43,244 nt of DNA from IMG/VR virus record IMGVR_UViG_3300020219_000484, positions 1 through 43,244 of that record. One strand, given 5' to 3'. The position numbers and the translations under genes were made by a program. The stretch comes from a virus. Shown here one piece after another: positions 1 through 43,244 of the stretch (position 1 is the first letter of the stretch; the number at the start of each line of letters is the position of its first letter). The notes below the pieces were generated by a model. The model searched no databases, was not told the DNA's origin, and saw only the letters and a program-made list of their open reading frames with translations.

Positions 1-1151
1 GGCGCATACCCGCCCCCACCCCCGCCCGCAGCGGCGATGGTGATGGTGTTGGCGGCTTGCGTCAGGGTGATGTTAGCGCCTTCCACGAGCGTGCGGAACT
101 CCAGGTTGGTGCCGACCTTCGCGGCGAAGGATTGTGAGCCGGCGCCAAGGTTCGAAGCCGTGTTCACTTCGCCCCCGGCCGCAGCGGCGATGGTGATGGT
201 GTTGGCGGCTTGCGTAAGGGTAATGTTAGCGCCTTCCACGAGCGTGCGGAACTGCAGGTCGGTGCCGACCTTCGAGGCGAAGGATTGTGAGCCGGCGCCA
301 AGGTTCGAAGCCGTGTTCACTTCGCCTGACCCGCCCGAAGCGGCGATGGTGATGGTGTTGGCGGCTTGCGTAAGGGTAATGTTAGCGCCTTCCACGAGCG
401 TGCGGAACTGCAGGTCGGTGCCGACCTTCGAGGCGAACGATTGTGAGCCGGCGCCAAGGTTCGAAGCCGTGTTCACCTCGCCCGCAGCGGCGATGGTGAT
501 GGTGTTGGCGGCTTGCGTCAGGGTAACGCCGGTGCCTTCCACGAGCGTGCGGAACTGCAGGTCAACGCCAACTTTCGAGGCGAACGATTGTGAGCCGGCG
601 CCAAGGTTCGAAGCTGTATTGGCTTCGGCCGCGTTGTCGACCCACGCCGCGGGAGCGGCGCCACCTGCAGAGGTCAGCAACTGCCCGGTCGTGCCGAAGT
701 TGGCGCCACTCAAACCAATGGCCCCGGTGTCCCGGAGTCGTAACCGCTCCACTCCGTCAACAGCAGCGGCTATCGCATCCGCGGGCGCAAAAAGCCCGGT
801 GAGCAGCCCTGCCAAGGCGACGCCCGGCGCCCCTGCCGTGCCTGCAATAAACCGCTGCGCCGCGGTGAAGTTCCACGCTCCAGGAATGACCGATGCGCCC
901 GCGCGCAGCGGATACTGCGGGTGGTCGTTGCCAAGGCCGAGCCCAAGCAGAAGCCTGTGATCGACAACACCACCGGCGCCGGATGAAGTTTCCCCGCTCA
1001 GCTCCAACCAATTGCGGATAGTCCCTGGCGTCCCGACCTGCCCATCCGGCAGGAACACGTCGCGCCCCAGCCTCGCGCCGATCGTCGCGTCAGACTCAAG
1101 GAAGACGACCCGCGCGATGTTGTCGTTGAGCTTGACTTTAACGCGGGCCAT
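1..1151 (-). CDS. Tail fibre protein, 3' end cut by window edge
   Basis: The ATG at 1151 shares bases with the upstream stop (TAATG), and the frame is open for 383 codons to base 1. The N-terminal third has a GNDHPQYPLR segment (the DHPQY motif common near the virion-attached end of phage tail fibres) and a LLTSAGGAAPAAW segment. From about residue 175 come four in-frame copies of a unit of about 50 residues, spaced 147, 156 and 153 bases, each with NTASNLGAGSQSFASKVG, LQFRTLVEG and TLTQAANTITIAA and separated by Gly/Ser/Ala linkers. These look like stacked beta repeats of a fibre shaft. A receptor-binding tip would lie beyond the edge. The right-edge fragment at 42913-43244 may be its C-terminus. 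Role as fibre is inferred from motifs, repeats and its place at the end of the tail operon. Confidence 0.75.
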   Translation of the reverse strand, partial: MARVKVKLNDNIARVVFLESDATIGARLGRDVFLPDGQVGTPGTIRNWLELSGETSSGAGGVVDHRLLLGLGLGNDHPQYPLRAGASVIPGAWNFTAAQRFIAGTAGAPGVALAGLLTGLFAPADAIAAAVDGVERLRLRDTGAIGLSGANFGTTGQLLTSAGGAAPAAWVDNAAEANTASNLGAGSQSFASKVGVDLQFRTLVEGTGVTLTQAANTITIAAAGEVNTASNLGAGSQSFASKVGTDLQFRTLVEGANITLTQAANTITIAASGGSGEVNTASNLGAGSQSFASKVGTDLQFRTLVEGANITLTQAANTITIAAAAGGEVNTASNLGAGSQSFAAKVGTNLEFRTLVEGANITLTQAANTITIAAAGGGGGGYA

Positions 1152-3775
1152 TACGGTAATTCGTCGAGGCCGAGTTCCCGAGCGCGCTGAATGATGTCCC
1201 CGAGGTCTGGATCCGGGCCCAAGCCGAGAGCTTCGCTCAGCTGCGACAGCGACGTGTCCCCGTCACTGACCAGCCGCTGGAAGTCCGGCTCCAGCGTGAG
1301 TTCATCGCCCAGCGCGACTTCATCGCGGCCCTGGCGGATCGCCCGCCTTTCAGGAGCCTGTGCAGTGCCCGGGACGTTCTGCGCCATGCCCGGTGCGCGT
1401 GGCGCGCCCTGAGACGGTAGCCCGGCGCCGGGGGAATCCACCAGCCCCAAGTCTGCGATCGAGTCGTCCATGCCCAAACCCGGCGTCGCTTCGAACGCCA
1501 TGCCTTGCGACACCGGCGGGGTATCCACCAGTGTCAGGTCGCCCATTTGGGCGGTGGCCGGGGGTAGCTCAATCATCCCGGGCTGCGGTTCAGGGACCAG
1601 ACCCATTCCGCCCGGGCGCTCAGGGTTGCGCAGTGCGGCCACCGGAGGTAGTCCCGCCGTGGGCGCGAAGTCCACCACCGGCATGCTCGGAGGCGGGGGT
1701 ACCCAGTCAGGCTCTAGCGTGAGTTCATCGCCCAGCGCGACTTCATCGCGGCCCTGGCGGATCGCCCTCAGCTCAGGAGACAGCGTTGTGCCCGGGACGT
1801 TCTGCGCCATGCCTTCGGCACGCGGCGCGCCCTGGTACGGCAGCCCAACGCCGGGGGAATCCCCCAGCTCCAAGCCCGCGACCAAGTCGTCCATGCCCAA
1901 ACCCGGCGTCGCTTCGAACGCCATGCCTTCGAACACTGGCGGAGGATCCACCAGCTCCAAGTCGCCCATCCGGGCGGTGGCCGGGGGTAGCTCAACCATC
2001 CCGGGCTGCCATTCAGAAGCTATATCCGTTCCGCCCGGGCGCTCAGGGTTGCGCAGTGCGGCCACCGGGGGGAGCCCCGCCGTGGGCTCAAAGTCCACCG
2101 ACCCGGAGCCGAGCTGAGGCTGGGGGCGTTCGGAAGGCGCGAAGCTGGGGCTGCCGTCATCGAAGTATTCGCCCAGCGCGCTGCCAGGCCCCGGCTGCGG
2201 ATCCACCGACCCGATCTTCTGCTGGTACTTATCGCTCAGCAACCGGCCCGCCAATGGTTTGCGGTACAGCCCCTGCGCAGCGCGCTTTATCGCGCCGAAC
2301 TGCGTGATGGCTTCGGGCACCGGTGTGCGGGTGCTGCTCAGCAGCTCGGGCCCGAGGTCGCGCGCGGTGTCCGCGATGATCTTGAGACGACCGCTCAGCG
2401 GGTGCCCTCTGTCGCCCATCCGGCGCAGAATGCCCGGGTCGACTCGACCACCGACCATGGCGTTTTCAACGTCGCTGATCTTGGCCAATGTCTGTCGCGC
2501 GCCGCGAAATGCTTCCACCAGAGCCGGATCTTGGCCGCTGGCCGCAAGGCCGCGCTCGAGCGCGCTTTCCAATGCGTTCGCCGCCTGCAATTCGGCGCTG
2601 CCGAGGTTGCGCTGCTCGGGGGACTTCCGCTTCATGCGCTGGTAGCCGTTCCGCCGCCAGTGGGAAATAGTGTCCATGGCTTGGTTGGAGGACAGCGTCT
2701 GCGCTGCGTCCGCGCGCATGCGCAGGGCTTCCACACTTGGGTTGTTCGCGAGCAGTGGGTTCGTGCGCACGTCATTGCCAAGCGACGAGAAGAACTGCCG
2801 CAGCTCGTCGTCGACTGGCATTTCAGGAATGGACTGGCGCACGGAAGTGTAGATTTCGAGCGGGCGCTCGCGCGCATTGACCAAGGTCGCGGGGGTGATC
2901 GGCGAGTTCGCGCGCAAGCCGATATCCTCGGCCACAAGCCGGCGCGTGACGTCCTCGTTCGCTTTCGAGAACTGGGTGCGCAGGTACGCGGGGCCACCGG
3001 CAGCTTCCGCCATCATGCCACCGGCACGATCTGCAGCCGACGGCAGGACTTTGTAACCCGCTGCGCGCGCTCGCGCGACGGGGTCGACCGCGGGGCGTGC
3101 CCCGGGGGTCGGCTCCAAATTCTTCGGCACCGCGCCCTTGAAGGCAGCTGCGCCACCAATCAAACTGCCGATGCCTTGCGTTGTCTCATTCGCACCGGCT
3201 TCCTCGAGCACTTGGCCCGTCGTGCCGCCGGTGACAGCCGCCAACGCCTGGCGCCCAGGGAGTTCTTCCAAGCTGCGGCCGACAGCTCGGGTAACCGGGC
3301 CCGCCGCTTGCCGCGCCACCTGTGCGCCGCCAATCACACCGCTCGCCGCTCCGCCGAGACCCTCGGTGATCCGCGACGTGAGCTTTTCAACCGAATTGCG
3401 CGGGGCCAAAGCGGCCGGGCTCAGAAGCTCCTGCGTCCGTTCGAACGGCCCTCTGAACTTCGCGCCACTTACCGCGTTGATGGGTCCGGTGACGGCCTGC
3501 TCCGCCAACGTCGGCAACCCCAGCACGCCGCGCGCGAGCGCGGTTGACCCTTGACCCCCGACCCTCATCAGTTCAAGCACGCCTTGGGCGACAGGGCCCG
3601 GCAAGTCCTCGCCTGCGGCATCCGCCGCGGCGACCTGCTCCGCCAGCAGCGCTTCCAGCTCGGCCCGGCGCATGTCCTTACCTGGCGTCCGCGCAACTTG
3701 TCCACGAGAAGTCGGCCCGCCGCCCGTGGGGTCGGCTTGGAACCGTGAAGGTTGTCCATCAGGTCGAAAGGCCAT
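1151..3775 (-). CDS. Putative internal virion/ejection protein with 141-residue tandem duplication
   Basis: This 874-residue protein starts at an ATG in a TAATG overlap with the upstream gene; a GTG nine bases earlier is possible but less likely. The first 250 residues are rich in Ala and Gly (segments such as LGGAASGVIGGAQVARQ and GIGSLIGGAAAFKGA), as in phage ejection or membrane-penetrating proteins. Residues of about 290-500 are predicted helical. The C-terminal third is Pro/Gly-rich and contains a 141-residue unit (423 bases) repeated in tandem, each copy with FxPTAGLPPVAALRNPERPGG-type, GMAFEATPGLGMDD and IRQGRDEVALGDELTLEPD segments. No enzyme motif is visible. Position between the nozzle and internal-protein genes and the fibre suggests a virion protein delivered with DNA; this is inference. 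Confidence 0.6.
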   Translation of the reverse strand: MAFRPDGQPSRFQADPTGGGPTSRGQVARTPGKDMRRAELEALLAEQVAAADAAGEDLPGPVAQGVLELMRVGGQGSTALARGVLGLPTLAEQAVTGPINAVSGAKFRGPFERTQELLSPAALAPRNSVEKLTSRITEGLGGAASGVIGGAQVARQAAGPVTRAVGRSLEELPGRQALAAVTGGTTGQVLEEAGANETTQGIGSLIGGAAAFKGAVPKNLEPTPGARPAVDPVARARAAGYKVLPSAADRAGGMMAEAAGGPAYLRTQFSKANEDVTRRLVAEDIGLRANSPITPATLVNARERPLEIYTSVRQSIPEMPVDDELRQFFSSLGNDVRTNPLLANNPSVEALRMRADAAQTLSSNQAMDTISHWRRNGYQRMKRKSPEQRNLGSAELQAANALESALERGLAASGQDPALVEAFRGARQTLAKISDVENAMVGGRVDPGILRRMGDRGHPLSGRLKIIADTARDLGPELLSSTRTPVPEAITQFGAIKRAAQGLYRKPLAGRLLSDKYQQKIGSVDPQPGPGSALGEYFDDGSPSFAPSERPQPQLGSGSVDFEPTAGLPPVAALRNPERPGGTDIASEWQPGMVELPPATARMGDLELVDPPPVFEGMAFEATPGLGMDDLVAGLELGDSPGVGLPYQGAPRAEGMAQNVPGTTLSPELRAIRQGRDEVALGDELTLEPDWVPPPPSMPVVDFAPTAGLPPVAALRNPERPGGMGLVPEPQPGMIELPPATAQMGDLTLVDTPPVSQGMAFEATPGLGMDDSIADLGLVDSPGAGLPSQGAPRAPGMAQNVPGTAQAPERRAIRQGRDEVALGDELTLEPDFQRLVSDGDTSLSQLSEALGLGPDPDLGDIIQRARELGLDELP

Positions 3776-5295
3776 TATTCCCACACTCCACTGATTCCGC
3801 CGATTGTAATACGCGTGTTCGGTGGCAACAACCCCGCGTCCGCTGCAGCCTGCGCTTCGTCTTCAGTCCCGAACGAGGTGTTCGCGGCCCCGGGCGTAGC
3901 GCGCGGCGCGGTGTTCGCGACCCCGGGCGTAGCTCGCGACGGAAGTCGCGGCGTGGGTCGCGGCGCAACAGCCCCAAGGCGGGGGATCATGCCATCGTTC
4001 GCCCCCTCCGGGATCTTCTGCCGGGATGATACCTCACGCAAGGTCTGGCCCGGCTTTCCTTCGCGCTGCAAGGCGATAACGTCCCGAACGGTGAAAGGTA
4101 CCGCTTTTTCGAGCCCGTCGATGATGTACTGCAGCCCATCTTTTTGAATCTGAGGCACCCGCGGGTTGATCAAGTGCGGCTCCAAGCCCGCTGACACCGT
4201 CTGCTTGATCTGCGCCAGCTTCATCATTTTGTTTTGAAGCGTGTCCTGCGGTCGCAGGGTCAAGTTGTCGTAGCTCGCGGCCAGCGTGTTTGAGCCCTGA
4301 AGGCCCTGGCCTTCAATGATGGTCAGCGCGCGGTTCATGCCGCCGAGCATGGTGTCGTACTGGCGGACTTCTTCCGGTGAGACCAACAGCCGGAGGTTAC
4401 CGCCCGTTGCTTCCATGATCGTCGTTCCGGGGGACGCCGCAATGCCGGTGCCAAATACACCGATCGACGCGCCGGTATTCAGCTCCATGATGTTCTGCAG
4501 ATCCTGCATCGTAGCGTTTCCTGCGGCCACGATTCGGTTGAAGAACGCCGCTTCGCGCGCGCCCTGCGGCTGGAACTTGTTTGGATCCGCCGGCCCTCCG
4601 GGTATGTACGTAACCGGCGTATTTTCCGCCGATACCGGTAGGTCCGGGTTGAAGTTCGGGTTGGCCATGTACCCGCTCGGCGGCTTGATGCCGCCAGTGC
4701 CACCACCGGCGCCACTACTGGCACCAGCACTGCTCGCCGACCGGAAAGCCTCCGGGTTAAGCCGCTGTTCGTCGCGCAGGTTGGCCATCGCGTCAGATGC
4801 CCTCGCCTGAGCTTGGTTCCCGCCGATCAACGACTCACCAAGCGGAGTCGACATTACCGTCGGCTGATCGGCCGTGATATTGGTCACGCCACCCTGGCCT
4901 ACTGCCTCGAGGTCGCTGTATGGTCTTCCCGCAACGGCCCCCAGCGCGCGCGTGCGCGCCAGCGCGTTGGTGGTGGGATCGGCCGCAGTGTTTCTGAAGT
5001 CGCGCTGTTGAAGGTTCAGCAATCCGCTGGTGCCGGAATTGAAGTCGGAACCCATGCCCCCCAGCACGGTAGCGCTCAGCACCCCGTTCGGATCTTGCCC
5101 GCTGCGCGCTAAGCCCGCGGCGAAAAGCTCCTTCTGCTTGGCCACGTCTTCCAGCGTGATGTTCTGGAGCTGTCGCTGGCGCGCCATGCCCAAGGCATTT
5201 TCGGTCTGCGCCGTGCGCAGCCGGCCTTCTTGGAAAGCCGACTCTCGATCAGGCCCCGCTAGCGCGTTGCCGAGCATTTCCCAACCGGTTGCCAT
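3775..5295 (-). CDS. Putative internal virion or tail-associated structural protein
   Basis: A 506-residue protein I cannot assign to a named family. The chosen ATG at 5295 lies one base after the upstream stop (TGAcATG) and follows a G-rich Shine-Dalgarno stretch; a longer version from 5331 would overlap the upstream gene by 35 bases. The N-terminus (MATGWEMLGNALAGPDRES) leads into a Gln/Ala/Arg-rich helical region, then a Gly-rich linker near residue 195. The centre looks globular. The C-terminal 60 residues have Pro-rich RATPG repeats and end in LLPPNTRITIGGISGVWE. It sits in a tightly coupled set of genes (1151-7041), each starting within a few bases of the previous stop, which suggests fixed stoichiometry in one virion substructure. 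Confidence 0.6.
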   Translation of the reverse strand: MATGWEMLGNALAGPDRESAFQEGRLRTAQTENALGMARQRQLQNITLEDVAKQKELFAAGLARSGQDPNGVLSATVLGGMGSDFNSGTSGLLNLQQRDFRNTAADPTTNALARTRALGAVAGRPYSDLEAVGQGGVTNITADQPTVMSTPLGESLIGGNQAQARASDAMANLRDEQRLNPEAFRSASSAGASSGAGGGTGGIKPPSGYMANPNFNPDLPVSAENTPVTYIPGGPADPNKFQPQGAREAAFFNRIVAAGNATMQDLQNIMELNTGASIGVFGTGIAASPGTTIMEATGGNLRLLVSPEEVRQYDTMLGGMNRALTIIEGQGLQGSNTLAASYDNLTLRPQDTLQNKMMKLAQIKQTVSAGLEPHLINPRVPQIQKDGLQYIIDGLEKAVPFTVRDVIALQREGKPGQTLREVSSRQKIPEGANDGMIPRLGAVAPRPTPRLPSRATPGVANTAPRATPGAANTSFGTEDEAQAAADAGLLPPNTRITIGGISGVWE

Positions 5296-5296
5296 G

Positions 5297-5944
5297 TCAG
5301 CCCCCAATCCGGTATGGCGTCGGAAATGCACTGGCGCTGTTGAAGGCGCTATGCTTCGGCTTCGGCGCCCGACCCGCCCGGCCCGCCGCCGCGGAACTCG
5401 CGCCCGACAACACCTGACTAGCCGCGTCGATCCAAGGGTCGCGCTGAATGTTCGAAACTCGAAGTTGGTTCAAGTAGTCCTCCCCCGAGGCCCGGCGAGC
5501 AATGCCGCCGACGTCCGACGCCGCGCGGGCCGCGTTGATCGCTTCGCCCTGCCGCTGATCCTGCGGCGCGCGAATGCGGGACAGTACGTCCGCGGCTCGA
5601 CTGCCGAAGTTCTGAATCGACGCATTGGCGTTGGCCTGGCCCTCTTGGTACCTCTGGCCACCCAGCACCGGGGATGCCGCGCCTTGCGCCCCGCCGCGCG
5701 TTGCACGGAGTTGCTGCAAGAACTGGTTGACCGACTCCGCCTGAGCTTGCTCCGGGCCCGACCGCTCGAGCGCACCGATCTGATCATTGATGCGCGAATC
5801 CGCTTGTCGCTGAAGCGACCCTTGCGCCCGGATGCCCTCCGCCGCGGCGCTGTCCTGGCGCTTCGCAGTGCGGCGCGTGTTGTACGCGTTGGCGCCCGCG
5901 CCACCGGCAGCCAGTGCAGCAGCAACAGCAAGTTCAACACCCAT
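5297..5944 (-). CDS. Small Ala/Gln-rich virion-associated protein (paralogue of upstream gene)
   Basis: A 215-residue protein with a short hydrophobic N-terminus (MGVELAVAAALAAGGAGANAY), then a helical Gln/Arg/Ala-rich body including ESVNQFLQQLRATRGG. The layout resembles the neighbouring 205-residue protein: a charged helix, an N-x-FL-x2-LR motif, then an Ala-rich tail, so the two may be paralogues. The ATG at 5944 follows a GGGGGTAGGG stretch that also contains the upstream stop. The family is not recognised. Proteins of this look are found among internal or tail-hub components of podoviruses, which is the inferred role here. Confidence 0.55.
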   Translation of the reverse strand: MGVELAVAAALAAGGAGANAYNTRRTAKRQDSAAAEGIRAQGSLQRQADSRINDQIGALERSGPEQAQAESVNQFLQQLRATRGGAQGAASPVLGGQRYQEGQANANASIQNFGSRAADVLSRIRAPQDQRQGEAINAARAASDVGGIARRASGEDYLNQLRVSNIQRDPWIDAASQVLSGASSAAAGRAGRAPKPKHSAFNSASAFPTPYRIGG

Positions 5945-5949
5945 GGTCC

Positions 5950-6567
5950 CTACCCCCGGAACGGGGACGCTGCCCCGCTACCATAAACAGTCCCGTACGC
6001 TTCGCGCGCACCACGCCGACGCTCGGCGGCTTCCTCGGAACGTCGATACGTGTCCGCCGTCGCCCCGAATATATCACCCAAGCCCCCCGCCAAAGCGCGG
6101 CCTTGAACTCCTTGTGCGTTGGCCCGGATCGCTTCGCCCGCGCGCTGCGCTGCGGTCGTCGTGTCCAGTCCTGAGCGTACCTGCCCGAGTAGCTGCAGCC
6201 GAGACTGCTCGTCTTGCCCGCGCAGATCGCCGACAGCACTCTGCGCTTGGTTCTCTGCGTTGAGGATGCCTGCCGTGTATTCCTCGCCGAGAACACGCTT
6301 GGCGTCGGTCGCTCTGCTACCCCCAGTCAAGCCGCTGCGCGCCAGCGCGAACTTGGAGCGGCGATCCGCGGTGCCTTTCTGGCGGTTGGCGTCCGTGGTG
6401 TACCGCTCCCGCAATGCAGCCAGAAAACTGTTGATCTGCTGGCCTCGCTCAGGTGCATCGAACGCGGCGTTGATGCGGCCGCTGCCTTCTGCAATGGTCG
6501 CTTGGCGCTGAGTTTCCTCATCGCGCGCTGCACGTTCTGCTCGTCGACCGCCGCTACCGCCGCCCAT
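5950..6567 (-). CDS. Small helical virion-associated protein
   Basis: A 205-residue, highly charged, mostly helical protein starting MGGGSGGRRAERAARDEETQ, with INSFLAALRERY near residue 45 and a Gly/Ala-rich LAGGLGDIFGATADTY segment near the end. It starts at 6567; the Shine-Dalgarno GGAG is formed by the last codons of the upstream acetyltransferase-like gene, so translation is likely coupled. No catalytic motif is evident. It shares layout with the downstream 215-residue protein. Role as an internal virion component is inferred from position only. Confidence 0.55.
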   Translation of the reverse strand: MGGGSGGRRAERAARDEETQRQATIAEGSGRINAAFDAPERGQQINSFLAALRERYTTDANRQKGTADRRSKFALARSGLTGGSRATDAKRVLGEEYTAGILNAENQAQSAVGDLRGQDEQSRLQLLGQVRSGLDTTTAAQRAGEAIRANAQGVQGRALAGGLGDIFGATADTYRRSEEAAERRRGAREAYGTVYGSGAASPFRG

Positions 6568-6570
6568 ACA

Positions 6571-7041
6571 TTACTCCGTGCGCGCAAACATGATAGCGTC
6601 CTCGCCGTTGACGCCGTAACGGCGCAGAACCCCCTCTTGTCGAAGCCCGAGAACCCGGTACCAGGCGTGCGCCTGAACCCGAGTTGCCAGTGAGACGCAT
6701 TGTAGCCGATGCGCCCCGCTCTGCAACATTGCCGTCATGCCCTTGCAGACGTGCTTCGTCACCGACCGCCAGGCCCCCGGCTCCCACGCGCCGTCGGTCG
6801 AGAACATCCAGTCCTGCCACACGCCGGGGCGTATCAGATCAAACCCGGCCACGGCGACCGGCGTATCCCCCCGAACAGCCACCCATCGCGGCCCTGTTTG
6901 GAGGACCATGAAAGCAGCTACACGCTGCGCATTGAACTCATCCCCTGAGAACGCCTCGTACTGCGCCAGTTCATCCGCGCGCAACGCCGACATCACCTGT
7001 AGGAAGTCCACCAACTGCGGGTTCTGGTAGATCTGCGTCAT
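6571..7041 (-). CDS. T7 gp13-like internal virion protein with acetyltransferase-type fold
   Basis: A 156-residue protein starting in an ATGA overlap with the nozzle gene. The pattern is GNAT-like: a strand pair PRWVAVRGDTPVAVAGFDL, a helix AWRSVTKHVCKGMTAMLQSGAHRLQC, and a C-terminal AHAWYRVLGLRQEGVLRRYG segment similar to the acetyl-CoA-fold ending of GNAT proteins. Phage T7 gp13 and relatives have this degenerate acetyltransferase fold and occur next to tail-nozzle genes, as here. Whether it retains catalytic activity is unclear; in T7 the protein is needed for virion morphogenesis. The family call is from pattern and gene order. Confidence 0.6.
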   Translation of the reverse strand: MTQIYQNPQLVDFLQVMSALRADELAQYEAFSGDEFNAQRVAAFMVLQTGPRWVAVRGDTPVAVAGFDLIRPGVWQDWMFSTDGAWEPGAWRSVTKHVCKGMTAMLQSGAHRLQCVSLATRVQAHAWYRVLGLRQEGVLRRYGVNGEDAIMFARTE

Positions 7042-9494
7042 GGTCGCCGGAGATCCTGCACATACAAGTTCGAGGCAATCCACTCCCACCGCTGTTCGGA
7101 CGCGAACGTGAGCCGCATGTCGAACGACGGGCCAGCAACAGGGATTGGCACTGGCATGCCTGGGAGCGTATCAGCGGGGATCGTAAAGTCAGCGGTGCGC
7201 GCGGCCAGGTTTCGCTGATCGTAGCCGATGCTGACGGCGACCCCCAGCGGAGCCGCAGCGACCAGGTCCACGCCAATGAACTGCTTTTCCAGACCCAGCG
7301 CTCCGAAGTCCAAATGCGGCCACTGAAGGACGCCAGGAAACGGCGTCCCGCTTTGCCCCGCGACGGGGTTGGGGAATGCCGCAGTCGCAAGGGTGTAGCT
7401 TCCGCCCGTATAGCGCGCCGTGCCGTTTGTGATTCGCAGCTCGTCGATGCCCGCCTGAAGACGAGACGGACCGCTTGAAAGAAACACGGTGGGGATCGGC
7501 GTGTTCGCGTAACCCGCGTTCAGGGTCAGCGACGCATCTAGCGTTCCGTTCACGTACAGGCGAACCACGCGCGTCGATGCCACGTAAGTGACCGCTATCG
7601 CGGACCACTCGTTGACGCTGGCAACAACGGTTCCGGTTAGCGTCTCCAGCCCAGTTAGCTGATCCAGGATCAGCACAGACACCACGCCGCCCAACTCATA
7701 GCGGAGGATCAAATGACCGGCGCTGCCGTTCATCAGCCTGAACACGTCCGTGCCCCCGGGGATAGCCGCTACGGTCGGGCGAACCCAGCACTCGATTGTC
7801 CAGTTGGTTGAGAGGTTGAATGCTGCGTTTGTGGCGTAGCTGACCGTATCGGCGACCGCGTTAAACAGCATCGAGCCCGCGCCAAATTGCGGGGTCACGG
7901 CACTGATGGCTGCGCCGCCAGCAACCGTCGCGGGGTGCGCGTAGCTGGATGAGTCCACGAAGCTCGCGTCGCCGTGCAGGAGCAAGGACACCGTCAGATC
8001 CGCAGGCACATCGACCGCGTCATCAATCACGACGCCCGCGTCCACGCGCCAGATGCGGTGGGCTGCCGTTCGCAAGTACAAGACGTTATTTAACAGCGCG
8101 GTGTCGACTATCTCTTCAGGGAACAGATACCGGCTCCAGCTTTGCGTGTTGCGGTCCTGCATCGTGAGCACGAACGCTTCGGGGCCGAAGAACAGCCAGT
8201 ATTGCCCGTAAGCGGGCACGAACGTGGAGAAAGGAACGAACGTGGCGGCCTTGATCGCGGCCGTGACCAGTGGGTCGATCGCCTCGCCAAACGTGCCCGC
8301 CTGCAGGTTCGTGCTGGCGCCAGCGATGCCGACATTGCGGACTCCTACCGCGTTCAGGAAAACCAAATCATTTTGCACCGGCAACACCGTGCGCGGCTCC
8401 ACGCAGTCGATCGGCACCGCATCGAGCAGCGCCATGTTGGCCGGGTCTTGGTCCACCTGCCACATCTGAAAGCCCGTGGAGTTGAACGCGACCAAGTTGC
8501 TGCGGTACAGCCCAAGCGCGGTGACCGGGTTCGCGCCATAGGTCTGCAATCCGAAGGGGATGTACCCCGCGTCATCCAGCGAACTCCAATCCAGCGGGTT
8601 GACCGTCGCAGAAAACGCGATGATGTCGTCATCTGCGCAGAATATCTTGGACGCGGCAATGGCTACGGTCTTGGTGTTTGGGCACCGTTCGTCAGTGATG
8701 CGGCGCGATACGGCGGTCCAGATGATCGTGTTGTCCGCGACTCCTTCCCCCACGAGCGCCGGGAATGTCGGCTCCACCGCACCGGACACCAGTATGGGCA
8801 CCGCTTCCCACGTGACGGTCGACGAGTTTATCCCGGTCCAAGTGACCTCGTTGTCGACGACCGTGCCAGAAACCGTTGTCGGCCAGATCGGCTCGACGCC
8901 GGCGCTGAACCCGGCGTTGGCCTGCGTTGCTTGAAAAGTCAGCCCGTCTATGGGTGGCGCGAACGCGTAGTTCCAAGTGAACGCATCGACTCTCAGGAAG
9001 GCGCTGCCGCTGTTGCGGAAGGCTCGAGCAGCAGGGCGCACGAACGCGGCGCCCGGCGGCGCGACCGCCGTAATGTTCGACTGCCCCCATGCGCCGTTCG
9101 AGCCGGAGTTGACGTCCGAACCTTCGCTCGTGCTTATAAGCGACGACGCCGCGTCAAGCCAATCAAGTTGGATGCGCGCGCCCGCTTGACCGGCCGACGA
9201 CGATCCTTGCTGAACCTGCAGGGCTGCCACGATCGTCTGGCCCACGGCGACCGCCACTGGAGCCGTGCTTACGAGACGTGAGTTGCCGGTGAAGCTGAAG
9301 TTTGCAGCCCACGTGCCTGAAAACACCGGCGCGGACTGAACAATGGTCCATCCCGTTCCTTTCGTCCAGCTGACGTCGCCGGATTCGAAGCCGCCGTTCG
9401 TGACGGGCACCGCGACCACGGGCGGGTTCGATACCCGGCGCACGATCGCGCCAGGGTTGTACAGCACGCCAGGAGACCAGACGGGCGTGCTCAC
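7038..9494 (-). CDS. Tail nozzle/stabilization-like protein with LamG-type insertion
   Basis: This 818-residue protein starts at a GTG in a GTGA overlap with the upstream 265-residue gene. Residues of about 30-180 form a jelly-roll-like region (NGGFESGDVSW start, typical of carbohydrate-binding modules). EPIWP/EPTFPAL-type repeats follow, then residues 260-490 with the pattern of the beta-propeller of podoviral nozzle proteins (NPLDWSS, GFQMWQVDQDP, YGQYWLFFG, RIWRVD). Residues of about 500-710 look like a LamG/concanavalin domain (LLLHGDASFVDSSS, WTIECWVRP, VRLYVNGTLDASL, IDELRITNGTARYTGGSY). The C-terminus returns to a strand-rich nozzle-type segment. It would close the tail tip and may bind glycans. 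The nozzle N-terminus appears to be encoded by the separate upstream gene. Confidence 0.7.
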   Translation of the reverse strand: MSTPVWSPGVLYNPGAIVRRVSNPPVVAVPVTNGGFESGDVSWTKGTGWTIVQSAPVFSGTWAANFSFTGNSRLVSTAPVAVAVGQTIVAALQVQQGSSSAGQAGARIQLDWLDAASSLISTSEGSDVNSGSNGAWGQSNITAVAPPGAAFVRPAARAFRNSGSAFLRVDAFTWNYAFAPPIDGLTFQATQANAGFSAGVEPIWPTTVSGTVVDNEVTWTGINSSTVTWEAVPILVSGAVEPTFPALVGEGVADNTIIWTAVSRRITDERCPNTKTVAIAASKIFCADDDIIAFSATVNPLDWSSLDDAGYIPFGLQTYGANPVTALGLYRSNLVAFNSTGFQMWQVDQDPANMALLDAVPIDCVEPRTVLPVQNDLVFLNAVGVRNVGIAGASTNLQAGTFGEAIDPLVTAAIKAATFVPFSTFVPAYGQYWLFFGPEAFVLTMQDRNTQSWSRYLFPEEIVDTALLNNVLYLRTAAHRIWRVDAGVVIDDAVDVPADLTVSLLLHGDASFVDSSSYAHPATVAGGAAISAVTPQFGAGSMLFNAVADTVSYATNAAFNLSTNWTIECWVRPTVAAIPGGTDVFRLMNGSAGHLILRYELGGVVSVLILDQLTGLETLTGTVVASVNEWSAIAVTYVASTRVVRLYVNGTLDASLTLNAGYANTPIPTVFLSSGPSRLQAGIDELRITNGTARYTGGSYTLATAAFPNPVAGQSGTPFPGVLQWPHLDFGALGLEKQFIGVDLVAAAPLGVAVSIGYDQRNLAARTADFTIPADTLPGMPVPIPVAGPSFDMRLTFASEQRWEWIASNLYVQDLRRP

Positions 9495-10288
9495 GGACCC
9501 ACCCCCCGGAACCGACTGTACCGCTCGATGGTTGCGTCTGTCGGCAAGTCCACGGTAGGCGCAGGCGTCGTGGTCGGGGTACCCGTCACATTGCCCCCAT
9601 CCGTCGTTTCAATGACCCGAGCGCTCGGCTCCGTGGGCCAGATCGGTTCGGTGGCGCCGGAACGCGGGTTGTTGCCGGTGGCTGCGACCGCTTGGTAATA
9701 GAAGTCGTTGTACAGCGTCGGCTCTACGATGCTCCGCGCCGGGGGTGGCGACGCGCCAATGCTGCGCGGCACGTTCGGGGCCCAGCTCGGGAACGGGTCC
9801 GTCGTGCGCGTTGCCCGGTAAACGACTCGGGTCGTGTCGGTGGTCTGGCTGACCAAGGCCCCGGCGGCATACCGCTTGTTCGCCTGCCATGCGGGAGCCG
9901 GCTGCAGCCAGTAGTGATACACCTTGCCGTCGGCGAATTCCGCGACGACATAGAGCGCGCCCATGAACGGCGCAGCAAAGTGGATCTTGGTCAGCACAAT
10001 GGTCGTGTCGAAGGTGGACGACGGGTGTACCAGAACGTGCAGCGTGTACCCTGCCGGGACGGAGACAACGACATGGGAGTACGTGTGCAGGCTGCCTTCG
10101 AAGGCGGTCAGCCCCCGCGTCAGAGCATCGAGTACAGCAACGCGCGCCGTGCCCGGACGCGAAACCACCGTGTTCGCCTCGGTCACGTAGCCGTTCAGCA
10201 GCTCGTACAAGTTGTCGGCTCGAGCGCCGCCGCGCGTGCGCAGGCGGTTGATCCCGCCTCTGATAGTGGTGAGTGGCGCCGCGCGCAT
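9491..10288 (-). CDS. Nozzle-type tail protein, N-terminal half
   Basis: A 265-residue protein starting at the ATG in a TAATG overlap with the adaptor gene. The first 60 residues (GGINRLRTRGGARADNLYELLNGYV then a SRPGTARV motif) match the usual start of phage stabilization/nozzle proteins, which list 'N-G-Y-V-x-SRPGT'-like segments. The rest is strand-rich, with an EPIWPTEPSARVIE segment also echoed in the next gene (EPIWPTTVSGTVV). It ends where the downstream 818-residue gene begins (GTGA), so the two probably make one split tail component. Not a frameshift by obvious sequence, because the overlap is a normal coupled junction. Confidence 0.65.
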   Translation of the reverse strand: MRAAPLTTIRGGINRLRTRGGARADNLYELLNGYVTEANTVVSRPGTARVAVLDALTRGLTAFEGSLHTYSHVVVSVPAGYTLHVLVHPSSTFDTTIVLTKIHFAAPFMGALYVVAEFADGKVYHYWLQPAPAWQANKRYAAGALVSQTTDTTRVVYRATRTTDPFPSWAPNVPRSIGASPPPARSIVEPTLYNDFYYQAVAATGNNPRSGATEPIWPTEPSARVIETTDGGNVTGTPTTTPAPTVDLPTDATIERYSRFRGVGP

Positions 10289-11010
10289 TACGGCAGCGGC
10301 AGCAGTATGGGCCGCGCGGCCGACGGAAGCTGCGCTGAGCCGGGGATGTAGCGGCGCGTGCCGTGCGAGCCTGCGACCAGATCGGCGATGAACGCCTGCG
10401 CCTGCGTCGCGACATCGTCGGCGTCGCTCGAGCCGTAGTGGTTCTTGGCGTTTGCCAGGGCCCACAGGAACACCAGCTCGCTGTTCAACGTCGAGACGTC
10501 GGCGTCCACCGCGAAGGGCAACAGCCCGAAGCGGCCTTTGACGCGCAGCGTGTAAGCAGCTGCCGGAGCGGGGAACACTTCGACGCACTGCCGAACCTCA
10601 TAGTGAGACGGCAGCCCTTGGTAGTTCGACGCGGTGTAGAACGAAGGCGGGATGCCACCGATCAGTTCGTACCACCGGCCGTTCAGATCTTCGACCCCGA
10701 CCCACGTTATGTTGTACGCGTCCAGTCGCTTTGTGCAGGGCGGGGTCTCGACATTGCTCGCAATGCCGTAGAACCGTTCGTTTACAACCATCGGCCACGT
10801 GTAGATCCGCTCGGTCTCGAGCGCCTTGTACTTGCGGTAAAGGAACTCTTGCGCGCTGCGCAGGAAATCATCGAGCAGCGCCGCCATGCCCGGCGGTGGG
10901 GTCGCCGCGAGAGCGGAATAGCCAAGCCGAATCATCAGCCGAGTTCGCAGCTGCACCAACGTGGCGTTGGTCGCGATGACATCGTTGCACGAGCAATTGA
11001 ATGAAGGCAT
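10288..11010 (-). CDS. Head-tail adaptor (tail tubular A-like)
   Basis: A 240-residue protein with a helical N-terminus (LVQLRTRLMIRLGYSA, then LLDDFLRSAQEFLYRKYKALETER), a strand region containing ITWVGVEDLNGRWYELIGG, and VFPAPAAAYTLRVKGRFGLLPF. This layout is typical of podoviral adaptors such as T7 gp11 that ring the portal and connect it to the nozzle. An unusual Cys cluster (FNCSCND) lies at residues 4-9. It lies directly downstream of a strong terminator and directly upstream of the nozzle genes, the normal order in short-tailed phages. Confidence 0.7.
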   Translation of the reverse strand: MPSFNCSCNDVIATNATLVQLRTRLMIRLGYSALAATPPPGMAALLDDFLRSAQEFLYRKYKALETERIYTWPMVVNERFYGIASNVETPPCTKRLDAYNITWVGVEDLNGRWYELIGGIPPSFYTASNYQGLPSHYEVRQCVEVFPAPAAAYTLRVKGRFGLLPFAVDADVSTLNSELVFLWALANAKNHYGSSDADDVATQAQAFIADLVAGSHGTRRYIPGSAQLPSAARPILLPLP

Positions 11011-11032
11011 GACTGTCTCGCATACCCCCTAG

Positions 11033-11063
11033 AAAAAGGGGCCAGTCAATGAAGACCGGCCCC
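11033..11063 (-). terminator. Rho-independent terminator after the 133-residue gene
   Basis: On the minus strand, the arms GGGGCCGGTC and GACTGGCCCC (11054-11063 and 11038-11047) pair over 10 bp with one G-T pair, close a six-base loop (TTCATT) and are followed by TTTTT. This would reduce expression of the adaptor and tail genes relative to the upstream head genes. Confidence 0.85.
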
Positions 11064-11111
11064 TCCAGGTTGACTTGCGCGCAGGAGGGGACACGCAAGC
11101 CGCCGCACGGT

Positions 11112-11513
11112 TCAGTCTACCAGTTCGGTCGCGTCAACGTCCCCGAATTCATCGCCGACATATATCGGATCCGTGTCACGGATGGGTTCATCCTCGCCGG
11201 TGAATATGCCCTTCTTGCCGCCGGAATGCGCCTTATCCATCTCTGCTGTCAGGCTCGTGAGCCCCCGAGCGCCGATCCCGTAAATCAGGGCCACGTACTC
11301 TTGGCCCGTTTCAGTGTCGCCTTTGTACTTGGACTGCAGCCGCGTGTACTCGGCTTCGGGAGTCTCGTTCCACTCAGGCACCGAAATGGCGCCCGTCACC
11401 ACACAATTAACGTCCCCGTGGATCGCCTCGAGGATGGGCAGCTCCCAAGGAAGCACCGCTTCCGTGAGAACCGTGGCTTCTGAGCGCGTAATCTTGACTA
11501 GAATGAAGTCCAT
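11112..11513 (-). CDS. Unknown acidic head-region protein
   Basis: A 133-residue protein preceded by a near-perfect Shine-Dalgarno (AGGAGGG) eight bases before the ATG. The first 60 residues look compact (MDFILVKITRSEATVLTEAVLPWELPILEAIHG begins the protein), and the last 45 are strongly acidic (GEDEPIRDTDPIYVGDEFGDVDATELVD). It is placed between the capsid-adjacent small gene and the adaptor and is isolated by terminators on both sides. Such position suits a minor head or completion protein, but the family is not recognised. Confidence 0.7.
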   Translation of the reverse strand: MDFILVKITRSEATVLTEAVLPWELPILEAIHGDVNCVVTGAISVPEWNETPEAEYTRLQSKYKGDTETGQEYVALIYGIGARGLTSLTAEMDKAHSGGKKGIFTGEDEPIRDTDPIYVGDEFGDVDATELVD

Positions 11514-11533
11514 ATATAACCCTCCTGGTGGGT

Positions 11534-11782
11534 TTAGTTTCCGAGCAAGAACAGATTGGCTGCGGTCGAAACGCGGATATACCGCTGATTGATCGTAGCA
11601 ATTGCCATCTCGAGCGCGGGTACGGTCACCACGGTCGTGTAGGCAGTGGCAGCCACAATCGCTTCCTGCAGCACCAAGCTGCCGGCAGTCATATTGACCA
11701 CAACAACGGTGTACCCGGACAGGAACGGCACGGTCTGAGTGTTGAGGTCAATTTCCGTGTTGGTAACTTTGAGAACTCGCAT
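11534..11782 (-). CDS. Small strand-rich protein after capsid, unknown
   Basis: An 82-residue protein with alternating hydrophobic residues (TVVVVNMTAGSLVLQEAIVAATAYTTVVTV is a run split by small residues), suggesting a beta-rich fold. The GGAGA Shine-Dalgarno sits ten bases before the ATG. It follows the capsid terminator and precedes the acidic 133-residue gene. A capsid decoration or stabilising role is possible from size and place but is not shown by sequence. Confidence 0.65.
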   Translation of the reverse strand: MRVLKVTNTEIDLNTQTVPFLSGYTVVVVNMTAGSLVLQEAIVAATAYTTVVTVPALEMAIATINQRYIRVSTAANLFLLGN

Positions 11783-11793
11783 ACATTTCTCCG

Positions 11794-11822
11794 AAAAAAG
11801 GCCCGAGGCTTGCGCCCCGGGC
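11794..11822 (-). terminator. Rho-independent terminator after major capsid gene
   Basis: On the minus strand GCCCGGGGC (11822-11814) pairs with GCCTCGGGC (11809-11801) around a GCAA tetraloop, followed by one C and then six T. It lies ten bases past the capsid stop. The GCAA loop is of the stable GNRA type. Confidence 0.87.
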
Positions 11823-11831
11823 TGTGGTAGG

Positions 11832-12881
11832 TCAGACGATGGTGATGACGCCCATTGCGTTGCGCTTGCTGGTCGTCAGAGCAGCCTTGCTCGTCATGGC
11901 CCAGTAGTGAACGTAACGGTCGTAAACCCGCGGCGGCTTGCGGGGAACCATCCAGTGACCCTGGATGGGGCGCAGCTTCAGGAACTCGGTGTTCAGGAAG
12001 TAGCACCGCTTCGCCCAAGGCTCCGCGGGGCTGTCCAGCGCGTCCAAGGTGTCGAAGACCGGATCCCATACCAGTTCAACGCCCTTGAAGTAAACACCCG
12101 ACACCGAAGCGTCAAGCGCCGTCTCACCGCGGCCAGTCGTGTTCAGTCGACGGTTGACCGTGAGCCCTGCGTCGATGCGGTAAGCATCGAGGAACGCCCC
12201 ACCGCACAGGATGAAGTTCGGGATCGACCCGCCGCGGCGCGTCACTTCCCGCCATGCAACTTCCATGCGGTTCACGAGCAGACCCGCAGTCGCAGCGATG
12301 TCCAACTCCGCGTAGTTCCTCCACCACACGTTCGCCACCTGGTCGATGGTGCCCACCGTGCCGGCAGCGCCCGGAGTCGTCGAGACCAGCGCGTCAAGGC
12401 CCGGAATGTCATTGACCGATGCGGCACCGCTGCGGTGAAGCATCAGATCGAACCCTTCCTGGTAGCCCAGCTTCAGCGTCGCCATGTTCTCCTTCAGGAG
12501 GTTGGTCAGCTGAATCTGCTCTGCGCCCGAGGCGTTGGCATTGCGGTCGTCAGTGACCGTGATGCCGTTCTGCGCCAGCTCGTCTTCGTTCAGACCGAAA
12601 CCGTCGTGGAAGCTTCCCCACGAGAACTTCGCCTGCTGGAGCGTGCGCTTGCGGTTGTACGTGACCTGGCTATCGCCGAAGTACGACTGGAAGTTCGCGG
12701 AGTTGCTGAAGCGCAGCTGTTCGACAACATACTGCAAGCCGCCCGCATAGGGCTTTTTACCTTCCGTCAGCTTCTGGATGAGCGGGCGGGCGGTGTTGAT
12801 CTGGTCGATGGGGTCATTCTTCTGGTAGAAGTCGATGACCGCGCGGCCGGCGTATGCCAGCTGTTCTGGATTGAAAGGCAT
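11832..12881 (-). CDS. Major capsid protein
   Basis: A 349-residue protein starting MPFNPEQLAYAG at the ATG 12881, after the Shine-Dalgarno GAGGA; an upstream in-frame extension has no good ribosome site. It has the features of a capsid subunit: a DFYQKNDPIDQINTARPLIQ start, a LQQAKFSWGSFHDGFGLNEDEL region, a central SIPNFILCGGAFLDAYR segment and a C-terminal RVYDRYVHYWAMTSKAAL. It lacks an obvious cleaved delta domain at the N-terminus, and a separate scaffold gene is present upstream. Scaffold, capsid, small gene, then adaptor is the standard short-tail order. Fold presumably HK97-like, by inference. Confidence 0.8.
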   Translation of the reverse strand: MPFNPEQLAYAGRAVIDFYQKNDPIDQINTARPLIQKLTEGKKPYAGGLQYVVEQLRFSNSANFQSYFGDSQVTYNRKRTLQQAKFSWGSFHDGFGLNEDELAQNGITVTDDRNANASGAEQIQLTNLLKENMATLKLGYQEGFDLMLHRSGAASVNDIPGLDALVSTTPGAAGTVGTIDQVANVWWRNYAELDIAATAGLLVNRMEVAWREVTRRGGSIPNFILCGGAFLDAYRIDAGLTVNRRLNTTGRGETALDASVSGVYFKGVELVWDPVFDTLDALDSPAEPWAKRCYFLNTEFLKLRPIQGHWMVPRKPPRVYDRYVHYWAMTSKAALTTSKRNAMGVITIV

Positions 12882-12892
12882 GATTGCAAATC

Positions 12893-12955
12893 CTCGTGAG
12901 CATGAAGTGGAGTGACTACCGACTGCGAGGCCTCGGACCCTCAGTTGCTCACGAG
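12893..12955 (-). promoter_or_regulatory. Inverted repeat overlapping the capsid ribosome-binding site
   Basis: CTCGTGAGCA at 12955-12946 and its exact complement TGCTCACGAG at 12902-12893 form a 10-bp stem in the mRNA; the 43-base interior contains a second perfect palindrome, CGAGGCCTCG (12926-12935). The 3' arm ends in GAG, which is the first part of the Shine-Dalgarno GAGGA used by the capsid gene. Folding would partly occlude ribosome binding. A further small hairpin, GTCGCA-ACAG-TGCGAC, lies just upstream at 12980-12995. Regulatory effect is inferred. Confidence 0.6.
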
Positions 12956-13021
12956 TTCGTGCCCGGGTACGCCGGTTCGGTCGCACTGTTGCGACGCACG
13001 ATATGAAATCGGTCGAAACGA

Positions 13022-13050
13022 ATGAGACCAGACAGAACCCCTCCTGTCAA
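13022..13050 (-). promoter_or_regulatory. Candidate sigma70-type promoter for the capsid gene
   Basis: The minus strand has a consensus -35 hexamer TTGACA (13050-13045), a 17-base spacer and TCTCAT (13027-13022, four of six matches to TATAAT). It starts just after the stop of the FN3-like gene. A transcript from here would have a leader of about 135 bases containing the inverted repeats before the capsid ATG. The weak -10 keeps this tentative. Confidence 0.35.
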
Positions 13051-13053
13051 GCC

Positions 13054-13470
13054 TTACTGCACCGTCACTCCTGACGGAGCGTTCGGGATCGCGTTGATGC
13101 TCTTGCATGCTTCGCTCGAAGACGCCGATTCCAGACCGTTGATATCGACTGCCGTCACCACGTAGCAGCGCGTACCGATCGGGTTTGTTCCACGTGGAAC
13201 TGTCGCAGTCAGCGTGGGGTGCGGGATAGTCGCGACGACAGCTTTTGAGCCGCCCGGAGTCGTGCCCATCGACACTCGATACTCCCGCAATTGCGCGGAA
13301 GGAAGTGCGGTACCGTCGACGCGCTCCGTCGGGGCGGACCAGCGCACAACGTCAGTCACCGTTTGCGATACAACCACGCCGCCAATGCTAAGCACCGTCG
13401 CCAGTAAAGCGACCCACCAGCCACGAACTTTGTTCCACGCGTCCACAAAAAACTTCTTGATGCGATCCAT
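13054..13470 (-). CDS. Membrane-anchored fibronectin type III-like protein
   Basis: A 138-residue protein with a basic, amphipathic start (MDRIKKFFVDAWNKVRGWW), one hydrophobic segment at about residues 19-35 (VALLATVLSIGGVVV), and a C-terminal domain with the FN3 pattern: VVRWSAPTERVDG, LREYRVSMG, YVVTAVDINGLESASS and a closing SEACKSI. FN3 and Ig-like domains are common on phage capsids and tails. An N-terminal membrane segment is less usual between scaffold and capsid genes. The Shine-Dalgarno is AGAGG. It might be displayed on virions or act at the host membrane; sequence does not decide. Confidence 0.7.
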   Translation of the reverse strand: MDRIKKFFVDAWNKVRGWWVALLATVLSIGGVVVSQTVTDVVRWSAPTERVDGTALPSAQLREYRVSMGTTPGGSKAVVATIPHPTLTATVPRGTNPIGTRCYVVTAVDINGLESASSSEACKSINAIPNAPSGVTVQ

Positions 13471-13480
13471 AGTGATACCT

Positions 13481-14494
13481 CTAGTTAGCAGATGAAAGTG
13501 CTTGCTGCACGGCTTCGAGCGCGGACTTCGGCGCCGGCGCCGGACTGCCGGCCGGGTTCGACGCGCGCAACGGAGTGTTCCCCGCGGCGGCTCGAGGCAT
13601 CAAGGCTGCTGCGGGCAACGCATCGTAGGCAGCTTTGAACGTCGTCGCCCACTGTTTGGGGTCGATGCGCGAGAGCACCGGCTTGAGCTGTGCGATCAGG
13701 ATAGGCCGTTTCTGCGTGTAGTACGGGTCCGCTCTGAGCCGTGTTTCCAGCATGTTTAGTGCTGCCACGCCTGCGGAACGCGCCTGCTGTTGCCAGTTTG
13801 TGGTCGCTTGCGCCTGCGTGCGCGCGTCCGCCTCCCCCTGCTGGTACTTGGCCGCTTCACGGGCTGCCGCGAGTTCCTGCGCGTGCTCCAATGCAATGCG
13901 GCCGCTGCCCACACCGTCGATCAAGTCTTGGTGCCCCTCGAGGAAGTTCACCCCAGGGACGTTCTTGCCGAGCATGCGGGCCAACGTGGTGACTTCTTCC
14001 TGCATCATCTGCAGCGCTTGCTCGCGGTCGGCCCGAGACGTGCTGTTCACCATGCGCAGATAGTCCAGCGCTTGGCCGTACTGCTCCGGCGTGGCCTGCG
14101 TTTCTCGAATCAAGCCGAGGACTTCATTGCGCTGTTGCACCGCCGTGTCGCGCTCGGTCGTGACTTCCCGGGTCATTGAAATCAGGTTCGTAATGCGCTC
14201 TTTTGTCTCGCGCTTCATCGCATTCGGCAACGGGTCGTTCAGCGGGTCCGCTGCGGCCAGCACCGCGGGCTTCACTGCCTCGGGCTTCACTGCCTCGGGC
14301 TTCACTGCCTCGATCGGTTCGCCCGATGGGGGTGACTCGGCCGGTTCATCCGACGAAGGCGGCGGAGCCGGTTCGTCCGACGGGGGCGACTCGATCGGTT
14401 CATCCGACGGGGCCGGCGCAGCAGGCGCGGCGGGCGTGGGTTCAGTCAAGCTTGCAGCCACCGCAGCCGCCAGTTCGTTGTCGTCAATAGCCAT
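13481..14494 (-). CDS. Scaffolding protein
   Basis: A 337-residue, charged, helical protein with an AGGAGA ribosome site. The N-terminal 75 residues are disordered and repetitive: SDEPxESPPS-type units and three EAVKP units encoded by an exact 15-base tandem repeat. The centre is coiled-coil-like (MKRETKERITNLISMTREVTTERDTAVQQRN starts it), and there is a Pro/Ala linker before the C-terminal helix SALEAVQQALSSAN, the usual place for capsid binding in scaffolds. It lies between portal and capsid genes, the standard scaffold locus. Confidence 0.8.
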   Translation of the reverse strand: MAIDDNELAAAVAASLTEPTPAAPAAPAPSDEPIESPPSDEPAPPPSSDEPAESPPSGEPIEAVKPEAVKPEAVKPAVLAAADPLNDPLPNAMKRETKERITNLISMTREVTTERDTAVQQRNEVLGLIRETQATPEQYGQALDYLRMVNSTSRADREQALQMMQEEVTTLARMLGKNVPGVNFLEGHQDLIDGVGSGRIALEHAQELAAAREAAKYQQGEADARTQAQATTNWQQQARSAGVAALNMLETRLRADPYYTQKRPILIAQLKPVLSRIDPKQWATTFKAAYDALPAAALMPRAAAGNTPLRASNPAGSPAPAPKSALEAVQQALSSAN

Positions 14495-14507
14495 AGTTGT
14501 CTCCTGT

Positions 14508-16769
14508 TTAGAAAATCGGGGGTTCCATGATCGGGTTCTCTATGAGCGGTGCGATCAGCTCAGGCGCAAGCAATCCATCACCCGCCGGCACCCCTGCGTC
14601 AATCGGGATCTCACCCGGTGCGCCGAGTGGTGCGCCAGCAGCGCCAGCAGCGCCGGGTAGCCCGAGACCCCCGGGGGGAACATCAGGCATTTGTGGTATG
14701 AACTTTTCCACATCGGTGTCATCGCCCATTCGCACCATGGTTTCGCGCAATAGAGCAGAGATCGCTTCAGCCAGCGGCAAGTTCCCTGTCAGCTGCGCTT
14801 CTTGGATCCGCAACTGCGCTTCCTGAATCAGCGGCAGGAGAATACCCCATGCGTTCTTGTCACTTTCAGTGCGCGGCTTGCCCGTCGTGCCGGCGGCTAT
14901 CTCAATCTCGACCATTGTCAGCAAGTCGTCCACGGCCATGCCTTCGGGCCAGAACGCATTGGAGCCGACCATGCGGGTCGCATCGTCGCCGCTGATCCCG
15001 CTCAGCGCCAGCTCCGCGGTGTACTGCGCCATTTCCGTCAGCATGGTTTCCAAGCTGTCGCGGTCGGCCGTGGTACGAGACGCGAAACCTGTCTGTTGGA
15101 TCTCGGCTTCCGTCGCGGTCTTGGGAGTCAGAGCCGAAGACTGCAGCGCTTCCTGCACGCCGGCGATGCGCTCCATGTCCGCCATGATCGACGACGTGTC
15201 ATACAGCCGCGGGTCGCCCGAAGCCACTGGCTTCTCCGCGAACGAGTCGCGGAACGGCTTGTTCGGGTCCACCGGCTTGATCCCCACGTACTCTTGGTAC
15301 GTGCTGCCCTCGATTTTCCTGGCGTCATCGGGGGAAATGTTCGTGGCGTCAAAGAAAATGCCCGGCGCCGCGCGCTGGCGCACCAGCCGCTGGCTCGAGC
15401 GCACGGACGCGTACTCGTCTTGCAGCTTCATCAACCGGTAGGGCAATGACTGCGGGTGCCGCGCGCCGTCCACCGAGTAGAAGCTCAGGGAAAAGTACGG
15501 GTAGAACCGCGATGACGGGTAGTCGGGTTGGTAGGGCGCTTTGGCCCATACTTTTATGCCCTCGATCATGGTGTGAACGTGGCCCGTCCGGCGGTTCCAC
15601 AGCTCCACCACTTTTGCGAACGCCAGCCCTTCCTCGCCAACGCTGGTGCCCGAGGTCTGCGACGACTTCGAATACTGCTCGGCTTCCTCTGGATCCACCG
15701 ATGCGTCGGCGACACCGGTCAGCGCGACACGATCGCCCAGGGGCGAGCAGTCCATGTTGCGGCGCTGGAAGTACTGCGTCGCGGCCTTGGCGTCGGCCTT
15801 CGTCAGCTTCGGGAACATGGCGCACAGATCTTCGCAGGGCCGATAGATCGCGTTGGCGACCCAGTTCGCGTTGGGGTAGTCCGCAATGTTGCGCACGTCC
15901 AGCGAAACCTGCATGTCTTCTGGCGCCACGAAGTCGACGGCAAGCGCTTTGCGTATCGCGACTTCCATCCGCGTCTGGATGCTTTGCTCGAGCTGCTGGT
16001 ACTCGACCATTTTGGCGTCGTATTCTTCCTGGCTCAGCGTGTCGCCCTGGTACTGAATGCCCGTGGGGACCGCGGGGACCGGCTCCGGCGCCAGCGCCAG
16101 AGGCATCACGTTGCCCTCGTTGTCGTACTCGATCAGGTCCGGGTCCATCGGCGCGGGCTCCGGGATCGCCAGCTGCCCCATGGGCTGACCCTCGAGCACG
16201 AGGCGCGCGGCTTCAAGCTGCGCAATGTTGTCGCGCGTATCGTTCAGCTGCGACTTCATTTCCGGAATGTTCGTGCCCTGGGACACAAGAATGGTTTTCA
16301 GCCAGCCGACGCCGTTCGTCAGTGCCGAACGCACCTGCGCCCGCGCAGCCATTTTCAGACGCGTGTTCGGCGCCCGCCACAGCGCCGAGACGATCAGCTC
16401 GAGCGTCTTGGCCATGTCGTCTTCGGTGCGCGAACCGCTGTTGTTGACTCGCGGCGCCTTTCTGATTGATACGTCCGGATTGCGGGCGTAGAGGAACGAC
16501 ACCAAGATGTCGATGAACGCGCCGATCAGATTCGCCGAAACAGCCCAGTTCAGATTCGCCGTGCCTGCGGCGTAGCGCCGGTCGACCGCGTACTGAGCGC
16601 GCGCGTCCTTGTCGAACATGCGCGCCTTATCGTAATCGTCCCACAGCTTCTTGACCGCGTTGGATTCTTCCTCGCGCAAGCGCTTGTCTTCCGGGGTCAT
16701 CGACAGCCCGTTGGCCGTGTCGACGCCTTCTTGCAGTGCGCCTACGGCGCCGATGTCTTGTCCGTTCAC
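14508..16769 (-). CDS. Portal protein
   Basis: A 753-residue protein starting at GTG in a GTGA overlap with the terminase stop, with GAGG eight bases ahead. Residues 25-110 (EDKRLREEESNAVKKLWDDYDKAR and SANLIGAFIDILVSFLYARNPDVSIRKAP) match portals of short-tailed phages. A Pro-rich insertion lies near 200-250. The clip/crown region includes SLPYRLMKLQDEYASVRSSQRL and ATEAEIQQTGFASRTTADRD. The C-terminus ends in a Gly/Pro-rich tail after a helical segment ILLPLIQEAQLRIQEAQLTG, consistent with a barrel. Length is close to the P22-type portal. It would form the DNA entry vertex with the terminase. Confidence 0.85.
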   Translation of the reverse strand: MNGQDIGAVGALQEGVDTANGLSMTPEDKRLREEESNAVKKLWDDYDKARMFDKDARAQYAVDRRYAAGTANLNWAVSANLIGAFIDILVSFLYARNPDVSIRKAPRVNNSGSRTEDDMAKTLELIVSALWRAPNTRLKMAARAQVRSALTNGVGWLKTILVSQGTNIPEMKSQLNDTRDNIAQLEAARLVLEGQPMGQLAIPEPAPMDPDLIEYDNEGNVMPLALAPEPVPAVPTGIQYQGDTLSQEEYDAKMVEYQQLEQSIQTRMEVAIRKALAVDFVAPEDMQVSLDVRNIADYPNANWVANAIYRPCEDLCAMFPKLTKADAKAATQYFQRRNMDCSPLGDRVALTGVADASVDPEEAEQYSKSSQTSGTSVGEEGLAFAKVVELWNRRTGHVHTMIEGIKVWAKAPYQPDYPSSRFYPYFSLSFYSVDGARHPQSLPYRLMKLQDEYASVRSSQRLVRQRAAPGIFFDATNISPDDARKIEGSTYQEYVGIKPVDPNKPFRDSFAEKPVASGDPRLYDTSSIMADMERIAGVQEALQSSALTPKTATEAEIQQTGFASRTTADRDSLETMLTEMAQYTAELALSGISGDDATRMVGSNAFWPEGMAVDDLLTMVEIEIAAGTTGKPRTESDKNAWGILLPLIQEAQLRIQEAQLTGNLPLAEAISALLRETMVRMGDDTDVEKFIPQMPDVPPGGLGLPGAAGAAGAPLGAPGEIPIDAGVPAGDGLLAPELIAPLIENPIMEPPIF

Positions 16770-18379
16770 GAATACCTCGGCTGTACGTTATGCTCGGTGT
16801 CCGTCGCCATGAACCATGCTTCGGTGAACGGCTTGAGATACTTGGACGTGTGCGTCAGCGGCTTGTGCGGCTGCGTCATCATGTCCACGCCCCTGCCAAT
16901 CAGCCCGCACACGTCCGCCGCGTCATCATACCTTCCCGCGGGGAACGAGCACAACTGGTCCACGAGTCTAGTGGCCCAAGGGCGATGCAGCGGGAGGTAC
17001 ACCCGGCCCGCTGCGGCCTGAGCCTGGAACGACGCCAGCTTCAGGCTCTTGTTCTTGAGTGAGGTCAGAGGCTCGACCGCCACCCACACTGCGGGGACAT
17101 TATCGCGCATGGCTTGAGTCAGCGCCGGCGAAATGGCGTTGTCGATCAACCCGCCTTCGTTCCACCAACGCCGCGGCCGATGCCGCAGCACCAGCGCCAC
17201 GAACGCGCCGATCGTGACGTCGGTTGTTTTCTGCCCGTACCACCAGTCGACGACGTAGTACCCCCGGGACTCACTGAGCCCGAAAACCCCGTGCTCGGTG
17301 TAGTCGCCCTTGTCTTCCTTGGTGGCGTAGTCGCTGGCGCCGTAGAGGGTGAGCTTGTCGGGCAAGCCGCCCACTGCACCTGCCGGGATGTCCGGGTCAT
17401 ACCACTTGAACCACTCCCGCTTGAACTCCAGACCCTCGCCTGCTGTCGGGCGCTGCATATAGAGCGATGCCCAGGTGCGCGCCGCGCGCGGGTTGTGCTC
17501 CCACTGGGCCCAGTGCTCAGGCGGGAACCACTCCGGCCACAGATATTCGCCGACGTGCCGACCCAGCGGGTCGTCTGCGTGCTCGGCCTTGGCCGGCAGG
17601 TTGAGCACGGTCCAGTACTGCCCGTCGCGGCACAGCACGCGGCCGCTCTGCCCCTTGTAGTCTTCGGGCAGAATGCGCCCGGCCAAGTCGTCTTCGTGCC
17701 AGCGGGTCTGAATGAGGATGATCCAGCCGTTCGGCAGCAGTCGCGTCGTGACTGAGTCCATGAACTCGGCTTCCGTCTTGTCGCGAATCGTCGGGCTGTC
17801 CGCTGCCTCGCGGCCTGCGACCGGGTCGTCAATGATGATGCCGTTCGCCCGGTTGCCCGTGATGCCGGCGAGCAGTCCCGCGGCCATGAACTCGGAGTTG
17901 TTCGACAACGCCCACTGGTTCACGGCTTTCTGGTCCTTGGCCAGCAGCGGGCGATCGGGCCAGATGCCGATGTGCGCTGGCGACCGGCACAGCGCGCGGG
18001 CCTTGCGCGACTGCTTGTCGGCGATCTGCGCGGCGTAGGCCGTGAGGATGATCCGGTACCCCGGCCACTTGCTTAGGCACCACGCCGGCGCGACGACGCT
18101 GGCGTAGCTGGACTTCGCCGAACCCGGCGGCGCGAAGATCATCAACCGGCCCATTGGCCGCATGACCGTGTCCTGAATGGCGTCCATGATGACGCGATGG
18201 TGCAGCGCCACGCTGGTCTCGATCGGCTTGAACAACTCGGCTTCGGGGTCCTCGCTCGCGGGTGTGCCCGGGATGTCAACAGATCTGGCGTATTCGGCCA
18301 GTGAGGACCGCGCCCGTTGGCGCCGTAGCAGCTCCAACGCCGCGCTGCGCCGCTGCTCCCCGGTGATTTCCACGGTCAC
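16766..18379 (-). CDS. terL: Terminase large subunit
   Basis: A packaging motor of about 537 residues. The ATPase domain shows Walker A APPGSAKS near residue 85, Walker B NGIIIDDPV near 182, and ILIQTRWHEDDLAG near 222 (coupling motif with the TRWHxDDLxG signature of this terminase group). The nuclease domain begins near 345 with LTLYGASDYAT, whose Asp is the usual first metal ligand, and has FPAGRYDDAADVCGLI near the end. The start is either GTG 18379 (GTGA overlap with the small subunit, the pattern used widely here) or GTG 18385. It passes to the portal gene through another GTGA overlap. Confidence 0.9.
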   Translation of the reverse strand: MTVEITGEQRRSAALELLRRQRARSSLAEYARSVDIPGTPASEDPEAELFKPIETSVALHHRVIMDAIQDTVMRPMGRLMIFAPPGSAKSSYASVVAPAWCLSKWPGYRIILTAYAAQIADKQSRKARALCRSPAHIGIWPDRPLLAKDQKAVNQWALSNNSEFMAAGLLAGITGNRANGIIIDDPVAGREAADSPTIRDKTEAEFMDSVTTRLLPNGWIILIQTRWHEDDLAGRILPEDYKGQSGRVLCRDGQYWTVLNLPAKAEHADDPLGRHVGEYLWPEWFPPEHWAQWEHNPRAARTWASLYMQRPTAGEGLEFKREWFKWYDPDIPAGAVGGLPDKLTLYGASDYATKEDKGDYTEHGVFGLSESRGYYVVDWWYGQKTTDVTIGAFVALVLRHRPRRWWNEGGLIDNAISPALTQAMRDNVPAVWVAVEPLTSLKNKSLKLASFQAQAAAGRVYLPLHRPWATRLVDQLCSFPAGRYDDAADVCGLIGRGVDMMTQPHKPLTHTSKYLKPFTEAWFMATDTEHNVQPRYS

Positions 18380-18936
18380 ATCCACGGTTCGGGGTCGCTG
18401 CGCAGGGCCTTGAGATCCGAGAACAGCGCCGCGGTGCTGCTCCTGGTGGACTGCGTGGCCGGATGCGTGGCCGGGTGCGCCGGGGCCTGGGGGTTCGCCG
18501 TGGGCGCAAACGTGCGCGCAGGCTCCCCGGCGTCGTGGCTGTCGGCTGTGGGCTTGACGCGGTCTTGCGGCCTGATGCCTTGGGCCAGTTCAAGCAGCTC
18601 GGCGTCGGATTTAGTGTGCGTGGGGGCGTTGGTCGTCTTCTTGCCCGAGGCATCGTCCGTGTCCACGCGCAGGATCGCTTCGGCGGCGCGGAGCAGTTCG
18701 GCGGACTTGGAGTGCTTCGAACGCAACACCCGCCCCAGCGCGCGCACGGCTTCGATCTTCAGCGTTTGCGTCAGGACGTCTGGCGCCAGCTTCAGGAAGG
18801 CTTCCCCGAGCGGATCTTCGTCTTCCAAGGCGCCGTTGGCGCCTTTGGCGCTGTTGGCGCTGTTGGCGCGTGGGAGCGACGGCAACGAAGGTGCGTCACC
18901 TGTTGCCAGATTGTAGCTGAGTGGCTTTTTGCGCAT
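18376..18936 (-). CDS. Putative terminase small subunit
   Basis: A 186-residue protein immediately before the terminase large subunit and overlapping it. Residues of about 45-105 are helical and charged (LGEAFLKLAPDVLTQTLK, AVRALGRVLRSKHSKSAELLRAAEAILR), as in small terminase DNA-recognition domains. The C-terminal half is Pro/Ala/Thr-rich and likely disordered. The ATG at 18936 follows GGGGGA. The frame continues upstream through 48-base repeats to 19074, so a longer N-terminus is possible. Call rests mainly on position and size. Confidence 0.6.
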   Translation of the reverse strand: MRKKPLSYNLATGDAPSLPSLPRANSANSAKGANGALEDEDPLGEAFLKLAPDVLTQTLKIEAVRALGRVLRSKHSKSAELLRAAEAILRVDTDDASGKKTTNAPTHTKSDAELLELAQGIRPQDRVKPTADSHDAGEPARTFAPTANPQAPAHPATHPATQSTRSSTAALFSDLKALRSDPEPWM

Positions 18937-18960
18937 GGTTTCCCCCGCGCGTGAATATAG

Positions 18961-19074
18961 CCCCCCGGGGGTGTTCATGCAACGCTGGTTTCGCCGTTTC
19001 CTGCGCATACCCCCCGGGGTGTTTGTGTGGTGGGCTTTTGTCGCTTTCCTGCGCATACCCCCCGGGGTGTACAT
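18961..19074 (-). repeat. 48-base tandem repeats upstream of the terminase small subunit
   Basis: The word CCCCCCGGGG occurs at 18961, 19010 and 19058, each within a unit of 48-49 bases. On the minus strand, two units read GGGGGTATGCGCAGGAAA, which resembles the real gene start (G-rich stretch, then ATGCGCAAAAAG). Read in frame they would encode 16-residue units with TPGGMRRK. They look like duplicated copies of the gene's own translation start region. Confidence 0.7.
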
Positions 19075-19118
19075 AGACGTGGTGCCGATTACCTTGTGGG
19101 TGGGGCGCCGGGCGCCGG

Positions 19119-19197
19119 GTGTGCGGAAATGGCCGAATGCGAATTTCCATGGCCTTGGGTGTGCGGAATGGCCGAATGCGAATTTCCATGGCCTTGG
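19119..19197. repeat. Two near-identical 39-40 base direct repeats
   Basis: The stretch from TGTGCGGAAATGGCCGAATG to CCATGGCCTTGG at 19119-19157 is repeated at 19159-19197 with one A deleted. Each copy contains the partly self-complementary segments GGAAAT...ATTTCC (first copy) and CCATGG. Function unknown; it lies between the terminase start and the operator array. Confidence 0.75.
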
Positions 19198-19329
19198 CTT
19201 CTGTCACCGTTACCGGTACCTGGGGCCCCTCGTTTTGGGGGATGCCCCGGGCCCCGGCCCCCGAGCCTCACGGCCGCGTTATGTCACGTTGCATTATGTT
19301 CCATGCCTCAGGCTCAAGGCTGCCGCCTA

Positions 19330-19393
19330 CTGTATAGGCGTACAGCTGTAGGGATATACAGCTGTATAGGCATACAGCTGTATGGATATACAG
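19330..19393. promoter_or_regulatory. Four abutting LexA-type operator boxes
   Basis: Four 16-base units of form CTGT-N8-ACAG lie back to back with no spacer: CTGTATAGGCGTACAG (19330-19345), CTGTAGGGATATACAG (19346-19361), CTGTATAGGCATACAG (19362-19377) and CTGTATGGATATACAG (19378-19393). CTGT-N8-ACAG is the LexA (SOS) box of beta- and gamma-proteobacteria. A phage repressor with the same taste is possible, but none is visible here. The placement in the divergent region suggests DNA-damage or host-state control of at least one operon. Confidence 0.75.
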
Positions 19394-19439
19394 TGGCGCC
19401 TGGCGCCTGCAGCCAGATGGACGTCGGCGCCCCGGCGCC

Positions 19440-19745
19440 CTAGGGCCTAGGGCCTAGGGCGCCGGGCCTGAGGCCTTGTTGAACGTCCTAGGGCCTAGGG
19501 CCCGGGGCCTGAGGCCTTGTTGAACGTCCTAGGGCCTAGGGCGCCGGGCCTCAGGCCTTGTTGAACGTCCTAGGGCCCGGGGCCCGGGGCCTGAGGCCTT
19601 GTTGAACGTCCTAGGGCCCGGGGCCCGGGCCTGAGGCCTTGTTGAACGTCCTAGGGCCTAGGGCGCCGGGCCTGAGGCCTTGTTGAACGTCCTAGGGCCT
19701 AGGGCCTCAGGCCTAGGGCGCCGGGCCTCAGGCCTCAGGCGGGGC
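19440..19745. repeat. Six-copy 41-base GC-rich repeat array
   Basis: The core TTGTTGAACGTCCTAGGG occurs six times at 19476, 19517, 19558, 19599, 19639 and 19680, spaced 41, 41, 41, 40 and 41. Between cores lie variable strings of palindromic hexamers (CCTAGG, GGCGCC, GGGCCC, AGGCCT, CCTNAGG). There are no unique spacers, so this is not a CRISPR array. Possible roles are protein-binding iterons, structured DNA or RNA, or a packaging site; none is shown. Confidence 0.85.
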
Positions 19746-19769
19746 CCCGGCTGAGGGCCCTAGGGGGAT

Positions 19770-20100
19770 TCGGTAACCGTGTAACCGTGCCGAAAACAAA
19801 GGTTCACTTAGGGTTACCTACTCCAAGGCATTGATTTATAAGAAGTTTTTGATCGTCGGTAACCGTTAACCGTAGTAACCGCTAAACCCTGTCCTATACA
19901 GGGCCCTACCACTGTATGGGCGTACAGTGGTCGCATTTTACATAATATTTACTACTTTCTATTCTATCCATTATCTATAAGTAAGGTTAAGGGTTACTAA
20001 GAAGTAAAAACCTCAGACATATCAAGGCCTTGAAACAGGTAACCTTAAGTGAACCGTAGTCTACATGCATCGGTTACCAAGCACTACGGTTACTGCCCCT
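19770..20100. other. AT-rich core with GGTAACC-like words: candidate replication origin
   Basis: About ten copies of GGTAACC, GTAACCG or GGTTAC(C/T) occur in this interval. An 18-base inverted repeat (GGTTCACTTAGGGTTACC at 19801-19818; GGTAACCTTAAGTGAACC at 20038-20055, one mismatch) flanks an AT-rich stretch whose centre (about 19933-19985) is almost free of G and C, standing out in this GC-rich genome. Iteron-like words plus an easily melted segment at a divergent switch point suggest an origin. This is inference. Confidence 0.5.
19908..19931. promoter_or_regulatory. Fifth LexA-type box within a 24-base palindrome
   Basis: CTGTATGGGCGTACAG (19912-19927) is another CTGT-N8-ACAG site, here extended to nine-base arms ACCACTGTA and TACAGTGGT around six bases. 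It lies about 520 bases from the four-box array, inside the AT-rich core, a spacing that could allow repression by looping. Confidence 0.65.
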
Positions 20101-20240
20101 GTGACAAAAATCGTCACAAAGTGACAAAAATTGTCACAAAGTGACGTTAATTGTCACCGCACCGCAACAAACAAAAATTGTCACAAAGTGACGTGAAAGA
20201 GGTCACAAAGTGACGTTAATTGTCACCGCACCGCAACAAA
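20101..20240. repeat. GTGAC/GTCAC palindrome cluster with 39-base direct repeat
   Basis: Four 17-base palindromes of form GTGAC-N7-GTCAC lie at 20101, 20121, 20141 and 20210, and a 19-base variant at 20188-20206. The first three are spaced exactly 20 bases apart. A 39-base segment (20133-20171) is repeated exactly at 20202-20240. Evenly phased palindromes just before the first early gene suit an operator or initiator-binding site. Confidence 0.8.
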
Positions 20241-20324
20241 ACGGCTTTTCAGGCGTCCGGCTGTTTGGCATGGCCCTTGCATGTACTTCTATGAGACCGG
20301 CAGTGAAACAAAACAAAATACTTG

Positions 20325-20355
20325 TTGCATTTCGATACCGGCTCATGTTTAGAAT
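20325..20355 (+). promoter_or_regulatory. Candidate early promoter
   Basis: TAGAAT (20350-20355, five of six matches to the -10 consensus) follows a weak -35-like TTGCAT at 20325 with a long 19-base spacer. It lies 32 bases before the first plus-strand gene and after the palindrome cluster. No other good -10 is close to that gene. Confidence 0.3.
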
Positions 20356-20386
20356 GTACCGTCATACAACTAACTGAGACAGGACC

Positions 20387-20545
20387 ATGAAACAGAAACA
20401 GCGTCTGACTTACTTCGAATTCCTTACTGAACATCGCGTAGTCCGCGAAGCTCGAGCCTCTGCGCTCTCTCGTTCGCGGGCCCGGGTAGCGGCCTATCGC
20501 CTTCAGTGGTCCCATGCCACGGCGCGTGCTGGGGTGCAGTCGTGA
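20387..20545 (+). CDS. Small basic early protein, unknown
   Basis: A 52-residue, Arg-rich protein (MKQKQRLTYFEFLTEHRVVREARASALSRSRAR as two joined runs) with weak AGGA close to the ATG. It is the first gene of the plus-strand operon. The net positive charge and helical pattern would suit nucleic-acid binding, but no family is recognised. It ends VQS and hands over to the next gene through GTGA. Confidence 0.6.
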   Translation: MKQKQRLTYFEFLTEHRVVREARASALSRSRARVAAYRLQWSHATARAGVQS

Positions 20546-20748
20546 AGACGATTTCAGAATGGGTCGCGGAATGCAAATACATATCTGACACGACCGACAA
20601 GCACGGCGCCGTGCGGGAGTTTAATCACGACCCGGCGTGTTTCATCCGCTATTGCGAGATGCAGCGAGACGTTGCAACGCGTGAGGACCACCATGGCGCG
20701 GCCACCTACATACAAGAATGCATCGATGACATGGAGCGCAGAGCATGA
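20542..20748 (+). CDS. Small early protein, unknown
   Basis: A 68-residue protein from a GTG start in the GTGA overlap. It has three Cys and four His (ECKYIS, PACFIRYCEMQ, EDHH) and ends in MERRA, the same ERRA ending as the gene two positions on. No zinc-binding spacing is clear. Function unknown. Confidence 0.55.
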   Translation: MKTISEWVAECKYISDTTDKHGAVREFNHDPACFIRYCEMQRDVATREDHHGAATYIQECIDDMERRA

Positions 20749-20900
20749 CACGCAAAACCACACTCGCCGAACAGTACGCTGCACGCGCTGGGGCGACCGA
20801 CTACGCCATCATGCTAGCACGGACAAAAGCACGTAACCGGGGCGCAACTCCCGCCGAAGTACAGCGCAATGTAGCGCTGTTCGAGACGGTGCAGTCATGA
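20745..20900 (+). CDS. Small early protein, unknown
   Basis: A 51-residue basic, helical protein (MTRKTTLAEQYAARAGATDY; LARTKARNRGATPAEV) starting by ATGA overlap and ending VQS. It shares the opening MTR with the next gene. Too short for a family call. Confidence 0.5.
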   Translation: MTRKTTLAEQYAARAGATDYAIMLARTKARNRGATPAEVQRNVALFETVQS

Positions 20901-21070
20901 CACGATCCAGCACAAATGCAGTCGAGGCGCTCTGCGCCGAACTAGACGCTGGGGCCGAGGCGGCCGAGGCGCTGTTTCGGATCAGCCGCGAGCACAACAT
21001 ATCGGAAGGCTATCTGCGCTACCTGTATGACTACGCCGCCCGCATGGACACCACGGAGCGCAGAGCATGA
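20897..21070 (+). CDS. Small early protein, unknown
   Basis: A 57-residue acidic, helical protein (AVEALCAELDAGAEAAEALF) with an aromatic EGYLRYLYDYAARM segment, starting by ATGA overlap and ending TTERRA. No recognised domain. Confidence 0.5.
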   Translation: MTRSSTNAVEALCAELDAGAEAAEALFRISREHNISEGYLRYLYDYAARMDTTERRA

Positions 21071-21282
21071 GGCTGACACCCGCGGGACGGTACCAAGTTG
21101 CGATGCATACGCTCCAGCTTGCCAGAACTGAAGCATGGGCGCTCGATGCTGCGGGGCTCGGCACGGCCACAATGTGGGCACGTGTCACGGCTGCCGCTGA
21201 CCTTGCCGACGAACTGCGCCGCAAGTATGAGCGCAGCGCCAAGCGTAAAGCTTCGCGCGTGGCGAAGGTGGTGCAGCCATGA
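21067..21282 (+). CDS. Small early protein, unknown
   Basis: A 71-residue helical protein starting by ATGA overlap, with Ala-rich helices and a basic C-terminus (ELRRKYERSAKRKASRVAKVVQP). The basic tail would suit nucleic-acid contact. Its VQP ending comes from the recurring junction sequence. Confidence 0.55.
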   Translation: MRLTPAGRYQVAMHTLQLARTEAWALDAAGLGTATMWARVTAAADLADELRRKYERSAKRKASRVAKVVQP

Positions 21283-21500
21283 TGCATCTCGCCGTCTACA
21301 CGTTGAGCGCCGAATTCGGTCGCGTAGCCTACGTGACTTCAGGCGATGGGGCCGAAGCTATCCTTGACCTGATGCCACGGGCGCACGACTCGCCCGACGG
21401 CTGCGGTCTGGTCGGATATATCGGCTTCGCCAGTTTTCTCGCGGCAGTCGATGATGCCAGTGCATGGCAGAGAGCGCCGCACACCACTAGGAGCAACTGA
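21279..21500 (+). CDS. Small early protein, unknown
   Basis: A 73-residue protein beginning MMHLAVYTLSAEFGRVAYVT, probably a small alpha/beta fold. Its last residues TTRSN are encoded by the ACTAGGAGCAAC ribosome-binding module of the next gene, so the C-terminus is partly dictated by that module. Function unknown. Confidence 0.55.
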   Translation: MMHLAVYTLSAEFGRVAYVTSGDGAEAILDLMPRAHDSPDGCGLVGYIGFASFLAAVDDASAWQRAPHTTRSN

Positions 21501-21503
21501 CAC
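21486..21503 (+). promoter_or_regulatory. Recurring ribosome-binding module, copy 1
   Basis: ACTAGGAGCAACTGACAC sits directly before an ATG, provides AGGAG and the stop TGA of the previous gene, and recurs exactly at 22016-22033 and as a variant at 22489-22506. Confidence 0.7.
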
Positions 21504-21689
21504 ATGAACCAGACATTGGAACAGCAACTGTTGGCGCACGCTGAGACGTCCAACTGGCTACGCAAGGCTATCAAAGCCACAGCACTGCGAGACATTTGCC
21601 ACTCGATGAACGACACCGAGGCCTTGCTTGCAGTCTTGCAAGAGCGCCACGACTCCATCCTGCAGACACGTTACGAGGCGCAGTCATGA
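21504..21689 (+). CDS. Small early protein, unknown
   Basis: A 61-residue helical protein (MNQTLEQQLLAHAETSNW, LLAVLQERHDSILQ). Its first seven residues MNQTLEQ recur at the start of the gene at 22204, with near-identical bases, indicating duplication of gene starts. It ends in AQS at an ATGA junction. Function unknown. Confidence 0.55.
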   Translation: MNQTLEQQLLAHAETSNWLRKAIKATALRDICHSMNDTEALLAVLQERHDSILQTRYEAQS

Positions 21690-22030
21690 ACAAGGCACTA
21701 TTTGTACTCGCCGGGCGCACGTACGCGCCAGACACCGCCGCGCTAGTCCGTTCGCTGTTCGCGCCGGGCGGGACAATGCACGGCACCTACAAGGCCGGCA
21801 AGCACGGCGTGTCGCTGTATGCGCCAGACGGTACGCTGCGCGCGTTTGTCGTAGACAATGCGCACGGAGAACAGTTCATAGTCAGCGCATGCAGGGAGCA
21901 CGGCCGGATCAGGTACCTGTTCGCCCTGACAAACGCGGATCGAGACTGGCTTGGCGTGCCTTCCGGGTACGCTGCAGTGTGCGAAGCGGCCGCGCTCGCG
22001 CTACGAAACTTCACCACTAGGAGCAACTGA
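21686..22030 (+). CDS. Early protein, unknown
   Basis: A 114-residue alpha/beta protein (ALFVLAGRTYAPDTAAL, SLYAPDGTLRAFVVDN, RYLFALTNADRDWLG) starting at the ATGA junction; a longer frame upstream overlaps the previous gene and is unlikely. The C-terminus is FTTRSN, from the second copy of the ribosome-binding module. No family recognised. Confidence 0.6.
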   Translation: MNKALFVLAGRTYAPDTAALVRSLFAPGGTMHGTYKAGKHGVSLYAPDGTLRAFVVDNAHGEQFIVSACREHGRIRYLFALTNADRDWLGVPSGYAAVCEAAALALRNFTTRSN

Positions 22031-22033
22031 CAC
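22016..22033 (+). promoter_or_regulatory. Recurring ribosome-binding module, copy 2
   Basis: An exact copy of ACTAGGAGCAACTGACAC, which ends the previous gene and supplies AGGAG to the next ATG at 22034. Confidence 0.7.
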
Positions 22034-22207
22034 ATGGACAAGACAAAACAGCATCTTGCGCTGGCGCTGGTATCGCTGGAACAGGCGAGCGCCGCGCTCG
22101 CAGCTGCGCAAGCTGCGGTGATTCTCGCACGGCGGGCGCGAGACGTAGCGGCCGACAACGCCGAGAACGTCGGCCGCAAGTACAGGGCCGAGAGGGCGCA
22201 GTCATGA
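22034..22207 (+). CDS. Small Ala-rich helical protein
   Basis: A 57-residue protein almost wholly helical, with an Ala-rich stretch (SLEQASAALAAAQAAVILAR) followed by charged residues and an AQS ending. It resembles the other short Ala-rich helical proteins in this region (for example 23089 and 25979), which may be distant paralogues. Missing stronger evidence, function is unknown. Confidence 0.5.
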   Translation: MDKTKQHLALALVSLEQASAALAAAQAAVILARRARDVAADNAENVGRKYRAERAQS

Positions 22208-22503
22208 ACCAGACGCTGGAACAGCTGCGAAACCTTGCCCGGTTCAAGTACTGCGGCGGATATACAGCTGCGGCCGTACTGTCGGATGGCGCCCTGCTGT
22301 GCGTCCGATGCGTGCGAGACAATTATCGGCAAGTCTTCACCGCTACCCGGGACCCCGGCGCCAATGCGCAGTGGCAGTGCGAGGGCATCACCGACTCCGG
22401 CAGTTACGAAGGTGAGGGCACGTACTGCTGTCATTGCGATGCAGTGCTGTTCGACTCTACCGAATACGTCCGGAGTCTTACCTTCACAACTAGGAGCAAC
22501 TGA
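22204..22503 (+). CDS. Cys-rich, possibly zinc-binding early protein
   Basis: A 99-residue protein with C-x2-C (LLCVRC) and a CCHC cluster (TYCCHCDAVLFD) that could form a zinc ribbon with W/Q-rich strands between. It starts MNQTLEQ like the gene at 21504 and ends FTTRSN like the gene at 21686, so its ends look assembled from shared pieces. Function unknown. Confidence 0.6.
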   Translation: MNQTLEQLRNLARFKYCGGYTAAAVLSDGALLCVRCVRDNYRQVFTATRDPGANAQWQCEGITDSGSYEGEGTYCCHCDAVLFDSTEYVRSLTFTTRSN

Positions 22504-22506
22504 ACT
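22489..22506 (+). promoter_or_regulatory. Recurring ribosome-binding module, copy 3 (variant)
   Basis: ACTAGGAGCAACTGAACT matches the two other copies for 15 bases (ACTAGGAGCAACTGA) and differs at the end. It again encodes TRSN-stop and supplies AGGAG. Confidence 0.65.
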
Positions 22507-22836
22507 ATGGAATACAGCACCGACGAACGAGCCCGCGACAAATGGTCGCTGCCGGATATCCTGATCCAACAGTTCAGCGCCGAAGAAGTCGCGGAAGGCA
22601 TGGAGGATGACATCTGGCAGTTTTCAAAACGCCATGAATTCCGGCTTGCGTCAATGAATTCCCGTACGCGGGATAAGATGCTCGCCGCGATGGTCGATGA
22701 ATTGGGGATATCAGGCGGGTACATGTACGCTTACGGTAGCCCCGGCTGCATGCCTGACAGCAGTTGGTTCGGCCCGTTCCCATCGTATGCCGAAGCGCTG
22801 GCAGAAGCGCGTGCGATGGCCGACGGGGAAGGCTAG
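22507..22836 (+). CDS. Early protein, unknown
   Basis: A 109-residue acidic protein (EYSTDERARDKWSLPDIL, FSAEEVAEGMEDDIWQF) with a C-terminal segment GSPGCMPDSSWFGPFPSYAEALAEA that resembles the small WFGPFxSxxEA motif seen in many phage and plasmid proteins of unknown role. It follows the third ribosome-binding module. No enzymatic motif is seen. Confidence 0.6.
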   Translation: MEYSTDERARDKWSLPDILIQQFSAEEVAEGMEDDIWQFSKRHEFRLASMNSRTRDKMLAAMVDELGISGGYMYAYGSPGCMPDSSWFGPFPSYAEALAEARAMADGEG

Positions 22837-22840
22837 AACA

Positions 22841-23092
22841 ATGATGATTCCAGCCGAAAAGGATATGCTTGAAGTGTTGCGCGATGGCGCAAGAGCGGCC
22901 AAAGCCAAAGCCACAGCGCTGCGAACAGATGCGGCCAAAACTATAGCGGACGCCAAGCGCCATGAGATGGCAGCGCAGACGCTTCGCCAGCTGGCGGGCT
23001 CAACATTGTGCGCCGCGCGACAGTATGAGGAAACCGCGCGGCGCTTCAATGAAATGATGGCCCCGTCTATAACTCCGGAGGTGCAGTCATGA
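22841..23092 (+). CDS. Small helical protein, unknown
   Basis: An 83-residue protein starting at the first of two ATGs four bases after the previous stop. It is Ala/Lys-rich and helical (GARAAKAKATALRTDAAKTI, ARQYEETARRFNEMM) and ends PEVQS at a GGAGGTGCAG junction that gives the next gene an excellent Shine-Dalgarno. Possible member of the short helical family. Confidence 0.55.
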   Translation: MMIPAEKDMLEVLRDGARAAKAKATALRTDAAKTIADAKRHEMAAQTLRQLAGSTLCAARQYEETARRFNEMMAPSITPEVQS

Positions 23093-23487
23093 ATCGAATT
23101 CTATCTGACGTCATCGAAGCGCGTGCCCTAGTGTCGGCCGCGGCGGCAGCGCTCAACAGCGCGCAGCGCGCGCAAACAGTCGCGAACCTAGCAGGCACCG
23201 AAGCCCGGCGCTTAGACCTTGCCGCGCATGCTGCGCTCACCGCGGCGCAGCGCATGCGCTTGGATACGGCCGCGACACTCGCTGACGCGGACAGCGCAAT
23301 GACTGATGCGCGGCGCATCCAAGCGTCAGCGATCGCAGCGGGGACGGAGCATCGGCGCCTTGACTTCGACGCGCATACCGCGCTCACCGCGGCCCGGCGC
23401 TTAGACGGGCCCGCATGCAGGGCCCTGGTCAAAGCTTGCGCCGCTGCGAACGTAGCGCCGTTTACTACTTTGCAGGTGCAGCCATGA
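23089..23487 (+). CDS. Ala-rich amphipathic-repeat protein
   Basis: A 132-residue protein made of degenerate helical repeats of roughly 14 residues, with recurring phrases EARRLDLAAHAALTAAQR, DARRIQASA, HRRLDFDAHTALTAARRLD. The 85-residue protein at 25979 has the same phrases (ARHMDVAAHAA, KKARRLV), so they are paralogues. The pattern suits long amphipathic helices or a coiled coil. Ends VQP at an ATGA junction. Function unknown. Confidence 0.6.
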   Translation: MNRILSDVIEARALVSAAAAALNSAQRAQTVANLAGTEARRLDLAAHAALTAAQRMRLDTAATLADADSAMTDARRIQASAIAAGTEHRRLDFDAHTALTAARRLDGPACRALVKACAAANVAPFTTLQVQP

Positions 23488-23786
23488 ACCGGCCGCTAAC
23501 AGAAGCGCTCGATGCCTGGAGCGCCGAGGATACCAAAGCACGGCGCATTGCCCGGGCCGCGATGATCGAGAAGGCGGACGCGGCGCTTGATAGTACTCGC
23601 GAGGCCTGGCACGTGGTCGACATACTGGCGCGCAGGGCGAAGGTGGCGCACACGCTCAATGGCGCGCCCGCGGACCTGGCAGCGGCCGAAGCCGAGCGCG
23701 ATGCATGGAGCAAGTACAAAAATGCGCAGCGTGCGTGCTTGGCGTTAAACACGCTCAAGCGCGGTGAAACAAAAGGAGGGTACTAA
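23484..23786 (+). CDS. Small helical protein, unknown
   Basis: A 100-residue charged helical protein (MNRPLTEALDAWSAEDTKARR, AAEAERDAWSKYKNAQRACLAL). The last segment, W-x-x-YKNAQRACLAL, resembles the AW-x-AY-x2-AL ending of the short proteins at 26233 and 32740-34611. Its C-terminus GETKGGY is encoded by the AAAGGAGG ribosome site of the RadC-like gene. Function unknown. Confidence 0.55.
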   Translation: MNRPLTEALDAWSAEDTKARRIARAAMIEKADAALDSTREAWHVVDILARRAKVAHTLNGAPADLAAAEAERDAWSKYKNAQRACLALNTLKRGETKGGY

Positions 23787-23787
23787 A

Positions 23788-24285
23788 ATGTTATCGACGT
23801 CAGGCGCAACAGCGCTGTTTGTTCGCGACTCCGGCCGGCGGGCGCGACCCGCTACGCGCGATGAGATCCTCGCGGCGCTCGGTCACATCGACTACGCGAG
23901 GGCGCAGGGCGAAAAGCTAAACGCACCTTCAGCTGTAGCGCGGTTTCTCATTGACCGGCTCGCGCGCCTGGACTACGAAGTATTCGGGTGCGTGTTTGTG
24001 GACAACGCTAACAAAGTGTTGGCCGTCTCGGAACTGTTCCGCGGCACGATCGACGGCGCAAGCGTCTACCCGCGAGAAGTTGTGCGCGCGGCGCTACTGC
24101 ACAACGCCGCGTCAGTCATCCTGTTTCATAATCATCCGTCGGGCTCAACGGATCCCAGCGCGGCGGACCGGCAGCTGACGTCGAAGTTAAGCGCAGCGCT
24201 AAAGCTTGTCGACATCCGCACGCTCGATCATCTGATCATCGCGGGCGCAGCGCATACCAGCCTGGCGGAACGGGGGGAAATGTAA
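23788..24285 (+). CDS. RadC-like JAB-domain protein
   Basis: A 165-residue protein matching the RadC/JAB (JAMM metalloprotease-fold) family: VFGCVFVDNANKVLAVSELF at 66, then ILFHNHPSGSTDPSAADRQLT at 111-131 containing the H-x-H-PSG-x7-D metal motif (H114, H116, D127), and LVDIRTLDHLIIAG near 140. The N-terminal helix-hairpin-helix domain of full RadC is absent, as in many plasmid and phage versions. AAAGGAGGG precedes the ATG 23788; an earlier in-frame start at 23764 is inside the previous gene. Biochemical role of RadC is unsettled; it is linked to mobile DNA and anti-restriction loci. Confidence 0.85.
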   Translation: MLSTSGATALFVRDSGRRARPATRDEILAALGHIDYARAQGEKLNAPSAVARFLIDRLARLDYEVFGCVFVDNANKVLAVSELFRGTIDGASVYPREVVRAALLHNAASVILFHNHPSGSTDPSAADRQLTSKLSAALKLVDIRTLDHLIIAGAAHTSLAERGEM

Positions 24286-24491
24286 TGACTACCTTTCAGA
24301 AATTTGTGATGTGTATTCTTTGGGGTCTTGTGGCGTCCATCATTTACTGTTTTGTGCCGGCACTGGCGTGGTGCCTGGTCGGTTTCATTGCTGGCGACCC
24401 TGAGCGTATCGTGAAGATTTCAGAGCACTGGCAAAATTCCGCCTGGGAAAGGTGCAGCCTGAAGATGCGCAAGCGCACGGGCAGCGCATGA
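24285..24491 (+). CDS. Small membrane protein
   Basis: A 68-residue protein with one long or two short hydrophobic segments at residues 7-37 (FVMCILWGLVASIIYCFV then PALAWCLVGFIAG) and a basic C-terminus (LKMRKRTGSA). Starts by TAATG overlap with the RadC-like gene. Early inner-membrane proteins of this size in phages sometimes block superinfection or act on the host; that is only a possibility here. Confidence 0.6.
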   Translation: MTTFQKFVMCILWGLVASIIYCFVPALAWCLVGFIAGDPERIVKISEHWQNSAWERCSLKMRKRTGSA

Positions 24492-25249
24492 GACGGCCTA
24501 ACAGTTTAGTCGTTTGGCAAGGGGCCAGCCTGATCGACGGTGCGCCGTTGATCGTGATAGCGTCCGGGCTTCGCAGCTCCAAGAATCTTAAGACGGGCGA
24601 CATGGTACAGACGTATATCTTGCGCGCTGACGTCTCACCACTGGCCGCCGTCAAGGCCGGCGCTGACGCGAGCATCTGCGGTTCCTGCATCCACCGTGGC
24701 GCAGCGGCGAACGGCAGCGGGCGAACGTGCTATGTCGAAGTTGGAAAAGGTCCGGAAACAGTCTGGAAGGCCTGGCAGCGCGGCCGCATTCCGGCCGCGG
24801 GCGCTGAGCCTGTAGCTACCGGGCGCACGGTGCGGCTCGGCACTTACGGCGACCCGGCGGCCGTCCCTGCCGACGTCTGGCGCGGCCTGCTGGCCGGTAG
24901 TGTAGGCTGGACCGGGTACACTCACCAGTGGCGCACGGCATGGATTGACACAAGTCTGCGCGGGCTCGTTATGGCGAGCGCAGACACTCCGGCCGACCGA
25001 CAGGCTGCGGTCGCGGCTGGCTGGCGGACGTTTCGCGTGGCGTTGCCATCTGACCCGGTTCGCCTTCCTGGTGAATCGGTCTGTCCTGCGAGCGCTGAGG
25101 CGGGCAAGAAGTTGACTTGCGCGCAGTGCCTCGCCTGTTCCGGCGCAGACGGGCGCCGCGGCACAATAGTTATCGCCGCACATGGCGGCTTCGCGGTCAT
25201 GGCGAACGTGAAGCGCCGCGCCGCGGCGTCGTGGTCGCTAAGCATATGA
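24488..25249 (+). CDS. Conserved-looking Cys-rich phage protein of unknown function
   Basis: A 253-residue protein starting by ATGA overlap. Two Cys clusters stand out: SICGSCIHRG with a further RTCYV after residue 65, and SVCPAS...LTCAQCLACSG near 205-225, suggesting two metal or Fe-S sites. Between them lie RLGTYGDPAAVP, GYTHQW and an AGWRTFRVALPSD segment. I recall a similar layout in proteins annotated only as DUFs in diverse phages, but cannot name the family with certainty. Placed among early genes before the primase. Confidence 0.65.
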   Translation: MRRPNSLVVWQGASLIDGAPLIVIASGLRSSKNLKTGDMVQTYILRADVSPLAAVKAGADASICGSCIHRGAAANGSGRTCYVEVGKGPETVWKAWQRGRIPAAGAEPVATGRTVRLGTYGDPAAVPADVWRGLLAGSVGWTGYTHQWRTAWIDTSLRGLVMASADTPADRQAAVAAGWRTFRVALPSDPVRLPGESVCPASAEAGKKLTCAQCLACSGADGRRGTIVIAAHGGFAVMANVKRRAAASWSLSI

Positions 25250-25449
25250 GTCGCCTGGCTGTCGGCGAATGCCTGGCGCTATTGGATCGTGCGGGCGCAG
25301 ACCTGCAAGCGCTCGCGAGCCTCGCCGCTCGGTGGGGCTTCACCTTGCCATGGCCAGACGGGCCGCGATTCGCGCGGCTCGATCTGTGGGATCACATTTT
25401 TAACCGGGCGCAAGGGTCTCAGGATCTCGCGCTCACAACCCTGGAGTAA
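25246..25449 (+). CDS. Small early protein, unknown
   Basis: A 67-residue protein starting by ATGA overlap (MSRLAVGECLALLDRAGADL, LASLAARWGFTLPWPDG). Mostly helical, no motif recognised. Confidence 0.55.
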   Translation: MSRLAVGECLALLDRAGADLQALASLAARWGFTLPWPDGPRFARLDLWDHIFNRAQGSQDLALTTLE

Positions 25450-25454
25450 AAACT

Positions 25455-25808
25455 ATGAATGACAAGACGCACAATGGCTGGTCGAACTATGAGACATGGA
25501 CCGTAAGCGCCTGGCTTGGTAACGATGAGGGCGCCGAAGCGTGGATTGATAAACAAATCGAAGAAGTCATCGGCACGTGTTTGGAAAACGACGGGGATCA
25601 AGAAACCGCTGCATCGGCGCTTGGCGATGATCTAGCGGATATGTACGGCGGCAATGCACCGGAGCTGCACGGCATGTACAGCGACCTTCTAACCGCGGCC
25701 CTGGGCGCAGTCGATTGGGACGAAATCGCCGCCGGGTATATTGCCGGCCGCTGGGTCGACATGGAAACCGAATGGATGGCTTACGTGGCTGCGGGATTGG
25801 AGGATTAA
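25455..25808 (+). CDS. Conserved phage protein with NGWSNYETW motif
   Basis: A 117-residue acidic protein beginning MNDKTHNGWSNYETWTVSAW. The NGW-x-NYETW start is shared by a widespread group of small phage and plasmid proteins of unknown function that I recognise by pattern. The rest is Asp/Glu-rich and helical (LADMYGGNAPELHGMYSDLL). Weak ribosome site (GGAG 13 bases ahead in the previous stop region). Confidence 0.65.
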   Translation: MNDKTHNGWSNYETWTVSAWLGNDEGAEAWIDKQIEEVIGTCLENDGDQETAASALGDDLADMYGGNAPELHGMYSDLLTAALGAVDWDEIAAGYIAGRWVDMETEWMAYVAAGLED

Positions 25809-25811
25809 ACA

Positions 25812-25982
25812 ATGAGCGGAAACAGAACAATTGAGACAACGCTACCACTGTACGGCGCGGTAGCGGATGAGCGCGCGCAGCGCGCAGCGTGGCGCCTGGC
25901 GCTACTTGCCCGCGACAACTGGCTGCACCGCGAGCGCAAGCGCGCGATGGCAGCGGCTCACGCCGCGAAGGTGAAGCCATGA
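25812..25982 (+). CDS. Small basic helical protein, unknown
   Basis: A 56-residue Arg/Ala-rich protein (DERAQRAAWRLALLARDNW, HRERKRAMAAAHAAKVKP). It ends VKP at the AAGGTGAAGCC-ATGA junction. Function unknown. Confidence 0.5.
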   Translation: MSGNRTIETTLPLYGAVADERAQRAAWRLALLARDNWLHRERKRAMAAAHAAKVKP

Positions 25983-26236
25983 GCGCCAAGATTGAAGCCC
26001 GGCGCGCGAGCGTGGCAGCGCTGGCAGCGCTCAACAAGGCCTTGCGTCTGGAAACGGCCGCGGATAAGGCGCTCACCAGAGCCCGGCACATGGACGTGGC
26101 TGCGCACGCAGCGGGTGTCGAAGCCCGGGGCTTGGAGCTGGCTGCATGCGTGGCGCTCAAGAAAGCCCGGCGCCTGGTATCGGACGCGGATGTAGCGGGC
26201 GCCCAGTTTATGATTAACTTGGAGGTGAAGCCGTGA
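25979..26236 (+). CDS. Ala-rich amphipathic-repeat protein (paralogue of 23089)
   Basis: An 85-residue protein with the same helical phrases as the 132-residue protein at 23089 (TRARHMDVAAHAAGVEARG, ALKKARRLVSDADVAGAQF), about five repeat units. Ends LEVKP at a GGAGGTGAAGCC-GTGA junction. Function unknown. Confidence 0.55.
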   Translation: MSAKIEARRASVAALAALNKALRLETAADKALTRARHMDVAAHAAGVEARGLELAACVALKKARRLVSDADVAGAQFMINLEVKP

Positions 26237-26427
26237 GCGCCACGATCCAAGAATTACGGGCGGCATTCGAGGCGGCAGCTGCAAAAGCACGCGCTAAAGA
26301 CTCTGCGGCAGATGCCGCGAAAAGCGAATGGCAGGAAGCTGAGGATGACGCCGAGACGGCACGATTCGCGCTCAATGCAGCGTGGAAGGCCTACCACAAG
26401 GCACAGACAGAGGGGGTGCAGCCATGA
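26233..26427 (+). CDS. Short helical family protein
   Basis: A 64-residue protein from GTG in the GTGA junction: MSATIQELRAAFEAAAAKAR, then a charged helix and NAAWKAYHKAQTEGVQP. The order 'x-T-x2-EL-RA', Ala helix, 'AWKAYxxA' matches the cluster at 32740-34611, so this is probably an early-region member of that family. Confidence 0.6.
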   Translation: MSATIQELRAAFEAAAAKARAKDSAADAAKSEWQEAEDDAETARFALNAAWKAYHKAQTEGVQP

Positions 26428-26507
26428 TAACCGTGCTCGTAGTCTTCTATTTTGTGGTGATCCCGGTAGCTGTCATGGCCATCGTGCTAAGTACTGGTGA
26501 TCCATGA
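26424..26507 (+). CDS. Tiny membrane peptide
   Basis: A 27-residue peptide that is nearly all hydrophobic (VLVVFYFVVIPVAVMAIVLS), starting by ATGA overlap after GGGGGTG. Coupled position on both sides supports it as a real gene. Single transmembrane peptide of unknown role. Confidence 0.5.
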   Translation: MITVLVVFYFVVIPVAVMAIVLSTGDP

Positions 26508-26581
26508 CGCCGGCGCGCGTGGACTTGCGCCGGATCGGGCGGGCGGGTACCGTACCGGCATCAGGGCGGGGGACGGCATGA
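26504..26581 (+). CDS. Possible tiny basic peptide
   Basis: A 25-residue Arg-rich frame (MTPARVDLRRIGRAGTVPAS) linking two ATGA overlaps. It could simply couple translation between its neighbours. Only the junctions support it. Confidence 0.3.
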   Translation: MTPARVDLRRIGRAGTVPASGRGTA

Positions 26582-26811
26582 GGTACGCGAAATTCTTGCG
26601 CAAAGCGCGCACCGCGTATCTCACGATGCTTATGACAAACAGTGAGACGATGAAAGCGGCGACTGCCGAATCCGGTATTACCCGGTCCTCCCTGGCGCGA
26701 ATGCTGCGGGACCTGGGGCTGGGTCACTTCTTGAAAGTCGAACAACGCAAAGCGCGAGCCGCTGAAGCGATAACCGAACAGGAGAACAATGATGGCGCTA
26801 AAGCTGACTGA
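26578..26811 (+). CDS. Small helix-turn-helix DNA-binding protein
   Basis: A 77-residue basic protein with a Fis-type helix-turn-helix at about 22-48: SETMKAATAESGITRSSLAR followed by MLRDLGL. The C-terminal helix is charged (VEQRKARAAEAITEQE). It likely binds DNA and could regulate this operon. A longer frame starting at 26497 would overlap two genes. It lies at the end of the small-gene block, just before the primase cluster. Confidence 0.65.
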   Translation: MRYAKFLRKARTAYLTMLMTNSETMKAATAESGITRSSLARMLRDLGLGHFLKVEQRKARAAEAITEQENNDGAKAD

Positions 26812-27031
26812 TCCGACGCTGGCCGGGTATACCGACGTAGAGCTGGCGCATTTTGTGGTGGTCACGGTCGCGCCGTCGCCTGAAACCTACGTCTTACATC
26901 GCTTGGCCGAAGCTACGCTTGCCGCCAGCGACTTGCTGGAGGAAGCGAGCGCGGCGCTCGATTATGCAGAATTCCGCGACGACGACGACGACGACGACGA
27001 CTGTGTCCGGCAAACAGGTGCAGGGCGATGA
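26789..27031 (+). CDS. Small protein with poly-Asp tract
   Basis: An 80-residue protein overlapping the HTH gene by 23 bases in another frame, with GGAGAA ahead of the double ATG. The N-terminal 60 residues are helical (TYVLHRLAEATLAASDLLEEASAAL as two runs). An eight-Asp run comes from eight exact GAC triplets at 26978-27001, a slippage-prone tract. Function unknown. Confidence 0.55.
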   Translation: MMALKLTDPTLAGYTDVELAHFVVVTVAPSPETYVLHRLAEATLAASDLLEEASAALDYAEFRDDDDDDDDCVRQTGAGR

Positions 27032-27252
27032 GCTGGCGCACGCGGTACTGGCCGGCGGACCCGGCGTTTTACACAAAAGAACAAAAGCGCGTTTTATCAG
27101 CGCTGCCGGATTGGGTGCCAATGCATTTTGAAATGCGCGAATGTCCGGGAGTCGTTAACGTGTGCCTGGTGCTAGAGCACCGGCGCAGCGCGGATCGTGC
27201 GCGGGTGTTTAGGTCCGGGCGGATGGTTGCATCGGTCCCGGCTGCCGTATGA
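27028..27252 (+). CDS. Small protein, unknown
   Basis: A 74-residue protein from the ATGA junction (WRTRYWPADPAFYTKEQKRV, PMHFEMRECPGVVNVCLVLE, RARVFRSGRMVASVPAAV). Likely a small alpha/beta fold. It overlaps the start of the primase gene by four bases. Confidence 0.55.
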   Translation: MSWRTRYWPADPAFYTKEQKRVLSALPDWVPMHFEMRECPGVVNVCLVLEHRRSADRARVFRSGRMVASVPAAV

Positions 27253-29366
27253 CTATCGCCGGGGCGCGGCTAATCCTGGCGCAGTACGCAAAGCACGGGT
27301 TCCACCTTGTGCCGATACCGGCCGGCTGCAAGGGTCCGGTGACCAAGCGCTGGAACGTGCGCGAGATGACTGTGACCGACCCGGAAATTGCGCAATGGCT
27401 AGACGGTAACGTCGGCTTGGCGCACGCATACAGCGGTACCGCAGCGCTCGATATTGATGACCTAGCCGGGGCAAAGCGATGGTTCAGTGAGCGGGGAATC
27501 GACTTGGACGCGCTGCTCGGCGCGCCGGACGCGGTGCGCATTGAGTCGCGAGCGAACCGGTCAAAGTTGCTGTACCGCGTCGACAAGCCGCTGCCATCGT
27601 TCAAGCTAGCGGGCTTCGAGCTGCGGTGCGCTTCGGGGTCAGGTACAACGCTGCAAGACGTACTGCCGCCTAGCATCCACCCGGACACAAAGCAGCCGTA
27701 CCGATGGGCGTACGGCTCGCCGGCCGGGCACTGGTCAAAGCTGCCGGCGCTGCCGGTTTCGATCAGCACGCTGTGGCTGTCCTTGATATCGAGCAAGGCC
27801 CTGCCGACACCGAAGCGCGCAGCCGGCATTGAAGCGGAAAAACTGCGCACCGCCCTAGAGCCGCTGGATCCGGACTGCAGTTACGACGACTGGCTGACCG
27901 TCGGAATGGTCTTGCATTATGAGACCGGCGGCGGCGGGGTCGGCTTGGCATTGTGGAATGAGTGGAGCGCGCGAGGCAAAAAATATCGAGGTATGGGAGA
28001 TCTTGAAACGCACTGGCGCACGTTCCGTGTCAACCACGACAGGCCGCTGACCATCGCGTCACTGCGCCGGGAAACGGTAGCATCGGCGGATGACTTCCCC
28101 GATATCGACAGCACTGTCGACATGCCGTCTATACCGAGCGGGCGCGCGGTGCTGGGCGTTTCCGCGGACGGCCGGGACAAGGCGCTGGAAGCGCTGCGCG
28201 GGCTGCGGCGTAGCCGCATGGGAACCATTGAAGCGCGCATTTCAAACATCGTGTCAGTATTGGCCGAGCCTGCAATCTGCGGTCAGCAGCTGGCATTCGA
28301 CGCGTTCCAGGACGTTGTGCAGATCGCACCGCACGGCAGCGACGCGTGGCGCTCGCTGCAGGACACGGACTACACTGCTTTGCGGTGCTGGCTGGAGACT
28401 GCCGGCAACTGTGAACCTATTTCGCACGATATGATGCGGCACGCCGTGCTGGCAGTGGCACAGCAGCACTCGATGGACAGTGCGCTCATTTGGTTGAGCG
28501 CGCTGGAGTGGGACGGCGTCAATCGCATTGACAGGTTTATGCCACGCTACTGCGGCACGTCGGACACCGCTTACGAGCGCGGCGCGGGAGCTTATCTGTG
28601 GACCGCGATGGCGGGGCGCGTGCTGTCGCCCGGCTGCCAGGCGGATATGGTGCCCGTGTTTATCGGTCGCCAAGGGGTCGGCAAAAGTCGCGGGGTGCAG
28701 GCACTGGTGCCAGACATGCAGCTATACGCGGAGCTGAGGCTCGATGAAAGCGATGACGTCATCGCGCGCAAGATGCGCGGCGTTCTAGTCGGCGAGCTGG
28801 CGGAAATGCGCGGAGCACGCACCGGGGATCTGGAACGGGTCAAAGCGTTCGTAACGCGCACGTTCGAAAAGTGGACCCCGAAATACCAGGAGTTCGCGCA
28901 CAGCTACGCGCGCAGGTTTATAATTGTCGGCACGACAAACGACGAAGAATTCTTGCCAACAGACACGGAGCACCGCCGGTGGCTGCCGCTACTGACCGAA
29001 AAAATAGACGTCGTTGCTATCGCCCGCGACCGCGCGCTGTTGTGGGCCGAGGGGCGTGAACGATACAAAGCGCACGGCGTAGCGTGGCAGGGTCTCGATC
29101 TGCTGGCGTACCGCGCGCGCCGCGACGCTGAAGGGGTGGATCTGTGGGAAGCAGACATAACGCATTGGCTGGCGGATCACAAAGCTCCATACGTCCGAAT
29201 GGCGGACGTGCTGAGTCAAGCGCTGGGCATAGACTTGCGTTCGACTACGCGCATTCACGAGCTGCGCGCCGGCCGGGTGCTGCGACAACTGGCCTACGTG
29301 CGCAGGACTGTGGCAGTGGGCGGCAAGGATAGGATCAAAGCCTGGGTCTTCGATCCGACAAGTTGA
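27249..29366 (+). CDS. Bifunctional primase-polymerase / VapE-type helicase
   Basis: A 705-residue replication protein. Residues 1-190 match the Prim-Pol (bifunctional DNA primase/polymerase) N-domain: HGFHLVPIPAGCKGP, GNVGLAHAYSGTAALDIDD with the DID metal motif at 68-70, and RIESRANRSKLLYRV. A PriCT-like segment DCSYDDWLTVGMVLHYETGG lies near 215. Residues of about 400-640 match the virulence-associated protein E ATPase: VPVFIGRQGVGKSRGVQAL (Walker A near 475), KMRGVLVGELAEM (Walker B near 508), and RRFIIVGTTNDEEFLPTDTEHRRWLPL with sensor and Arg residues. It would unwind DNA and lay primers for the family-A polymerase downstream. Confidence 0.88.
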   Translation: MTIAGARLILAQYAKHGFHLVPIPAGCKGPVTKRWNVREMTVTDPEIAQWLDGNVGLAHAYSGTAALDIDDLAGAKRWFSERGIDLDALLGAPDAVRIESRANRSKLLYRVDKPLPSFKLAGFELRCASGSGTTLQDVLPPSIHPDTKQPYRWAYGSPAGHWSKLPALPVSISTLWLSLISSKALPTPKRAAGIEAEKLRTALEPLDPDCSYDDWLTVGMVLHYETGGGGVGLALWNEWSARGKKYRGMGDLETHWRTFRVNHDRPLTIASLRRETVASADDFPDIDSTVDMPSIPSGRAVLGVSADGRDKALEALRGLRRSRMGTIEARISNIVSVLAEPAICGQQLAFDAFQDVVQIAPHGSDAWRSLQDTDYTALRCWLETAGNCEPISHDMMRHAVLAVAQQHSMDSALIWLSALEWDGVNRIDRFMPRYCGTSDTAYERGAGAYLWTAMAGRVLSPGCQADMVPVFIGRQGVGKSRGVQALVPDMQLYAELRLDESDDVIARKMRGVLVGELAEMRGARTGDLERVKAFVTRTFEKWTPKYQEFAHSYARRFIIVGTTNDEEFLPTDTEHRRWLPLLTEKIDVVAIARDRALLWAEGRERYKAHGVAWQGLDLLAYRARRDAEGVDLWEADITHWLADHKAPYVRMADVLSQALGIDLRSTTRIHELRAGRVLRQLAYVRRTVAVGGKDRIKAWVFDPTS

Positions 29367-29417
29367 TTATTCAAGTGAATCGGTTTAGTCTGTCTACTAC
29401 CTTAGGAGGGTAAAAAA

Positions 29418-29891
29418 ATGTCTTTAGAACTGTCAATAGTCAAACTCGCCGACGCGATGGTTGCGCTCACCGCTTCCATCAACCGGCTCGATAACCTCAC
29501 TGGCGCCAACACCGGTGCCAAATCCACCGCGGGCCCTAAACCCCCGGCGGTCAAGAAAGCGTCAGAGATCGCCGCTGAAAAGCCCGCGGAAGAAGCCGCT
29601 GAGAGAGCCGCTGAAAAGGCCGCTGAGAAGGCCGTCCAAGCGCCCGCAGCGCCCGCAGCGCCCGCAGCGCCCGCAGCGCCCGCAGCGCCCGCAGCATCGG
29701 GACACAAAACTATCGCGAAAGCGGACGTGCAGAAGAAGCTGATTGAAGTGGTAGTCAAGGTGGGCAAGGAAGCGTGCAGCGCACTGTGCCTGGCGCATGG
29801 CGGGCCGAATCTGTCAGCGCTGGATCCCGCGGTATACGAAGCTTTGCTGACCGACGCGCAGGCGGTGCTGGACGCGGCGGCGAATGGCTAA
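29418..29891 (+). CDS. Replication-module protein with PAA-repeat linker, unknown
   Basis: A 157-residue protein with an excellent AGGAGG ribosome site. An N-terminal helix (LELSIVKLADAMVALTASIN) is followed by a Lys/Glu/Ala linker and a run of six APA units from tandem GCGCCCGCA nonamers (29639-29692). The C-terminal domain (KADVQKKLIEVVVKVGKEACSALC up to LTDAQAVLDAA) follows a pattern common in small phage proteins next to ssDNA-binding or recombination genes. Function unknown. Its C-terminus overlaps the nuclease start by eight bases. Confidence 0.65.
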   Translation: MSLELSIVKLADAMVALTASINRLDNLTGANTGAKSTAGPKPPAVKKASEIAAEKPAEEAAERAAEKAAEKAVQAPAAPAAPAAPAAPAAPAASGHKTIAKADVQKKLIEVVVKVGKEACSALCLAHGGPNLSALDPAVYEALLTDAQAVLDAAANG

Positions 29892-31146
29892 TCACGCCCG
29901 GTTTTCACCGTCCAGTGCAAAACGGTGGATGACGTGCCCGGGCTCGCTGGCGCTGTGCCGCGACCTGCCGCCCGGGACAGTTGGCAGCTATGCTTCGGAA
30001 GGTACCGCAGCGCACAGTCTCGCGTCTTCGGCCTTGGAAACGGGGCAACAGGCGGCTGCGTTTCTTGGCCGGGAGTTCGAAGCGGACGGGCGAAAGTTCG
30101 TGGTCGACAACGACATGGCGAACGCGGTGCAGATTTACTTGGACTATGTGCGTCAGCGCTGCGCCGGCGGTACCCTGCTGGTAGAGCAACGCGTTGAGTT
30201 CTCCCAAACCATCGGCGTGCCGGGGCAATTCGGTACCGCTGACGCAATCGTCCTGAGCGACGACGGGACGCAGCTTGTCGTTATCGACCTGAAGTATGGC
30301 CAGGGCGTGCAAGTGTACGCTGACGCGAACGAGCAGTTAATGTGCTACGCGATGGCCGTGATGGAAACGTTCTCCGGCATTCTGTCGGACGTTCAAGAAG
30401 TGACCGTCGTGGTGGTGCAGCCGCGTCTGGATCATATTGATGAGTGGACCTGCTCGGTGGGTCGGTTGCAGGAGCATGCAGAGCAGGCCAAACGCGCCGC
30501 GGCCTTAGCCATGTCAGCGCTCGCTCGCGTGGAGGGGCAAGACCCGTTTACGCTACCTGCGTCGTTCTTGCAGCCGAGTGATGAGGGCTGCCGCTGGTGC
30601 CCGCAGAAGGCGAATTGCCCGGCGCTGCGCAAGATGGTGTCCGCCCTAGTCTTTGACGACTTCGAAGTCCTCGAGACGCCCGCCGCCGTCATGGTGCAAC
30701 CGTCGCCGCCGGTGCCCAGTACGCCGAATATTGGCGAGCTGTTCGGGGCGCTGGGGCTCATCGAAGACTGGTGCAGGGCCGTGCGCGGGGAAACCGAGCG
30801 CCTGGTCATGGCCGGGATCGAGGTCATCGGATCTGATGGCGAGCGCATGAAGGTCGTAGAAGGTCGACGCGGAAACAGAGCTTGGAGCAGCGCGGAGCAA
30901 GCCGAGGAATTGTTGGTGGGCATGCTGCCCGAAGAAGTCGTGTTTACTCCGCGCAAGCTGAACAGCCCGGCGGCTATCGGTAAAGTTCTGGACAAGCGCA
31001 AGACGCTGGAGCAGTGGAAAGTCGTGAAGACCCTAATTGTTCAGCCCCCGGGGAAACCGAAAGTTGTCCTGGGCTCTGACCCGTCGCCACCGTGGACCGG
31101 GACTGCGTCGGCTAGTGACTTCGACGCGATAGACGGCGAAGACTGA
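29884..31146 (+). CDS. DUF2800-type RecB-like nuclease with Fe-S cysteines
   Basis: A 420-residue protein beginning HARFSPSSAKRWMTCPGS, the standard start of the DUF2800 family. The nuclease core shows GTADAIVL (D120) and VIDLKYGQG (D135, K137), the PD-(D/E)xK arrangement, then ANEQLMCYA. Cys19 near the start plus GCRWCPQKANC further on give the four-Cys pattern that binds an Fe-S cluster in Cas4/AddB-like nucleases. The C-terminal 130 residues are an extra domain (FTPRKLNSPAAIGKVLDKRK). In related phages this gene precedes the ssDNA-binding protein and polymerase, as here; role in recombination or replication is inferred. Confidence 0.85.
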   Translation: MANHARFSPSSAKRWMTCPGSLALCRDLPPGTVGSYASEGTAAHSLASSALETGQQAAAFLGREFEADGRKFVVDNDMANAVQIYLDYVRQRCAGGTLLVEQRVEFSQTIGVPGQFGTADAIVLSDDGTQLVVIDLKYGQGVQVYADANEQLMCYAMAVMETFSGILSDVQEVTVVVVQPRLDHIDEWTCSVGRLQEHAEQAKRAAALAMSALARVEGQDPFTLPASFLQPSDEGCRWCPQKANCPALRKMVSALVFDDFEVLETPAAVMVQPSPPVPSTPNIGELFGALGLIEDWCRAVRGETERLVMAGIEVIGSDGERMKVVEGRRGNRAWSSAEQAEELLVGMLPEEVVFTPRKLNSPAAIGKVLDKRKTLEQWKVVKTLIVQPPGKPKVVLGSDPSPPWTGTASASDFDAIDGED

Positions 31147-31337
31147 TGTCGAAGCGCGGGGACACCGAAGCATTGGATCCGGCAGAGTGCCCGTTCTGCA
31201 AGAGCACTGACCTATTCTGGCAAGACAACCCGGACATGGTCGGCACCGCGGTTCTCGTTGATGCGCCGGGCCAGCCTCACTATTGCGACGCCATAGCGGC
31301 CTTTGCGGAGTCAACCAAACCCGAAACCATACAGTAG
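31146..31337 (+). CDS. Small zinc-ribbon-like protein
   Basis: A 63-residue protein starting by TGATG overlap, with ECPFCKSTDLFW and a later PHYCDAI. The CPFC start resembles small Lar-like or zinc-ribbon proteins, but the second Cys pair is incomplete (only one Cys, with His next to it). Function unknown. Confidence 0.55.
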   Translation: MSKRGDTEALDPAECPFCKSTDLFWQDNPDMVGTAVLVDAPGQPHYCDAIAAFAESTKPETIQ

Positions 31338-31383
31338 AAATTCGATCGCTAGATGATTCACTCAACCGACTGGAGACACAAAT

Positions 31384-31932
31384 ATGAGGATTCGACTGAC
31401 CAACGCTCGACTGGCTTTCCCGGTGCTGTTCACAGCAAGGCCCGGGGCTGAAGGGGCAGACCCGACTTTCAGCGCCCTGCTGATTCTGGATCCGACGAAC
31501 CCTGCTATTGCGCAGCTCAATGCTGCGTTCACGGCGCTGGCGCGGGACAAGTGGGCTGACAAAGCCGACGCCATCCTGAAGCAGCTTCGAGTGCAGGACC
31601 GATTGGCGCTGCACGACGGTGCGACGAAGTCGCAGTACGCGGGCTTCGCAGACCACATGTTCGTTTCCGCGCGCAGTCGCACGCGGCCGACCGTGTTTAA
31701 CTGGGATAAGTCGCCGGTTACCGAAACTGACGGCAAAATTTACGCCGGCTGTTACGTGAATGCGTCCATCGAGCTGTACGCGCAGGACAACCAATACGGT
31801 AAGCGGATCAACGCGCAGCTGCGCGGCGTGCAGTTCGTCCAGGATGGCGACGCCTTCGCGGCGGGCACATCAGCCACTGAGGACGAGTTCGAAGACCTGA
31901 GCAATCAGGGCGACGTCGACCCCACAGCGTAA
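31384..31932 (+). CDS. ssDNA-binding protein, Enc34/DUF2815 type
   Basis: A 182-residue protein with the family's features: start RLTNARLAFPVLFTARP, ADPTFSALLILDP, the RDKWADKADAILKQL helix, then TNWDKSP-like FNWDKSPVTETDGKIYAGCYVNASIELYAQ and an acidic tail (ATEDEFEDLSNQGDVDPTA). This OB-fold family is known from Enterobacter phage Enc34. The acidic C-terminus would recruit partner proteins, as in other SSBs. GGAG precedes the ATG by ten bases. Confidence 0.85.
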   Translation: MRIRLTNARLAFPVLFTARPGAEGADPTFSALLILDPTNPAIAQLNAAFTALARDKWADKADAILKQLRVQDRLALHDGATKSQYAGFADHMFVSARSRTRPTVFNWDKSPVTETDGKIYAGCYVNASIELYAQDNQYGKRINAQLRGVQFVQDGDAFAAGTSATEDEFEDLSNQGDVDPTA

Positions 31933-32014
31933 GCAACGCGGCGGTGCTCGCGGGGAAGGTTTCGTGTCAGCGACACCAACCCCGCGAGCGCTAGCTGCAC
32001 CAAGGAGCACAAAC

Positions 32015-32731
32015 ATGAAATCAGCTATATTTGCAATACTGGCGTCGGCCCCGTTGGCAGCGTTTGCTGTCAGCCCCAGCCCCGCCCCATACGTAAAGAG
32101 TTACTCGCAGTCTGAATCACTCGCGGTGTCGGTTGCGGCTGCGGCTGCGGCTGCGGCTGCCGAAGCGGCTGCACTGGCAGCAAGCAACTCGAGCGCGACC
32201 GGCGGCAACTCGAGCGCGACCGGCGGCGCTGGCGGCAACTCGAACGCGAACGCGACCGGCGGCGCTGGTGGTGTCGGCGGTGTCGGTGTCGGTGGCAATG
32301 CGGACGGCGGGGATTCCGCCGCGGTAGCGAACAATCAAATTACGATCGAGGGCGACCGGCAGATCCGCCAAGCCCCGGCCATCGGCCAAGGCTCATTCGC
32401 GATTCAGGGTTGCGGCGTCGCGGGCAACGCGGGCGGATCGTCTGCCGGCGGCGCGGCGTTCTTGGGCGTCGGGTTTACGTCGGCACAGTGCTACGATTTT
32501 ATGCTCGCACAGGCGTTCGCGTCGGTCGGCGAGCAGCAAGCCGCGTGCGCCGTGTTGAACGTCTCGAGGGCGGGCCGGAGAGCCGCTGCGCGTGGCGTAG
32601 TACTGCCGACGTGTACGCCGGTCGCGCCGGTCGTGCTGGCTGCCCCGGCGCCAGACATGTCGGCTTACGTGACCCGTGACGAACTAGCTGAGCGAGAGCG
32701 CCGGCAGTTGCAGCGCCGACTGTCGAAGTAG
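32015..32731 (+). CDS. Secreted Gly/Asn/Ser-rich protein
   Basis: A 238-residue protein with AAGGAG before the ATG 32015 and a clear signal peptide (MKSAIFAILASAPLAAFA, cleavage after AFA). An Ala run follows, then a low-complexity Gly/Asn/Ser block with repeated ATGG and GGxGG units (about residues 60-105), then QITIEGDRQIRQAPAIGQGS. The last 90 residues look folded (FTSAQCYDFMLAQAFASVGE, QQAACAVLNVSRAGRR) and end in a charged helix. Export to the periplasm is unusual for a gene between SSB and polymerase. Function unknown; resembles secreted or surface proteins of bacteria. Confidence 0.65.
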   Translation: MKSAIFAILASAPLAAFAVSPSPAPYVKSYSQSESLAVSVAAAAAAAAAEAAALAASNSSATGGNSSATGGAGGNSNANATGGAGGVGGVGVGGNADGGDSAAVANNQITIEGDRQIRQAPAIGQGSFAIQGCGVAGNAGGSSAGGAAFLGVGFTSAQCYDFMLAQAFASVGEQQAACAVLNVSRAGRRAAARGVVLPTCTPVAPVVLAAPAPDMSAYVTRDELAERERRQLQRRLSK

Positions 32732-32739
32732 CAGAAGCC

Positions 32740-32910
32740 ATGGGCAAGACGGTTGATGCACTGATGGCGGAGTGGTACAAGGCGACATACGCGGCGGTGG
32801 CGGCGGGACAGGCGGAGCAGGCAGCCGTCTGGGCTCGCAGGGCGGCGGATAGGAAGTTGATGGATGCGCGGAAAGCGTACCGAGACGCGCTGAAAAAGGA
32901 ACAGATGTGA
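32740..32910 (+). CDS. Short helical family protein
   Basis: A 56-residue protein, MGKTVDALMAEWYKATYAAV, an Ala helix, then DARKAYRDALKKEQM. The bases around its start (GCAGAAGCCATGGGCAAGAC) nearly match those of the gene at 33505, pointing to recent duplication. Family pattern: (S/T/G)KTVxELxxEW at the start and AYxxALxKEQ at the end. Confidence 0.6.
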   Translation: MGKTVDALMAEWYKATYAAVAAGQAEQAAVWARRAADRKLMDARKAYRDALKKEQM

Positions 32911-33469
32911 TGCGAGTACTTGTAGCGTGCGAACTGTCGGGGCGGGTGCGCGATGCCTTTATCGACGCCGGGCATGATGCAGTCAGCAACGATATTCTGC
33001 CATCGCTGGCGCCTGGACCCCACATTCAGGGCGACGCGCTCACCGCGCTCGCTGCCCGGTCTTGGGATATGCTGATCGCCTTCCCGCCGTGTACTGCGTT
33101 GGCCGTCTCCGGCGCTCGCTGGTTTCCCGGCAAACGGGCAGACGGCAGCCAGCAAGCGGCAATCGCGTTTTTCCTGGCGCTGGCCAATGCGGATGTCGAG
33201 CGGGTAGCCGTCGAAAACCCGATCGGCATAATGTCGACGCACTACCGCAAGCCAGATCAGATCAGATCATCCAGCCGTGGCAGCACGGGCACGGTGAGAC
33301 TAAAGCGACGTGTCTATGGCTGCGCGGGTTGCCGCTACTCGTTCCAAGCCACGTAGTAGCAGGGCGCGAACAGCGCGTTTGGAAAATGGGGCCTTCCCCT
33401 GAGCGGGCGATGCTGCGGAGCGTCACATATACCGGCGTTGCGCAGGCAATGGCCAAGCAGTGGGGCTGA
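32907..33469 (+). pseudogene. DNA cytosine methyltransferase-like gene broken by a 5-base duplication
   Basis: The first frame (from GTG 32907 or ATG 32910) has MRVLVACELSGRVRDAFIDA, GPHIQGDALTALAARSWDM, IAFPPCTALAVSGARWF and VAVENPIGIMSTHYRKPDQI, matching the compact phage cytosine-methyltransferase-like proteins; IAFPPCT holds the catalytic PPC. At 33254-33268 AGATC occurs three times in tandem; frame one then reads RSSSRGSTG and stops at 33356. Reading frame two from there gives QIIQPWQHGHGETKATCLWL, GREQRVWKMGPSPER and AQAMAKQWG, the family's usual C-terminus, ending at 33469. Removing one AGATC restores a single 185-residue protein. Truncated product of 149 residues if read as is. Confidence 0.8.
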
Positions 33470-33504
33470 TGACGATGTACAGAAAAACAAAAGGAGCAGA
33501 AGCC

Positions 33505-33714
33505 ATGAGCAAGACGGTTTATGAACTGAAGACAGAATGGGAAGCAGTCGACGCAGAGTTTGCGGCCTTGGATGACGTGTGGCAGGCGACGGAGCTGCGG
33601 TGGAGCATAGCGTGGAGAGCGTACCAATCTGCGCTGGAGAAGGAGCAGGCGGGGCGAATTACCCGCGGCGAACGCGGCGAACGCGGCCTTGGCACGGCGG
33701 CGAAGAAGCCATGA
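33505..33714 (+). CDS. Short helical family protein
   Basis: A 69-residue protein after AAAGGAGCAGAAGCC: MSKTVYELKTEWEAVDAEFA, LRWSIAWRAYQSALEKEQ, then a Gly/Arg tail with GERGERG and a KKP ending. Closest by DNA to the gene at 32740. The tail after KEQ is an extension not seen in other members. Confidence 0.6.
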   Translation: MSKTVYELKTEWEAVDAEFAALDDVWQATELRWSIAWRAYQSALEKEQAGRITRGERGERGLGTAAKKP

Positions 33715-34049
33715 GCAATACCCTAAAGGAAGCGCGGAGGTTGTGGGGCGGGGCGGACTACTCGCTGCCGCCCGGCCAGCAGGAAGAACTAAGGGCTTTG
33801 GAAGCGTATACGGCGGCGAAGAAGCCGAGAGCGTCGTGGGAAGAAGCGACGGTGACGGCAAAACAGGCGGCGCTCGCGGCGAGGGCGGCGTGCGAAAGCG
33901 CGACTGCACGAGTGGACGCGGCGTACGAAGCGTCGGATGAAGAATGGACGGCGGCGTGGGAAGAAGCGGGGAGGGCATGGGAAGCGGTAGAGGCGACCGG
34001 GGCAACGTACCGCGCCGCGCTAGCGAAGGAAAAGGAACGGCAGCCGTGA
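33711..34049 (+). CDS. Short helical family protein, apparent two-unit fusion
   Basis: A 112-residue helical protein starting by ATGA overlap. The first third (MSNTLKEARRLW to LEAYTAAKKP) looks like one unit and the rest (SWEEATVTAKQAALAARAA to YRAALAKEKERQP) another. The internal bases CGGCGAAGAAGCCGAGAGC nearly match the junction before this gene (CGGCGAAGAAGCCATGAGC), so an old ATGA junction seems to have been erased in place. Confidence 0.55.
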   Translation: MSNTLKEARRLWGGADYSLPPGQQEELRALEAYTAAKKPRASWEEATVTAKQAALAARAACESATARVDAAYEASDEEWTAAWEEAGRAWEAVEATGATYRAALAKEKERQP

Positions 34050-34252
34050 CCAAGACGACGGATGAGCTGCTGATGGCGTGGATGGTGGCAGCGCGCGAGG
34101 CGCGCAGGACGTCAAACGAGGCTGTGAGAGCGTCGTTCAACGCGCCGAGCGAGGCGGGGAAGTTGAGTGCGACGGCGTGGGACGCGCTGTGCGCAGAGAT
34201 CGCAGCGTGGAGCAGGTACCAATTCGCCACGCACAAGGAGCGGCAGCCATGA
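34046..34252 (+). CDS. Short helical family protein
   Basis: A 68-residue protein from GTG in a GTGA junction: MTKTTDELLMAWMVAAREAR, then TAWDALCAEIAAWSRYQFATHKERQP. It keeps the KTxDELxxxW start and the W-x-x-Y...KERQP end of the cluster. Confidence 0.6.
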   Translation: MTKTTDELLMAWMVAAREARRTSNEAVRASFNAPSEAGKLSATAWDALCAEIAAWSRYQFATHKERQP

Positions 34253-34611
34253 TCAAGACGCTAAAGGAATTGCGCGAGGCGCGGGACGCGGCGGATGATT
34301 CGGGCGACCCTGCGGCACGGCTGACGTACGAGCGTGATGCGTGGGATACGTTGAAGGCGGCGCGTAAAAAAGTACCAAGCCGCACTGCAAAAGGAACAGA
34401 TATGACTTCGAAGTCGGTAGATGAGTTGAGGGCGGAATGGCTCGCGGCGAACGCGGCGTTGGCAGTGGCACATGCAGAGTGGGCGGCGGCTGAGGCGCGC
34501 AGGGCGGCGGAGGTGGAGTTGATGGACGCGGCAATTAGTTTGGCGGGAAAGAGGGATCGTGCGGCGTGGGCGGCGTACCTGGCCGTGCTGAAAAAGGGGC
34601 GGCATCTGTGA
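34249..34611 (+). CDS. Two short helical family genes fused by a 1-base indel
   Basis: As read, one 120-residue frame. The first half (MIKTLKELREARDAADDSGD to WDTLKAARKK) runs into a six-A tract (34367-34372). With one A fewer it would end KKYQAALQKEQI and stop at TGA overlapping ATGA at 34401, exactly the family's usual ending. The second half from that ATG (MTSKSVDELRAEWLAANAAL to WAAYLAVLKKGRHL) is by itself a complete family member. So either a one-base insertion fused two genes, or the base is a sequencing error. Confidence 0.6.
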   Translation: MIKTLKELREARDAADDSGDPAARLTYERDAWDTLKAARKKVPSRTAKGTDMTSKSVDELRAEWLAANAALAVAHAEWAAAEARRAAEVELMDAAISLAGKRDRAAWAAYLAVLKKGRHL

Positions 34612-36659
34612 CTCCGCTCTTTATCGACACGGAAACCTATTCGTCGATTCCCCTGACGCGGGGCCTGGCACGCTATGCCACGCAAGTTGAAGTGACGATC
34701 GTGGCCTGGGCGCTCGGCGACGGCCCGGTCAACGTGTGGGACGCTACAGGGGCTGAGACGCTGCCGGCCGACTTGGCCGCAGCGATTGATCAAGCCAACC
34801 GACTCGTTGCGCACAACGCGCAGTTCGATCGCACTGTGCTGCGCAATATGGCGTGGTGGCCGTCCGATATACCTCTCGGCACGTGGTACTGCACGATGGC
34901 GCGGGCCTTGCGCCACGGGCTGCCCGGTGGCCTTGACAAGCTGTCCATCGTATTCCGCCTAGACAGCTCAACCGCAAAGCTTGACGGTCGCCGGTTCATC
35001 AACTTGTTCTGCAAGCCGCAGAAGGATGGCTCGCGGCTCACGCGCGAAACGAACCCCGACGACTGGCGCGATTTCATGGAGTACGCGGGGCGGGATATAA
35101 CGTCGATGCGGGCCATTTACGCCGACTGCCCATCGTGGAATGACACGCCGTTTGAACTGGCGCTGTGGCAGCTGGACCAAGAGATAAACTCCCGGGGCAT
35201 CGCCGTTGACACGGTGTTTGCGGCCGCGGCGTTGCATGAGGCCACCGCAGAGAAGAAGCGGATGGCGGCGCGCACTGAGGAACTGACCGACGGGACGGTC
35301 CTGCGCGCCACGCAGCGCGACAGGCTCCTGGGGTTTCTGTTCGCCGAGCACGGCGTGTCGCTACCGGATCTGAAGGCCGACACTGTCGAGCGGCGGCTGA
35401 ACGACCCGAACTTGGGCGAGGAGGTCAAGGAACTACTTCGCCTGCGGCTGTCCTCGAGCAAGTCGAGCGTCACCAAGTACAAGCGGCTTCTGGATCTGGA
35501 GGTGTGCGGGCGGCTGCATTTTCTGTTGCAGTACTGCGGCGCGCCACGCACCGGGCGCTGGGGCGGGCGCGACTTCCAGCCGCAGAATCTCCAACGGCCG
35601 ACGCTCAAGTATGCAGACGTGCTGGTTGCCATTGACGCCGCCGTGGCGGGCGCCGCGGATCTAGTCCTCGACGACATCATGGAAGCCATGGGCAGCGCCC
35701 TGCGCAGTGTGCTCGTGGCCGGGCATGGCCGCAAACTGGTGGCTAGCGATCTGGCTGCGATCGAGGGCCGGATGCTGGCGTGGGTAGCGGGGGAAGAATG
35801 GAAGCTGCAGGCGTTCCGGGACTTCGACGCTGGCGTCGGCCCGGATCTGTACAAGGCGTCCTACGGCCGCTCGTTCGGCGTGCCTGCGGAGACGGTGCCC
35901 GACGACAGCGACGAGCGCCAGATAGGCAAGGTTCAGGAGCTTGCTCTAGGCTATCAGGGGGGCGTAGGGGCGTTCTGCGCCATGGCCGCGTCCTATGGCA
36001 TGGATCTGGCGGAGTTAGCCGTACGGGCCCGTCCGTCCATCCCCGCGCCGGTTCTGGCGGATGCCGAGGGCACTTGGCAGTGGGCCGTTCGGAAGCGCCG
36101 CACAATGGGGCTGACGCGGGACGTTTACGTCATCTGCGAGGCTCTGAAACGACTTTGGCGGGACGCGCACCCCGAGACCGCAGCCTTGTGGACGGTAGTC
36201 GAGAACGCAGCGCGGTCGGCCACGTTGAATCCGGGGCACGAGTACCGGGCCGGGCGCCTTGCCTTCGACCGCCGCGGCGCTTGGTTGCGCATGCGGCTTC
36301 CGTCTGGCCGGTTCCTGCTGTACCCGAACCCGAAGGTGGAGGGCGGGGAGCTGAGCTTCATGTCTTGGAACGTCTACACCAAGAAGTGGGCCCGGGAGCC
36401 CACCCACGGGGGCAAGCTCGTGGGGAACGCAACCCAGGGGCTGGCGCGCGACGTCATGGCGCACGGCATGGTGCTGGCCGACACGGCCGGGTACCCGATC
36501 GTGCTGACGGTGCATGACGAGATCGTGGCCGACGTCCCGAACTCTGACGCCTTCAGCTCGGCCGAGCTGAGCGAGTTTATGGCTGTGTCGCCGGCTTGGG
36601 CCGTGGGCCTGCCGCTCGCGGCTAAGGGTTTTGAATCACACCGCTACCGGAAGGGATGA
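34608..36659 (+). CDS. Family-A DNA polymerase with 3'-5' exonuclease
   Basis: A 683-residue polymerase from GTG 34608 (GTGA overlap). Exonuclease motifs: FIDTET (D7, E9), AHNAQFDRTVL (D74) and YAGRDITSM (D163). Polymerase motifs: GAPRTGRWGGRDFQPQNLQR near 312, motif A KLVASDLAAIEGRMLAW (D381), motif B RQIGKVQELALGYQGG (R437, K441, Y449), motif C LTVHDEIV (D637). The usual 5'-3' nuclease domain is absent, as is normal for phage versions. It works with the primase-helicase and SSB of this operon as the replicative polymerase. Confidence 0.92.
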   Translation: MTPLFIDTETYSSIPLTRGLARYATQVEVTIVAWALGDGPVNVWDATGAETLPADLAAAIDQANRLVAHNAQFDRTVLRNMAWWPSDIPLGTWYCTMARALRHGLPGGLDKLSIVFRLDSSTAKLDGRRFINLFCKPQKDGSRLTRETNPDDWRDFMEYAGRDITSMRAIYADCPSWNDTPFELALWQLDQEINSRGIAVDTVFAAAALHEATAEKKRMAARTEELTDGTVLRATQRDRLLGFLFAEHGVSLPDLKADTVERRLNDPNLGEEVKELLRLRLSSSKSSVTKYKRLLDLEVCGRLHFLLQYCGAPRTGRWGGRDFQPQNLQRPTLKYADVLVAIDAAVAGAADLVLDDIMEAMGSALRSVLVAGHGRKLVASDLAAIEGRMLAWVAGEEWKLQAFRDFDAGVGPDLYKASYGRSFGVPAETVPDDSDERQIGKVQELALGYQGGVGAFCAMAASYGMDLAELAVRARPSIPAPVLADAEGTWQWAVRKRRTMGLTRDVYVICEALKRLWRDAHPETAALWTVVENAARSATLNPGHEYRAGRLAFDRRGAWLRMRLPSGRFLLYPNPKVEGGELSFMSWNVYTKKWAREPTHGGKLVGNATQGLARDVMAHGMVLADTAGYPIVLTVHDEIVADVPNSDAFSSAELSEFMAVSPAWAVGLPLAAKGFESHRYRKG

Positions 36660-36660
36660 C

Positions 36661-36948
36661 ATGAGAGAAAGCGCCGTCGAGAAGTACCTTGTGCTCCGAG
36701 TTTCCGAGAACGGGGGCCGAGCCGAGAAGTTCACCTCCCCGAACCGGGCGCACGTGCCTGACCGGCTCGTGCTGTGGCCGGGGGGCAGGGCCGAGTTCGT
36801 CGAACTCAAGGCCCTGGGCAAGATACCGACAGTCATGCAGGCGCGCGACCACGCGCGACGCCGGGCGATGGGCTTCTCCGTTTTCGTTCTGGACAGCATC
36901 GGAGCTGTAGACGTCTACATTCACATTTCCAAGGAGACAAGAGCATGA
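36661..36948 (+). CDS. VRR-NUC domain nuclease
   Basis: A 95-residue protein after GGAAGGG. The core ESAVEKYLVLRVSENGGRAEKF, RLVLWPGGRAEFVELKALGK (E and K of the nuclease motif) and MQARDHARRRAMGFSVFVLDS is the standard stand-alone VRR-NUC fold, a PD-(D/E)xK nuclease that can cut branched DNA. It is regularly found between polymerase and SNF2-like helicase genes in phages, as here. Confidence 0.88.
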   Translation: MRESAVEKYLVLRVSENGGRAEKFTSPNRAHVPDRLVLWPGGRAEFVELKALGKIPTVMQARDHARRRAMGFSVFVLDSIGAVDVYIHISKETRA

Positions 36949-37145
36949 GAAGGAAGCAGAACAGCCGTTGGTCGTCGACCGAGCGGCGATACTCCGAGAC
37001 CCGGTTCGCCAGCAACTCGCTGTGGGTCAAAGGCAAGAACGGTTGGCGGCTCGAGGAAGGCGCCGCAAACGAAAAGGACTGGTGCATGCGCCGGCGTGAA
37101 GGGTCAGGCTGGTCTAAGGGTGCGGCGGTCCATGTCGTTGCGTGA
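36945..37145 (+). CDS. Small basic protein, unknown
   Basis: A 66-residue Arg/Lys/Trp-rich protein from an ATGA junction with AAGGAG upstream (MRRKQNSRWSSTERRYSETR, VKGKNGWRLEEGAANEKDW). It overlaps the helicase start by 14 bases. No family recognised; charge suits nucleic-acid binding. Confidence 0.5.
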   Translation: MRRKQNSRWSSTERRYSETRFASNSLWVKGKNGWRLEEGAANEKDWCMRRREGSGWSKGAAVHVVA

Positions 37146-38508
37146 CTTCGTTGCCAAGGACTACCAGGAAATTGCTCAGGACTTCATGCTGAACACCCCA
37201 CGCGTGGCGCTGTTCGCCGGCATGGGAGTCGGCAAGACCGTCAGCACCCTTAACCTCATAGACGCCTTATACCTGACCGGCACCAGCGATCCAGTGCTTG
37301 TCCTCGGCCCGCTGCGCGTTGCTCGAGACACGTGGCCCGATGAGCTGGCGAAATGGCGCCACCTGCAGCACCTGACCATTTCGCCGATCGTCGGCACCCC
37401 GGCAGAGCGGCGCGCGGCGATTCGCAAGCCTGCGCACATCTACACTATCAACTACGAGCAGCTGCCGTGGCTTGTGGACTACATGAGCGGGCGCCCGTGG
37501 CCGTTCCGCACGGTCGTCGCGGATGAAAGCACCCGGCTCAAAGGGTTTCGACTTAAGCAAGGGGGCCAGCGGGCAAGCGCCCTGGCTTCGGTCGCCCGCT
37601 GCACCGATCGCTGGGTGAACCTGACCGGCACCCCAGCGCCGAATGGGCTGCAGGATCTATGGGGCCAGTTCTGGTTCATGGACTTCGGGCAGCGCCTTGG
37701 GCTCACCTATAGCGGCTTTCTGGAGCGGTGGTTCCGGAAGAAGTATTCAGGTTTTGGCATAGAGCCGTTGCCCCACGCCGAGAAGGAGATCCACCAGCGT
37801 ATCGACGACGTGACGCTGGCAATCCGGCCGAAGGACTGGTTCGCGTTAGAAGATCCGATCGTGCGAACCGTGGACGTCAAGCTGTCGGACAAGGTGATGA
37901 AGCAGTACAAACAATTCGAGCTTGAGATGTTCGCGGAGTTGCCGACCGGGGAGGAAATCGAGGTCTTCAACGCCGCGGCGCTCACGAACAAGTGCTTGCA
38001 GTACGCCAGCGGCGCGGTGTACACGGACAACCCGAAGTACGCCAACGTACACGACGCGAAGCTCGAGGCGCTGGACAGTTTGGTCAATGAATCCGCCGGG
38101 GCGCCGATGCTCGTGGCCTACCAGTTCCGCCACGAGCTGGACCGCATCCTGAAGCGGTTTCCTCAAGCCACGGATATCTCCAAACAGGAAGGGCTCGCGG
38201 ACTTCAAAGCCGGCAAGAAGCAAATGGGCGTGGCTCATCCTGCGAGCATGGGGCACGGCATCGACGGCCTGCAGGACGTGACAAACATCTTGGTGTACTT
38301 CGGGCACACGTGGAACCTGGAGCACCACCAGCAGATCTTGGAGCGAATCGGCCCCATGCGCCAGAAGCAGAGCGGGTACGAGCGCCCCGTGTGGGTTTAT
38401 AGTATCGTGGCGTCCGGTACATTGGACGAAGAAGTGGCGGAGCGGCACGAGTCCAAATGCACTATTCAAGACGCCCTGCTCGCGGCCATGTCAAGGAGAT
38501 CTCGATGA
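37132..38508 (+). CDS. SNF2-like superfamily 2 helicase/ATPase
   Basis: A 458-residue helicase. The ATG 37132 (MSLRDFVAKDYQEIAQDFML) is preferred over GTG 37096 because it directly precedes the conserved region. Motifs: Walker A GMGVGKT at 30-36, VLVLGPLRVARDTWPDEL (Ia), DEST at 131-134 in place of DEAH, LTGTPAPNGLQDLWGQF near 164, and C-terminal ASMGHGIDGLQDVTNILVYF with QILERIGPMRQKQ (motifs V and VI, with IGPMRQ in place of the more usual IGRxxR). This phage group of SNF2-type ATPases accompanies VRR-NUC nucleases in replication or recombination modules. Confidence 0.88.
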   Translation: MSLRDFVAKDYQEIAQDFMLNTPRVALFAGMGVGKTVSTLNLIDALYLTGTSDPVLVLGPLRVARDTWPDELAKWRHLQHLTISPIVGTPAERRAAIRKPAHIYTINYEQLPWLVDYMSGRPWPFRTVVADESTRLKGFRLKQGGQRASALASVARCTDRWVNLTGTPAPNGLQDLWGQFWFMDFGQRLGLTYSGFLERWFRKKYSGFGIEPLPHAEKEIHQRIDDVTLAIRPKDWFALEDPIVRTVDVKLSDKVMKQYKQFELEMFAELPTGEEIEVFNAAALTNKCLQYASGAVYTDNPKYANVHDAKLEALDSLVNESAGAPMLVAYQFRHELDRILKRFPQATDISKQEGLADFKAGKKQMGVAHPASMGHGIDGLQDVTNILVYFGHTWNLEHHQQILERIGPMRQKQSGYERPVWVYSIVASGTLDEEVAERHESKCTIQDALLAAMSRRSR

Positions 38509-38708
38509 TTGACCAACCCCCCAGCCCTCCGTCGGTTCCGAGCCCTGTGCCGGAGCAGATCCACCAGTACATCGACCGGTTTGGCTCGTGGGCCAAAACG
38601 CTGTCTGAAGAAGACGCAAAACAGGTGGCCTTTTGGATGCAGGCGATCATGTACGCGCATCACTCGAACGCCCCAAACGTGCAGCCCCCGTCCAATGCTG
38701 CCCACTGA
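38505..38708 (+). CDS. Small protein, unknown
   Basis: A 67-residue protein from ATGA overlap with AAGGAGAT. A Pro/Ser-rich start (DQPPSPPSVPSPVPEQ) precedes a helix (IHQYIDRFGSWAKTLSEEDA, VAFWMQAIMYAHHS). Possibly an adaptor with a flexible arm. Function unknown. Confidence 0.55.
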   Translation: MIDQPPSPPSVPSPVPEQIHQYIDRFGSWAKTLSEEDAKQVAFWMQAIMYAHHSNAPNVQPPSNAAH

Positions 38709-39078
38709 CGCCGCGCGCCGGAAACGAGCGCCGATATACTCGGGCGTGATTAACTACTTTCCGGACGCTTTGTGCGCGATCGCCGAGCTGAGCCTTATTG
38801 GGAACGATCAGCACAACCCCGGCGCGCCGCTGCACTGGGATCGGGGCAAGTCAGGCGACGAGCTGGACGCCTTGGCCCGGCACCTTGTGGAAGCGGGCAC
38901 GGTCGACACCGACCACGTGCGTCACAGCACCAAGCTTGCCTGGCGCGCGCTGGCGAACCTCCAGAAAGAGCTGGAAGCTATCGCTTCTTCTTCCGCACCA
39001 CCGCCCTCATCCACTTCACCGGTAAGCCACAAGCCACTTGATGCCGTATGGCCGCATGAACGGCCTGAACTGCCGTAG
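38695..39078 (+). CDS. dATP/dGTP diphosphohydrolase-like protein (DUF5664 type)
   Basis: A 127-residue protein whose core YFPDALCAIAELSLIGNDQH, HWDRGKSGDELDALARHLVE and VRHSTKLAWRALANLQKELE matches the small helical family formerly DUF5664, described as the N-terminal domain of phage dATP/dGTP diphosphohydrolases (MazG-like). Glu, Asp and His of these helices are the expected metal ligands. It would remove certain purine dNTPs. The C-terminal 30 residues (Ser/Pro-rich) overlap the opposite-strand gene by 101 bases and look like a read-on tail. It is the last plus-strand gene. Confidence 0.75.
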   Translation: MLPTDAARRKRAPIYSGVINYFPDALCAIAELSLIGNDQHNPGAPLHWDRGKSGDELDALARHLVEAGTVDTDHVRHSTKLAWRALANLQKELEAIASSSAPPPSSTSPVSHKPLDAVWPHERPELP

Positions 39079-39418
39079 CCCCCGCGTGCATAGCGCCAAG
39101 CGCCGCCTGCGCGCCTGAGCCGAGGGCAAAGTACGGGGCCCGCAGTGTCTCAGGCTCGTGGTGCTGATCAAAGAGCATCAGCCCCCGCCGCGGGCAGAAG
39201 GCCAGGGCGTAGCCACCAACGAACGTGTCGTGCGGGTACCCCCTGCCCGGGCTCTGGATGGCCCGTAGCAGGCGCAGAGTGGGGCCGCTTTCCCCCGCGA
39301 AACCGACGAGCATTTTACCCACGCGAAACAACTTTTCGCACTCCGCGGGGCTGCCGTCGTCGTCGGTGTACCGCGAGTCCGCGGCCAGCACCCCGTTGCG
39401 ATAGGCGATGACCGTCAC
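38978..39418 (-). CDS. Proteasome beta / HslV-like Ntn-hydrolase protein
   Basis: A 146-residue protein from GTG in a GTGA overlap. The start MTVIAYRNGVLAADSR puts Thr at position 2, so removal of Met would expose an N-terminal Thr nucleophile. ADS (mature D13) and EKLFRVGKMLVGFAG (K28) line up with Asp17 and Lys33 of HslV. A later FALGSGAQAALGAMHAGATA matches the GSG-x2-A-x-GA helix of the family. Similar proteins are scattered in phages; target and activity unknown. No unfoldase partner is encoded here. Confidence 0.75.
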   Translation of the reverse strand: MTVIAYRNGVLAADSRYTDDDGSPAECEKLFRVGKMLVGFAGESGPTLRLLRAIQSPGRGYPHDTFVGGYALAFCPRRGLMLFDQHHEPETLRAPYFALGSGAQAALGAMHAGATAVQAVHAAIRHQVACGLPVKWMRAVVRKKKR

Positions 39419-40884
39419 GCGCGCCACCGGCCGTCGACGATAATTAGGAGTTGCCGCTTGCCGTCTGCGTTCAGTACGCAATGCGCGTTCAACCATGAAC
39501 TGGCCCCATGGTTGTACTCGAGGCGCAGCTTCGTGGACGTCCCGACTTGATAACACCCCTCGTCGATGCCTGCTGAGTGACTGTGACCAATGATGGACTT
39601 AACCCCAAGGCGCCGGAGGTTTTTGATACTTCCGCGCGCACCGTTCGGGCCGGCGTCGCCGTGCATGCCTAGTTCCACCTGAGCGACAAGCAGACTTTCG
39701 TCGCGCTCCAAAATGCGTGCGCGGGGCACCTTCGCCCGCTCGAACCACAGGTTGAACGGGTGCGGGTATTCCGTTCCTTTCGCCGTCAGTTTCGTTCCTT
39801 CGACCATCGCCAGAGCCGTCTCCAGATAGAACTTGGCGTTGCCCGCTTCCCGCCGCCAATCCGTGTTGACCATCCAGCGCGCAAGGAAGTCGTTATGGTT
39901 GCTGGCCAGCACCCAACTGCACGCGTTTTTCGGCGTCCTGAGTCGAACGAAGGTGATGGCCCGATCCACTTCGGCCTGCACATCCAGCAGACCCCCTTTC
40001 AGCTTGGCCAGCGTGTTGAACGGGTTTCCGGCGTGGTGGGGGTTGCAGCTGTATGCGTCCAGCAGGTCGTGGAAGATCAATGCTTCAGGCTGCAGCGTTT
40101 CGACGATGCCTTTCCGCCCGAACGTGGCCTTCTCCACCGCGGGGTCGATGAAGTCCACGTGCGTGTCCCCCATGACCAGCGCCAGGGCGCGAGGCGCGGG
40201 CTCAGCGCCTTGGGCGGAGTATCGCGTGTTCAGATCCGTGCAGGTCTTGGTGACTTCATCGTAGTGCAGATGGCGAATAAAGAACGTCCCCCCGTCTATT
40301 TCGACGAGCACAGCGGCCAGCGAGTGGTGGAACTCACCGATGCGCCCGGCCCGAGTGTCCGAGTAGTTGGGGACCGTGCAGGCGCCGGTGGTAGTCAGCA
40401 GCTTGGCCATTCGATTCTGCGGGGTAGGAATGGACCGCAACTGCACTTTGGTGTGGCCGATGATCCCGGAGCTGGCGTGAGACAAGGCGTCAGCCCCTGT
40501 TAGGGGACTGCTGGCCGTGGGCTGAATCTTGATGTCCCCCAAGAACGCCAGGTTCCCGTTGAGTACTTTGCGCGTGTTGCAAAGGTACGGTCGGACTTCG
40601 TCGGTCCAGTGTTCGGCGTTCTCTTGACTCATGCGCCACGTGCTGGTCGGGTTTTTGTACCGCAGCGGAGCGATCAGCATGGACGCCTTGGTCTTGGCTG
40701 CGATCTGCATGAGGACCGCCCACCAGTCCTTGTGGACCGGTGTAGCGTTCTGCGCCGCCGTGATGATAAAGCGCTTGGTCCCCGCGAGCACGAAAGGGTC
40801 GAAAATGGCGACGGGAGATTGGCCCTCGTACCGCGGGTCATGCGCAGCGGCGAAGTCTTCGAGCCCTTTGCCGGGAGTCTTCAT
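39415..40884 (-). CDS. Calcineurin-like metallophosphoesterase (T5 A1-like possibility)
   Basis: A 489-residue protein from ATGA overlap. The phosphoesterase half shows LVMGDTHVDF (239-242), FHDLLDAYS near 272, VLASNHNDFLARW (329-332), HGDAG near 408 and IIGHSHSAG (433-436), a full set of metal ligands in calcineurin order with GDTH in place of GDxHG. The first 230 residues are a separate domain with no motif I recognise. The two-part layout and Mre11-type core recall the A1 protein of phage T5, involved in host DNA breakdown; that link is inference. It lies in the minus-strand lysis-side operon. Confidence 0.75.
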   Translation of the reverse strand: MKTPGKGLEDFAAAHDPRYEGQSPVAIFDPFVLAGTKRFIITAAQNATPVHKDWWAVLMQIAAKTKASMLIAPLRYKNPTSTWRMSQENAEHWTDEVRPYLCNTRKVLNGNLAFLGDIKIQPTASSPLTGADALSHASSGIIGHTKVQLRSIPTPQNRMAKLLTTTGACTVPNYSDTRAGRIGEFHHSLAAVLVEIDGGTFFIRHLHYDEVTKTCTDLNTRYSAQGAEPAPRALALVMGDTHVDFIDPAVEKATFGRKGIVETLQPEALIFHDLLDAYSCNPHHAGNPFNTLAKLKGGLLDVQAEVDRAITFVRLRTPKNACSWVLASNHNDFLARWMVNTDWRREAGNAKFYLETALAMVEGTKLTAKGTEYPHPFNLWFERAKVPRARILERDESLLVAQVELGMHGDAGPNGARGSIKNLRRLGVKSIIGHSHSAGIDEGCYQVGTSTKLRLEYNHGASSWLNAHCVLNADGKRQLLIIVDGRWRA

Positions 40885-41168
40885 TCCGCCAAGCTACGTA
40901 GCTGTGCTGCAAAGGCCACTGTCCCTGCCCATACCCGCTTCGGGTTACGCCCGCTGGTTTCAACGCAGAAGGCGATGAACTCATCACGGAAGCGAGCAAA
41001 GTCAGTATTGCTCAGACGACACCGGCGAATGAAGTCGGCTTCGTACTCCCAGCTTTCGCCCAAGACGGCCAAGCTTTCCTTGATCCGCTTCGGCACGAAG
41101 AACGCCTTGTCGTGCGAGCTGCGAAACTCGTTCACGTTCTTACCTTTCAACTTCTTGTCCACGCTCAT
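40881..41168 (-). CDS. Small protein partnered with the phosphoesterase, unknown
   Basis: A 95-residue protein with GGAGGG seven bases before the ATG (MSVDKKLKGKNVNEFRSSHD, AFFVPKRIKESLAVLGESW, FARFRDEFIAFCVETSGRNP). It overlaps the phosphoesterase start by ATGA, so the two are made together. Basic N-terminus; family not recognised. Confidence 0.6.
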   Translation of the reverse strand: MSVDKKLKGKNVNEFRSSHDKAFFVPKRIKESLAVLGESWEYEADFIRRCRLSNTDFARFRDEFIAFCVETSGRNPKRVWAGTVAFAAQLRSLAE

Positions 41169-41180
41169 ATATCCCTCCGG

Positions 41181-41486
41181 TTATGGTTGCGAATCGCGCA
41201 GCGCCTTGAGTTGCACTCGGCACTGGTGTAAAGAATCTTCAACTGCGCTCAGCCGCTCCAACGCAGCGCCGACAGACATTGGCCCTTCTGCTGGAACGCC
41301 ACTGCGGGGCGGAGTGTCAGCGATCAGGCGCGGATCTATGGGCGTCAGGACCGGCGCCGGTACTTCAACGACCCTGTCTTTGTAAACCACGGACGGCGCG
41401 CTCGCGCAGGCTGTCAACAAAGCCAGGGCACACGGCGCCAATATCGCGGCCGAGTAGCGCAGCGCACTCAGGGTCTTGTCTGTCAC
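41181..41486 (-). CDS. Rz1: Outer-membrane spanin subunit (o-spanin lipoprotein)
   Basis: A 101-residue lipoprotein: signal peptide MTDKTLSALRYSAAILAP followed by CALALLTACAS, with lipobox LTAC (Cys27) and then a Pro-rich stretch (VEVPAPVLTPIDPR, DTPPRSGVPAEGP), the o-spanin layout. It begins inside the i-spanin gene in another frame (overlap 41365-41486) and extends beyond it. GTG 41486 is chosen because AGGAG lies eight bases ahead; GTG 41495 would have the site too close. It would join the i-spanin to fuse inner and outer membranes at lysis. Confidence 0.82.
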   Translation of the reverse strand: MTDKTLSALRYSAAILAPCALALLTACASAPSVVYKDRVVEVPAPVLTPIDPRLIADTPPRSGVPAEGPMSVGAALERLSAVEDSLHQCRVQLKALRDSQP

Positions 41487-41808
41487 GGTCCTCACTCCTG
41501 CGCAATGTCGCGCGCTGTAGATCCAGCGTTTGCTGGATGCTGTCGATCTCGAGCGCTGCGGCCGCGGTGCGCGCCTGCTGGTCCGCAACAAGGGTCCGGG
41601 TTCTGGCCATGGCATCTGTCAACTGCTGTATCAGCGTGTCCTTTGACGTGACCGCGCCGAGTAGCCCATCAGCCGTTTGCACTGCCGCAGCGGCTTCCGC
41701 CTTGTACCGTTTGGCTTGGGCATCGCGAATGACGGCAAAGCCGCCGAGAGCGATCGCGAGAACCCCGACAGCCGGGAGCGCATACTTGGCGAAGACGGCT
41801 TGTATCAT
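41365..41808 (-). CDS. Rz: Inner-membrane spanin subunit (i-spanin)
   Basis: A 147-residue protein from ATGA overlap with the endolysin. One N-terminal membrane segment (YALPAVGVLAIALGGFAV, about 9-26) is followed by a long periplasmic coiled coil (AEAAAAVQTADGLLGAVTSK to AALEIDSIQQTLDLQRATLR). The C-terminus has two Cys (PECAALLGRDIGAVCPGF). Size, topology and overlap with the lipoprotein gene fit Rz. Confidence 0.85.
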   Translation of the reverse strand: MIQAVFAKYALPAVGVLAIALGGFAVIRDAQAKRYKAEAAAAVQTADGLLGAVTSKDTLIQQLTDAMARTRTLVADQQARTAAAALEIDSIQQTLDLQRATLRRSEDRDRQDPECAALLGRDIGAVCPGFVDSLRERAVRGLQRQGR

Positions 41809-42278
41809 TGGCCCACCCATTGCCCCGGTGCCGGGACGGACTCAAACAGTTCGCGCTCGATCTTACGTCGTCGCGTCAAGCCGTTCAAGACGTTACCTTT
41901 TTGCTTGTTCCACCGGTCGAACTGCGCTGCGGCCTTGCCGTATTGCCTTTGGTCCAGCAGCGTCAGCAGGGTGGAGCGCCGGAAGGCACCCACGCCGATG
42001 TTGAAGGTGAGCGACACCAGCGCGTCGAACTGCTCCTGGGACAAGGGGGTCAGGGTGAACTGGTTGACCGCCCGCTCAGCTTCCCCGCAGTCCTCGCGCA
42101 GCCAGGCGTATGCCTGTTCCACGGTGCAGGTGTCCCCTGGGCGCACGCCCTTGGTGTGGCCGTAGCCGATCGTCCAGACGTCATCCTTGGTGGGCAGGTA
42201 GGCGCGCAGCTTCAGCTTCTCGAAGCTCTTTATGATCTCCAAGCCCTTCGGCCCTACCTGCCGAGCCCAGGGGGGCAT
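41805..42278 (-). CDS. Endolysin, T4-type lysozyme (GH24)
   Basis: A 157-residue muramidase starting in a TAATG overlap. GLEIIKSFEKLKLRAYLPTK holds the catalytic Glu (E20), DDVWTIGYGHTKGV the Gly-rich loop and Thr42, and QFDALVSLTFNIGVGAFRRS the conserved C-lobe. The Asp usually after 'AY' is replaced by LPTKDD, as in a known subset. No signal peptide or SAR anchor is present, so a holin should release it. It cleaves peptidoglycan glycan strands. Confidence 0.9.
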   Translation of the reverse strand: MPPWARQVGPKGLEIIKSFEKLKLRAYLPTKDDVWTIGYGHTKGVRPGDTCTVEQAYAWLREDCGEAERAVNQFTLTPLSQEQFDALVSLTFNIGVGAFRRSTLLTLLDQRQYGKAAAQFDRWNKQKGNVLNGLTRRRKIERELFESVPAPGQWVGQ

Positions 42279-42457
42279 TACGACTTCATTTTCCGGACGT
42301 AGTACAGCGCTGCCGCAACGCTCGAGAGTCCGGCACAAAGCAGTGCGAACACTTCGAAAAGCGGCTTTACCTGAACGATGAACGTAAGGAGTAGAGTCAC
42401 CGCACCGGCTCCGGTTGCCGTCACTGCAGCGATTTTATCCTCGTCCATGACGGGCAT
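42278..42457 (-). CDS. Holin candidate with two membrane segments
   Basis: A 59-residue protein, MPVMDEDKIAAVTATGAGAV, with hydrophobic segments about 9-27 (AAVTATGAGAVTLLLTFIV) and 33-53 (EVFALLCAGLSSVAAALYYV) and a basic end (RKMKS). Starts by TGATG overlap and ends in a TAATG overlap with the endolysin, the usual holin place. A longer upstream frame lacks a start signal. Confidence 0.65.
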   Translation of the reverse strand: MPVMDEDKIAAVTATGAGAVTLLLTFIVQVKPLFEVFALLCAGLSSVAAALYYVRKMKS

Positions 42458-42684
42458 CACAATATATTCCCCACCGCAGAGGCGGACGCCCGGACGGGGC
42501 GTGCGAGGACGGCTGTTCCACAGACGCACTTTTTCGCCTTTCCATCTTCTTCGATCGTGAGCAAGGCCCACGACTGGAACCGACCGAGTAATTCTGTCAC
42601 CGCGGCCGCTTGCTGCACCCCACCCTGAAGCGGGGCAATCTGCACCAATGCGATGATCGCAGCGATCTCCTGTTTCGTAACCAC
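42457..42684 (-). CDS. Small lysis-cassette protein, unknown
   Basis: A 75-residue protein from GTG with AGGGGA upstream. An amphipathic, fairly hydrophobic first half (IAAIIALVQIAPLQGGVQQA) is followed by GRFQSWALLTIEEDGKAKKC and a short CVC motif. Its place between two membrane-protein genes suggests a part in lysis or an antiholin, but sequence alone does not show it. Confidence 0.55.
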   Translation of the reverse strand: MVTKQEIAAIIALVQIAPLQGGVQQAAAVTELLGRFQSWALLTIEEDGKAKKCVCGTAVLARPVRASASAVGNIL

Positions 42685-42686
42685 TT

Positions 42687-42887
42687 TTACTTCCCCTGTT
42701 GCCCGTTGATGTGCGTGTTGATGAACCCGATGACGGCCACAACTATGCCAAGAACTATCGTGAACTTAGCATACACCCTTGGCTCCAGGAGCTGCTGAAA
42801 ATGCACCGACAAGGACTGCAGCGTGCCCGCCAAGATGATGATGAACCCGGTAATCTTGGTTTTGTGGCTGTTGAGGAATTCCAGCAT
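42687..42887 (-). CDS. Small two-segment membrane protein, alternative holin
   Basis: A 66-residue protein with segments about 12-26 (ITGFIIILAGTLQSL) and 41-58 (KFTIVLGIVVAVIGFIN), short charged start (MLEFLNSHKTK) and polar end. The topology suits a holin or antiholin. The ATG 42887 has only a weak G-rich ribosome site. Confidence 0.6.
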   Translation of the reverse strand: MLEFLNSHKTKITGFIIILAGTLQSLSVHFQQLLEPRVYAKFTIVLGIVVAVIGFINTHINGQQGK

Positions 42888-42912
42888 GGCTCTGACCCCG
42901 GGTGAAGAAAGC

Positions 42913-43244
42913 CTATGTTATCGCACCTTTCACGTTCGGGGAAGTGCTGCCCCCCGACCAAACAACTGTCGCGCCGCCTGGCACCAGCGCCGCGCCTGCC
43001 GCGCCGCCCGCTGGTGCTGCGACGTCCGAGGAAAATGTGGTCGGCGACGTACCGACGGCGCCAACGGTCCCCCAGTCCCCACCAGCGCCGCCGGCGCCGC
43101 CAGTGGCAGCGCCACCGGCCTGTGCCCCTGCGCCGCCTGCGCCGCCCGCAGACGTGGCCAGCAGCGTTCCCCTGCTCCCGGCTGCGGAGTCCGCCAAGAG
43201 AGTCGGGCTGCCCGAGGACAGGTCAGCATGGCCTATTCCTTGGC
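42913..43244 (-). CDS. Gly-rich protein, 5' part beyond window; possible fibre C-terminus
   Basis: A frame open from the right edge to the stop at 42913 (about 110 residues). It reads QGIGHADLSSGSPTLLADSA then a Gly/Ala/Thr-rich segment (GGAGGAGAQAGGAATGGAGG, DWGTVGAVGTSPTTF) and ends SGGSTSPNVKGAIT. No start is seen inside the window that fits better. Composition and place resemble the end of the fibre gene that leaves the left edge. Joining base 1 directly to base 43244 gives a frame mismatch of one base, so the two are not exactly contiguous as given. Confidence 0.55.
   Translation of the reverse strand, partial: QGIGHADLSSGSPTLLADSAAGSRGTLLATSAGGAGGAGAQAGGAATGGAGGAGGDWGTVGAVGTSPTTFSSDVAAPAGGAAGAALVPGGATVVWSGGSTSPNVKGAIT

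Follow-up and report, generated by a model that had tools for sequence, protein, structure and literature searches.

In some temperate phages, the switch to lytic growth is under the control of the host LexA, usually via one or two sites. In the Bacillus thuringiensis phage GIL01, which is temperate and has a Gram-positive host, the host LexA acts as the repressor and controls P1 via dinBox1/1b; these two nearby sites, one full and one half site, lie just downstream of the start of the phage promoter, and the repression is helped by the phage protein gp7 (PMC4551915). GIL01 does not integrate (PMC9700832), and further phages that co-opt the host LexA are cited in PMC9437464. For colicin operons, PMC2994835 (citing Lu and Chak 1996) describes two overlapping SOS boxes on a bacteriocin plasmid, located at the promoter itself, with two LexA dimers and tight repression. 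In the CtrA-regulated phages of Alphaproteobacteria, which show "lytic deferment", unrelated phages have convergently put host-regulator sites in their promoters, the regulator being CtrA (cell cycle) and not LexA (PMC9437464).

Here we describe a cluster of LexA-type boxes in a viral DNA of 43,244 bases, the whole of which was analysed and is referred to as the window. As in GIL01, the host LexA would be the repressor, as far as can be judged from the sequence: no CI or LexA of the phage's own was found, and LexA-like sites lie in its presumed control region. Unlike GIL01, the window has four abutting full boxes and one more, the motif is of the Proteobacteria type, and the phage is unrelated. 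The predicted adjacent LexA sites are also reminiscent of the colicin operons (PMC2994835); however, in place of a bacteriocin promoter with two overlapping boxes, there are four abutting boxes in the late-control region of a phage, with no clear adjoining promoter. The array fits the known strategy of phages co-opting the host LexA, of which it would be a multi-box variant.

Results

Gene layout and geometry of the boxes

The window contains a leftward late block (terminase, a portal-sized gene and capsid) and a rightward early/replication block, in which a primase-helicase and DUF2800 were found by family search and Pol A and a helicase by eye. The two blocks diverge from a non-coding region of ~1.4 kb (roughly 18,940–20,386), and the array is located inside this region (Table 1).

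Table 1. Boxes, putative promoter element and flanking genes of the divergent region of the window (bits refer to the Burkholderiales lexA-promoter matrix)
Feature	Position	Strand	Remarks
Large terminase subunit	16766..18385	-	PHROG 38
First gene of leftward late operon	18376..18936	-	Adjacent to terL; by position, probably the small terminase subunit; no family match
LexA-type box 1, CTGTATAGGCGTACAG	19330..19345	.	17.5 bits
LexA-type box 2, CTGTAGGGATATACAG	19346..19361	.	16.0 bits
LexA-type box 3, CTGTATAGGCATACAG	19362..19377	.	15.9 bits; identical to the only box in relative L019/L034
LexA-type box 4, CTGTATGGATATACAG	19378..19393	.	19.6 bits
Fifth LexA-type box, CTGTATGGGCGTACAG	19912..19927	.	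12.2 bits
-10-like element TGTAAAAT, putative leftward (late) promoter	19935..19942	-	7 nt upstream of box 5; consensus resemblance
First rightward (early) ORF, 52 aa	20387..20545	+	No family match

Boxes 1 to 4 each read CTGT-N8-ACAG and follow each other with zero spacing, which generates three ACAGCTGT junctions. The array was reported in an earlier note, whose placement of the four boxes at 19330–19393 is right base for base; box 5, which sits inside a 22-bp imperfect palindrome (CCACTGTATGGGCGTACAGTGG), had been overlooked. All five copies of CTGT-N8-ACAG in the window are found within 600 bases, when 0.53 copies are expected in its full length, and at least five copies were obtained in none of 100 shuffles. 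Boxes 1 and 3, as well as boxes 2 and 4, are identical at 15 of 16 positions, neighbouring boxes at 11–13 of 16, and TRF describes the array as a 32-bp unit present twice. This is in agreement with the earlier suggestion that a two-box unit was duplicated. In the near-identical relative L016, an extra TC is found precisely at the seam of the two 32-bp units.

When read in the terminase direction, TATTATGTAAAATGCGACCACTGTACGCCCATACAG consists of the -10-like element TGTAAAAT, seven bases and then box 5, which starts 7 nt past TATGTAAAAT. The element TGTAAAAT is also present upstream of terL in L034, L039, L043 and L047; in L043, TATAATATGTAAAAT immediately precedes the box, in L034, a -10-like element lies just past the box, and in L039, the element occurs without a box. 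This arrangement may point to an operator overlapping a putative late promoter. The probable start of the first late gene (18936) lies ~390 bp downstream of the four-box array, and no clear promoter is seen in the sequence beside the array.

Several other repeats are found in this region. Between the array and box 5, there is a 41-bp GC-rich tandem repeat of 6.6 copies (CCTAGGGCC...TTGTTGAACGT, 19446–19714), and box 5 is flanked by a 90-nt imperfect inverted repeat rich in GGTTAC/GTAACC (19796–20060); GTAACC-type repeats are found again in most relatives. On the early side, iteron-like GTGACAAAAATTGTCACAAA repeats are present at 20101–20240, where the cumulative GC skew stays low, and TGTCA/GTGACA motifs are similarly placed in the relatives L034, L045, L030 and L032. 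It is possible that these repeats are a replication origin or an early operator. The early region also encodes a RadC-like JAB-domain protein (23764–24285), for which a tblastn search of plasmids gave no host signal.

LexA-likeness of the boxes

The boxes have the two-fold symmetric CTGT-N8-ACAG pattern with TA-rich inner flanks that is typical of the LexA/SOS boxes of Gamma- and Betaproteobacteria. Two matrices were used, one of E. coli LexA sites and the other of 13 boxes extracted from lexA promoters of the order Burkholderiales (training sites 13.3–28.4 bits). The earlier note had proposed a scan with a LexA matrix of the host clade. With the Burkholderiales matrix, the five boxes come out on top, being the five best sites of the window also with the E. 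coli matrix. With the former, the array boxes score 15.9–19.6 bits and box 5 12.2 bits, and the background, taken from randomised genomes, is ~0.02 sites per genome with a score of 14 bits or more. Box 3 differs at two positions from the E. coli recA box, and box 4, on the reverse strand, differs at one position from the sulA box.

One of the array sequences is also found upstream of SOS and repair genes. The exact 16-mer of box 4 is present 50 bp upstream of the annotated SOS response-associated peptidase (SRAP) gene of Burkholderia phage Magia. It also occurs in Paraburkholderia dilworthii, 25 bp ahead of a UdgX/TIGR03915-like repair ORF that is cut by the locus end and has family scores under the curated cut-offs. 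The P. dilworthii genome has six CTGTAT-N4-ATACAG sites, including ones upstream of lexA, uvrA, dinB and imuA. An order-level scan for CTGTATRGGCRTACAG around Luteibacter, covering only 6 genomes, found none. The CTGTATGGATATACAG box is also found in non-coding DNA of large Aeromonas and Vibrio phages of ~115 kb (L132, L133), a group that includes AhSzw-1 (Demerecviridae), in a stretch common to close to 300 records.

No S24/CI/LexA peptidase domain was detected by domain search in the window or in ten viral relatives (the record may be incomplete), and no LexA DNA-binding domain was detected in the window or in six of these relatives. An integrase is absent from the window and from nine of the 10 relatives searched, being present only in the distant relative G012. 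A blastn comparison of the region with named phages gave short unrelated matches only, so no close named relative indicates the host; named genomes contain only distant terminase relatives.

Conservation in relatives

Relatives were collected via the terminase, and six near-complete ones, which have the late and replication genes in common with the window and none of its small early genes, were compared. L016 is 99.8% identical to the window over 4,522 bases and keeps all four boxes; apart from the TC, the two sequences differ over the part compared by just one 2-base gap and four substitutions, and the TC difference may be an assembly error in either record. In three relatives that share the gene order of the window, the top-scoring LexA-matrix site genome-wide is located in the homologous intergenic region, namely TACTGTATGCCTATACAGTA in G001 (22.0 bits), TACTGTATGTATATACAGTA in G008 (27.7 bits) and the perfect E. 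coli-type consensus TACTGTATATATATACAGTA in G006 (30.4 bits), the last site spanning the contig ends, whose joining assumes circular permutation. In the same region, G007 has a near match (18.2 bits), L040 has two boxes 18 bp apart and L036 has one weaker box. Across the boxes of the relatives, CTGTA...TACAG is largely kept and the inner bases are free to vary. There is no box in the homologous region of G004/L030 and G005/L032, and given this distribution, a LexA-type box, as defined by its sequence, is a recurrent and not a universal feature of this intergenic place. The four-box array is restricted to the window phage and L016. With regard to poor conservation in close relatives, which the earlier note had named as evidence against its reading, the boxes are kept in the near-identical L016 and one or two recur in several distant relatives, whereas their number and zero spacing vary and several relatives lack boxes altogether.

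Prophage cousins in Luteibacter, Achromobacter, Bordetella and Paraburkholderia have no terminase-proximal box, and an S24-type protein is found near the Luteibacter one. Further LexA-type boxes are present near a block of lysis/DNA-transfer genes in G006 (L108, a pair spaced by 17 bp at 20849–20885 of the record) and in G007 (L105, at 38756). In L043 (4996–6000), an insertion that by eye resembles an intein apparently breaks the terminase frame at its Walker A motif (GSAK/ALALDTPIPTPDGW...).

Arrays in other phages

Among 2.9 million IMG/VR contigs, two abutting CTGT-N8-ACAG boxes occur in 13, and 15 have at least three boxes with 0–4 nt spacers; no array of three or more was found in 399 Pseudomonadota genomes. 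The arrays of L114 and L119 are not LexA-like, and except for L016 and these two, the array contigs show no terminase similarity to the window. Arrays of L113, L115/L116, L117/L118, L120/L121/L123 and L122 are located near terminase genes, and that of L111 lies between divergent genes, ahead of TATAAT. Like the window, these records have 3–5 boxes, several of them beside terminase genes, and no S24 domain was found in the array-bearing records searched, many of which are short fragments; unlike the window, the spacers are 1–2 nt rather than 0 and the terminases are unrelated. The two-box matches L004–L006 and L010–L013 were left out as support, being a near-perfect prophage palindrome; in L004, this palindrome of two abutting boxes lies directly ahead of a tail-fibre-like gene. 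Cultivated relatives of the other array phages (HMO-2011 group, HTVC115P, Venkman, Manatee Spring genomes) lack boxes in the stretches covered. As several of these phages infect Alphaproteobacteria, whose LexA motif differs, this absence neither supports nor refutes the LexA reading.

Discussion

The best explanation, to which we assign a probability of roughly 0.6, is that the boxes are an operator cluster for a host LexA of the Gamma-/Betaproteobacterial type, in the control region between the diverging early and late blocks of a phage without a recognisable repressor, with LexA keeping the late operon low. It is most likely the leftward late operon that would be gated by the array. LexA dimers would bind to box 5, which overlaps the start of the putative leftward promoter, and also to the four-box array, farther down the leftward leader, and the bound LexA would keep the packaging/structural operon low until the LexA level drops. 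Relief could then be brought about by RecA filaments that form on phage DNA when it is damaged or replicating, leading to self-cleavage of LexA, or alternatively by titration of LexA by the multiplying phage genomes.

The LexA-type reading of the earlier note is favoured by the scan with the clade matrix, by boxes with the perfect consensus at the corresponding position of relatives, by the same 16-mer at repair/SOS genes and by the failure to find a phage LexA or CI; that transcription senses DNA damage, as the note also proposed, is a prediction. Points that count against a LexA operator are that the LexA of the host may have another specificity, that the close relatives L027–L030 and L032 have no such box, that the array boxes score lower than the best single boxes of the relatives and that the array is far from the downstream gene and has no clear adjoining promoter. 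LexA is also not known to require four sites.

It is also conceivable, if unlikely, that the boxes are recognised not by LexA but by a repressor or activator encoded by the phage. Tandem palindromes are frequent among phage operators, and the early region has many small unannotated ORFs that could include regulators of an unrecognised type; one candidate, the small protein at 26575–26811, has a TrmB-type winged-helix match that is weak and below the cut-off (E=0.017), and a Fis-like reading of it by eye received no backing from Pfam. However, the small early genes at 20387–27252 have no detectable homologue in six relatives, the box-bearing ones included, so that no early protein is common to the phages that have boxes in common, and the motif is the bacterial SOS box, down to the identical 16-mers at repair genes. 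Somewhat less probable still is a role of the array as a LexA sponge, which would mainly titrate the host LexA as the phage genomes multiply and de-repress the host SOS regulon for the benefit of the phage, rather than control a local promoter. The lack of a clear promoter next to the array, the 3–8 boxes in several unrelated phage records and the abutment, which gives the maximal number of sites, agree with such a role, but arrays are concentrated beside terminase/late operons and not anywhere in the genome, a promoter-like element is overlapped by box 5, and the single strong box kept at the same place in relatives is a better fit to local control. No precedent for LexA titration by phage DNA, or for LexA boxes at terminase genes, is evident in the titles and abstracts listed by literature searches.

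A structural or replication element, in which the palindromes would be a hairpin part of an origin or of the late-leader RNA, appears improbable. An 84-nt region does fold as a long hairpin, whichever strand is taken (z −4.2 and −4.7), near the low of the cumulative GC skew and among many other repeats, but any array of inverted repeats must fold in this way. A conserved hairpin would not be expected to carry a central 2-bp insertion, as in L016, or to be reduced to a single box, as in relatives, and single boxes, which are far weaker hairpins, nevertheless recur in place.

The preferred reading, the host-LexA operator cluster, can be extended to the other arrays, whose sequences in unrelated phages suggest that repressor-less phages may repeatedly link themselves to the DNA-damage alarm of the host. 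In its widest form, which we regard as tentative and rather doubtful, tailed phages that lack a repressor, are apparently virulent and belong to several unrelated lineages would have convergently gained 3–5 LexA sites beside the packaging operon. Late expression, or the host SOS response via LexA titration, would then depend on the LexA level, which would be a DNA-damage/replication timer in the lytic cycle and not a means of prophage induction. The ground for this extension is that one clade, in which neither a repressor nor an integrase is recognisable, has retained LexA-type boxes at a single location, and that unrelated phages have arrays of several boxes next to their terminase genes. If true, phages would use LexA sensing also for timing the lytic programme or for manipulating the SOS state of the host.
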